Shown: piece after piece, positions 1 to 64,000 of the stretch
How positions within the stretch are numbered: position 1 is the stretch's first letter
Layout of the letters: the number at the start of each line of letters is the position of its first letter
Assembly: GCF_052324685.1 (NCBI RefSeq)
Contig: NW_027506903.1
Coordinates: 386,897 to 450,896, forward strand
Direction of reading: 5' to 3'
Origin: Brachyhypopomus gauderio
Taxonomy: Eukaryota; Chordata; Actinopteri; Gymnotiformes; Hypopomidae
DNA: 64,000 bases
The notes under the pieces: model-generated
What the model saw: only the letters and a program-made list of their open reading frames with translations
Database searches by the model: none
What the model was told of the DNA's origin: nothing
Position numbers and translations under genes: made by a program

Positions 1-1349
1 AAATCCACCTTTTTGTTGGATTTTGTCCAACAAAAAATTTGTCCAAGTAACTTTTGATGTAAACACAGGACATGGTGTTCCGTAGTGCATGATGACATGG
101 GCTGAGGTCAGGTGCACGTTTGATGGAGCAGAGTGTGGGTAACGTACAGCTAAAGTGGCAGTGCCCGTATCTCTTGGCGTTGGAACCTGCTCAGGCGGAA
201 GCCAGGGCTACAGGCCAAGGAAACTCAAAGTGGCTCAGCTATTTCTGAAGGGGCATTAAAAATGTAATCAATTGAATAAATCTTGCAGACATAAACCTCA
301 GGATCCATCTTCCATGTCCACGACGTCTGTAATTTCCCTCCGTATTGATCACATGCCTTCCACAGGCCATCTGCCTTTTTAATTAGTTAATGATTAATCA
401 GGAAGCATTATTGATAAAGGGCCGTTTGAGATTCATGCCTGACGTATCCAGGCAGCCATCTGGTGGTGTTTCATTTTTTAATACAGTAAAAATATTCAAA
501 AAAAATACCTTTAGCATGCTAAGAAAATCCACAAAAACCACAGGACAGAATCCCATAGGACAGCATACAATACGACAAAGGAACTAAGTCTAGCTCTGTG
601 CCCCTCTGACTTTGAATGTGAGACAATGTCAGTCCTTTTTTCCAGTGGCTGGTGTGTACATAAGATGACTCCATGTATTCCACACTGCTTTGAACCCCAG
701 CACTGACATCGTGGTGGGGGAGGGGATGGTGGTACAGGCAGGCGGTGGGGCGGGGGGGGGGGGGGGGGGGGGGGTGCATGGAGTGAAACTCCATGGAAAC
801 GTCGGGGGGGGGGGCTGACCTTGGCGCGCGTCTCGCAAGCGCACGCTGCGAGTCTCGAACTGGGAGCGACGCGAAGATGGTTTAGCGCCGTTAGCTTGAT
901 CTCACGCAACCTCCGAAAGAGCGCAAACGATTCGTGGGAGACGAGACGCAGGCTGGCATGGGGAGGTCGTCTCACGCTCCTGCTTTAAGGTCTCCGACGC
1001 AGGGAGACGTTGCGGCTAAAAGACAGCTCACACATAAGTGGGCTATAAAGAATAAAAGGTCCCTAATCGAGGTCGCCTGCCCTCGGCCGCCTGCATCCTC
1101 ACAGGAGAACACACGTATGCGCAGACGCTGGTCTGCTGAGCAGCAGTGGCGGGCCAGATGACTTTGTGTCCTTCCTCCACACCGGAACTTCAGTGGCCCA
1201 GACAGGGCATGTAGGACAGGGCGCTGGGGTGAGCATATGGTCCCTACCTGCTAGACCTGCTACGGCTGCTCCATGTGTTGTTATCACACACTCATCCCAA
1301 ACCTTCCAGATCTCTGTGCACAGCTTGTCCAAGACAAACACTGAAGGAC

Positions 1350-1380
<31 letters not shown>

Positions 1381-1419
1381 TGCAAAAGAGTTTTACATTA
1401 GAACCACCGACTAACTCCC

Positions 1420-1453
<34 letters not shown>

Positions 1454-1683
1454 TACACACCCTAGAGGAGATAATAGGTACGTCTTCTGAAATTGATGGA
1501 ATTAGTAATTTCTTCATATCAGACAGTCTAATATATATGACAGCACTGTTGATGTGGAATACTAATGACTGGAATTCAGTCTAAGGGAAGCGTCTCTCAT
1601 TATGAACATTATGAGTTACTCTGGTTTTAGGCAAGCCACTTAAAGCTGCCATCCTTCCCAAGTGCACAATAATGGCAAGCAGA

Positions 1684-1748
<65 letters not shown>

Positions 1749-3050
1749 CTCCACTGCATGCATACAAAACCGCTTGCTGTTCTCATTTCATGCAAGTTAA
1801 GAACATGGCAAATTGGTATAAAGTGTAGGTCATGGGGGTGGCGTGGGACCGCATGCTCAGGCCCCCTCTCCTGGCCGCGGGCATGACCAGAGGTGCGCTC
1901 GGTAGACCCGGTGCCAAGTGGGCGGGGCCTCAGCAAGCCCCCAAGATGTGCTACGTGACACCCATAGATGCCCTTGCAGAGTGCCTGAAGGAATCCAGCC
2001 TGCAAATAATAATAGTATTGATAACTATCTGGAATTGTTATTATTCCACACTGAATGTTTTCCAGACTGGATTCCTTCAAAAATCCACAAATTTTGGCCT
2101 TAGGCAACATAAGGCACACTATTCATAATTAACTGTCTGGTCTGGCTAATCTTTATGGTAAACAATGTATTTATTCTAATTTGCTGATTTTATTCATAAT
2201 GGTCATGCCAGCAGGTGCTAATGATTTTGGCAGAGCACCATAATCTGCATGATTCCATGTTTTAATTAAGTTTAAACATGCAAAAAAAAATCTGTATCTA
2301 ATCAGTCAAGACGATGAATAAATCCACTACAAGGTGAAACACATGTTGCTCCTGCAAATCCCTTTCTTGATGGACATGATTTTAGGGTCTATTAGCACCA
2401 ATCCAGTGCTCTGTGGGTCTTCCTTGGAACTACATATTTTAACATAAGGCTCATGTCAACCATCAAGCTATGTAATGAGTAAGTCCATAACGTTATTTAC
2501 AGGTGGCAAGGGCAGCATATTTCTCCAGCAACTTCTTTAGAGTTTGGCTTCCAGTACCACTGTAGAGACCATTCTCTGCGCTAAAGAGTCACAAGCATAT
2601 TTTTACAATGACGATGATTGGCACCTTTCATGACACTTTTAAAGCCACCTGTGTTGAAAATCGTGCCCATGTCTCTAAGCAGCCATGTCTCAACACAGAG
2701 GATACCTCTCCAAAGCTCATATTCCGAATAATGAGGTCTTATAATGAGATCTCAAACGCAGTTGTAATATAATGTAAGTGTAATAATAGTTGTAAGGCAT
2801 CTGTTTAAGCCATGCGCCATGTAGTCATTCTCACATTCGATGTTATTACTAGAAGAGGATCATTCAGTAAAATTAAGTAACCGCGAGAACAGCAGATGTC
2901 ATAACATGGAGAATCGGATCCTGAATATCGAGCCTAACACCTTTAATACAGCGATGCACAAACACGCGGGTCAAGAGGTGAGCACCCAAGTGGCTGCAGA
3001 CACACTCCTGTCTCCCTATCTCCGCATGACTGTCTGAGACGCTTCTGTAG
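1..3050. other. No gene seen; microsatellites and AT-rich unique sequence
   Basis: Frames are short and without motifs. A hairpin-capable inverted repeat GAAGGAATCCAG/CTGGATTCCTTC lies at 1987-1998 and 2067-2078. Sequence at 2,110-2,290 is dense in AATTA/TAATGA-type motifs and could be regulatory. Confidence 0.5.
1685..1747 (+). repeat. (AC)n microsatellite
   Basis: About 31 uninterrupted AC units. Nearby are a run of about 30 G at 1351-1380 and a (CT)n(CA)n tract at 1420-1452. Confidence 0.95.
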
Positions 3051-4330
3051 CCAGCTGGATGTTCTCCTGTTGCCTGTTTAAAGCGCCTCATCGCCCAGGG
3101 CAACACAGTAAAGCGCCTGTCAGAAGCGCTCTCGCTGATAATGGCACGGATGCGCGAGCGGGGGAGAGAGAGATGCACGCAGCACGCGACACGAGCGCGC
3201 GCGCGGACACCGACTCGCAACAGCATCACAACACCCTTAGTATGTTATATATATGGTTGGATGTGGTTTTAAGCTTTCGCTGTGCCGCACGGAGGCGGGC
3301 GTGCAACGGTGGCAGGTGCGTGTGTAAGTGTTTAGACATCCATTAGGATCACTTAACAGAGACAGACATAGGGACACATATACACAAACTCTGCTTTCTG
3401 GCTGCTACTTCGCATCTTATTTTACCTAGAAACGCCACAAATACACACAGAGACAACAACAACACATATTTTGTCAGTGCTTCTCAAAACTCCGGGCGCA
3501 AAATCCTTTTGTGTTGGTCTCACGTCTGATATTCATACCGAAACACCGAAGGTTCCCTGTCAAGTGAAAACGCACTAAATACGATGTAACAGATTTGTCC
3601 TAACAGCACATCGCAGCCAGGGTTACAGTGGCGCTTGCGATGAAGCAGAAAGACGAGACGACAGAGCAAAAACTCCTACAAGCACTTAACGGGAACACGG
3701 TCCAGTCCAGAACAAGATCTTCCTGTACTTGGTGATGTAAGGCGATCGACGCGGTCGTTTGGAGCTACCTGCCGCGGCACGGAAACCTTTTAATCGGTCC
3801 AGCTATGCGTCTGAGTGCGAGAGAGAAAAGAGAGTGAGAACGGGAGAAGTTTGCTCACCTACGACCGAAGCGTGGCTCCTCTTCCCTCATCATCCGCTTG
3901 TCTGCGCGCGTGCGTGTGCGCGTGAGTGTCGTCGCGCGCTCCGCTCTCCTCTGTCCATAAGTCAGACAACGGCGTCCGCGAATGTCCTCAAGTCGTTGTG
4001 TGTGTGTGTGTGTGTGTGTATACGCCTGTGTGTTCTAGTCACACTCTCCTCCTCCTACAGTTTATTGTCGTTCGTTTTCGAGCGGTAAAAGACGCGTCCT
4101 TCCTCCAAAACACGGGCCCCTCTCCTCCACAGAGAGGCTGTGAGCGCCGGGCACTCTCCCCTCGTTCCGCAGAAGCAACGGCGGGCTAAAACGGCTCTCT
4201 TTTATCCCTCTTTTATCTCTCTTTCAGTGAGTGTGTGTAAATGTGTGAAGGGAGTGAGGGGGTTCAGGAGCGCACCGCGCTCTCCGGAGCCGCGTTGAGC
4301 TGTTGCTGCCTCTTTCTCCCTGCCGTGTAG
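3050..4330 (-). promoter_or_regulatory. CpG-rich region, possible promoter of a minus-strand gene leaving the left edge
   Basis: CpG-dense sequence at 3,100-3,330 and 3,740-4,300 stands out from the desert. On the minus strand the stretch 4,300-3,860 ends in CGGTCGTAG|GTGAGC, a good splice donor at about 3,858, as expected for an untranslated first exon. A minus-strand ATG before it opens only a short frame. No protein can be named. A (GT)n tract at 3,998-4,019 interrupts it. Confidence 0.35.
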
Positions 4331-5147
4331 ATTTACCGACACAGAGGGATTGTGGTACAAGTGCAGATGGTAATCAAATACGCAGAATCGCTAAGGGGTA
4401 ATCAGAAGAGAATAACTTAAGGTTGTTACCATTGGATTCTGAGAGTGGCTGACAGTCGCGTTGGAGTAATTGATCCGACGTTAAAAGGCCTGGTGCACAT
4501 ACAAAAACCTTACTGTCCACCAGTGTCAGGGTGAAATAAATCAATAGTGTATTACTAGAGTCCAAAGATCAGTGTCAAGTTTATTGGTCTCTTTAACGTC
4601 TGCCAATAAGGCTCATGTTCCCTGCTTCCCTGAAGAACCTGGACCTTCAGTCTTGCTCTCCACAACCTGTGGACAGGTCCAAATGTAAATAGGAAGGGCA
4701 GAATCTCAGAGCAGAAAAAGGAATCTCTTAACAAAATGAACCGAAAGTAGCTCTCTGGTATGGCCGTTCTCTCTATCCTCCGTGTTTGTTCACGGTCCCC
4801 TATTGCCTGAGTGAAATGACATCATGTGATTGCCATGGAGGGTACTGAGGTCACAGCAAATAATTGATAATGAATTTAGAACATTTTGGTTGTCAACACA
4901 CAATAGATTTTGGTGATCTTGAATCATGTGCCAACACATTTTTAGATTAAACTGGAGCATGTGTTAGCTAGCTACATATTTTTGAACAGTTACAGTTGAT
5001 GACCATGTTAGGATTGGCGGGAAAATGTAATCAAAAGAAAATGTGTAAAGACTTGAACTATTTCAGAATTAAGACCTGCAATCAGGAAGCTCCTTTAGGT
5101 GCTGTGGATCCAGACTCCCTGTGGCACTTTCCCACAGTATTGGATCA

Positions 5148-5198
<51 letters not shown>
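5148..5198 (+). repeat. (TC)n microsatellite
   Basis: About 25 TC units. Other short tracts nearby in the desert: (CA)n at 7,086-7,133, (AT)n at 8,089-8,110, (GA)n at 8,192-8,250. Confidence 0.95.
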
Positions 5199-5201
<3 letters not shown>

Positions 5202-5677
5202 CCATTATTTCACTCTTTCAAGGCAATGTGCAAGGTATCATTAAGACACTACAAAGCACAAAACAATGTAAGCTAGCTGGATATATAAATTGTCATTGCA
5301 GACACCTCACAAAAGCAATTTTTAACAATTCTTCATTCCACTCTGCTAGTTCAACAGAACCCCAAGTTGCAGTTTTATATTTTAGCCAACAAATTCCCAC
5401 TGGAAGCAAAGATCATGGTCAGAATGGGTAATACTGGTTTATCAACATCGCGTGGGACGCATAAAGTAGGACAGTTGATTGTGACCTTGATTATGAAGCC
5501 AATATTGTTAAAGCTTCTTAACAAATGCCAGTCACAAAAAAATTGGACCACAGTCTCCATGACCTCTGTGATCTTACCTTTGACCCCTGACAAGCTCCAA
5601 TGTCAGGAACACCCGTTACAGTGTAGAAATGACCTTGTCTTTCTTCCATACTCCTCTCTCTCCGTTTCTTTATAAGT

Positions 5678-6106
5678 ACTCACTCACTCACTCACTCACT
5701 CACTCACTCACTCACTCACTCACGCACACACACACTTATTAACTCACTCACACACACTCACTTATTAACTCACACTCACATGCTCAATCATTTACACACT
5801 CACTCACTCACTCACTCACACACACACACTTACTAACACACTCACTCACACTCACATACTCATTCACATACTCACTCACTCACTCCCTCACACTCACTCA
5901 CTCACACACTCACTCACACACTCACTCACACACTCACTCACTCACTCACTCACACACACACACTAACACACTCACTCACACACTCACATACTCACACACT
6001 CACATACTCACTCCCTCACACTCACTCACTCACACACTCACTCACATACTCACTCACTCACTCACTCACTCACTCACTCACTCACTCACTCACTCACTCA
6101 CTCACT
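5678..6106 (+). repeat. (CTCA)n tetranucleotide microsatellite, compound
   Basis: About 430 bases of CTCA with interspersed CA and TTATTAA interruptions. The two ends are purest. Confidence 0.95.
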
Positions 6107-7079
6107 CGTAACATTCAGCAATGCATAATTTGTACTAACCAGTCTGCCTAAAAATTTCAAGTCTACTTAATTAAGCAATTTACTTCAAAGCGATAAATCT
6201 TTTGAATTTCACTTGAATAGCTCTGGGGAAGAGTTCAGATAAACTGATATTGACATCAAAGTCAAAGTGTGCGATAGCTGACCTGGAATGTTTTTACCAC
6301 ACCAGACAATTTAAGTAAAAAACAAAGCTGAATTCACAAAAAAATATCTACATTTTATTACTTCTTAAATTTCTTCATTAAGATTCTCCAGCCTGAAGGA
6401 AGGCCCCCATTCAATGTGTGTCATGGTGTTCGCCCACATAACAATAAAGAAAGAAAGAAATTCTCTTGATTGTACAGAACTCAAGAGATTAAAATCTGCA
6501 ACTAGAATCCATTCTGACCATCTTCTGTCTTCACACATCTATATTTACCCCTCAAAAACAAGGCACCAGACCAGCAGGGGCATCAGAGCAGAGGCCCAAA
6601 CACAATAAATATTTGAGCTTGTCTTGTGCATCATGTAATATTCATCATATTTATATCATCTTTTTATAGGCTTGGGATGCCACTCAGGTCAAATTGGCTG
6701 CCTCAATTCTATTTTACCCACCAGCATTAAAGGAGTCTTGTTTTCACATTAAATCAATACATAAACATGACTGTTAACTTTATGCACTTAGATGTCGAGT
6801 TTTACATAGTCAATGAAAAACACCTGGTGCATTCATTTCAGCGAACTTCAAAGAACTATGAAGTTTCTTAGCTTTAATTGATCACATTTAACTTTGTAGC
6901 CCTTAGCATTCTGGCCTAAGAAAAATCAACAAACTGAACTTGTTGTGTGAATTAACAATCAAAATTAATTGTGCAATTAAATAACTGCTTATTCATTTAT
7001 TTACTTTGTGTTTTAAGCATAGATTACCTGAGGTAATTATAGAATGTGAGTCATGCAGTAGGTAAAATTATCAAGTTTC

Positions 7080-7136
<57 letters not shown>

Positions 7137-8215
7137 TATATTATTTCATTGGCAGAGGCACTGAATGGCCATCTTTGACACATAAGGCAATTGTCAGCTT
7201 GTTTTTATTCACAAGCTCAAACTAACAGCATCCTTGCTCTTGATATCTATGTAGCACTGCATTTTAGGCAGGGAGCAATAGATCAGCCCAGACAACTTCA
7301 TTAGACTGCCCATTAGCCAGGAAGAGAGAGATAGGAGAAAAGATGGAGAGAGAGAGAGAGAGAAGTGAGGGAAGAGAAGACCAACAACACCGCCTTCAGC
7401 GGGAAGAGATGTAAAGGATGAAGAACTGTGGAATAAAGGGGTGTAAACACATCGGAGAAGAAAAACTCTGAAGAGAGAAGCATCAGAGGTGGAGCTGTAC
7501 GGCTAACACGGCCATGTTGGAAACGCACCGAGGAGGGTGACACAAGGTTACGCTAAAAAAAAACACCTTAAAACATAGATGCGTAGTTGTTATATGGCTG
7601 ACACATTTCAATTAAGTGGTTATAAAAAGATACACCCATTTTAAGGTGTATATTTTGTTTTGTTTTTTGCTAACTCCTACTGACAGTATTTCACAAATGT
7701 TTATTCTAAAATCTTTGCTGTGGACACAATGCCTTCGTATTCTGATTCTGTTTATACTCTACCAAGTCCTCATGTGTCCAGAACCCACTGCATCAGTCAC
7801 ACTATGCATGTATATATGTGTGTGTGTGTGTGTGTGTGTCGCACAACCCTTAGCCCAAAGCTAACCTCTCAGCCAAGTTCCAGAATAACTCCCTCAGCTC
7901 CTGTGCGCCCTACCCAGGCATGAGGAAATGTTCTCAGCTATACTTCTGTCTCTGTTACTCATGTCATAGACAGTGAGAAATTACAGCACCAAAATAGGAC
8001 GATTTGTTAAGCTGTGCTTGTGAATTATCCCTCATGGGGAGCAAAATAATTTATGAACTCAAGAGAATATGGAATGAAAATGGAAAAAAATATATATATA
8101 TATATATATAAAACCTGGTTCCCATCTGCAGTAAAAACGACAGCTATGAAATACCATTTTGGCCCCTCAGTATAGGTCTGTGTCTGTGCTTTGAAGAGAG
8201 AGAGAGAGAGAGGGG

Positions 8216-8252
<37 letters not shown>

Positions 8253-8289
8253 CTGATGGACTCTTTTTTTTCCTCTTTAAAATGTCAGT

Positions 8290-8560
8290 CTCTTCACCGC
8301 TTCATCTGTCTGACTGTCCCACGCGTCTGTCTGCACGAACCCTCCCGAGACCCCCGTGCGAAACCTGCCGTGCTGCCGCGGCAACGGAGCCTGTGTTGTG
8401 GCGATGAGGTGCGCTGCCGTTATTCTGCCCGAGAACCTCCGCAGCCCTGACGCGCATGTAAATGTGTCGCCATGGCCGCCGTCGTCCCCGGCGATGCGGA
8501 TGAAGCTCCGCCCCCTTGCACGTGCACCCCGAGATCCTGTAGGCAACGAGACTCCATACA
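8290..8560. promoter_or_regulatory. Isolated CpG-rich block
   Basis: GC- and CpG-rich, with GCCATGGCCGCCGTCGTC near 8,470, between a (GA)n tract and a SINE. Frames of 70-130 codons exist on both strands but overlap each other and show no family motif. It could be a regulatory element or an untranslated exon. Confidence 0.25.
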
Positions 8561-8584
8561 GAAGCAGGTAAAGAAAAAAAAAAC

Positions 8585-8715
8585 ACAAGGTGGTAATAAC
8601 ACCAAGGTCACGGGTTCGACTCCCAGGGAGAACACACACTGTAGAACTGATAAATACATGCAAATTGCTATCGATAAGAACACCTGCCCAAATCCTGAGA
8701 ATGTAAATTACTTCT
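8585..8715 (+). mobile_element. tRNA-derived SINE fragment
   Basis: A perfect B box GGGTTCGACTCCC at 8612-8624 is preceded by TAATAACACCAAGGTCAC, a phrase found in fish tRNA-SINEs, and followed by a degenerate L2-like tail ending AATGTAAATTA near 8,711. The A box is not clear, so the head is truncated or diverged. It is not a functional tRNA: there is no matching acceptor stem. Confidence 0.6.
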
Positions 8716-9271
8716 GAGTCTTAGTTTACCTCTGGGGCAACAAACTATATCGCGTACTATGAGGCATTGCTATATACAATATGAAAGGAGCACACTTTGT
8801 CTTGTGCCTGTCTGGGAAGCAGCCCACCAACACATTTCCCCATAAATAAATAAAAACTGTAAGGTAACACCAGAGCATACTGAGGTCAGGTCATATTTAA
8901 TGGAGAGAGCAGCACCCTGGTTTCAGGCGTTGGCTTGAAACTCTCCACCTCTCCAGAAACAGAGCACAAACAAAAATGTGCAGGTACAGTTTTCTCAGAC
9001 TGTGTCTCAAGGGGGGTTCAAAACACCAACAAAGAGACTTGATTTAATGCTGTGAAATGCCTGTGAATGGAGGTCAAGGGTCACAAAGAGGGAGACTGGG
9101 GACAGAGAGAAAGGTGGAAACTAAGGGAAAGAGGGTGAGAGAGAGAGACAGAAATGAGAGGCAGAGAGAGAGAGAGAGAGGGAGAGAGAGAGTGAGTGGG
9201 AGTGTGCAAATGACAGAGTGCTCTTTGAACGGCAGTGAGAGGAGATGGAGAATGACAGCTCCCACCCCGTA

Positions 9272-9346
<75 letters not shown>
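9272..9346 (+). repeat. (AC)n microsatellite
   Basis: About 37 AC units, preceded by GA-rich sequence at 9,130-9,200. Confidence 0.95.
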
Positions 9347-9348
<2 letters not shown>

Positions 9349-9683
9349 CACAGTGCTGCCAGTCTCCCACAGAGTCTGAAGTGCTCACTCTGACATAGGA
9401 CAGCTGAGTCTCTTGTGTTACACAATGAGGCCGAGGGAAGATACTATGTAAATGTTTCTGCTTCATGACTGCACAGTGCATTAGCCATCAGTCTTCACGG
9501 AGCTTCAGCTTAGCAACGGCGTGCTAATTGCACGTTTTGCTGCTCTCACACAGAGACCAGTGGGTGGAGAAAGGTAAGGACTTGATAGACCCTTGGTATG
9601 GACCTCTTAAATCTCAACGTCGGAGGCGAGGGTGTTGATTTGAGAGCAGGAAAGAAAGAAAGGGAAGAAGAGAAAGAGAGAAG

Positions 9684-9719
<36 letters not shown>

Positions 9720-11646
9720 TGTACCGAGGATCTGAGACTGGAGGTTAAGCTTCCCCGAGGCTGCCATCTTTCTTTCTCAAGGAAGAATGAGTGTGTGTGG
9801 GCGAGTCACATCCTTTACCAACATATACTGTGTATGCTGTGTGTGAGTGAGTGTGTGTATGTGTGTGTACATGTGCCGTTTATATAGGGAGAAACATATA
9901 GGCGATTTGCACTAAACATACAAAGTGAAATAATTAAAGGCACATTATGTAACAATAAGTATTTCTAAAAGATACACCACAGGCCAAACTAGTGTATATA
10001 AATGGACTATTTTATATTTGTCATACCTTTTCATAAAAAGGTTTCCTTGTTACAGCTGTGAATATAAACATTGCTGTTTTTTGCCAGTAAGGTCAAATGG
10101 CTACACAGTAGTATATATTTGCCTACGCCTGCTGACCAAGGTCACTTGTACCCACACGTGTATAACTCGGTTCTGAGTTCCCCTTCAGGTTACATTATCA
10201 TACATTGAAATAGATTGTTGCATTGTATACGTATGCAGTATAAAAGCAATATATATATATAAATATATATAACCATATATATATATATGGTTATTTTTTT
10301 GATTACAACAGAATGAAGCCCTGAACTGCTAAACACAACACTACTGTGTACAGAATAAAGGGACCTAATTAACGGAAGGTTGACTACTGGGTCAAGCTTG
10401 AATCTGTAGGCATACATTGAAAAGAAAAGGCCATGCAGTCACAACACCTGATTGGACACAACGATTACCAATAGCAGTGTTTCTTCTTGTGAAATGTTTC
10501 TTCAGAATTTCTTCAGCTAGTGGCGGCCACGGCACACGGGCAGACGCTTCGCTAACAGATCCCAGATCCCAGTAATCTAACACTCCAAGATCCATTCTCG
10601 AAGGAAATCTAGATGGCTGCATTTCCACTCCCTCATGTCCTTGAAGTAGAGTCTGCTCTCACTGATGTCTACAAGCATTTATTTGAGGTCCGTGCCACCT
10701 GCTTCCGCTAACGAGCTCTCCTCCTTAGCGACAGTGGGCACCTAATTAGCACCCACAAACAAGGGGCTGCGTAGCCAGAGCAAATAACTTTTGGGCACGG
10801 GTCGCATCCCGGGTCATTGGGTCTATCCCTGGGACCTCACTTCAGAGGTCGGCACCAACCAAACGGGTCTCTGGTGGGGGTTGGGGGTAGGGGGGGGTTA
10901 TGAATGTTAATGTCTGAAACACTAATCAAGCCCTCGGTTACAGTCTGCAAGGTCCGGTACTGATGTCAATGTTCATCGCGGATTCCCGAGGTGCTTATTA
11001 GTTATTAATCATAAAGCATATTGTTCAGCACCTAATGTGAATTATTCAGTAGCAACACTGAGAAATTTGTAGCTAGTTAAAAGCATGAGGAATGAGTGGG
11101 AATTCAAGTGTATACGTGCGTATAACAAGAACAGAGAATCCTAGGAGAAACCAGGTGCTAAAGACTTTAAATTAAAGAGAATATGAACTCAAAGATGGGA
11201 ATATGGTAGTTAACATAGCAGATGTAAAAACTGCAGTAACTAACCCAGTTCTACGAAACTGTAATGTAATCATTTTGTGTATAACTTCACTTTTAACGAG
11301 TTTCATGTAGCCTTCTAGTGCACATATATTCATTTCTTGATGATGTCCCTGAAATCAGTACACCACAGCCTGCTGGAACTCAGGTACATGACTGAGAGGA
11401 TTGTTGTATTCCAAGGACGATCGAAGGAGAAAAGCCATTGATTTTTTTCATCTTATCTAGAGCAGCAGAAAAATTACATATAAAACACTTTTTCGAAGTT
11501 CACACACAGTACAACACTGTAGGAGTGAATTTAAGCCAAAACTTCGGCTCAAACTCACGTGTCCCTGTGGACTTGCCGTAGGGTCAAAGCATGGCTTGGA
11601 AAACAGAGCCAAAGCAGACAGCTCAGCCATATGCTGAAACACCTGG

Positions 11647-11689
<43 letters not shown>

Positions 11690-11969
11690 CTGCAAAAGGA
11701 GCTGAATCCTGCAGCCTCTCTGGCAGAAAAATGCAAACACACACTGCAAACACGTGAAGGCAGCTGAGGGAACTCTTCCAAAAATATCCGGGTTCGAGCC
11801 GGGCAGTGCCAACCAGACATGGAGGTAAAAGCAAGCTGACGAAATGCAAATGAGCTCCTTATTAGTTCAGAGGTTCCACAGTGTTTATGTGCAGTGCTGA
11901 AAAGTGCATCTCTGTGGATTCATGAAAGAATAACAGGATGGCATGACCTGGAAATATAGTGTGTGAGTT

Positions 11970-12013
<44 letters not shown>

Positions 12014-12129
12014 GTGTGTGTGTGTTCCAGGTGTTTAACTGTGTTAAATCACTAATCCCTAAGCATTTGACACTGTTCTGCATTTAAAGTCATTCAAACC
12101 CAAGAAACTTGTAATAAAACTTTCCTGCA

Positions 12130-12154
12130 ATGTTGCTTTTGATGTCTTTCCCAG

Positions 12155-12222
<68 letters not shown>

Positions 12223-12264
12223 ACACAACAGACTCATGTTGCTTTTGATTTCTTTCCCAGGTAC

Positions 12265-12333
<69 letters not shown>

Positions 12334-12340
12334 TCACACA
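12130..12340 (+). repeat. Tandemly duplicated microsatellite block
   Basis: ATGTTGCTTTTGATGTCTTT followed by CCCAGGTACA and an (AC)n tract occurs at 12130 and again at 12236 (one change, and AACA after GGTAC). The duplication unit is about 106 bp and includes the microsatellite. Confidence 0.85.
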
Positions 12341-13088
12341 CACTCACACACTCACACACTCGGTAATGCTTCAGTAATAATACAGCTCTGAATATAACAC
12401 AATGACACGACATTGTTTTCAGATCAAAACACATTCTGCTGTTTAACCTGTCGAGAGCGCCTCTTCAGAGTCTAATGAGGCCTGTGATCAAACCAAATCA
12501 CTCACAAACCCCCTACACTTGTCCAAAATAGAACCACTGCCAGCATGTAGCAGGCACAGGTGATGGAGAATCAGGCATGGAGGGGTTGGGGGGAGTGGGT
12601 GGGGTAGGTGTTGGGGAAGGAGGATGGGGGTAGAAAGGTTGAAAGAGAAAGTCGACAGCAGTGATGCTTTTCATGTAGGAAAGAAACATGAAAATAATAT
12701 ACAACCCTTGCTGCCTTCTACAATTGCCCCTGCTACCTTCTACAACCCCTGATCCAGGGCACGTGTGCAGTCTCACTGCTGTCTGCTCACAGCACAGTTA
12801 AGGTCACAAATAAAACACATTGAGGCATCTTAAACCACAGTCACCTGAAGGACCAAGAGTCAGACTATCAGATTAAGCGAGATCATTTAGAAATTAGCCG
12901 AGGCACTTGCAGTATCTTGGCCTACTCTCCAGTCTGGTGTGATCACGTTCCCCAGTCCCCTCACCCAGCAGTGACTGGTGCCGTCGGAATAACTTGGCAC
13001 AAGCAAAGGAAAAAGAAGGCATTAGAAAATATTCTGCTAAACCGAAGTTCCAAAATGTCAGCCTATGCACTGCTGAGTCAAAATTTTC

Positions 13089-13300
13089 TTTACATTTACT
13101 GCATTTGGCAGACACTTGTCCAGAGGGAGACTTACAATTTTCAATCATGGTAGGCGGTGCGGTAGATGAGTGCAGTGTTATGAGTCTTGCCCAAGCTTTC
13201 TTAGAAGTATTGCACACAGCATCTGCCTTGACAAGGAATTGAACCCCAATCCCCTAGAGAAAAGGCAGCGTTGTAACCCACTACACCATTACCAACCAGC
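13089..13300 (-). mobile_element. tRNA-derived SINE with L2-type tail
   Basis: On the minus strand the head has an A-box-like TGTAGTGGGTTAC (13284-13272) and a B-box-like GGTTCAATTCC (13245-13235). The tail (13,091-13,140) is the reverse complement of GTAAGTC...CTGGA..AG.G..TGC.AAATGC, the 3' end shared with fish L2-type LINEs. A LINE remnant with the same tail lies 250 bases away. Confidence 0.7.
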
Positions 13301-13529
13301 CTCTCCAGCTTTTCCAGCTTGCTTTTTTATTTCAGTGTTTTATAGTTGATCACATTGAGAACTCCTGCCTGGAGAACTGGAGGAGGCAGGAACATGTTAT
13401 ATGATATAAAAGGTGCCACTGGAACCTGGTTTTAGTGCTCGTTAGTAGTCTCCGGTGTCTCCTGTGACGGCTGTGAATTGTAGGGGAGGCCAGACTCGTC
13501 TTTTATATCTAGACTCCCTCTGCGATGTA

Positions 13530-14840
13530 ATATCTTCCCATAGACTCTCCTACAATTTGCCATGCTGATGATACCCAGCTAATTCTACCCTTTTCACCTT
13601 CTGACATGCAGGTTTCGATCCATATCTCAGCATGTTTGACAGGGATCTCATCATGGATGGCAGCTCATGACCTAAAGCTGAAGACCTTCTTGATCATTTA
13701 ATCTGAAAGTGCAAGAAGCCTCGGTGTAACTGCAGATGAACAGCTGTCGGTCTCAGATCGCGTCACAAGTTTGACTTGGTAATGTGGGTTTCATCTTGTT
13801 CTTTCTTAGGAGGCCACCCCTGTGTTCACCCTCTTGTCATCTCCAGAACCCTGTAGCATGGCTGGACTTCAATGCTGCTGAATCTTCCCATAATCAGTCC
13901 AATATTCGACTCACTTCACTGGAGTCCTGTACCTGCTCACGTCAGATTTAAGACTCTGATGTTTGCCTACAAGGTCAGAATTGACCTGCTCCCTCCTACT
14001 TGAAGACAGTGGTTGAGCATCCACCTGTACCTCAAGCATTTTGATCTTCAAGTGTTGAACCACTATCCTTGACATCCATAGAATACAACCAGTATGACTC
14101 TTCTCCATCCTAGCACCCAGATGGTGGAATGAACTTCCGGCTGTCTTCAAAGGCAGACTGAAGACTCATCTCTTTCAAAAGCACTTAATCAGGCACTTGA
14201 AAGATCTCATGTTTGCACTCGCCCAGTGTTGTCATGAGTTCTGCAAGCATTTCCCTACAAAACATGCCCAGATCAAACCCCCACAGCACACACCCTCAGC
14301 GATGTTCACACTCTCCAGAATACTAATCATCCCCACCTGGTTCTTATCGCCTCTAATTACTTTCCTATTTAAACTTCCCTCTTGCTCTTCCGGGTAGTGT
14401 TGCCATTCTTGTAATGCCTATTAACCTTTGGTGCTGCCTGGATTCTGCTCAATCCACTTGACTTTTGACCGGACCGACAGTGATAAACACCATGTTCCCA
14501 GTACTGTTGACCATTCACACCTAGTGAGAATCCTCAGAACCGCAGCAAGTTCTCAGTGTTAATAACACTTCTTGATTTTGGCTCCTACCCTTCCCTGTGT
14601 CCTTATTATCAGTTTTATTTTGTAATTACTTTTGAATTATCTTGCAAACTATAGTATTGTACTGTACTGCATTATACTGTACAAGCTAGGTTTCAGCACT
14701 GACACTCAATTCTGGTTTCGGTATTTTTGGACTCTAACCTATATGTGCTAGGTAAAGATGCTTTGAGTAGACAACTAAAGCACTTTTGTAAGTCAGTCTG
14801 GATTAGAGCATCTTGCTAAATGCTGCAATTGTAAATGGAA
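13530..14840 (+). mobile_element. L2-like LINE 3' fragment, degenerate
   Basis: Broken reading frames resemble the C-terminal half of an L2/CR1-clade reverse transcriptase. CHADDTQLIL (YADD box altered) is at about 13,560. ISACLTGISSWM and LGVTADEQLSVSD follow, and near 14,100-14,190 comes the typical ending WWNELP...LKTHLFQKHL. A 3' tail at 14,788-14,837 reads GTAAGTCAGTCTGGATTAGA then TGCTAAATGC, shared with the SINE upstream. Several stops and frameshifts are present. Confidence 0.75.
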
Positions 14841-14849
14841 CAAGAGTGG

Positions 14850-15100
14850 AAATGTAAGAATAAAGAACATCACAGTCACTGGTCCAGTGTAAAGAACAGC
14901 ACTGTCACTGGTCCAGTGTAAAGAACAGCACTGTCACTGGTCCAGAGTAAAGAACAGCACCGCTCCAACGTAAAGAACAGCACAGTCACTGGTCCAGAGT
15001 AAAGAACAGCACAGTTCCAGCGTAAAGAACAACATTGTCACTGGTCCAGAGTTAAGAACAGCACTGTCACTACTCGAGTTGAAATGAACAGCACTGTCAG
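14850..15100 (+). repeat. Degenerate minisatellite of about 28 bp
   Basis: AAAGAACAGCACTGTCACTG followed by GTCCAGNGT repeats about eight times with substitutions and short deletions. It starts right after the LINE tail. Confidence 0.8.
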
Positions 15101-18100
15101 CTGGGCATATGTGGACATTCAGTGTATCAATGTATACTAAGACTTAATGTGCCTGGTTTAAGTCATTATGGGAATGGCCACACTGCTATCTCCCTCTCTC
15201 AATCTGGATCTAAAGAATGTTGTCATTTTTGTAAGTTTTTTGAACAGTGTGACTTCCATGTCACCATGAGCCTGTCATCGGTAGTGTCCAGGACCTATGT
15301 GAAAACAGCCACAGGTTTAAAGGAGAAAGGCATCCAGCTGAAGGGAGATTCTTGACTGGCTTTGCAGCCTCAGGCTAAAGTTTCACCTCGGAGTGCTGTA
15401 GTCCACTGTGATGGAGTGACTTCCAGACATTGATCGCAGGGTCAGTGGAGTTGTTCTAGTATAGCCATGGTTTTTAATTAGTCTTTTCTCACGAGGTTAT
15501 TTTTTTGTTGTGATACTTCAATAAATTCAGGAGGAAGGGAGAGTTGTCAATGTGTAGCGAATCCTGACCTTCAGAACTAGTTCACCAATCTACAAGCACC
15601 ATTGCACTCTGCTCTTACAAAGCTCACCACAGTTAAGGTCCGCGAGGGCTTTGCCCTGTCCGTCAGCTATGAAGTCTTTTCACGCTATCAGAAAGTAACC
15701 GACATTTCTTCAACCCAACCAGGTGAAAGGTGGTAATTTTTATGCTTTCCATTTTATTTGATTGAGTAGCAGAGACTCAGCGTGAAGCAGGGAACGAACA
15801 GAAGACGAACGTGCTTCTTTGCGACTCACCTTCCTGGTCACCATCTGGGTCTCCAGAACCCATGCAGAGCAATGTGTGATTGCTATTACTTTTGTCCCAG
15901 AAAGTACAGCTAAAGCACAAACCCTAAATGAAACACGTTTGATGGATAGTGACACAGTTTCTGAACTTGATGCTTTGGTCACGGACTGAGGAACTTCCAC
16001 TTTCTCACAACCACTCTAAAAATACACGCAAGACTCACAAGGCAACTTTAAATGCCAATGTAATGCATTTCAGACATGAACCCTTCTTAATAAACTCATC
16101 ATTTTATTAAATTAAGCTTAAATTATACTATACTTAACTCCAAATGTCTTGTATCTATGCCATACCCTAGATTATTGTTTTATGAAATCAATATTTCATG
16201 ATAAGTTTCCTTGTAGTATTAGGGCCAGTATAAAGCTTTGATAAATGTATTACAAGACTGAAACGATATAAATAATGAATCTGTCTTCATTTTTCTTGAT
16301 ATAAATTCTTAAGACGAGGGATTGAAGGGTTTTAAGGCCTCCATTTGACACTATTGATCTACGTACACTTTTAAGTTGTCGCAGAAATGACATCGGCCTT
16401 GGGACTGTGCTAAAGTGTTTTCAAATAGATTTAACAAGAATGTATTGTTTTGTTTCTTATGATGACCATGACTCATGTAGTGTATAAATGTGTGTGTGTG
16501 TGTGTGTGTGTTGATATAGTAAAAATTATCCAAGGTTTCCAGAGCAACAGAACATTTCACACAGACATCCTTCATCCAGCAGTGGTATAAACTGCTTTCA
16601 CTTCCTTCCGCTTGAGAAGTACTCTGCTTGCTCAGCTGATGAAGGTCCACAGACTGAAGCATTCTGTTTCTCTGGAAACCTGTGTACTACACCCACACAT
16701 GCATTCATTTTTATTACCTCTCACACACACATATGAATCATATATAACATATGAATCATATAAGTGATTCACCTTTAGCCTTTTTTAACATAGCCTCAAT
16801 TGTTGCCTTAATATTACTGTTTCATAGTATCATTTTCCCCTCATCTAATTTTTTATGATCTTTCTTATTCAACTCATAGCTTCCTGTTTCATCCACTCTT
16901 ACCTTTTAGGTGTTTTACTGGTACGTTTTAGGTGAAGGTATCCTAGCTACAGCTGACACACTCGCTGCCTCTGCAGGAGAGAGGGCTCTGTTGAGATGCC
17001 ACCCAGTGTCAGCCTCTGTAGCTGCGGAAATGGAAGGAGATGTTTGCCAGTAAAGTGAAGCTGATATTTTCTACCTTGCTTAAAGGTTTATTATTATTTA
17101 ATAATGAATTATATTATGTTATTTGATATATTATATTAATTAGGCATATTATTTAATATGGATCGTGTAACTAAATGCAAATGCACTTGAAAGTGGTGTA
17201 GTTACAAGAGTAAGAGGTGACAGACGACTGTGATGGTTTCTTGACGTAAAAAGGGTTTTTAGGTCCAAAAATAGTGTAACATGGTTTTAAGTGGTAGGGG
17301 TAAAGTCATAAAAGAGGTGTTACAGGGTTTCCATGGCAGAGATCAAAATCACACTCAGGAGCCGCAACACACAAAGCGGCTTTTCCCGCCATGACACTCG
17401 ATAGAACAGCCATGAAAACAAGCAAGAACCGACAAGGTGTTATCTCTGTCCGAGAAACTGCTGCTCTCAGATTTATATATTTATAACACTGAAACGCAAA
17501 GCTCCGAACCTGATGTCTAAAAACGGCACCTTTCAGCCTTTTATATTTTAAAAATAAAATCGTTATAATACGATGTTTCCATTTCCATGGTTAAAGCTAG
17601 CCCACCTCCCACCTTCTAGAAGCTTCTTCTGTCTGTCTCCTTTGCTCTGGGCGTCGGTTTAGAGTGGCCACCTGTGGATATGCGGAAGAGGCGTCTCAGC
17701 TCGATGCCTTGTTGGGCGTGTAAAGGACATGGCCAGGTGGGCGGAGTCACCTCCGCGCACCTGCAGGGTACGGTCATGCGCCTGGCAGCATGTGTGATCC
17801 TGCACAACGGTGAAACCACGTCGGGTTTGAGGGCACTAGGACAGCGGGAGGGGCAGACAGCACGTTGACCGATGCCATCTGTTCAACCACAGGCGTCACC
17901 TAGAAACCTCGGAGATAAGTACACAGTCTCAAACACACTCACACGTGCAGGAGAGCAACAAACACTGTGACACAACACTGTGATGACCATCCACCCAACT
18001 CTCTCCCCACACAAACACCGCATGCACACACACAAATGCAAACACACATGCACACATGCATACATAAACACATACACTAATGTTATGCAATGTGGACAAA

Positions 18101-18940
18101 ATACTAGATTTTACAGTATATTTTATTGTAACACACTTTGCCATGAATTAAAAACACTAGCATGACGTAGGTAGATTTTAGCCTTTTTATACAACATTTG
18201 GTAGGGATTTATGGACCATGTGAATACAGTGAATCATCAAAACACCCACAGTTCATTGGAACCACTGAGATTAGTCAGAGTGCCTAAAGCACACATGCAC
18301 ACACATAAATAATAATAATAATAACTTGTGATTTATTAAAAGGCTAATTTGCATATCTACATTGCAAAGGCTGTTTTTACAATTAGTGTTTAACAAATAG
18401 TTCCGTGCAGCTCCAACACACAAAAAAAACACAATGACTAGATCTACACCAACACACCCGACACACACCCGACACACACCAGACACACACCAGACACACA
18501 CCATTACCGATGTCATGGGCGAACAGCTATTACACTTTGAAAGAGGCCTGGGCCACTACTGTAATGAGATGTTTTATGTTGTCCAGGTGTCTGGCGTAAA
18601 CCCAAGGATAATGAGACAGCCACAGAGGACACTTAAGCCATGCTTAAGTGGACGGACAGGCTAGGTGCTGTGGAGATAGGCAGCTCGCCTGGGTCGCAGC
18701 AGTCAGTGTGTAAAGCAGGGCTGTCAAAAAGTGATGCCTCTTTATTTTGAGGTGCGACTTTCTGATTTCCTGCTTGACTAGTAACCCTGTCACTCTGCAG
18801 TTGATTGGCTGTCCTGGGGGACCAGTGCCCCGAATGTTTAATCCTCAGTTCAGTGACACCGTTCACATCAGGATGTGACTTTTCAAGTCCAGGTCAGTGA
18901 AAGAAAAAACAAAAAAACATGCTCAGCACAGGATGCCAGT
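15101..18940. other. No gene supported
   Basis: AT-rich and unique. A plus-strand frame near 15,620-15,715 (KVREGFALSVSYEVFSRYQ) looks faintly coding but has no recognised family or exon borders. CpG-richer sequence lies at 17,620-17,830. Confidence 0.45.
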
Positions 18941-18950
18941 GTCATCAATC

Positions 18951-20150
18951 CTGTAAGGCTGTATTCTGAATGAGTAAGTAGCATCATTGTCTAAACAATC
19001 CTGTAAGGCTGTATTCTGAATGAGTAAGTAGCATCATTGTCTAAACAATCCTGTAAGGCTGTATTCTGAATGAGTAAGTAGCATCATTGTCTAAACAATC
19101 CTGTAAGGCTGTATTCTGAATGAGTAAGTAGCATCATTGTCTAAACAATCCTGTAAGGCTGTATTCTGAATGAGTAAGTAGCGTCATTGTCTAAACAATC
19201 CTGTAAGGCTGTATTCTGAATGAGTAAGTAGCGTCATTGTCTAAACAATCCTGTAAGGCTGTATTCTGAATGAGTAAGTAGCGTCATTGTCTAAACAGTC
19301 CTGTAAGGCTGTATTCTGAATGAGTAAGTAGCATCATTGTCTAAACAATCCTGTAAGGCTGTATTCTGAATGAGTAAGTAGCGTCATTGTCTAAACAATC
19401 CTGTAAGGCTGTATTCTGAATGAGTAAGTAGCGTCATTGTCTAAACAATCCTGTAAGGCTGTATTCTGAATGAGTAAGTAGCGTCATTGTCTAAACAATC
19501 CTGTAAGGCTGTATTCTGAATGAGTAAGTAGCGTCATTGTCTAAACAATCCTGTAAGGCTGTATTCTGAATGAGTAAGTAGCGTCATTGTCTAAACAATC
19601 CTGTAAGGCTGTATTCTGAATGAGTAAGTAGCGTCATTGTCTAAACAATCCTGTAAGGCTGTATTCTGAATGAGTAAGTAGCGTCATTGTCTAAACAATC
19701 CTGTAAGGCTGTATTCTGAATGAGTAAGTAGCGTCATTGTCTAAACAATCCTGTAAGGCTGTATTCTGAATGAGTAAGTAGCATCATTGTCTAAACAATC
19801 CTGTAAGGCTGTATTCTGAATGAGTAAGTAGTGTCATTGTCTATACAGTCCTGTAAGGCTGTATTCTGAATGAGTAAGTAGCATCATTGTCTAAACAATC
19901 CTGTAAGGCTGTATTCTGAATGAGTAAGTAGCATCATTGTCTAAACAATCCTGTAAGGCTGTATTCTGAATGAGTAAGTAGCGTCATTGTCTAAACAATC
20001 CTGTAAGGCTGTATTCTGAATGAGTAAGTAGTGTCATTGTCTAAACAATCCTGTAAGGCTGTATTCTGAATAAGTAAGTAGTGTCATTGTCTAAACAATC
20101 CTGTAAGGCTGTATTCTGAATGAGTTAGAAGTGTCAGCTGTAACTAATCC
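18951..20150 (+). repeat. 50-bp minisatellite, 23 near-perfect units plus degenerate end
   Basis: The unit begins CTGTAAGGCTGTATTCTGAA and repeats in exact 50-bp register from 18951. Units 1-23 differ at few sites, mainly GCATC/GCGTC/GTGTC; unit 24 (20101) and the following sequence are strongly diverged. The pattern of an old degenerate edge and a homogeneous interior suits unequal exchange or conversion. Confidence 0.95.
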
Positions 20151-20329
20151 TGTCAATCTGTAATCTGAATGAGTTTGAACTGTCATTGCCTAAACACTGC
20201 TGTAAGGCAGCGTGCCGAACGAGTTAGAAGACTCAGAGATATGAGCTCATGGCCAGGAGCAGCCAAGGAGACTGTGGTGTGCATCCCAATTACAGCATCA
20301 ATCACACACAACTATAAACACACATACAC

Positions 20330-20333
20330 ACAA

Positions 20334-20407
<74 letters not shown>

Positions 20408-20509
20408 GCAGCTGCACCTAAATCCAATTACAGCGTTAATACAGCATAACAGAAATGCAGAACTCCCACAAGACCACAGCTGCCCTTTCACAGCCTCCGT
20501 CCACACGAG

Positions 20510-20554
<45 letters not shown>
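20330..20554 (+). repeat. Two (AC)n microsatellites
   Basis: Tracts at about 20,330-20,404 and 20,512-20,554, separated by about 107 bases of unique sequence. Confidence 0.95.
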
Positions 20555-20556
<2 letters not shown>

Positions 20557-21164
20557 TCTCTCTCTCATTCTGAAACACAGATACCGACAAGATTACAGTG
20601 ATACAATGACATAGGATATGCACACAAACTCCACACAGGTGTTAAACAAGCAAACATCAGTACACACACACATACACAAATACAGCATATATATAATACA
20701 CTATACAATATTCTCATCATCTACCTTCTACCTCCTAGCACTGTCTAGTTCGATCAACTGTAATGACAAATTTGTGGCCCATTTTATAGAAAAATCACCA
20801 TTTCCACCCCTCCAGGAAGCACCCGAAGCCCTGGGGAGATCGTCTGCTATGGGTGTCCCACACGCCACCCTTGCCTGCAGCACCGGTGCCACAATACACT
20901 CCCGCAGGACCAATGTCTTCACACACAGGTCTGAGGCCATGCATTCACCTCGTGGAGTTGTTCAGCAAACCTTAGCAAAACTATAATGGCAACAGTTCTC
21001 ACGGAAAAGGCTTGTTATTGTTTATTATTATTGTTTACAGACACCCGGCAGTTGTTCAGGAGAAGGTTCAGCTTCGTGCGACACGTTTGCTTGAGGATTA
21101 GTCCCCCACAGTACTTGACTGACAACAAGTATTAATGTTTGTTTATATCTCCCATATTGCAGTT

Positions 21165-22090
21165 TTAAAGATGGCATCCTTTAAAAAAAAATAAAACGGT
21201 CTCTACTGGATGTCGCCACTGTCGTCTGCCCACCGCGGGGACTGCTCTGAGCTGAGGCCTGTATCTCTCAGTCGCCAGGGGGAGAAACACTTCTCTCTGA
21301 GGTGGATAACACACACACAGCTGAAAGATGCTAACCCTGAGGCAAAGGGCACGTATCTCCCCCCCCGCCTCGGCCGTCCCAATTGGAGCGCGACGCTGCC
21401 AATCAATCACCCGCGGCAGCTCATGATGGACCGATAAAGCCAGGGGAGGGGAGGGGTAAATGGGTTTCTCGTGACTGGACAGCTAAAATGGCCACCCTCC
21501 GTCTCTGTCACCTGCTCTGAGGAGCTGAGGCATTGTGGGAAATGTCCTTGCAGAGACAGATGGTACCAAGGACGAACTGCGAGGCAATGCCACTGCATCC
21601 TCGCGACCACCGCCGGTGAGAACGCCGGGAAAATCAATAATCCGAAATGGAATGACAAATGGCACGAGACAAAAAACTGCTTTCCCAAAGACCCCTGAGG
21701 CTCAAAAAAACACCGAGGTCTAATGAACTTGTGCGACAAAGTGATTAAACCTCTTTATTTAGACAGAGTGATTAAGTCGCAATGGCAGCAGAGACTCAGT
21801 CATTATTGATATTTTTGACCACCTAATGAGCATCATCGATCATAATTCCAAATTGGGCAGAATTTTTTCGAACAGCTTGACCTAGTCGGCCAGCTAGAGC
21901 AGTTCCTCTTCCCCAACACCGCCTTTGGCTCGGCGGGTACGGCAGAATGTCCCGGGCTGGCCCTCTGCGGTGGAATCAAGCTTTTTATCTGGGTAATTGG
22001 CAGCAAATGATTGTCTCTGATTGATGCTGCTGGCTAGGGAAGTGCGTCTGTTCATTAGAGAGTTCAGAGGCACGGAGGGCTGCTTATAGA
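21165..22090. promoter_or_regulatory. Candidate conserved non-coding element cluster
   Basis: Non-repetitive, compositionally balanced sequence in a repeat-dense region. It has many homeodomain/POU-like motifs (CCTAATGAGC, ATTATTGATATT, GGGTAATTGGC, AAATGATTGTC) and no consistent frame. Function is inferred from texture only. Confidence 0.35.
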
Positions 22091-22170
22091 CTGACTATGA
22101 GCTGCCATCCTGAGTGTATTTACACACTACCCTCCCCCTCCCTGGGATCCATTGAGATCTGTGCTGGAAG

Positions 22171-22219
<49 letters not shown>

Positions 22220-22728
22220 TCTGTCACTATGCCGAAGGAGGGAAACATGCGAACAAGGCTGTGCAGACGAGTGCCGATCGGCATGTGTCGATCAGGCATG
22301 AGTGCTCACTGCCTCGGGGCTTGACACGTCATGCCTGCGCGGGAAAGCGAAAGCTCACACGTCCACTTTTCCTGCCGCAGTGCCAGAGCGCGCCGTACGC
22401 CGGTGACGTGCGTGTCCCTGACGACTGGTTAGACCGCTGCAGCAGTAATGGGTTTAATGGGCGGCTGCACCAGAGTGACCCCTGCAGACTCCTCGGCCAC
22501 ACCTCCTCGTTAGCAAATTCTCCTCCCTCCCTTGTTCCCTCATTCATTCTCTCCCTCCCTCACTCTCTCTCTCTCCGTCCCTCTCTCCCTACATCTCTTC
22601 CTCTCCCTCTATCTGTCACCCCCCCCCCCCCCTCCCTGCCTGGAGTTTCCAACCGAGCAGGATCCTTACATATTACAAATCTGTGACACGTCGTTCCGTT
22701 GCATGACATCAGGCCGAAGCAGGGATTT

Positions 22729-22730
<2 letters not shown>

Positions 22731-22813
<83 letters not shown>

Positions 22814-23017
22814 GTGGCGGCTTGCATGGGTGGGACCCGAATACAGAGAACGCAGTTTCAGCATGCTTTCACACAAGGCTGGGCCTCCCAGCTGTGCCTG
22901 GGGCTCGTGACGTCATCTCATCTGACACCTGTGCAGCATCTCTGGGCTGTGGGACTGAGATGCTCTGTACCACGGAACTTCTTTACTTACAGGTTAGGGC
23001 TACAACAGATGGCCAGA

Positions 23018-23086
<69 letters not shown>
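22731..23086 (+). repeat. Two long (AC)n microsatellites
   Basis: Tracts at about 22,731-22,811 and 23,020-23,086. A (TG)n tract is at 22,171-22,218. These supply the poly-Thr-His stretches of a spurious long frame that runs into the 21-bp array. Confidence 0.95.
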
Positions 23087-23087
<1 letters not shown>

Positions 23088-23356
23088 ATTGCAAGCCTAT
23101 AACATTTTTCACTCTGCATGTGTGTTGCTCCACACCAAGGTGCTCCGTGTTCATTCACTTCATCCCAATGCCACCTGCTTCCTTCATTCAGATAAAAACT
23201 AATAAAAAGAGAAAGAGCAGAAGAAAAAGAAGAATAGCATTCAACACACACAGAATCTCAAGGGGAAATGAATCCCTCTCCACCTCCTCCTCTGCTCTCC
23301 TCCGCTGGGCAGGTGAAGGACTAGCAGCCTTGTGGAGGTGTGAAGGTGCTGTGGCA

Positions 23357-24407
23357 TGCAGAACCCACACCACCAGGGGCAAGACCCACACCACCGGGGG
23401 CAGGACCCACACCACCGGGGGCAGAACCCACACCACCGGGGGCAAGACCCACACCACCGGGGGCAGGACCCACACCACCGGGGGCAGAACCCACACCACC
23501 GGGGGCAAGACCCACACCACCGGGGGCAGGACCCACACCACCGGGGGCAAGACCCACACCACCGGGGGCAGGACCCACACCACCGGGGGCAGGACTCACA
23601 CCACCGGGGGCAAGACCCACATCACCGGGGGAGGACCCACACCACCGGGGGCAGGACCCACACCACCAGGGGCAGAACCCACACCACCGGGGACAAGACC
23701 CACACCACCGGGGGCAAGACCCACACCACCAGGGGCAAGACCCACACCACCGTGGGCAAGACCCACACCACCGGGGGCAAGACCCACACCACCGGGGGCA
23801 GGACCCACACCACCAGGGGCAAGACCCACACCACCGGGGGCAGGACCCACACCACCGGGGGCAGGACCCACACCACCGGGGGCAAGACCCACACCACCGG
23901 GGGCAGAACCCACACCACCGGGGGCAAGACCCACACCACCAGGGGCAGAACCCACACCACCGGGGGCAGAACCCACACCACCGGGGGCAGAACCCACACC
24001 ACCAGGAGCAAGACCCACACCACCGGGGGCAGAACCCACACCACCGGGGGCAGGACCCACACCACCAGGGGCAGAACCCACACCACCGGGGGCAGAACCC
24101 ACACCACCGGGGGCAGGACCCACACCACCGGGGGCAGAACCCACACCACCGGGGGCAGGACCCACACCACCAGGGGCAGAACCCACACCACCAGGGGCAG
24201 AACCCACACCACCGGGGGCAGGACCCACACCACCGGGGGCAAGACCCACACCACCGGGGGCAGGACCCACACCACCGGGGGCAGAACCCACACCACCGGG
24301 GGCAGAACCCACACCACCGGGGGCAGGACCCACACCACCAGGGGCAGAACCCACACCACCGGGGGCAGGACCCACACCACCAGGGGCAAGACCCACACCA
24401 CCGGGGG
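23357..24407 (+). repeat. 21-bp minisatellite, about 50 units
   Basis: The unit is ACCCACACCACCGGGGGCA plus RG/RA. Because 21 is a multiple of three and no unit holds a stop, several frames stay open on both strands for hundreds of codons (a 7-residue PTPPGAx repeat on the plus strand). One unit near 23,630 lacks a base and shifts frame. The frames start in unrelated microsatellite sequence and no gene is supported. Confidence 0.95.
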
Positions 24408-24479
24408 GGGGAGAGACTGTCACAGAGCTGGAGCCTGGAACGCATAATCTGCATAATCCTGAATGAGTGAAGGACAGAC

Positions 24480-25640
24480 TAAGGACATGGCAGCTCAGGG
24501 ATTATTTTTTTCTGCTGTAGTCCTGAGAATAAGTATGGTCACACACGTGTGTGTGTGTGTGTTCGCAGGAATCGGTCTCTGTAGGAGCCCGTGTAAAAAC
24601 GTTCTACATCTACAACTTCACGTGCAATGTATAGTTTCAAATCAACATTCTCGAGCTCAGTGTGCACAACTGCACACACACCTGTAAACAAATATGCGCA
24701 CAAGCTTTGTTTAAAATGCACGCGCAACTACACAGCGTTGCGGAGCTGAAGACTCGCTCAAAAGACTGCTAATCTCACACTGTCATGTTGCTCGGTTCAA
24801 TTAATACAACACACACACGCATCCAGAAACACACGCTCTCTGGAAACATCACCCACACATCCTTCCTCTTTCTCCAGGGTAAAAGAGAGAAGCCGAGCGC
24901 GCAGACCCACCAGCTTCGGCCTCTAATCGGGCCGTCGCGCTCTCGGGAGCGATTAATAAGCTCCACCGAGATGACATTCTCTCCCGATGAGATTTTACCA
25001 AAACGGCAGGAGAGGAGAGGAAGGGGAAATAAATAAATAAAATCCAATATGGAGGCGGTTGTCCGCGAATGGCAGAACCCGCGCGGTGTCAGAAGAGATG
25101 AAATTTCCTTTTCCATGATGGCCACGGCTAAGGTCGACAACAGTAAAGGTTATTCGGAAGAAATCTTATCTTTCACTCCCCAATTACATTTTACTCCCCA
25201 ACCAGGCGACTAACGTGCAAGCCGGTTCAGGAGGGCAACTACTGTAGCACGGCTTGTACAAATGGTTTGAATACCGATGGAGTTACGATGGAGAGCGTTT
25301 GCAGGCGAAACGCTGGTAATGCGCCAACGGCTCTTAATGCCGTCACGTAGTGAAATCGTTGCGATCCTAACGCTGCTGTTATAAACACACCATGAACGCA
25401 GGCTGACCTATCGTCGTCCTGCTTGTGGACGTGCACGTGTGCGCACGCCACCGCGCGCGCAGATTTGGTCTCATCGCGCGCGTCCGAAGGGTGGCCTTCA
25501 AGTAGGATGTGGATAAGCATGGTTAACGCAGCTGATTTGCCATGACGATGTGTATGAAACGGCCTGATAAACGGTTTCATTGAAAATAAATAGTTTAATT
25601 GATAAAGCACCATCACAGTGGTGGCATGATCTCCAAAGAT
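24480..25640. promoter_or_regulatory. Candidate CpG-rich regulatory block
   Basis: 24,890-25,100 contains GCCTCTAATCGGGCCGTCGC and GAGCGATTAATAAGCTCC, complex and repeat-free. CpG-rich sequence continues at 25,260-25,500. No exon recognised. Confidence 0.3.
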
Positions 25641-25743
25641 AATCATAGAATCATAAATCTTTGCATTCTGGAATGATTTTGGTGGTACTCACGTGTACAT
25701 GTGAGGCTTATGTTTGTATAAAACAGTTTCTATGTGAGCACAG

Positions 25744-25774
<31 letters not shown>

Positions 25775-26200
25775 CACATGCGTGCTCACGCCCGCGCTCT
25801 CAAACTAAACTGACATTCTCTGCTTGCCTGCGAGAGCGAGATAAAGAAGTAGCTGGCTAGACTATTTGTCAGTGTAATCGTGTGTTTATGTGCGCGTGTA
25901 TGTGTGACTTGCCAATTGCCAATTAATCATCCACCTCTTCGTGCGATGGCTGATCTGACTTATTGTGGATGCGGGGGAAAGAGGGAATGAGATAAGAAGA
26001 GAGGAGGAGAGACAGAGAGAGAGGAGGACAGCCAACGTAACTTATCCAAACCTGCACGGCCAGACTGAAGGAGCACAACTTGCACACAATGCATAGCTGA
26101 TGACTACATCAGCAAAAAAAAAAATTGTCACTATGGTACAATGTGGTCAGGCATCTCTGGCCAGTGTCAACATCCAGTGGCAAAGACACTAGAGCACGTT

Positions 26201-26290
<90 letters not shown>

Positions 26291-26397
26291 CCTAATTGTC
26301 TGTCTCAGGGAACACACTCATATCCCATATCACTTTGATCTCAAGTCTTCAGTAGCTTTGCCTGTGGGTGCGGTCCTGTCTGTATATCTGTAGATAT

Positions 26398-26428
<31 letters not shown>

Positions 26429-27870
26429 GGAGAGAGGGAGAGAGAGAGAGGAATAAAGGCTCAGCAGGGCATCCCCTTCTTCTCTGAGTCGTCAGTCTCT
26501 GTCTGACTCACACAGACATACCAGTCCTCCATGGAATATATGAACTTAACACCGGCAAACCAACCAGTCGGTGTGCTCGGCTTCAAACAGCAGCACTGTT
26601 GCTTCTGATTCATGCACAATCAGACCAGCACTGCATGTACACATTTGTGAAGCGTTAAGTCAAGAGTCCTCGGGATTCGTTCGGGCTACGCCACATCTAA
26701 AGTTGAAACTACTTATGAGGTCTGCTTTCTTGAAATGTTTTAAAGGGCATATAACAATATGACTAAAAAAATCACACGGCAAACAATGTTACTCACAGCT
26801 GTTGCTTATTCACTTTTTACTTTCGCTTAGAGTTTGTCGCCCACTTGCCATGTTTCAGCACATAAAGCTGTGTGTGTGTGTCTGTGTGTGTGTGTGTGTG
26901 TGTGGGTGTGTGTGTGTGTAGGCCAGAGTGATGACAGAACAAGAGATGTCGTGCTGGTACGTGGGGTGAATTTCACTCGTATCACTCATGAACACCCCCC
27001 CCCCCCACACACACACACACACACACACATAGTGCACATGCACACACGCACATGATCATACACATAAACACACGTGCATGCACACGCATACATACATACA
27101 CACAGACGCACGTGCACAGACACAGAGAGATGCATCAGATCACAATTAGTTCAGAATCACTTCACTGCAAGCATCAGACACAGGGCAAGGCATCAAACCT
27201 CAGATCACTGCAACACATGGAAATGAAATCGTTTACTGCTCCCTCCTGTGCCCAGACTGCCGCCCAGGGAGAGGAGGAAAGATTCCTCAAAGTCACACCA
27301 TCTGGTAACCGCCAGTGTGTGTAAGACAGAAGACCATGAGTGGGGCTGAATTCTCCACAGACCATTTCTGTCTGGAAGTCCCTACAAAATGTATAGTGCA
27401 TGTTTGCAGGTTCAGAATGGGAGGCGCACGGCCAACAGGTTATAAAACGCTATCACGGCCTGCATAATGCATTCACGAGGCGCTTTCTTTTAAAATGTGG
27501 AGCATTTTGAAGAGGGATTCAAAGCTTTACATAAAAGTCCCCCCACCCACCCCCCAAAAAAATGCCCCAAGGATTTGATGCAGCAAGGAGGCCAGTTCTC
27601 AGTGTGACTTTGAACAGCAAGAACAGAGGAGTAAGTCCAGCTCCTCTGAACCAGGGCAGCTTGTTTATTGAGCTCTCTGGATCCCCCCGTTCCACACTCA
27701 CACGCTGCCTGTAAACACGTGTGTGAGGTTCCCCGTAAAGAAGCACATTAGCTGGCATCATCTTCCAGAAAGCTCAGAGGCACCGCAGGGGGGACGGAGA
27801 TCCAGAGTTGTGGCCTGTGGCTCCTGGTTGTCCCTCACATGGGCCTCAAAGAGTAAGCAGTAAAGGCGAT
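25641..27870. other. No gene seen; microsatellites
   Basis: (AC)n, (TG)n and (GA)n tracts and short frames only. Confidence 0.5.
26197..26450 (+). repeat. (TG)n and (GA)n microsatellites
   Basis: About 45 TG units to 26,288, then a (GA)n/(GGGAGA)n tract at 26,397-26,450. Confidence 0.95.
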
Positions 27871-27871
27871 T

Positions 27872-28067
27872 CAGCAGAACCCGGATACGGCGGAACTCGG
27901 ATACGGCAGAACCAGGATACGGCGGAACCCGGATACGGTGGAACCAGGATACAGCGCAACCTGGATATAATGGAACCAGTATACGGCGGAACCCGTATAC
28001 GGCTGAACCGAGATACGGCGGAACCCGGATACGGCAGAACCAGGATACGGCGGAACTCGGCTACAGC
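27872..28067 (+). repeat. 16-bp minisatellite, about 12 units
   Basis: The unit is GCGGAACCCGGATACG with C/T and A/G variants. It is open in frame by chance. The repeat is CpG-containing and moderately diverged. Confidence 0.9.
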
Positions 28068-28254
28068 GTGCAAAATGCAGACGGGTTTGTGCAGGGGGTT
28101 AGAAGACAGCGGCTTGAAAGCCCCCAGGAGTAACGGACATCTCAGGCACGTTAGCCCAAGCGCCCTTTAAGCCTCGGATCCGGGTTACACTAGCAAAGGA
28201 GTAATTATTCATCATCAGCAGTAGCCAATCTGATGAGAGGAACACTTAGAGGAG

Positions 28255-29945
28255 GGGGGGGGGGGTAATGTGTGTGTGGGTGGGGAGAGGAGGGGGGGGG
28301 GTCATGTGTGTGTGGGTGGGGAGAGGAGGGGGGGGGTAATGTGTGTGTGGGTGGGGAGAGGAGGGGGGGGGGGTAATGTGTGTGTGGGTGGGGAGAGGAG
28401 GGGGGGGGTCATGTGTGTGTGGGTGGGGAGAGGAGGGGGGGGGGTAATGTGTGTGTGGGTGGGGAGAGGAGGGGGGGGGTCATGTGTGTGTGGGTGGGGA
28501 GAGGAGGAGGGGGGGGTCATGTGTGTGTGGGTGGGGAGAGGAGGGGGGGGGGGTCATGTGTGTGTGGGTGGGGAGAGGAGGGGGGGGGGTAATGTGTGTG
28601 TGGGTGGGGAGAGGAGGGGGGGGGGTCATGTGTGTGTGGGTGGGGAGAGGAGGAGGGGGGGGGGGGTCATGTGTGTGTGGGTGGGGAGAGGAGGGGGGGG
28701 GGGGTCATGTGTGTGTGGGTGGGGAGAGGAGGGGGGGGGTCATGTGTGTGTGTGGGTGGGGAGAGGAGGGGGGGGGGTCATGTGTGTGTGGGTGGGGAGA
28801 GGAGGGGGGGGGGGTCATGTGTGTGTGGGTGGGGAGAGGAGGGGGGGGGTCATGTGTGTGTGTGGGTGGGGAGAGGAGGGGGGGGGGGTCATGTGTGTGT
28901 GGGTGGGGAGAGGAGGGGGGGGGGGTCATGTGTGTGTGGGTGGGGAGAGGAGGGGGGGGGGGGTCATGTGTGTGTGTGGGTGGGGAGAGGAGGGGGGGGG
29001 GGTCATGTGTGTGTGGGTGGGGAGAGGAGGGGGGGGGGTCATGTGTGTGTGGGTGGGGAGAGGAGGGGGGGGGGGGGGGTCATGTGTGTGTGGGTGGGGA
29101 GAGGAGGGGGGGGGGTCATGTGTGTGTGGGGGGGGAGAGGAGGGGGGGGGGGTCATGTGTGTGTGTGGGTGGGGAGAGGAGGGGGGGGGGTCATGTGTGT
29201 GTGGGGGGGGAGAGGAGGGGGGGGGGGGTCATGTGTGTGTGTGGGTGGGGAGAGGAGGGGGGGGGGGTCATGTGTGTGTGGGTGGGGAGAGGAGGGGGGG
29301 GGTCATGTGTGTGTGGGGGGGAGAGGAGGGGGGGGTCATGTGTGTGTGGGGGGGAGAGGAGGGGGGGGGTCATGTGTGTGTGGGGGGGAGAGGAGGGGGG
29401 GGGGGGTCATGTGTGTGTGGGTGGGGAGAGGAGGGGGGGGGTCATGTGTGTGTGGGTGGGGAGAGGAGGGGGGGGGGGTCATGTGTGTGTGGGTGGGGAG
29501 AGGAGGGGGGGGGGGGGTCATGTGTGTGTGGGTGGGGAGAGGAGGGGGGGGGGTCATGTGTGTGTGGGTGGGGAGAGGAGGGGGGGGGGGTCATGTGTGT
29601 GTGGGGGGGAGAGGAGGGGGGGGGTCATGTGTGTGTGGGTGGGGAGAGGAGGGGGGGGGGGGTCATGTGTGTGTGGGTGGGGAGAGGAGGGGGGGGGTCA
29701 TGTGTGTGTGGGTGGGGAGAGGAGGGGGGGGGGGGTCATGTGTGTGTGGGTGGGGAGAGGAGGGGGGGGGGGTCATGTGTGTGTGGGGGGGAGAGGAGGG
29801 GGGGGGGTCATGTGTGTGTGGGTGGGGAGAGGAGGGGGGGGGGGGTCATGTGTGTGTGGGTGGGGAGAGGAGGGGGGGGTCATGTGTGTGTGGGTGGGGA
29901 GAGGAGGGGGGGGTCATGTGTGTGTGGGTGAGGAGAGGAGGGCTA
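28255..29945 (+). repeat. G-rich minisatellite, about 45 units of 33-42 bp
   Basis: Each unit reads TCATGTGTGTGTGGGTGGGG then AGAGGA then a run of 7-15 G. Length variation lies mostly in the G run. Each unit contains enough G tracts for a G-quadruplex. The first few units have TAATG in place of TCATG. The 450-550-codon frames across it (MCGWGEEGGG type) are artefacts. Confidence 0.95.
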
Positions 29946-30494
29946 TGATAAAAAGAAACAAGATGAGAAAGGAGAAGAAAGTGAACTGGGAAGAACAGAG
30001 AGAGCAAAAATTGAGAGAGAGAGAGAGAGATGTAAAAAGAGTCAATAACTAGGAAATGAAAATGGAGTGAGAGCAAGAGAGATGGGCAGAGAGAGAGAGA
30101 GAGAGAGAGAGAGTGAGAGAGAGAGAGCGGGTGAAAGACAAAAATAAACAGAAAAGCAGACAGGGACCTGGAGAGTGGCAGGTATTCCAGAGAGGTGATA
30201 ACGTGGTGAGGAGTGGAATATTAAACCGTGTGTGTAGGTCCATGTCGTTCTGCATCACTGACGCTCAGGTCCGTCGAACGCAGGAACTATTGTATTTACT
30301 GCCCTATTGGCAACTCAGAAGTGCAGCAAATAGGAGACGTGTTGAGATCCCTTCCTCTCTGTGTCAGAATGCAGAACGCACAGGGCAGATGTGAGATCCG
30401 CTGAGACCAATTACTCTTCTGGAAGGATAAGAAAAAAAAACTCAGGAAGATCCCTTGTGTTTTTATCTCCTATCACTGATAGTTATTTCCCTCC

Positions 30495-30525
<31 letters not shown>

Positions 30526-30876
30526 CGTCAGTAAAAGATAATGTTAGTTCTAATGGTCACTGCACGTAGGTGTGTGGCATTTCTAAGGCATTCTATTTCA
30601 TTCCCTCTCCCACTGAACACTCAGTGGAACTGCAAACAGAAGGTTCATGTGTGTGTGTATGTGTGTGCGTGTGTGTGTGCATGCGTGAGTGTGTGTGTTT
30701 GTGTGTGTGTGTTTGCATGCGTTTGAATGGGCAGCTGGGGCAGAGATAAGCTATTTCACACTCTTCCTGTTAGGTACTGAGGGATTGTGGTGTCAAAGCA
30801 AATGTAAAACCCCATCAGAATCCACACTCACAGCAAATACTCCACCTTACAGGGGAATGCCCAGTAGACACACACA

Positions 30877-30941
<65 letters not shown>

Positions 30942-31517
30942 AACTTTGCCCTTTCTCTCATTCCTCCCTGTCTATCTCTTTCCAAACACATCACATTTTT
31001 TTAATTCTCTCTAAATCCATCTCCCTCTCTCCACCTCTCTTCCTCTCTCTCTCACTCCTTCCTCTTCCCATCTTTTTAAACACCTCTCTGGACAAACACG
31101 AGTGAGAGCGAATTCAGATTCTATGCATGAGATTCAGTAGGGCAGCTCTATCAGCGCCGTTGCTAACCTCATGCCTCCGAGACGGCTCACACTCACATAC
31201 ACAGGCGTTCTTTTACGATGCCTCCATCAGAACAACACTGGGAAACTTCACTAATACTTTAAAAGGCTGATCATTGTGTGAGTGATGATCAATATTTGTA
31301 AAATATGAATTCATTAGGTCTTTGTACAGCAGTTGCCTGCTCCTCCTGCATGTCACACAGACACTGGATGTTGGGTCTTGGGTGGAGGGCTGGATGCACT
31401 GTGAGAAGTTTTCTGGTCTTGACGTCATCAGCGTCCAGTTCTCTTGGATAACTTATTGTGCCTGCTGGGTAAAATATGAAGAAAAACGATATGACCACTC
31501 ACTGGAATGTTAAGACA

Positions 31518-31591
<74 letters not shown>

Positions 31592-31700
31592 TGCACACAC
31601 ATAACGTGCATTCCTCTTCTCTTCTTCCTCTTCTAAAAACAATGAGAGACAGCACTGTTATGTCATATAAATAAACCCATCCCAACACCACACGCTAAAT
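29946..31700. other. No gene seen; GA- and AC-rich simple sequence
   Basis: Only simple repeats and short frames without motifs. Confidence 0.5.
30868..31582 (+). repeat. Two (AC)n microsatellites
   Basis: Tracts at about 30,868-30,940 and 31,517-31,582. (GA)n lies at 30,089-30,126. Confidence 0.95.
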
Positions 31701-31749
31701 ATTAGAGAGCTATTCCCGATGAGAATGAGACATCTTGCAGTCCATCTGA

Positions 31750-32760
31750 AATCCAAATTGACACTCTGAAAAAAAATTAATCAGGAACTCCTCCGGCGCG
31801 TCTCATTTGGCAGTATTGTCTGTCAAGGCTCACGTCATATGGACGGTCTACCGGGACTCCAGTTTGAGTGACAGCCGGCGGAGACGCGTTAAGCCGACGA
31901 GTTTATCAATAGTGTAGAAGTAACTGTGATGGGTGAAATGGACTATCGATTACTGAGGGAGGGGACGTGAAAGAGCGACAGCGGAAACGAATGGGTTGGA
32001 GAGAGGGAGTGAGGGAGGGAGGCACAGAAAGAAGAGAGAAATCTCTTCTACAATCGAGAGATTGGATCATTTGAAACGGTGTGCGCATATTACGCCTTCT
32101 CTTATGAACGGGTAACCTGTGGCCACAAGCACCATCGATTAATACACGTTAAAACTAAACTCAGCCAATTCCTCAGCTCAGTATATTCGTGACGTGATAA
32201 GACTTTATCAGATAATAAAACTAAATTCACACTTTTGAGAATAAATGACTGCTCCTCACAAAGGTTGTCTATTCCTGACTATATACTGCAAGGCCAAGAG
32301 CAGATATGCTTGGATGCTGCTAGCAAAAACAGGCTTATTGATGGAGCAATTTGCCATGAGATTGTACCGGACTCTCAAGGGGGCCGTAGATATTAATTAC
32401 TATCTATTCATCTTGGGCAGCGCGGGGCTCTCGCGCACCGCGGTTCGGCTCGTGCATCAGAACGCTGTCAGGGCCGCTAATGCTCGTAATTGAGCGGCCG
32501 ATAAGCGGCTAGTGAGCTGAGCGCCTCCTTCACTTTCATCGGACAAAGAGCCGTCAAGATTTGCCCGCTGGACTTAATATCGCGACTCCGCCGAGAGTTA
32601 ACCATCCGGCAAGGTCAAGGAAACGCGGGCTCCGTCCCACCGCATCAAAGGCCGCTTTAAAGGGAAGAGTCCGACTGAAGTGTTACTGAACCACAGCTGA
32701 CTGCGTCGGATCACGTTACTTTAAAATTAATGTTCAGCTCTAATGAGCTAAGCTTAAAGG
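31750..32760. promoter_or_regulatory. Candidate conserved non-coding element cluster
   Basis: Stretches at 31,770-31,900 and 32,300-32,760 are complex and repeat-free, with AATTAATCAGGAAC, CTAATGCTCGTAATTGAGCG and TCTAATGAGCTAAGC. The 32,400-32,660 part is CpG-rich. No coding frame is convincing. Confidence 0.35.
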
Positions 32761-33341
32761 GATTATAGACGCTTTATGCAACTTTATGATTAACTCGGTC
32801 ACAGCCTAAGCCAAACTCACAATTAAAGTAGTTTTAATAAATAACACATTAATCACAATAATTGGTATAGGCTAATGATATGCTAACTGGATCATATTTA
32901 GAAAGAAGCTGAGGTTGTTGGCTGCGATCTGCACGAGCACCATATTGGAGTAGTTGTGAATTTTCAAACGCTTCTACAAACATGTGCAACAACTAATTGC
33001 ATAAAGTGTACACAGACACGTACAGTAGGCCTACTGTGATTTTTACATTTTATAAATATATATTTATATTTTTTTCTTGTTAGTCAGACAGTATAATCTG
33101 ATTATAATATAATGTTAGTCATCTTGACCATGTTTTTTTCAGTCATTCAGCTTTAGAATCTTGCCACAACCATTAAGAAAAAGTTCCTTATTTGTAATAA
33201 TGGATTTATAAGAAGATTTAAGACACAGTGGCACCTGCTTCGTCTTTGGCACTTAAAGAAATGTGCCTTGGGGAAGCTTCTCCTCAAGTTTCACCACAGC
33301 ACCACTGAAAGGGTCCTCACTGGCAGATTCACGGCATGGCA

Positions 33342-33710
33342 TCACATCACTGCAGAACATGACAGAGTAGCACTATAGAGGGCTCTGGCAATGGCCAGGA
33401 GCATTGTGGGACGTGACTCACCTTCGATCAGCGAGATCCACACCACTGTTGCAATAAAGCCCGATCCATTATTCGAGATTACAGCCACCTGAGCCAGACT
33501 GCTTTGCTGTCTTTGCTCTAGGAAGCTGTACCACACCTTCATGGAACCGAGTCCGTCCCAAATGAGGTTCTGGTCCCTTTGCTGTACGCATCCTAACAAT
33601 CTTACCACACTCTCTCGCTGGCTGTCTTCGCACACTAGACTCAAGTGAGTCTGAAATTGGACTTGACCTTTATTACCTTTGGAGGTCTTTGCCTTCGTGA
33701 CATTGAGCAT
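33342..33710 (-). other. Unrecognised 122-codon frame, doubtful exon
   Basis: A minus-strand frame lies in non-repetitive DNA. An acceptor-like TTTCAG|ACTC lies near 33,652, and a donor-like GAAG|GTGAGT near 33,424. The part between would encode a 70-80-residue segment with a hydrophobic stretch (GSGFIATVVWISLIEG). I recognise no family, and no partner exon joins in phase. It may be chance or a pseudogene. Confidence 0.15.
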
Positions 33711-34052
33711 ATCTCGTCAGTATTGTATGATAGAAATTCTTACATAATTTTTCATTCAAATGTGTTTTCATTCAAAAGTCTTTTCTTTGGAGATGGATTA
33801 CCAAGGGTAGCCCAGGGAAGAGCAAAAAATATTAAACAATAATATAATAATATCATGTCATGTTTTCACAAATCCCAATACTTCAACTCAAGCCCCATCA
33901 AATCTACTGTAAAGGTATGTACTTTGTAATGTCTAAAAGGTCAATGCAAGTAAGAACTCCAATATATATGAAAATATGGGAGTAAATCGAAATATATGTG
34001 TCATGTGCAGGCAATTTACAATCCGCTTTGGTCATGAACTATTACTAACACA

Positions 34053-34201
34053 GTCATTTGGTTCCAAAAGGGAAGTGTTTGAGTATCATTTGGCTCCAGA
34101 AGGGAAGTGTTTGAGAGTCATCTTGTTCTAAAAGGGAAGTGTTTGAGTGTCATTTGGTTCTAGAAGGGAAGTGTGTGAGAGTTATTTGGTTCCAAAAGAG
34201 A
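34053..34201 (+). repeat. 32-bp minisatellite, 4-5 units
   Basis: TCATTTGGTTCCAAAAGGGA then AGTGTTTGAGTA repeats at 32-bp spacing, with the last unit truncated. Confidence 0.9.
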
Positions 34202-34304
34202 AAACGAAAAGACAGCAAGTGTTCCAGGCCAAGAGATGTGAATGGCAGAAGGGCAGAGTGGTAGACAGATGGGGAGAGAACAGAGTGAACATAAGCACAG
34301 TGAT

Positions 34305-34341
<37 letters not shown>

Positions 34342-37300
34342 TGAGAGATTGAGGGTGAGAGAGAAACAGAGATAGATACAGAAAAAAGATGGAACCTGAC
34401 CAAATACAGATTCAATGCCCACAACATAACCTTAGAGAAATGATAGATTAACAAGAGGAAGAATGTGTGAACACCGACAGGTGATGTAGTCATGTACTCA
34501 GCTTACCAAATTGCTCGCATCATGAATATATCAAAACTAAACACATTAGTCTGTTTGAGAAACATACATGAAAATTTATAATGAAACGATGATAAGAAAT
34601 TGGTCATTGCATTGAAAGAGGGTCAGTCAGCATCTACTAGAGCCCCCACACACACACACATGCATGTACGCACGCTTAATTCTTCACTGGAATATACAAA
34701 ATTTTAATTGTACATAGATATACTTGATAATGAACATTCTTCTTTGTTGTTATACATGGCATGTGTACTGCTTTTTATAATATCGTGATCAAGTCTGTCA
34801 TGTCATGCATCTTGAACTAAAGTCAGCGCCGCCCGGAGAGACAAGAAACAGAATCAGACAGAGATAAGGGAATGACAGAGAATGTGAGAAAAACAGCAAA
34901 ATAGAGAGAGAAAAAAATGAGAGAGAGAAACAATGTTTGGAAGAGAACAAGAGGGCGCGGGAGAGAAAAACGAGAGGCTGAAGTACTCTTCACTTCTTCG
35001 CTGCTCTCAACGCGGGTGCTTCAGCACACAAATAGCCTGAAGCTGATTCACAAACAACAGCTCCTTCTGAAGCTCCGCCCACACCTGCTAAAATGCACGG
35101 GGGAGGGGAACGGACGGACCGGCATCGCTTCAAGGCCATTGTGTGCGGTTTTCATTAACAAACCACAAAACCATGCATCGGTACTCTATAGCCATACCGC
35201 TGCATTTTGGAAGAGCTTCTACTGACGTACAGATATCATCACTACTCCACTACCCTGGGTCAGATGCCCTTAAAAATTCATTCCTGAGAAATAAGACCAT
35301 CTCTGAGAACAGATTCTGCCCATTAAAGATGACCTAACCAGCCTGTGTTCTGACTGTCAGTGATGGTTTTATTTTTGACAAGACACGCTCTACAGACCCC
35401 TCGGGCTCGATCAAACGTTAAAGGCTTCACCAGAAAATGTTGCATCACTCCATCGAACAGTCACAGAGATGGAGGTCTGAAGATTTGGTGATTGAGCTGA
35501 GAATTGAGATTTGATCTCTGCTTCGTTGGACGTTGAGTCATGCAGATGCATTTCAGGCACCACTTGCTCATAACAGCATCGGCGCACCCTGCTGGTTAGG
35601 AGGCCTGCCCGTGGATGTTATTGTTGGCAGCGGGAGAGCTAATCTCTGGGCCGTGGCGTTTTGCCTTGGTGTGACTCCAGATGCAATTTACGAGCAACCA
35701 GAGACGAGGAGAGCAGAGGACGCAGAGAAGCAACCTGCACACAGAACAGAGTTCCTCCATTCATGGTGTGCCTGGGTCTGCTACTGCAGGGCTGTCATTC
35801 TCAAACCAGTCGCATCTTACACACACACACACACACAGTCCACAGAGTGAGCAGAGAATTCTTTCAGCCACTGCTGGGAACTTTCAAAAATACACAACAG
35901 TTTCGTGCGTCTCCCTCTCTCTCCGTGCCTGTCCCATTTTTCCGCTCATTCTTTTTTACTGTTTTCGGGATTTTAATTTTAGCTTGGGCTGCACATTGCT
36001 CATTGCTCAAGTTATTTTGGTCCTTCAGATCTAGAATTGTGATACACTGACTTTAGAACCCTGTTAGAGGTAATGTCACCGTGTTTCAGAGCATGAGACA
36101 CTTTGAATTCTGCCCATGTAAAAGAAACTCACACCTATAAGTTTAGTGTCCAATGGATGTGTGTGTAAAAACACAAATACACACACAGTCTGGCTGGTCT
36201 TAGTATATGTTTGGCTATATTCATGTTTAATACTCCACGTTAAAATAGAGAAACAGAATCACCAAAACCAGCACATCACAAATCCACACAGTCTCCAGTC
36301 CATCTTAAGGGCAACCTGACCTGACCACGTCTTCAGTAACAAATAAACAATGATTTACTGAGTCAGTCTGTTCCCATTGGTGTATTCCATACACCTCCTG
36401 TGCCAAACTATACTTTACTATGATTCTCTCTCTCTCTCACACACACAAACTCCAACCAGTATAAAAGTCGTGTTCCTCTGCCAAACCCATCACCTCAAAG
36501 CAGAAACAGAAGAGAGTAAGACAGTGTCACAGTGTGTTCTGGGCTAAAGCCAGAGCGCCCCCCCTCCCCCTCCACATCCTCCAGGCATCAGAATGACTGA
36601 TACATGCAGTTGGATTTCATAACGACAAACCGAGTCCTATCTCCCCTTCTGCCTCTGTCTCATTCCCTCTTCTGAGTTTCCAGAACTTCATTCTCCATCA
36701 TGTCTCGTTCCGGTGAGGTTTCTCTGACACTGTAGTCAGACCCCAATCTTTCTCACTGCATGATGAAGCACATCTCTATTTAAGAAGTAATTGGAGGTCA
36801 TAAGAGTTCACTTTCCTCCTCTGAGACGTGAGCAAGAACCAGCTTTAACGGACCAACACATTTTAATGTAGATGTTAAACTACAGCAGGCCTATCCTAAT
36901 GAATGGCCCCAGGGAAAAATAAGTCTCTTTCTCCTGTCAGGTCCCTTGTTACCTCCTTAAATTCTTGTTCCACTAGAATAAAACTTGTAGATTTGAGCAG
37001 ACTTTTGTTTTGTGTTAAGCCAGTGTTTCCTGATATACCTAATATATGTTTTTATTGGGCAATAAAAAACAGGGTACCCTGCATTATGTAATGGCAAACA
37101 GCCAGCATCTCAATTTCGGGATGAAACATCCCATTTCTCTTGAAACTGTGTACTTCACTACAGTTTTTAATATCTCTCTTTCACACACACGCAGAGAGTT
37201 AATCTTAAAAGACGAACTCAGAATTGCTGTTGCTGTGCTAGCATTCAGTCAGATGTTTTGCCAAAGGTTCCTCAGGAATGGGTGAGAAGGATAGCTGTAA

Positions 37301-37379
37301 TGTGCATTTCATTTTATACAAGTGTTTCCTAACTTTTGAGACACCCTGTACATAAATATGTATATATATACAGCAGGTT
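34202..37379. other. No gene seen
   Basis: (GA)n at 34,308-34,338; otherwise AT-rich unique sequence with short frames. Confidence 0.5.
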
Positions 37380-37954
37380 GGCATTCTAAAAAGTCCTAAA
37401 GTCATGAAATTCTCACCAGATCCACGCATGCAAAGCAGATGTCCATAAATTAAGTTGTGAAATAATGGGAAATGACACAGGCAAAAAATATTGAACACGC
37501 TTGCTGAAATGTATTTAATCCCTCATACAAAAGCCTTTGTTTGTGATGACAGCTTCGACACACCTCCTGTATGGAGAAACTAGTCACGTGCATTGCTCAG
37601 GTGTAACTGTGGTCCATTCTTCCACACAAACTCTCTTCAAAAAGTTCTGTGGGCTCCTACAATGAGTATCCATATAAGTTCTTTCAATATATTTTCAATT
37701 GGATTTAGGTCAGGTGATTGTCTGGGTCAGTCTAGTCTTTCATGGAGTCCAGTTGTGTTTCCCTGGCTGTGTGTTGGGGCTCATCGTCCTGCTGAAATGT
37801 CCCCCGTCGTTTCATCATCATCCTGGTAGATGGCGGGAGATTTTTTTTAAATCTAGAATGTGTCTGTACATTTTGCCATTTATCCTTCCTTCAATTATAT
37901 GATTTGTGCCAGTGTGGTATGCTGCCACGCCATGACAATCCCACCTACTGTTGG

Positions 37955-38785
37955 TGTGGTGTTTTTGGGGTGGTACTGGTGTGGTGTTTTAGAGGTAGTG
38001 TTGGTGTGGTGTTTTGGAGGTGGTGTTGGTGCGGTGTTTTTGTTGTGGTGTGGTGTTGGTGTTTTTGGTATGGTGTTGGTGTGGTGTTTTTGGGGGTGGT
38101 GTTGATATGGTGTTTTTGTTCTGGTGTGGTGTTTTTGGGATTGTGTTTTTGTTGTGGTGTGGTGTTGGTGTGATATTTTGGGGGTGGTGTTGGTGTGATG
38201 TTTTTGTTGTGGTGTGGTGTTGGTGTGATGTTTTGGGGGGTGGTGTTGGTGTGGTGTTTTGGAGGTGGTGTTGGTGCGGTGTTTTTGTTGTGGTGTGGTG
38301 TTGGTGTTTTTGGTATGGTGTTGGTGTGGTGTTTTTGGGGGTGGTGTTGATATGGTGTTTTTGTTCTGGTGTGGTGTTTTTGGGATTGTGTTTTTGTTGT
38401 GGTGTGGTGTTGGTGTGATATTTTGGGGGTGGTGTTGGTGTGATGTTTTTGTTGTGGTGTGGTGTTGGTGTGATGTTTTGGGGGGTGGTGTTGGTGTGGT
38501 GTTTTGGAGGTGGTGTTGGTGCGGTGTTTTTGTTGTGGTGTGGTGTTGGTGTTTTTGGTATGGTGTTGTTGTGGTGTTTTTGGGGGTGGTGTTGATATGG
38601 TGTTTTTGTTCTGGTGTGGTGTTTTTGGGATTGTGTTTTTGTTGTGGTGTGGTGTTGGTGTGATATTTTGGGGGTGGTGTTGGTGTGATGTTTTTGTTGT
38701 GGTGTGGTGTTGGTGTGATGTTTTGGGGGGTGGTGTTGGTGTGGTGTTTTTGTTGTGTTGTGGTGTTTTGTGTATGGTGTTGGTG
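37955..38785. repeat. Minisatellite with 245-bp higher-order unit, grown from transposase sequence
   Basis: GGTGTGGTGTTTTTGGGG-type motifs repeat throughout. A higher-order unit of 245 bp repeats at 38,014, 38,259 and 38,504, nearly identical each time, with a partial fourth. The motif equals the segment of the host Tc1-like element just before and after the array (37,955 and 39,200). Open frames on both strands come from the lack of stops in the motif and are not genes. Confidence 0.85.
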
Positions 38786-39197
38786 CAGGGTATCTGCACA
38801 TTTTTAAATCTCAAATTCAATGACTTTTAAGACCTTTTTAATACCTCTCACAAGAAAAAATAATACTATTACTGGGGATGCAGGTGTGTTCCACATCGTT
38901 GAAGGGGGGGGGGGGGGGATGTGGTTGGCGAACGAAAATTGTTGACGTTGTTGAGGCCGTATACTCCAGCGCTAGGAATCTAGCACTAGGACCCTGGAGC
39001 GGTTATTTTCTGCATGGTCCTAGCGCTAGATTCGGCAAAGTTCACATCACGCCAGAACAACTGAACAACACACACTTATAATAATTTAATGCCTCCCCTC
39101 ATAAAATTCCAGACATTTTAAGACATTTTTAGGCCTTGAATATGGAAAACTAAATTTAAGACATTTTAAGACTTTTTAAGGACCCGCGGGTACCCTG
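38786..39197. mobile_element. hAT-like short non-autonomous element (412 bp)
   Basis: The ends are CAGGGTATCTGC and GCGGGTACCCTG, a terminal inverted repeat of the CAGGGTA...TACCCTG type common among fish hAT elements. Subterminal AAGACATTTTAAGAC-type motifs occur at both ends. It carries a G run at 38,907-38,918 and an internal inverted pair around CTAGCGCTAG/CAGCGCTAGG. It has no coding capacity. Target-site duplication cannot be settled because it sits in repetitive GGTGTTGGTG sequence. Confidence 0.75.
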
Positions 39198-39699
39198 TGG
39201 TGTGGTGTTTTTGGGGGTGGTGTTGGGTGTGGTGTTTCCGGGGTGGTATGCAGTGCCTTTTGACCTCCAGACATGGTGTGTTGTGGCATCTAAAGAGTTC
39301 AATTTTGGTCTCATCTGACCAGACTACATTCTCCCCATATTCCACAGGCTTGTCTACATGTTGTTCAGCAAACTTTAAACTTTTTCCTTCAGGTGAGCAT
39401 GCATACAGGTCATAGTGGCTGATTCTTTAGTCACTGTTTTCTTTGAAACAATGTCATGACTTTCCGGGTCTTTTCTGCACCTCCATGCCGTGTGTTCAAT
39501 ACTTTTTGCCTGTGTCATTTCTCATAACTTAAATTATGGACATCCATGTTTGATTTCTTTGCGTGTGTACATTGGATGGGCCGTTTCCCGATATCTGGTG
39601 AGAACTTCATGTCAATAGCACCTTTAGTAATATATTTACTTAGAAAATTGGGGACGTGTTCAATTTTACCTGCGGTATATGCATACACAACCTCTGGTT

Positions 39700-40164
39700 T
39701 TTTTTTTACCTGTCAAGTCAGTTTCTTAAGTGAACATATCACACTCCATTTGTTGATCATTTCTGTCTCCCTTTAGATATTTATAGTTATTATTTATTTA
39801 TTTATTTGAAATGCTTTCTTTTTCCAGTGTGTATGACCGAAATTCACCGGGAGTGCAAATACACACACGTTTGCATACCCTCCAAACTTAGAAAGAGCTC
39901 TGTCGAGTAAGGGTTGCCATGGTTACATTTATGTCCTGCATAGCTTGAGTTTGAAACACCTCTATGAAAATTTAAACAGAGTAGCAACTCTCAAAACTTT
40001 TTTTTTTCTTTTTGGGGCAAGCACACCCAATGGAAGCCAAGATATTTGTAGAGAGCATCCATCTCGAGTCTTGTCTTTTCACCTTGTCTGTAGGTCTAAG
40101 GAACATGTTCTCTGAACTCAAATCTCACTCTGCAGGCTGTCCATCTGAACATCTGAACCACACA

Positions 40165-40196
<32 letters not shown>

Positions 40197-41350
40197 GCAC
40201 CATGGACTGAAAAATCTCAGAGGGCACTGTTATATAAGGACGGTGCTATGGTCTACTGCTTTGGCCTGTGCTGGGCTTTGTCATGACTCCCCCTGGATAA
40301 AGAAATGTGAGGAATGAGTGAGGAATGACAGGTCTGGCGTTAGAACTAGGTCGTCATTAACAGTCATAAGCACGATTGTGCCGTGATTACACTGAACTAA
40401 AGAGACCTGGGCAACATTAAAGTGATTTTTTTTTTCAAACTTAATTTTGCTGTCACTGACTCTCCTGTATGTCAGACCACATTACAGGAATGGCAAAAAA
40501 CCTTAACGTTTAAACCACCAGCTGTCGGATATTGGTTTTCATTCCAATACTTCTAAAGCCGCTCCTGTTAAGCTCAACATTGTTAAACAAGTCGGCTGCT
40601 GCACAGCCTGAGGGGTACCGAAAAAAATATATACCAACCCTTGCTTTTCACTGTCATGTTCAGCACAGTGCGGTCAGCTCCTGCAGTGCCAGGACCACCA
40701 GAAGCGCTGGTGGGTTTTACCAGAGCGGATCGCCCTCACGCTGAGCACCTCTGCCGATAGTCCCTTTCCGCATCTTTATTCCTGCGGTCGCATCTCTGCG
40801 TTGTGCACACACACCTGCACCCCAAACACTGCGGCCTCTCGTTTTAACAGCGTGACTGGATGGTGAATAGGCATAACATCGAAATACTGATCACTGTGTA
40901 TATACTGGGATCCCGGGGATAAAAAATAATACAGGTGTTCACCATAAAATACGCTGTAGGTCAAAACAGACCTTTAGGTACAGTGCAGTACCAGTAATGG
41001 CCAGTTGGTGGTGTTAGGCAGAGTAGGAGCCTGCCGACAGAATGTGAATTTTAAATGTGAATTATAAACAAATAAGTATTAAATACGTAGCAGTACAGAA
41101 ATAACCAAATATCACAGTGACAGCATTACGCATGCTCAGAAATGGAATTACAAAAGAGAATTAATTCCATTATCCAGTTGATTCCAGCAGAGAGAACCAG
41201 AAAATAAAATAGCCTACTGGGTCTCGCACATTACACATCTAACAAATAGTGTGTGTGTGTTGTTGCTGGACAAAACGTATTGGTGAGAGAAACATTTACA
41301 AGCACGTGCAGCTCTCACACACCTGCCGTTACCCATTGTCTGCACTTCAC

Positions 41351-41381
<31 letters not shown>

Positions 41382-42259
41382 CACGTCAGAGGTGCTTACT
41401 GCAAACGTGGCACTACAGCGGTCTACCATCTTTCATTCGGCTAAATTAACTACATGTTCACGACGAACTGAATTAGCCGCGCGCCTGCTCAACAGCCGAT
41501 CGACACCACGTGCTTCTCAAGGAGACGGAAGCGCAGACACACATTTCTCCACAGCTAGTTCCGGTGGAGGCCTAGCCACACAGGTTAAACCTCTGAAACA
41601 AGTTGCAGTGAAGCCCTCGGCAAGGTCTTCTTTCCCAAAACACTCTTCAGTCTGCCCCATCTGTGACATACACAACAGAACCTCATTTCTCATTCCGGCT
41701 AAACTGAGGAGGGACGGTACCGTGCACACAAGTCCGCCGGTGCGTCTGTGCTGGTCTATGTAGAGCACGGGCATGCCCGGGGCTACATCAGCCCTGCATT
41801 TACCAACCTACGCACAGCTCTCCACTAAAGCTCCGTATCGGGTTTGGACGAGATTCAGGTCATCCGCTGCTCTGGCATTAGAGGACAGAACACAGTCCTC
41901 TCACCTCTTGGACCAGAGGGGACTTTGTAACGTCACCAGAACCCTATAGAGGCTCATGAGTCCTGGTGTCCAGTCATTTATTTTCCCATGTTCTTATACA
42001 GTCGAACATTAAACTGATGTATACGTATAGAAAGACTACTGTACGTATTGAGCAATATTTACGATATTTATGTGATTTGTGGCGCGTACAAGTTCAAAAT
42101 AACAAGGGCGAACAAGGTCGCTCCACTAGTCTGATATTGAAGGTAAATGCAAAGATTCACCTAGATGCAATGTCAAAAAGACGCTCAAAACAAACAACAA
42201 AAGAATAAAGGAAAAAACAACAAAGTCTCTTCCCCTCACGACTCGGTTTATAAGGACAG

Positions 42260-42297
<38 letters not shown>

Positions 42298-43035
42298 CTG
42301 CCAGGTTACTCTCTTACCTTCACCCTACCAGACATCTAGTATCAATGAAATCATGCGTGAAGGGCAGTGACTACGTTCAAGCTCTGAGAATTGGGTCATG
42401 ATGCAAGAACTGCCATAATACTGCCGCCTTAGTTTCAGCAAGGATTTTCTTGGTAAAGTCAACGGTATATTAAGATCGTGACCGGGAGCAATGCGACACT
42501 TACTGCCTAAACTGTTGTCTTCCAGAGTTATCTGTTGCAATTAAATAACAATTGTGGTTTAACAACCCACTGACGGTGCAATATTTTAATATTGAGTATA
42601 TGAATAATCTCGCTCTCTATTTCTACTGATCACCACTAACGCGGATCTGTGCAACGACCACCTGCAATTAAAAAAATGAAGGATGGTTGTGCCCTCTAGT
42701 GGAGGTTTTGTAGAACTGCGCTGCAGAGGTCGACGACCTACTGCTGGTCACATTAAACATTTAATCCCTTGAAGATTCCATTGACGAACAAATACATTCT
42801 TAAACAAATTATATAAAAAGCAAAATGCAGTTTACAATACTGCATGTGTGTATCAGTTTATGATGAATATTTGCAATATAAGTAGTGACATGCTTAACAT
42901 ACTTGTAAATTAGTGTTTAAAACAATATTTTGGCACCAGAGGATGCTTGAACATTTCCTGCACTGTATATGACCGACGATGTGTAAGTGCGCGTATTCTC
43001 CACTGACGGCAACACTTACTCACCAGGGTTTCGGC
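39700..43035. other. No gene seen upstream of jsrp1
   Basis: Short (AC)n tracts at about 40,160-40,197, 41,355-41,382 and 42,262-42,296. Frames around 41,390-41,770 overlap on both strands and lack motifs. Confidence 0.45.
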
Positions 43036-43242
43036 TGCCCCGCTCCCCCAAACACCTGCTCTCGGCCGTCAGGGACACAAAAGGGGCGCGTGCGCGTGCG
43101 CGTGTTCACTCGCGCGCAAGTTCCACTCAGCGTCAGCCCCTGTCCCAGGTGTCCCACTCCTCATGTCTGTCCAGGTAAGGCTCACTATGGGGACGGTCCA
43201 GGTATTGATGTTGGCCGGATGTGGGGATTAGGTCGTCAGGCG

Positions 43243-43416
43243 TATATAAAGGTTCTCCAGCTCTGACTGTAGTGGGTTTTTAGCGGGTCTATTTGAGGAC
43301 TGGAGCACTGCGCAATGTATTCACGCGCTCCTCACAAAACGTTACATCTACTGACAAAGTCCAGCATTAAGATGGTAGGCAGCTGACGTTAAATCAACAA
43401 GCAAGTCACTTTCAAA
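43243..43416 (+). promoter_or_regulatory. Putative jsrp1 core promoter and 5' UTR exon
   Basis: A TATATAAA sequence at 43243-43250 is followed by a non-coding stretch ending in AAA|GTAAGT at 43416/43417. A matching acceptor CTCACAG lies at 43822, seven bases before the jsrp1 ATG. This fits a TATA-driven promoter, a short untranslated first exon and a 406-bp 5' UTR intron. CpG-rich sequence at 43,040-43,180 lies just upstream. The start site is inferred, not seen. Confidence 0.4.
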
Positions 43417-43829
43417 GTAAGTTCTTAGTAATTCCTTTGTGTGAAAGACCTTTTGTTATAAAAAGTCAGAGAAACTTGCTTTATAGTAACGGTTATTACA
43501 GCAGTGTTGCGTAATTGCTTGAATTTTTGTTTATGCCTTGGACCAGAACTTCAGAAGGCCTACAGACTTATCTGACACTACAGGGGAGACTTTGGAGCTG
43601 TCTAATAGCCTCTGTTATTTTATTGTTTATATATTTTTTATATTTTATATTTTTTAAATATATTTTAGATTTTCAATATTCTTCAACAGGTTCACTAAAG
43701 GAAAGGGAACCAAACATAAAACGTTCTCCAGATCGTTCATAGCCTACGACGTCGATGTTCTAGTATGGATTTCGTTGCTTATTATTTAGGGTATTGATAA
43801 CAAAAACCTCTTAACCTCACAGGGGAAGC

Positions 43830-45899
43830 ATGGATGACAGCACATACGAGATGTTTGAAGAAGAACTTGGGAAGCCATTACGGGACGTTTCTGCGGCCAA
43901 AAGCCTCTTACAAACTCGCCGGCCAGGTACACGTCCACTGTATTTTTTGCTATGGAAATGTATAATATGTGTTTTGCATCTAAACCAAACACAAACGAAG
44001 TCATCGCAGTCTTAGTAATATTGAGTTAACAATAATAATGTATTATTCTATTCATCGTATTAGTATGAAGGTAGAAAAGTGATGGAGCGCTCTATTAAAT
44101 CAAAACAAAGCTCAGATATGCTCGAGGTCTAAAGGAGGACTGATATTTCAGGACATAAAAGCACCTGTGTGTCTAATTGTGTTTACCAGACTGTCTCTGA
44201 CTGACATTGGCCATGTGCTAAACATAGTCAGCAGGCAATAGTAACATGACACTAGCAGGCCTGACAAACACTTAGAACAAACCCCCTGTCCCTGTTTCTT
44301 GCTTTCACTTATGAAAATGTACAAAAGTAGCTTCTCTTTTTCTTTTGTTAGAGTCACATACCCAGAGAAGGACCAGAGAGGTGAGTTGTCACAGTTAACG
44401 GGGCTCTATCGAAGCTCTATTGTCTCCAAACGTATATACTAAAAGCAACAGATATGGATTCAGTCCATATTGTTTTGAATGCATAAAATTAACTGCTTTG
44501 CGCAGGAGCCTCCAATCGTTCAACAAATCCCAAAGGCCGAACCACGTGAGGCTTTGCCCTCAAGAGGTAGTAAGTCCTCCTTCTCTGCTTCATACAATTA
44601 TGCTAACATCTTTAATTATGCACACAAGAGATTAGTTATTATGGCAATGATGAAATTAGATTCTTAATTATGCTGAAATCGCATGCTAACTGGACCTGAT
44701 TACTTTGTATTAACCATTAGCATTTTAGGCAACTGTACATATTGTATCAGACTGTACCCAGCAAATGCTACTTTTTCATTGTCATGCATGAATGCAATTT
44801 TGCTCGTGTTTAGAACTATTTTCTTTTGTCACCGCCCAATCAGTGTCTCTGCGTAAGGCCTTGTCCATTCAGAACCTGGCCCAGATCCAGGTCCCTTGGG
44901 AGGGTGTGACTCTGAACCGCTGTCTCCTCGTGGCCATCACCATAGTCGTCATTACGTCCGGCTTCCAAAGACTTCACGGTCAGCACTTTTGCGTCTAACG
45001 CTGTTCCCACAATGTGGCCTCCCTGTACGTTTCACTCCACTTGAGTGGACCGCACCACAGGGACCTAATATCGATGCGCTGATAGCAACGGGGTCTTCTC
45101 CCCTGTCCTTCAGACGTTGTGCGAGGTCAAAGGAATGGAGCTGACGTAGAACCTGCAAGAACTGCAGTTTATACCAGACACGCCACGCTGAGGAGGGGCC
45201 GGTTAGCACCGCCACAGGTAATCAGACAACCACCACGACCATTCACCATGGCTGCTAGCTTTAACACAATGCAGAATAAACCCACACAAATAATATAGAG
45301 TATAATCTCTGTATAAATACCAATACAGACAAGGGCAGCTTTTACAGCATAAATTAAAGTTGAATCTTGGACTAAACTGAACAGGGTGGGATTTCGATTT
45401 AAGGTTTTTGAACTAGAGGACGGGTAGCAAAGAAATATGGCAACAAAAATTACTTAGATGTTCCTAAGTGTCTGGTGAGTGTATGTGGATTTAAAGACAC
45501 AGTTGCCGTGGTGACCGTGTTCTCTGTCCTCAGCTCAAGCCTGAAACCTCTTTGTGGGAAACATTTTTCTGGTGGGTGGCCGATGACGACGACGACGACG
45601 ATGAAGAAGAAGAGAGAAGGCGAGTCAAATCAAGGAAGGTGATCCGAGAGAGAGCTTCCAGGGGCCTCAGGCCGCCCAAGCCCATCCTGGGCAGAAAGGC
45701 GCAGAAGCAAAGAGAGGAAAGGTTTAAAGTGCACAGAGGGAAGATGAGAGAGGACAAAGAAAGTCCTGCGAGAGTGACGGGACAAAGAGAGAATGACAAG
45801 AGACCAAAACGGAAAATTCCGGAAGAAGTGCAAGAGGAAGAGGCCACGCCAAAGAAGGTGACACGGGAAACCAAGATGGAGGCTATTCAGAACCAGTGA
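43830..45899 (+). CDS. jsrp1: Junctional sarcoplasmic reticulum protein 1 (JP-45), six coding exons
   Basis: Coding exons: 43830-43926, 44352-44380, 44506-44566, 44844-44978, 45114-45217, 45534-45899. All have GT/AG borders and consistent phase and give 263 residues. Identification rests on the hydrophobic helix at about residues 85-103, preceded by VPWEGVTLNRCL, which matches the single membrane span of mammalian JP-45 (human has LPWGDLSLNKCL), and on position beside sf3a2. The N-terminal third is acidic; after the span comes a basic linker, then a last exon with WETFFWWVADD, a run of seven Asp and four Glu (from about residue 159), and a long Lys/Arg/Glu-rich tail. In mammals the protein sits in the skeletal-muscle junctional SR and binds the Cav1.1 channel and calsequestrin. 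It is shorter than human (about 331 residues), mainly in the low-complexity tail. An alternative in-frame acceptor at 44811-44812 would add about ten residues; I prefer 44842-44843 for its pyrimidine tract. A 5' UTR exon likely ends at 43416 and splices to 43823. Confidence 0.85.
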
Positions 45900-46217
45900 A
45901 GTGGTGTTAGTCAAAGTAGTGTTGCATGTTAGGCCGTGGGTGGCAGTAACAAAGGTGTTGTGTATCATGCAAACCATTGTAATTAGTAGAAGGAGCTTTA
46001 TTAAGACATCAAAAGCCCCCGAGATACGACAGGTTTCTCAGAAAGCTCTGAAGATTAATAACTTAAGCAAGGTCTAAAAAAGGGATCTTCTTAATGATAG
46101 TTGTACACTAGAGGATAGATATTAATTAGATGGTGCTAGTGTAAATGTTTCAGATGTTGACACGCCTTTGGACTATTTGAAAATGATAAGACAAACAAAG
46201 CAGTTATTATTCTCCAG

Positions 46218-46223
46218 AATAAA
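46218..46223 (+). terminator. Candidate jsrp1 polyadenylation signal
   Basis: The first AATAAA on the plus strand after the jsrp1 stop codon (45897-45899) lies here, giving a 3' UTR of about 320 bases. The gene converges on sf3a2, whose own candidate signal is about 790 bases further on. Confidence 0.4.
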
Positions 46224-47007
46224 TCCAATCTGTTCTCTGCAATATGTGTTCTAGTTCATATTTAGCAACCTGTGTTAACACATCTTCTGATGCCTATGGA
46301 CACATCAGTGATGTTCCTGCAATCACTGGGTGTTTCAGGTCCTTGAACTTCATATACCCCATTTTCCTCTGGGTTTTCGTTTTAATGTAAGTCCACTACT
46401 AAATAGTAGCACATGCAACAATGTATAAGTGATCACCAGATCAATTTCAACAGTTTAGTTTGACATTGGGACATCAGTATTCATGTACTTGGGGGAATTA
46501 CATATCCCATGTTCATGATAGTGTTTTTTTTTGACAATACATAAGTGGGCCCGTTGCATCTTCATTTCTATAGCAAAGTTGCAGGTTTTACTTGGGCTAT
46601 AATCCATATTTACACCTTTCATAACCCATTATCAATCTACATCAATACCGGGATCCCAAGTCATAGTTTTAATTTCTGGATTGTCTTTAAGTGCTTCCCT
46701 GCCGATACTAAACTTTTCTAGATCACATTTTAAAGCTAGAATTCACAAAGTCTTGATGATATTTCTTACATGGTAGCATACTGCAATTATTGAAGTATGA
46801 TAAATTAACCACAGGTGTCTCTCCATGTAGTTAGAGCTGAATCTTGAGTTGACCTTCAATGTGCACACAAAGAACAGGAACAAGGGAACTGTTGTGGATG
46901 ATCAAGACTTGAGCTTTAGTTCTTAAAAAAGCCACACTGCCAAAACTGCCCATGACCACAATCTCCAATTCCAACACAACACAAGTGAACACAATTATGC
47001 AACTTAT

Positions 47008-47013
47008 TTTATT
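47008..47013 (-). terminator. Candidate sf3a2 polyadenylation signal
   Basis: TTTATT on the plus strand reads AATAAA on the minus strand about 475 bases past the sf3a2 stop codon. No nearer canonical hexamer was noticed. Confidence 0.4.
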
Positions 47014-47487
47014 AATAAAAGAACAAGTTGGTGACTTGGGGTCAGATTACTTTGTTGGCCTCATGTCAGAAACAAGATCTGACATAAAAAAAAAAGAAAA
47101 ACCGCTCCTCTAAACTGCTGAGTACTCTAGTCTCATAGATCAACAAGCTACTTTTAGGCTTCAGTTAAGGTAGCACCAAGTCGAGTCTGACCAATACAGT
47201 TGCTCTAAACTTGACCCATGCGCCAGTAATTAGTTGGATGAGAATACGATTCATGTTTAAATTAATTTTCTTCTTCTATGGTCTTTCAAGAGGTTGGAGG
47301 GGCTGTGATGCTGAGCAAAAAAACAAAGCGATTTAAAAACATTACAAAAATATCCATAATAACCACAATATCTTGATGTACATGAACATCCTGCCGGTGT
47401 ATTTACAAAAATTAGACCTTTCAGACCACCTGCTGAATAAACTCACAACCAAATCCACTGTAAAGGAAAACCTCCAACGTCACACTC

Positions 47488-49444
47488 TCAGTTGTTTGGA
47501 GGAGGAGGGATCCCTCCTGGTCCATCAACAGGCAGTGGTGGTCGCAGGTGTGGAGGGAGAGCACCGGGAGGAGGCAAGCCAGGTGCATGGGGCATTTGTG
47601 GAGGTGCGGGGCCACTCGGGGGTGGCGGGGGCATGCCCGGCATACCCCCAGGGGGTGGGGGAGGCATTGCGTCACTGGGCGGACGAGGCCCAAGGCCAGT
47701 CATGAGAGGAGGGGGGCGTTTTATTCCAGCAGGGGGCATCTGGCTGGGTTGAGAAATAATCTTTTCCATCTTGAAGTGGAACTGCAGGAAAAACTATAGA
47801 GAGAAGCAAAGATGGGTTGTATATGAAGAGCCATAAAGTGCAAGAGTCAAAAGCAGTCTATGCAAATAAAAAGCTGTAAGGAAGCAGCCAGTGTAACCTC
47901 CAGCCAGAAAGGTTCGACTGTAACATGATTGCTAAAGCTCTACACGGGGGACACTTCAATCAAAAGTGAAAACTCCTTACTTGCTTCGTTTCCCTGTTCC
48001 AGTGTGTCCAGAAACGACTTTCTGATTTGTCTATCTCTCTGCTTGGAACCTGCGTATGTACAAAGAGAATCTTATTTTCTGCTGCATGAGAGATAACTCT
48101 GATGTTGATGCAATTAACGTGTGCTTGACCAAGATGCAGGTAAAATATACCTCCAAACAGCAGCCTCACACATCAAGTCATGTGACCATGTATTTTATAC
48201 AATACAAAAATATCGGGATCGTTTTTAATTGTGAGTAATACGTTTACCTTAAATGCGATGGTCTCATAGGGTTCTGCTGCCAAGAGCAAATACTGCCAGC
48301 GGCGGTCGGGAGGTTCGATTCGCTGTTCGTATGCAGACATGAACCGATGCCGGGGCCCTATGCCCTCTGCAATCTCAGGGTAATCAATCTGAGACACACA
48401 CACAAACACACACACATTTCAGACTCTCACCAGACTCTTAACTACATTTTGTTTCTAGGTTTGTCTGATGGACCATTTTCTTTTTTTGACACATATTCTG
48501 ATGTTCCTCTGTAACGAATGGATAACCTCAGACTCAGAACACACAGTGGAAGTCTACGGAGCAGTTTTAGTAGAGATTCTTCTGCAAATGCCACTAGGTT
48601 TTGTATTGTGTTTCAAGTCCAGCAACAACTCAAAACTGTCCATGGTAATCGACCACTCAATATAGACACAGTAACTAAAGAGTCCGTAAAAAAAACACTG
48701 GAATAACTCTTTAGTGCAGAAAAAGTACAGATGATTTTACCTGGAAAAGCAGACTCTGTTGGCCAGTTTCTGGATCCCTCTGCTTTGTAACTGTTAATGA
48801 GCAAAGGAATAAAGGAATGAATCTCAAAACAAAGCAAATTACATTCCACGCTGAACCAATCACAGCATAGTGGACTTGTACCTTTGTATCCTGGTCTCCC
48901 AATCTTAACAAACTTCTTCACCTCCACTTTTACCTTCTCAGGGGCTGGTTGGGCAGGGGCCTCTTTGGCTTCTTTAGCTGCTCTTCTTGCTCTGATTGGG
49001 GGAAAAACAAAAACAAAAAAGAGACAACAAAGTGAGGTCTCAGATGCCACAAACATTCCTGGATGATATTCACATGTGCAACTTGTACTTACAAATTAGT
49101 CTGGTGTTTCTTTCCCTGTGTGTGTGCAAGGTAACTCCCCTGAGAAAGAAAGAATTTCACGAATACGGACGAGATCAATATTACAGTTGAAAAGCAGGCA
49201 GACTGAATAATATCCGTCAATACTGGTTGCAATTTTACAGGCTCACCTCATTATTATGAAGTGTCAGACACAGCTTGCACTCATATGAACCCAAATGATT
49301 TTTCATAAAGTATGGGTCCTTATTGATGTCTATCGTTTCCAGAGCGAGTTGCCGCAGTCGCTCCCTGCGGTCTCGGTTGCTCTCCGAGGCCGAAGCAACT
49401 CCACCGCTGCCGGTCTTGCCACCGGCTCTGTGTTGGAAATCCAT
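47488..49444 (-). CDS. sf3a2: Splicing factor 3A subunit 2 (SF3a66), seven coding exons
   Basis: Coding exons in transcript order: 49444-49247, 49139-49093, 48991-48882, 48790-48741, 48388-48248, 48049-47981, 47793-47488. Phases agree and give 306 residues. The product is the SF3a66 component of the U2 snRNP, needed for prespliceosome assembly in the nucleus. The start MDFQHRAGGKTGSGG matches the family; an in-frame ATG four codons upstream is less likely. A matrin/U1-type C2H2 zinc finger is visible (Cys56, Cys59, His72, His78), then the basic ARRAAKEAKEAP linker, the KIGRPGYKVTKQRD segment, and the conserved block from DYPEIAEGI through RFMSAYEQRIEPPDRRWQYL to FWTHWNRETKQFFLQFHFK. The last exon is Pro/Gly-rich and short: the GVHPPAP-type repeats that lengthen human SF3A2 to 464 residues are absent. 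A 5' UTR intron is likely (acceptor just before 49495, donor just after 49855). Confidence 0.97.
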
Positions 49445-49854
49445 CTTTACAGACAAGACCCAGAACCTGAGACTGGATGACTGGATGAGCCGAACCTAAA
49501 TAATAACAAATAAATCAGGATATATGAGTACTCTAAAGAAAACCACCATTTAATGTAATACACAATAGTTAACTATGGTCAGACGTCAGTTAAAGAGAAA
49601 TTCTCAGGAGTTTAAAGTAATTCTTCAGTGTCTATTTAGCTAACGTTAGCTAGCTAGCTAATTATCCAGCTAGTTAGTTAGCCAAGTATCCCCATTCAAA
49701 CCAATGAGTGGTTTCTCTTTAACGTCAATAATATAGCTAATTATTTCTTTAATTTAACCTGCACATATACAGTACAATACAACATCCCCATATGAGCACA
49801 AGAACATCATGCATATCATGAAAACAGATTGTTTTTTACTAGTTAGCATGCTAC

Positions 49855-50514
49855 CTCGACGTCTCGCTCACGCTTGCCGCTGTAAGTTCTGCAATGCGCA
49901 AGCGCTAAAAGAAAAAAAAATTACACTTCCTCTTCCTGTTATTTTGACACAAAAAACTTTATTGACATCATTTTACAAAATGTTAGTATACCCCTGTAAG
50001 CTCCAGATAATATTGTTATTATAGTTTTCCCTCTCTATTATGATTTTCAGTTATTTTACATAATAAAGACGAAACTCCAAACGTCTGTTTTGTGTACTAC
50101 GGACTTTTATTTTGAAAATGTCTCTTTCTGGGGATGCCACCTTTTCAATGCCTCTATTTCCTACATAGACTTACAGTTTCCTTGTAGTGATTGGAAGTCA
50201 CTAATGGTGAGCTTAGAGGTTGAGGTTGGGTAATGGCTAATCGGTATGTCTATCAACTAGTATGGAAACAGAACTAAAGCGTAAAAAGCAGAACCTTTTG
50301 AATGCGGTAGTTGTCGTTATAGGGACACGTTTGATAGTGTGAATCTGTAGCTGCTTATCTGAATAAAAAATTATGAATCGGACTAGGCAGCTACGGTTCT
50401 GCGAAGGCGGTTGTCTTTAGTTAAACTATGGTTCACCCAAACTAGCCAAATCATCACTCCACTGCTATATTCACGATGGAGAAGTTATTACACATTTAAT
50501 TGCAAGGTGTCGAA
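49855..50514. promoter_or_regulatory. Divergent sf3a2/plekhj1 promoter region
   Basis: The two genes are head to head. The presumed untranslated first exon of sf3a2 has a minus-strand donor (GTCGAG|GTAGCA) at 49855/49854, and the plekhj1 ATG is at 50515. TGCGCAAGCGC at 49895-49905 resembles an NRF-1 site, which is common in housekeeping bidirectional promoters. I saw no TATA box in a convincing place for either gene. Shared regulation is inferred from the arrangement. Confidence 0.5.
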
Positions 50515-51703
50515 ATGCGCTTTAATGAGAAAGAGCTGGTGTTCCTGAGCCGCCAGCCGTCGGAGAGGGCGGCCGAGCTCGGAATGAAAGGACCCAAAAA
50601 AGGCGACGGTAGGTTTAAGGCGTTCAGTCTACAGTTAAATGAATCACATCCCCATTCAAAACCCTTATTTGTCGTGATTATCGTTTACACATACGTCTCC
50701 CGTACATGAAAATCTAACTATGAGTATTATACGCAATGTATTTGATGCCACTTTCTTCCTAACAGTTATGAAGAGGCGACTGGTGAAGCTGATAGTGAAT
50801 TTCTTGTTTTACTTTCGTACAGACGAAGAGGAGGTGGGGGTTTGACAACTAGTAACATTAACTTTAGTACGATGGAGTCGTTAAGTTCAGGACTGTATCG
50901 ATTAATGTTGGACGCGTTTATGTGTTTTGCAGCCAGTCGGGGCGTTGCTTTTGGAGCAGTGTCGAGTTGAGAGGGAGGATGATCTAGTCTTCTCCATCGG
51001 TGAGTTGAACGATGAGTTCAGCATCCTCTCATAGTACAGTAGGATATTTCAGAACAAGTGGGTTTAGCAAGAATGTGGTGTACCACGTATCTTTGGTACG
51101 TTGGAGGGGGGGGGGGGGGGGGCACTTGAGATTCTGCACTTCCTGTTTTACTCTGTGCAAATAGTATGCAAAATTTTCATGATGGCACATAAGGCAAAAA
51201 TGGTTCTCCATGTCAGTCTTTCTAGATGAAGCTGAGAGAAAGTACCTGTTTGAATGTGACTCAAAGGAACAGTGCGTGGAATGGATTGAAGCAATCGTCA
51301 AAGCCAGGTCCATAAGATTTAATTTTACATATTTCATGCAACGTCTCATACTGTCCACATTTGAAACATACAATTTTCTTTTTCCTTTCTGGTGCCAGCT
51401 ATGAGTTCATGAGGAAGAACCTGATCTTCTATCGTTCTGAGATCCATCGACTGACTGGAAAGGTAAAGACAGCATTCCTTAGTCACCAGAGGCTACATGT
51501 TTCCTGGAAGTACACCATAATGCATAACCGTACTCTACCTTAGCTTTTCAACTTGGGTCAGCTATCTCCGCCCATGTTAAGGTCTTTGATTGTGTTTGGT
51601 GTTCTCGTCCTTGTAGGACCCACTTGAGCAGTATGGGATTTCAGATGAGACCCGTTTTCAGGCCAGTAGTGGACTCCCACCTCTCCCCCCTCCCCCAACC
51701 TAA
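50515..51703 (+). CDS. plekhj1: Pleckstrin homology domain-containing family J member 1, six coding exons
   Basis: Coding exons: 50515-50608, 50766-50833, 50933-50999, 51217-51307, 51399-51462, 51617-51703. Phases agree and give 156 residues (human 149). The start MRFNEKELVFLSRQPSERAA is the family signature. A PH domain spans roughly residues 15-125: the strand KRRLVKLIVNFLFYFR, the PVGALLLEQCRV segment, the KYLFECDS strand and the C-terminal helix CVEWIEAIVKAS with the invariant Trp. The tail EFMRKNLIFYRSEIHRLTGKDPLEQYGI is also conserved; the last residues are a proline-rich extension. Human PLEKHJ1 function is poorly defined, with phosphoinositide binding on endosomal membranes suspected. 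For exon 4 I use the acceptor before 51217, because it preserves the length of the human FSISFIEDPE segment. Intron 3 holds a run of about 16 G at 51106-51121. Several AATAAA hexamers follow, the last at 53425-53430. Confidence 0.95.
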
Positions 51704-53488
51704 CCCAATGGGTCTGGGCTGCAAAACCCTGTGCCTGTGGAGTGTGTCCAAAACATAAAACCTGCTGTCATTTTTGGTCCTATTCAGACTTTTTTTTTTC
51801 AAATGCAATTGTCACTTTTTTTGTTAATTGTCTGAAAGGACAAAAGGCTATATCACTGTATACTACTGTTTTAATGATTGTGCAGTTATATATTTTGCAG
51901 GTGGTTTTATTATACAGAATGGCACTGTTATGAAAATCAGCTGAGAATGAGCCAGTAGCAATGCCTTTTAAAGCATCTGATATAAAATAGTATTTCTTTA
52001 CCTTATGTTTTAGGCTGTCGCGCTGATGGCCATTGTAATTTCTGTCAGCCATTACATCTTTTCTTGAGAAATAATAGGTTAGATCGGTTTTATAAATGTA
52101 CAGCAAAGGCAAACTGGGCGTCTTGTGATTTGTGTTTTGTTTAGGGTTTTACTTTTAAGACACTGATACGCTTTTAGACACCAATTCTCATGATTCATGC
52201 TGGGGTTTTCACGACACTGTAAATACCGCCGCCTTATCTGCATTTAGCTTGGTAGATTAGATATTATTTTAACCAGATTAGTGTTAAACCTTTTGGCCTG
52301 TGCACACGTGTGCTAGTCTAAACCAAACCATGTCCTGTTTTTGCTCATTTTTTTCTTTATCTTTTAAGGTTCATCAGTCAGTGCAGAATTTTACGTCTAG
52401 GTGTGTTTTAAAGTGTAGGTTGTTAATTTAGGATAACCTTACTTCATGGCCAACATTTTAGTGTCCATTCATGTTACCCATGATGTAAATAGCCACAATA
52501 ATCATCACCACAATCTTGTGAAAATGGTGAGCGTTAAAGAGGCACTAAAGCTGCTGCAGGCATGTCTCTGTGCTTCAGCAGCCCAGCCTGTGGCCTTGAG
52601 CTTAGACCTCTGCAATGAGTAGCCTTCTTCAAGGTGACCTTGTGTAAGGGCAATATGCAAATACCCACAGAGACGTTAAAAGGACAACAGGGTTGTTTGT
52701 CACATTTCACCAGGCAGGTGCAGCCAAGCACTTTTAGAAGAGAGAAAGGGTTAAATAAAGTTGATAAAAATATAATACATAGTTCATAAATAAAGTAAAA
52801 TTAATAAACCTGTTCATATAGGCTACTTTACATAGACTTTGTTACTGTAAAAGGCATTTTATATCTAAGAGTGGAACTAATCAGAGCTGCTCTTTAGTAA
52901 GGGTACAGGGACTTGCTGTGTTTGTCCTTTTGCAGATATTTTTGAAGGGTTCTGTAATGTGCGTTTATTAGCAAAATGACACAAAACCTGACTAATGAAT
53001 GAATGATTTCACTATGAGGGCGGGCCTATAGCAGCCTGTCCCTTTCACAGCCACTGCATTATTAGTCACTGTCTACATAATGGTACTGTAGCCAGCACTG
53101 CAAGTCAAACAAAAAGGTATATCTGGTTAACAACTAGCCTGCAGCATACAAAGCACAGATGAAGACAGATGCTGAACTGTATTTTGGAATCGAAGCAATA
53201 ATTGAACTGTCCTGTGTGATTTGGGAGAGGGGTGTGTGCAGGGGTACCTGCTTTGTACACTGTACGCCGATGTATTTCAGTATAGCTGCATTAGAACTTG
53301 CTGTGTCAAACCTTTAACTTTCAGACCTTGATTTCAATTGTGTTTTGCTTCTGTAAACCATACAGTTGAATTGTATTTGTGTGGATCATTTTACAATCTA
53401 AAATAAGCTGTTTTATATTTTTAAAATAAAGCCATTTACACTTTTTAGATTCTACAGATGGTTCATTGGCTGAGACACTTGTTGCTTC
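51704..53488 (+). other. plekhj1 3' UTR or flank, no other gene
   Basis: AT-rich unique sequence without coding signatures. AATAAA hexamers occur near 52753 and at 53425-53430. The second is close to the left end of the palindromic element, so a long plekhj1 transcript could end just before it. Confidence 0.35.
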
Positions 53489-53492
53489 TTAA

Positions 53493-56400
53493 GCCTGGTT
53501 TTATACTCGACGCGCCGGTCCGCGCGGCGAAAATGACGTAATCGCTGTGGCTCCGCCCGTGCGCGAGGGCCTCGCGCGCTGTCGCGACGCGAGGTCGTGC
53601 ACCTCTCGAATTTTGTAACTTCGCGCGCGACCAGGCTTCAGCGATTACGTCATTTTCGCCGCGCGGACCCTCGCGCCGCGTCAAGTATAAACCAGGCTTA
53701 AACCAGGCTTTACAGTGAAAGAGCACTGGGATTTGCTCTGGGTTTTCAGTGCAGAACGTTCAGGCTGATAAAACTATACCAGGACTTAAGCCTGGTTTAT
53801 ACTTTCGCGAGTGACTGTAGCGCGCGGCTCCGCCCACCTCGCGCGACCCTGCGCGAGCGGTAGGCCCCGTTTATACTTTCGCGAACGTCGCGAGCGTCGC
53901 TGCAGTGTTCTCCGAAACGATAGGTGGCGATAGGTGGCAGCGGAGAATAAAAAACCTCTGCAAAACCGGGGAAAGAACATTTTACCTGACCAGAGACCGT
54001 ATATATACACCAGGCATCAAACATAAATAGGCCCTATGGCTTTTGCAATGTTGTCCGAAACTATATGTGGTAATATAAAGAAACACCCCTCAAAAAAAGG
54101 GAATGTACATTTACCTGACGCATTTTAATGTTGCTTTGTGTTTCAGGTTTGAAAAGTGCTGGAATTTAGGCTAAAGTACATTAAAATGTTGAAATTACGT
54201 TAACAAATACGAGCCTCTCGTAATTCCAGGACGAAACATGAGAGAACGTGAAGACGTTAAGATTGGGCGTTTTGAAAATAAACCCATCAAATAATGTGAT
54301 AAAAAAGCGAATAATTTCGATTCATTTCGAGTATATGTATAAATATTTAACTTAATTAAGTTTAACGTGCTGGGAAATATTGAAATGGACCTTTAAAGTG
54401 ACGTACAAGTGCTTTAATTCCACCTTGTATAGGTGTATGAACCCTGCAAACATGACTTTGTCGATCGCGCTGAAGCGCGGCGCGCGCGCGAAGTTGCAAA
54501 ATTCGAGAGGTGCACGACCTCGCGCAGCGACAGCACGCGAGGCACTCGCGCACGGGCGGAGCCTCAGCGATTACGTCATTTTCGCCGCGCGGACCCTCGC
54601 GCCGCTCGCGGCGCGTCAATATTTAACTTAATTATGTTTATCATGCTGGAAAATATTGAAATGGACCTTGAAAGTGCCGTACAAGTGCTTTAATTCCACC
54701 TTGTATAGGTGTATGAACCCTGCAAACATGACTTTGTCGATCGCGCTGAAGCGCGGCGCGCGCGCGAAGTTGCAAAATTCGAGAGGTGCACGACCTCGCG
54801 CACGGGCGGAGCCTCAGCGATTACGTCATTTTCGCCGCGCGGACCCTCGCGCCGCTCGCGGCGCGTCAATATTTAACTTAATTATGTTTATCATGCTGGA
54901 AAATATTGAAATGGACATTGAAAGTGCCGTACAAGTGCTTTAATTCCACCTTGTATAGGTGTATGAACCCTGCAAACATGACTTTGTCGATCGCGCTGAA
55001 GCGCGGCGCGCGCGCGAAGTTGCAAAATTCGAGAGGTGCACGACCTCGCGCACGGGCGGAGCCTCAGCGATTACGTCATTTTCGCCGCGCGGACCCTCGC
55101 GCCGCTCGCGGCGTGTCAAGTACTTTCGCGAGCGACCGTAGCGCGCGACTTCGCCCACCTCGCGCGACCCTGCGCGAGCGGTGTAGGCGTTTATACTTTC
55201 GCGAACGTCGCGAGCGGCGCTGCAGTGTTCTCCGAAACGATAGGTGGCGATAGGCGGCAGTGAAGAATAAAAAACCTCTGCAAAACCGGTGAAAGAACAT
55301 TTTTACCTGACCAGAGACCGTATCAGGCATCAAACGTAAATATGGCTTTGCAGTGTTGTCCGAAACGATACGTTAACAAATACGAGCCTCTTGTAATTCC
55401 AGGACGAAACACGAGAGAATGTGAAGACGTTAAGATTGGGCGTTTTGAAAATAAACAACCATAAACTAATGTGATAAAAAAGCGAATTATTTCGATTCAT
55501 TTCGAGTATATGTATAAATATTTAACTTAATTAAGTTTAACGTGCTGGGAAATATTGAAATGGACCTTTAAAGTGACGTACAAGTGCTTTAATTCCACCT
55601 TGTATAGGTGTATGAACCCGGCAAACATGACTTTGTCCATCGCGCTGAAGCGCGGCGCGCGTGCGAAGTTTTCCAGCATGATAAACATAATTAAGTTAAA
55701 TATTGACGCGCCGCGAGCGGCGCGAGGGTCCGCGCGGCGAAAATGACGTAATCGCTGAGGCTCCGCCTGTGCGCGAGTGCCTCGCTGCGCGAGGTCGTGC
55801 ACCTCTCGAATTTTGCAACTTCGCGCGCGCGCCGCGCTTCAGCGCGATCGACAAAGTCATGTTTGCAGGGTTCATACACCTATACAAGGTGGAATTAAAG
55901 CACTTGTACGTCACTTTAAAGGTCCATTTCAATATTTCCCAGCACGTTAAACTTAATTAAGTTAAATATTTATACATATACTCGAAATGAATCGAAATTA
56001 TTCGCTTTTTTATCACATTATTTGATGGGTTTATTTTCAAAACGCCCAATCTTAACGTCTTCACGTTCTCTCATGTTTCGTCCTGGAATTACGAGAGGCT
56101 CGTATTTGTTAACGTAATTTCAACATTTTAATGTACTTTAGCCTAAATTCCAGCACTTTTCAAACCTGAAACACAAAGCAACATTAAAATGCGTCAGGTA
56201 AATGTACATTCCCTTTTTTTGAGGGGTGTTTCTTTATATTACCACATATAGTTTCGGACAACATTGCAAAAGCCATAGGGCCTATTTATGTTTGATGCCT
56301 GGTGTATATATACGGTCTCTGGTCAGGTAAAATGTTCTTTCCCCGGTTTTGCAGAGGTTTTTTATTCTCCGCTGCCACCTATCGCCACCTATCGTTTCGG

Positions 56401-56832
56401 AGAACACTGCAGCGACGCTCGCGACGTTCGCGAAAGTATAAACGGGGCCTACCGCTCGCGCAGGGTCGCGCGAGGTGGGCGGAGCCGCGCGCTACAGTCA
56501 CTCGCGAAAGTATAAACCAGGCTTAAGTCCTGGTATAGTTTTATCAGCCTGAACGTTCTGCACTGAAAACCCAGAGCAAATCCCAGTGCTCTTTCACTGT
56601 AAAGCCTGGTTTAAGCCTGGTTTATACTTGACGCGGCGCGAGGGTCCGCGCGGCGAAAATGACGTAATCGCTGAAGCCTGGTCGCGCGCGAAGTTACAAA
56701 ATTCGAGAGGTGCACGACCTCGCGCCGCGACAGCGCGCGAGGCCCTCGCGCACGGGCGGAGCCACAGCGATTACGTCATTTTCGCCGCGCGGACCCTCGC
56801 GCCGCTCGCGGCGCGTCGAGTATAAACCAGGC
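53493..56832. mobile_element. Fold-back (giant palindromic) TTAA-flanked DNA transposon-like element
   Basis: TTAA borders the element at 53489-53492 and 56833-56836. The ends are inverted copies of GCCTGGTTTATACTCGACGCG (left copy has one extra T). The left arm (about 53493-54660) and right arm (about 56832-55665) are reverse complements; a stretch of several hundred bases (53,930-54,480 against 56,390-55,850) looks essentially identical. The arms hold nested palindromes, each again bordered by TTAA (53703 and 53790 regions and their mirror images). The centre carries direct copies of a 250-bp unit starting near 54380, 54656, 54906 and 55555, plus a second partial copy of the arm at 55,120-55,550. 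GC-rich blocks (GCGCG-rich, with TGACGTAA) alternate with AT-rich blocks. No transposase frame is present, so it is non-autonomous. TTAA borders suit piggyBac or Kolobok; PIF/Harbinger (TWA target) is not excluded. Short open frames inside are repeat artefacts. Confidence 0.8.
54380..55130. repeat. Direct 250-bp repeats inside the palindromic element
   Basis: Three tandem units begin at GAAATGGAC near 54379, 54655 and 54905. Each runs through an AT-rich head, the GCGCGCGCGAAGTTGC block and the TTACGTCATTTTCGCC block. The first unit has an extra 26 bases (around 54,525-54,550). The third is cut where arm sequence resumes near 55,120. A fourth partial unit at 55,555-55,669 abuts its own inverted copy. 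Confidence 0.75.
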
Positions 56833-56836
56833 TTAA

Positions 56837-58595
56837 ACCAGGCTTTATAGTACGCTTCTGTAGGCTTGACTCATGATGTGTTCCTTTTCTATTTCATGTC
56901 AAGTCTTTTCACAGTGTTTGCTCTTCCTACACAGACAGGGGCCTTTCACACCCTGAGTTACGTCTGGCCTTGTTTGAACATGTCGTTGGTTCCTGTTTGA
57001 GTTGCTGACAGAATCTGAAGTAAGCCCGTGGAGATTGGTCTGATGGTTTATACACTTACCACATTGTCTCAATCGAGTGCTTTTCTTTTTCACCTTCTAA
57101 ATGACGCTGAAGCTTTGAAGCTACACACAAAATAAGGAAAATGGCAGTAAATTAATAGGATGTGAGAAACAGGAGGTGCAGTGGAGTTAGCAAACATCAT
57201 GACAAAGACCACCAGGACCACACCGTCTACTGGAACGAGATCCAAACAGATGTTGGAAATGTGGCTGTCTGCGAGGACGACCCGGTAACAAACACCCAGA
57301 TGAATTATTGATGCAGAGGTGTTTGTTAGGCTTCATGTTGAGTGCAGGACACCCAAGTGCAGAGATCCGTGGCGTCTCGCAGCATCCTGTGTCCTGCGAG
57401 CCCTTAGTCCCGCACTTCCATTTGCGGTTTGATGTGTCTGCTTACTCGAACCCCACCCCCCACCCCACCCCCCCACCTCAGCTTGCTGATGTTGACATCA
57501 GAGGCCACAAACACTGTTGTGTGCAAGATCAATGTGTGAAGGCATCCTTTGATGTTTCTAGATGAAACCTTTGCTAAACAAAAACAAAATCAGAAACTTT
57601 CCTACTGCAGTGTTTGTCCTAATAAAGATACAATTGGGCACAATATACTCAAAGCGATGGTTTCCTATTAGGTCTGAAGCACATCACAAGGTTGGCCCAT
57701 TAAAAGAGCTGAGCTGATAACCTTAGCAACACATTAACTACTGGCTAAAGGCACAGCCCAAAATAGACTGAGCTATAGCAGAGCTCTGACTGGTTCTATT
57801 CTCGACAATATTAGTTCAGTATTTCTGGATCTAGATCAGGCTGCTAAAATTGTGTCCATTTGAGTTGCTTTGTAAACAATTTTAAGGTAATCGTGGAGTT
57901 CTAAAGTTCTCTGGAGCTTAATGTATCTGTGTTTTATTTAATTTACTGACATTTCTTTGTCATATGTCTTGGTTTAATGTGAGTAATTAATGTCGAACGA
58001 AAAGGAAACCGGAGGAACTCAATATGCAATTATTTAAACATGGTCTACTGAAGCTATACTGAATGTGAATTAGTTCAGAGCTTAGCTTTCAGTACTGAAG
58101 AAGGAACTAAGGCCTTTCTGTTCTGGAAAGTAAACACTGACATTGCCACACTTAACAAAATACCAAATACCTGGGTGCATGAGTAGGCATAATTCCACGA
58201 AATTAATAATAATGGCTTCACATTCAACGTGTTCCTTTTATTGTTGTGGGCATAAAGTGTTTCTGCATAATCTTATATTAATGAACAAAGCAACATCACA
58301 GTTGTAATGAAGCTACTCATTTATTCTCCAATTTATCCAAATTTGAAAGTTGAATATGACTTGAAAAATGTCTCTGAGGTCACAATAACATCTAAAAAAA
58401 GAGTCACAATTTTTACCACCGCACTTTTTAAAGTTACTCTTACAGCCTGGCGGAGTCAGAAAGTCACAGAGCAGATGAGTGACTAAGATGTCTAAGAGTA
58501 AGCACGCTAAGTGATTTTTATTATTATTTGAGCATTTTTCTCCTTCAGATGTTGCGTAAAATGCATATTCGTCAAACAATCACACGGTAAACCGA
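56837..58595. other. Intergenic, no gene seen
   Basis: Moderately AT-rich unique sequence with short C-rich tract near 57,465. Open frames are short and without family motifs. No tRNA or recognised repeat was noticed. Confidence 0.5.
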
Positions 58596-58599
58596 GACT

Positions 58600-58818
58600 T
58601 GTGGACCGTGTCACGGCCCCTCCGACTCAACAGTTCGAAGGACGCGACCTCGTAGTTATGGCAACGGAGAAGCCGCAGGAGGGGCGGGACCACAGCCGGC
58701 TGGCGCTGCACGAGCGCTGCGCACGCGCTGCAGGGTTTCCGTGTACATGCCCGTTAACCGGAACCGCTCTGGGTGAGTAGACCGTAGGCAACACGGATGT
58801 TGTTGAATGCATATTTGA
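58600..58818 (-). pseudogene. Decayed partial copy of tpgs1 exon 2
   Basis: On the minus strand this stretch matches the first third of the intact tpgs1 exon 2 (60053 downward). The head reads AFNNIRVAYGLLTQSGSG followed by an in-frame stop, against AFNNNISVAYDLLTQNGSG in the intact gene. After a frameshift it resumes with RLLRCHNYEVASFELL, against RRLRCHDYEAVPFELF. The splice acceptor before AAFNNN is lost: the cAG is changed to AA-containing sequence. DNA similarity is strong in blocks, for example around 58,640-58,690 and 58,760-58,800. It lies about 700 bases beyond the end of the real gene on the same strand, so it is a tandem partial duplicate, not a processed copy. I see no exon 1 counterpart. 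Confidence 0.85.
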
Positions 58819-59506
58819 AACAAACAAAAAATATTACCCTTCGAGACAGATAAATCGGAAGGGAAAAAGGGCGGGAGAACTACGACTCCTGAGATTTTTT
58901 CACTTCGTCCGTAGAACATTGCTCTTCATAAAACATATTAAATAACATGGTAACATTAACAACACATGTCGCATCTGATGGTGTGGAGAAAACACCGCCA
59001 CGGTTATTGACGCCCTCTGCTGGGGAAATGAAGCAAAAACAGCAACTGCTAGAAACGGCTTTATCTGTACAATGCAGATATGAGCTCGGTTGACATTTTC
59101 CACTGCTCCAGAAAACAACACACCACACAGAGCCAGTCTGTCATATAACACAACTAGAACAGATCGCGCAATATGTTACATATCTTTAATCCTTACAGAG
59201 AACGGTGAAAATACTGCAGGTGGCACTGTTTACATGCAGAAGCATTTGTATGGCATTGCAAGAACAAACCAGCTGATTCGGATTTAAATATAGGATATAG
59301 TGACTAATAGAGTGGAATAAAGTGGCATATCTACACAATCACTGTTATGATTCTGAACTGTGATAAGGAAATGCCTCGTGCTTTAATCTTATCTCCATAA
59401 ATAAATAATTCACTCCATATGAAGCAGGCAGGCACGTGGATCACGGGCTGACCGACCGAACATCTCTTTCCCTCAGTCCTAGCAAAAGCTGCCCCTCAGT
59501 TCCGGT

Positions 59507-60806
59507 TCAGCTCACCACTCGGACCCGGGCTACGAAGAGGGCGGCGGCCTCATCCTCAAACTCCCGCGCGTCCATCGTGGGCCCCGCCTGCTGCCCCGCC
59601 ACGGCCCCCGCCCCGGCCATCGCGCGCGCCAGCTCGCCGGGCGAGATCATGGCACTGGCCTCCAGGTACCGGGCGGCGTCGGGCCCGTGCGAGGCCTCCA
59701 GCGCCCCCCGGAGGGCGGCCAGCACCGCGCGGCACAGCGCCCTGTCCGCGCTCTGCTCCGGGCTGCTCGCCACGGCCGCGTACAGGCACCGGGACTTGCG
59801 CACATAGTCGGCGAACACGGCGCACGTCAGCGCCCCCTGGCGGAAGAGCTCGAAGGGCACGGCCTCGTAGTCGTGGCAGCGGAGGCGCCGCAGGAGGGGC
59901 GCGGCGGCGGACATGGACAGGCCGCTGTCACTGCACAGGCACCGCAGGGTCTCCGTGTACAGGTGACCCGGAACGCCGCCCAACACCTGTCGACCAGAAC
60001 CGTTCTGGGTGAGAAGGTCGTAGGCCACGCTGATGTTGTTGTTGAATGCAGCCCTGAAGCAAAAGCAATAGCGAAGATGTAAGTTAAAACGTACTAATAC
60101 AGTTAGTTGATGTAGTGTCCTGCAGAATTTTTGCACCAGCCTTAATCTAACGCACACCTCAACCAAGTGTTCAATCAAATGCTGCGCAATTAAGATTAAA
60201 TTCAGCGAGATGTTGATATGAGTGTGATATATGTGCACTATCGTTTAATGCTTTTAGGCATGCCGGGGTTGCACCGAAATCTGTGACCTGCAGAGAGCAT
60301 CGTTGCACATTTTCTGCACGTGTGTCATATATTCTGACAACTGCTCTCATTTTTTATAATAATTTATTGTAATTTAGACGCAAGTTAATGTAAGCCTATT
60401 ATAAAAGATTAGGTCTAAACGACATGCACCTCATGCATGCAGACGTGCATAACTGCATAACTAAAGGGGCCTGCCCTGCGTGCTCGGACACGTGTGTGCA
60501 GCACCGTTGTGAATGGTGGGCCAGGTTCAGGTGCCACAGCGCCCTGCTCAGCCGCTGCTCGTGCGTCGTATCGGGCTGCCGCCCGTCGCCTCGCTCCGCG
60601 GTGCCGTTCTCCGTCTCCAAGGCTAGGTTACCGAAGTGCTCGGCGAGGAAACCTATCGGGTCCTCCGACCGAGCCTCCACCAGTTTCAGCAACGCATTTC
60701 GCAGCAATGCGCTGACACCGGCCTGCGCGAGGAACTCGTGATCGCTCTCGGCTTTACCGAGTTTTGCGTCGGACGCGCCCACCCCGGACCTCCTCTTTTC
60801 CGCCAT
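59507..60806 (-). CDS. tpgs1: Tubulin polyglutamylase complex subunit 1, two exons
   Basis: Exon 1 is 60806-60505 and exon 2 is 60053-59507; the Arg codon CG|G is split at the junction, giving 282 residues (human 290). The product is the scaffold subunit (PGs1) of the TTLL1 tubulin polyglutamylase complex, which adds glutamate chains to tubulin tails in cilia, centrioles, sperm flagella and neurons. Diagnostic segments are FLAQAGVSALLRNALLKLVE, the ALWHLNLAHHSQR|AAFNNN junction seen also in human, LLRRLRCHDYEAVPFELF, and the C-terminal EFEDEAAALFVARVRVVS. The start ATG is followed by AEKRRSGVG, close to human MAAVEKRRQA. Exon 2 is very GC-rich (about 59,510-59,980), unlike flanking AT-rich DNA. 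Exon 1 and its upstream sequence to about 60,960 form a CpG-rich promoter. A broken duplicate of exon 2 lies downstream. Confidence 0.96.
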
Positions 60807-60970
60807 TGTGTGCCTGAATTATCTGCGCGCACGCAAATACTTTTTCTAAATATTATGTCCAGGCATGCATGTTAGCTACAAATGAACAATATAATTGCGA
60901 ATTCGTTTAGCTAACCTTTATTGTAGCACACAATCAGCTAGCTAGTCAGGCACGCAACTGCGGGAGGGGA
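60807..60970 (-). promoter_or_regulatory. tpgs1 5' UTR and promoter region
   Basis: Sequence just upstream of the tpgs1 ATG. CpG-rich sequence runs from exon 1 into this stretch, and a GGGAGGGG tract lies at about 60,962. No TATA box was recognised. The promoter assignment is positional. Confidence 0.35.
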
Positions 60971-62590
60971 GTGAGGTTGCTATGGACGCTGCTGACATGC
61001 GCAGTTGAACTCGTCAAATACTAGTAGGCCAAAAGTATTCAAAATCAAAGACAGTAGTCGTCCATGTTTGTTAGTATGTGTTTTTAAGTTTTTGTAATTA
61101 AATGTTACAGCACTGTACCATATTTTCAAAAACAACAATCATTACAATCGATACACTGACACATCCATGGTAAAAACTATTTATTTTATGGCCTATAATA
61201 ATTATCACCAATTATACCTAAATTGTGGCTTTTCATAAAATGCCCTAGAATACAAAAAATAAATTGCATTAAATCATCTTTTAATTAAAAAAATCCATAA
61301 CAATAACATTTCCTGAATAAAGGAAGAAAGATTTCGCTTTAATTAGAAAAACCTTGCGTGACAATTAGGATTTATTACTCTCAGCACATGGGAACTGATC
61401 GCCTCTGATATCGGCAATTTAATCTCAGTAAAGGTACTTTCTCATCTTCTTGGTGTAATCTGTTCAAAAATCAATCTAAAACTCTAGAAACCAGTCACTC
61501 AGATTACACAACTGACCCATTTTGATGACTGATTATGATTTTTTTATGAACTTTGCTGCATAGTGCATTTTTTTCTTTCTCTGACCATTATAATTTCAAT
61601 ATATTAATTGAGGGTTACCTTATTGTGTCTGACACAGTCCATAAAGAAAACAATGAGCTCACAACAATAAACTAAATAACTACAGCAATCTCAGAAACTC
61701 AAGCAGATTTAAATACATAATTGTATGGTTGTGTATTAACACATTATTCCACCTTCATGTTTACGTAACAATGAAGCATAACATTTAGATTCAATAACGT
61801 CCTGGAAAATAATGATCTCACAATATTGACGACATCTACTCTATCTCTGTGCAAATAAAATTAACATATCAGGATTGTATCAGTTATATGAGCAAACTCA
61901 CACTACCAACAGAAGAAATGATCATAAACTCATACAAACCTAGCTAGCATTTACAGTAAAGAGAAACCCGTGCGTATACACATCAGTGTGCACAGCTACA
62001 TGATTTTGGGGTCAAATACAAAATGCATATCCCGCTTTAACATCAAAAATGATGTAACTTCAAAGACCACAATGTATGAGAACTGGGTGGTCATACCATA
62101 CCATAGTCTATGGATCATACCCAGATCTATTGTGCAAATACGTCATATTTAGTTAAGTTAATTAGCTGTTAAAGAAATTGGATCACCATGTGGACCGATG
62201 GCACTTCCATTGTCAACATGTGCCTGCTGACATCTATGTTTACGAATTTTGAAAAACACAGCCAGCATATTCATCCATCGATCCACAGAGGTTCAAAGTT
62301 CAGTGTCAATGACTATACATTCATAGACCTAAGACAATTTTAATTACATATCATAGCTCTACTTATAAAGAAATCTAATTGTCTTATAACTATAAAATAC
62401 CACCTTACAAAAGTAATAAACTATGTACACATCAACCACCAAGGGCCAAAGAATGATATGCATAGATAACCAGTTGAATTACTAATGTTACCTCCAGTGG
62501 GAATACTGTGGAAAATTTAAGGAATCTCAGCCCAGGTTTTGCAGTTGTGTGTCTGAGGCTGAAAAGACAACGAATCAGCATCGCACCTCA
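60971..62590. other. Intergenic AT-rich spacer between isyna1 and tpgs1, no gene seen
   Basis: Long AT-rich stretch with only short stop-rich frames. It should hold the isyna1 3' UTR (minus strand) adjoining 62590. Nothing else could be supported. Confidence 0.5.
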
Positions 62591-64000
62591 TCATGCAAAT
62601 GATTTAATCTTCATGTTCTCGTGCTCTTCAGCACCGTTACACTGAGTACAGAGGTACCCGCTGGAAAGGTCAACGTATCTCTTTGTGGGCACCGCGTTTT
62701 GGACTTGGTTGTCAGAGCCGAGCGTGATGTTTGTCTTCGTTTTGTGCTCCAGCTGCATGTGACTCTGAGGGGGAAGGCCGAGGCACGCTCTGTGTGAAGA
62801 AAGCAAATGCATGTGACCTGCATCGTAAACCTCACGCCAAAGAGGGTAACTGCAAATTGAGTGCAGTTTATACCATTATACCCATTCATAAATTCTGTTC
62901 ACACAAAGTGGGCGTGGCACACCAACACATAGGACCCGCCCCCTGTACCTCATGATGTTTTCGATGCAGGCCCGTTGGCGGAAGAAGGCGTTGACCACTG
63001 GCGCCCCCTGTGGCATGAGGGGCGCCTTGCACAGGTAGCTGAGCAGGGACAGAACGCTATGGAAGGAGTGGAACTCCGGGTCCCCACGTGTGCAGAACGT
63101 GATCCTCTGACACAGCTCAGTGAGGATGACCAGGTCCAGGATGATCGGGCTGGCCAGCAGGGAGTCCTGAACAAACCACACACAATAAAAACAGCACTGT
63201 CAGCACTGGCATTTGTATTTACATACCAAATAAACAACAATTACAATGTTCTAGCATTGATGTAAGGTGGCATGACATGACATGACAAAGTCATCTAAAA
63301 GCTCACTTTGCAGGTATCTTGGCATTCCGATGCCATACTCAGTAGGCAAGCAACATCAAACTGTTAATACAGGTTTTATTGCACTACTGAATCAGCGCGT
63401 TCAAGATGTGCAATTACTCAGTAGCCCAATTACAAACTTACCTCACAGGTATTGTGCAGAGCAATGGTGTTGGTACCGCCCATCATAATCTCCGAGGTGT
63501 ACTCATCCATAGCACGCTTGCTGTCACCCACGTAGGGAACATATTTAATCACCACCTAATTTAACATAAAAGACCATTCAAAATGCAGGTCAATCAACAG
63601 CCAATCCGATAAATTATGTACTAACTCAATTACCCTCATTGTTAATGGCTATTATCTGTAATATTATAATCAAGGGTAATTCATTTTGATTGCCTAAGTC
63701 TTTTAGCCACAATCCACATCCTATTACTCACATGCATGTTTATACCCTGCTATAATGACACTAAACCATGCAACTGCACCCAAAATACAGCTGTTAGATG
63801 AACGTGTAATTTAAGTGATCTGGAATTGTGTCATGTGACTCCTAACGGAAGAATCGAGGAACAGACTCGTCTTACGAACTCACACAGTGGTCAGGTTTCT
63901 CCCCGGGCCTGTACAGCACCGGGTTGGACAGCACCATGTCATCCACCACGTTGCTCTTGGAGATCTCCTTAGAGCGGAACTGCTGGGGCGCGGACAGGTT
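62591..64000 (-). CDS. isyna1: Inositol-3-phosphate synthase 1, C-terminal four exons (partial)
   Basis: Exons in transcript order: 64000 (continuing off the edge)-63884, 63555-63442, 63166-62949, 62789-62591. Phases agree and the partial product is 215 residues. The enzyme converts glucose 6-phosphate to 1D-myo-inositol 3-phosphate in the cytosol using NAD+, the first step of inositol synthesis. Visible motifs are [71 protein letters not shown] and [23 protein letters not shown]. The lysines of the SKEISK and GDSK motifs correspond to catalytic lysines of the yeast enzyme. The tail after LEHKTK is poorly conserved and differs from human. The N-terminal NAD-binding half is outside the window. 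Confidence 0.97.

Follow-up and report, generated by a model that had tools for sequence, protein, structure and literature searches.

A TTAA-bounded near-palindrome of 3.3 kb in Brachyhypopomus gauderio, probably a young fold-back composite of short DNA transposons

The 64,000-nucleotide stretch of DNA analysed here (the window) contains a 3340-bp near-palindrome, at positions 53493-56832, that is flanked by TTAA on the left (53489-53492) and on the right (56833-56836). We read this element, with a probability of about two-thirds, as a young composite of the fold-back type, built from short DNA transposons with TTAA borders; it carries no recognised genes, and any movement would rely on a transposase supplied elsewhere. 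Three parts make up the composite, namely an outer fold-back MITE-like element (S), a spacer (Y) and an inner element (X), of which a second, truncated copy is also present; they are arranged as follows.

53489..53492, unstranded: outer left TTAA (putative target site), read from the sequence
53489..54653, plus strand: left arm, 1165 nt by alignment, putative template
53493..53697, plus strand: S_L, a small MITE-like palindrome of 205 bp (GC 0.64) that carries a T insertion and a 14-nt deletion, both derived
53698..53701, unstranded: TTAA joining S_L and Y
53702..53785, plus strand: Y spacer, 84 bp, with TTAA on each side
53786..53789, unstranded: TTAA at the start of the inner element X
53790..54341, plus strand: segment A of the first X copy (X1), first letters GCCTGGTTTATACTTTCGCGAG
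54342..54617, plus strand: B1 repeat of 276 bp, the 150 bp on its 3' side being 94% identical to the S end
54618..54867, plus strand: B2 repeat of 250 bp, the first 36 nt of which close the left arm on its inner side and match the inner end of the right arm
54868..55117, plus strand: B3 repeat, 250 bp, differing from B2 at 2 of 250 positions
55112..55125, plus strand: B3/A' junction, read as two family ends with a common TTAA whose palindrome centre was lost
55121..55516, plus strand: A', truncated second copy of A (in the second X copy, X2), with 17 substitutions in 391 positions and a 132-nt internal gap
55517..55670, plus strand: B4, truncated B of X2, cut at the palindrome junction
55669..55670, unstranded: inner junction of the inverted copy, a 2-nt TT overlap
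55669..56836, minus strand: right arm, 1168 nt by alignment, putative inverted copy
56523..56526, unstranded: TTAA mirroring that at 53786
56527..56610, minus strand: Y' spacer, identical to Y
56611..56614, unstranded: TTAA joining Y' and S_R
56615..56832, minus strand: S_R, small palindromic MITE-like element, 218 bp, GC 0.66
56833..56836, unstranded: outer right TTAA (putative target site), read from the sequence
56837..56851, unstranded: right flank repeating the start of Y, at 18 of 19 positions with the TTAA counted

Both arms end in TTAA on the outer side and are separated by a loop of 1015 bp, so the element shows the trait by which fold-back elements are recognised, inverted termini of great length that enclose a shorter centre. 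Alignment of the arms gave 1154 columns with 2 substitutions (0.17%) and 3 gaps (1, 14 and 10 nt), and the longest identical run was 939 columns, or 943 by a second count, the edge of a gap being ambiguous. The original prediction of a near-perfect 3.3-kb palindrome with TTAA borders therefore holds to the exact base, as do its mirrored arms of about 1.15 kb, their identity across several hundred bases and the smaller TTAA-bordered palindromes at the ends (S_L and S_R); it had also proposed counting the differences between the arms, which are these two substitutions and three gaps. The 300-bp flanks show no palindromy (score −191, versus −179 ± 13 for 200 shuffles). In a control for perfect inverted repeats of at least 20 nt, from which pure runs of 1-3-base units were removed, the longest in the rest of the window was 71 nt, and the six inverted repeats listed in this control sit at CA/TG arrays. 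A blastn search of the element against the window (E ≤0.01) matched only the element itself and 15 nt of the right flank. The TTAA on both sides is its own reverse complement, and one copy fits a 4-bp TTAA duplication or a 2-bp TA duplication alike.

Within the element, X comprises a family end, segment A and then B1, B2 and B3, and A' and B4 (55121-55670) follow B3. S is short (205-218 bp) and has inverted ends, and given its 94% identity to the 3' end of B1 we take it to be a small fold-back version derived from that same end. The family end, GCCTGGTTTATACT, is present as five exact copies and one with an inserted T, and all six lie immediately after TTAA, which has a density of 0.59% in the window; owing to the palindrome, at most three of these six copies are independent. 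When up to three mismatches were allowed, 17 matches to the end were found versus 5.05 expected by chance, including two copies with two mismatches (53864, plus strand, and 56435, minus strand) that are internal and do not adjoin TTAA. Single TTAA sites are common to S and Y and to Y and X, which could be explained if copies inserted at TTAA sites beside earlier copies and so came to share the TTAA. Likewise, the B3/A' junction (55112-55125) corresponds to what remains if back-to-back family ends around one TTAA, a 34-bp palindrome, lose their centre. There is a parallel in corals, where the passages on piggyBac-like MITEs describe a composite, CMITE-IN, that arose via insertion into the TTAA between two direct repeats, and tandem CMITE arrays that the authors ascribe to replication slippage (PMC2872659). 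By analogy, slippage is a possible source of the arrays here too.

In the right flank (56833-56851), 18 of 19 positions agree with the start of Y. S_R thereby occupies the centre of a 34-bp near-palindrome (two mismatched positions, which make up one base pair), with the start of Y as the left half and the outer flank as the right. This near-palindrome may be the remnant of an element that received S, or part of a second Y.

To place the palindrome relative to the duplications inside it, substitutions were compared between each pair of related segments and between the arms (2/1154). The arms are much closer than S and B1 (8/149; Fisher p 9e-7), A and A' (17/391; p 6e-9) or B1 and B2 (6/250; p 0.0006), and closer than B1 and B4 (3/153; p 0.013); the pooled X1/X2 comparison gave 20/544 (p 1e-8 versus the arms). 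By these counts, the X1/X2 and B1/B2 duplications clearly predate the palindrome, or its latest homogenisation. Between the arms and the B2/B3 pair (2/250; p 0.15) there is no significant difference. A layer-by-layer clock was given up because A/A' differ by 4.35% but B1/B4, which belong to the same X1/X2 pair, differ by 1.96%, and X1/X2 and B1/B2 do not differ significantly from each other (p 0.40). The differences between the arms were polarised by eye against the paralogous copies, which placed the T insertion, the 14-nt deletion and one substitution as derived on the left arm, and the 10-nt deletion and the other substitution as derived on the right.

Close similarity could also mean that the element is older, a TTAA-bounded fold-back whose arms were kept similar through gene conversion. 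All five arm differences lie outside the 939-column identical run (P 0.0017 for five events placed uniformly), and the internal repeats that are not mirrored in both arms have diverged by 0.8-4.4%, both of which speak for conversion. However, clustering is not significant for the two substitutions by themselves (P 0.09 given the 956 columns measured between them, or 0.12 using a shorter run), and the indels fall in the outer and inner stretches of the arms, where GC is 0.66 and 0.58 versus 0.45 in the clean stretch; such GC-richer stretches are plausibly indel-prone and can account for the clustering. The CpG observed/expected ratio of the element is 1.67, amid CpG-poor surroundings (0.51 in the rest of the window), and gives no sign of long decay. 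As conversion between the arms would not halt CpG decay, this ratio argues for youth rather than long maintenance, unless the element is unmethylated, and its being kept unmethylated, instead of young, could be the source of the high CpG. Taken together, we consider maintenance by conversion unlikely.

Under the preferred reading of a young composite, the inner ends of the arms suggest which of them was copied. At its inner end, the right arm has 36 nt that agree with B2 and B3 at 36/36 positions and with B1 and B4 at 32/36. In the left arm B1 continues directly into B2, whereas in the right arm the B2 piece ends after 36 nt and meets the truncated B4 via the TT overlap. Because the B2 piece runs on in the left arm and is cut in the right, the left arm is the likelier source, and the simplest reading would make it the template and the right arm an inverted copy. 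An overlap of 2 nt is common by chance and, taken alone, is weak evidence of microhomology; in the data given for gap-filled TIR elements of animals, the median microhomology is 2 bp (PMC8277862). Two independent insertions of one element in opposite orientations were rejected, as the inner arm ends (54653 and 55669) have no family end and the right inner end cuts a B repeat after 36 nt.

The anatomy, borders and divergence levels are observed; from them we infer transposition, a break and a template switch in three steps, including the order of events within the second. A MITE family with ends TTAA-GCCTGGTTTATACT would first have given rise to the inner element X and to the small fold-back derivative S. 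Single TTAA sites would then have become common to copies, yielding S-TTAA-Y-TTAA-X1 and X1-(TTAA)-X2, and the B segment would have been duplicated in tandem. In a recent third step, the right end of X2 may have been lost through a break or a failed excision, after which repair synthesis, switching template at the 2-nt match, could have continued along the element's left end and copied the series B2 (36 nt)-B1-A-Y-S outward up to the terminal TTAA. The outcome would be an identical 1.16-kb end at either side.

It is also conceivable, if quite unlikely, that the whole palindromic unit was made elsewhere and transposed here as one, as part of an established multi-copy fold-back family. At both outer borders the family end adjoins TTAA, and in corals the CMITE-IN composite is reported to be excised as a unit (PMC2872659). 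Against this, the border of Y is repeated in the right flank, which suggests a local history; had the entire unit inserted cleanly into unrelated host sequence, no such repeat would be expected. An assembly artefact, caused either by a read that folds back on itself or by misjoining of an inverted duplicate, is very unlikely: near-perfect arms are typical of such artefacts, but the identity stops at TTAA on each outer side with unrelated flanks beyond, the five differences can be polarised by eye through paralogous copies, which make three of them changes of the left arm and two changes of the right, and the loop carries a diverged repeat structure of its own. A young fold-back transposon, one of three options left by the original prediction, is thus the best fit of the three, given the TTAA-limited identity, the polarised differences and the high CpG. 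The original prediction was also right to withhold a family assignment. Neither the rule for piggyBac ends nor that for Kolobok ends describes those found here.

The ends begin with GCCTGG after the TTAA. Published passages on piggyBac elements give ends of CCC or CC[C/T]T, with CACTA also listed (PMC10813416, PMC2872659), and GCCTGG corresponds to none of these, with TTAA at both borders of one copy. Kolobok elements are described as having a TTAA target and terminal RR nucleotides (PMC6004289); the TTAA is present here, and the terminal nucleotides are GC instead of RR. For PIF/Harbinger and ISL2EU (PHIS) elements, the target duplication is given as TWA or A|AT|T (PMC4482050). The borders here are TTAA without AT, which speaks against ISL2EU, and a TTA or TAA reading is possible only if the two ends are offset by one base. 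Of the 54 open reading frames of at least 45 codons in the element, the four that were compared with Pfam (123, 120, 103 and 90 codons; E ≤1) gave no match, and Rfam, at gathering thresholds, gave no match in 52500-57800. Exact end and core patterns had no hits in viral and prokaryotic contig collections, and a distant blastn search against a phage collection found nothing, results that have little bearing on animals. A full-text literature search with 13 nt of the end, on both strands, found no occurrence. The passages retrieved from the literature on TTAA, Kolobok, ISL2EU, fold-back, MITE and teleost elements offered comparators and no match to these ends, and those on teleost Harbinger-like elements give no end sequences (PMC9179366).

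Among these comparators, the structure resembles Galileo, Tetris and a palindromic MITE group in cod, and is an unusually readable case and not a new kind of mobile element. Galileo, a fold-back-like member of the P superfamily in Drosophila, is described as having TIRs of up to ~1.26 kb that were lengthened by inverted duplication of inner sequence, and also by ~210-bp internal tandem repeats, with no transposase in the copies with the longest TIRs (PMC3573991). In contrast to the present element, the same description gives Galileo 7-bp target sequences and a P-type transposase, and the TIRs of its longest-TIR copy are 95.2% identical, compared with 99.8% of aligned columns here (PMC3573991). 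Tetris, a fold-back element of D. virilis with a suggested Mutator affinity, is likewise presented as non-autonomous and modular with a variable middle, and its TIRs reach 1,735 bp with ~220-bp tandem repeats; it differs in its 8-10 bp target duplications and AT-rich repeats, where we find TTAA borders and CpG-rich sequence (PMC4079207). A fish counterpart is gadMor-hAT-1784, a set of hAT-derived MITEs at inversion breakpoints of Atlantic cod, reported as palindromic with 600-bp TIRs and internal inverted repeats in tandem (167-169-bp units), but these are assigned to hAT, whereas the arms here are longer and bordered by TTAA (PMC12368964). In that account, long inverted repeats of such a kind are proposed as drivers of chromosomal inversions, cod being an example (PMC12368964). 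The coral CMITE and CMITE-IN elements share TTAA borders, tandem arrays and composites formed by TTAA insertion, but have ends with a CC[C/T]T motif and direct repeats around TTAA instead of a near-palindrome, and long palindromic arms do not feature in the description available (PMC2872659). T2-MITE, a Kolobok element of Xenopus, shares the TTAA target site but is listed with RR ends (AGGRR in T2), whereas GCC follows directly after TTAA here (PMC6004289).

Several tandem repeats lie elsewhere in the window. A 37-bp G-rich minisatellite of ~46 copies (28248-29942; GC skew +0.84 over 28001-30000) has all three forward frames open for most of its length and is possibly quadruplex-prone. A GT-rich minisatellite (37949-38785) is built of 25-bp units, with a higher-order unit of 245 bp at 98%. 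A 50-bp tandem repeat is present in 25 copies with 96% matches (18946-20208), and a 21-bp tandem repeat in 50 copies (23358-24407), the latter with several open frames, including a 650-codon stop-to-stop frame.

The element sits among genes. To its left are an sf3a2 exon (49238-49495, minus strand) and a PH-domain exon (51183-51401, plus strand; Pfam PH E 0.0025, below its cut-off), which we take to be plekhj1-like. To its right, tpgs1, encoding tubulin polyglutamylase complex subunit 1, lies on the minus strand at 59510-60244 (Pfam PF24480, E 1.2e-64), with a second piece at 60402-60818, also on the minus strand (E 1.4e-4, below cut-off). Together, these genes mark the window as animal DNA. 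An AATAAA at 53425, with the palindrome 64 bp downstream, may be the polyA signal that ends the plekhj1-like gene. For maize Mu killer, a hairpin formed via read-through from a flanking gene is proposed in the account consulted (PMC3440606). If a read-through transcript folded here as a long hairpin RNA, it might by analogy silence the very transposon family from which it comes, as a natural equivalent of Mu killer in animals, an idea that we regard as extremely improbable.

Studies of fold-back elements whose inverted ends are very long usually draw on many rearranged copies. Here, one locus retains a truncated B2 fragment that suggests which arm served as the template. If this reading is true, the element would be a clear snapshot of the birth of a fold-back through inverted copying in an animal genome.
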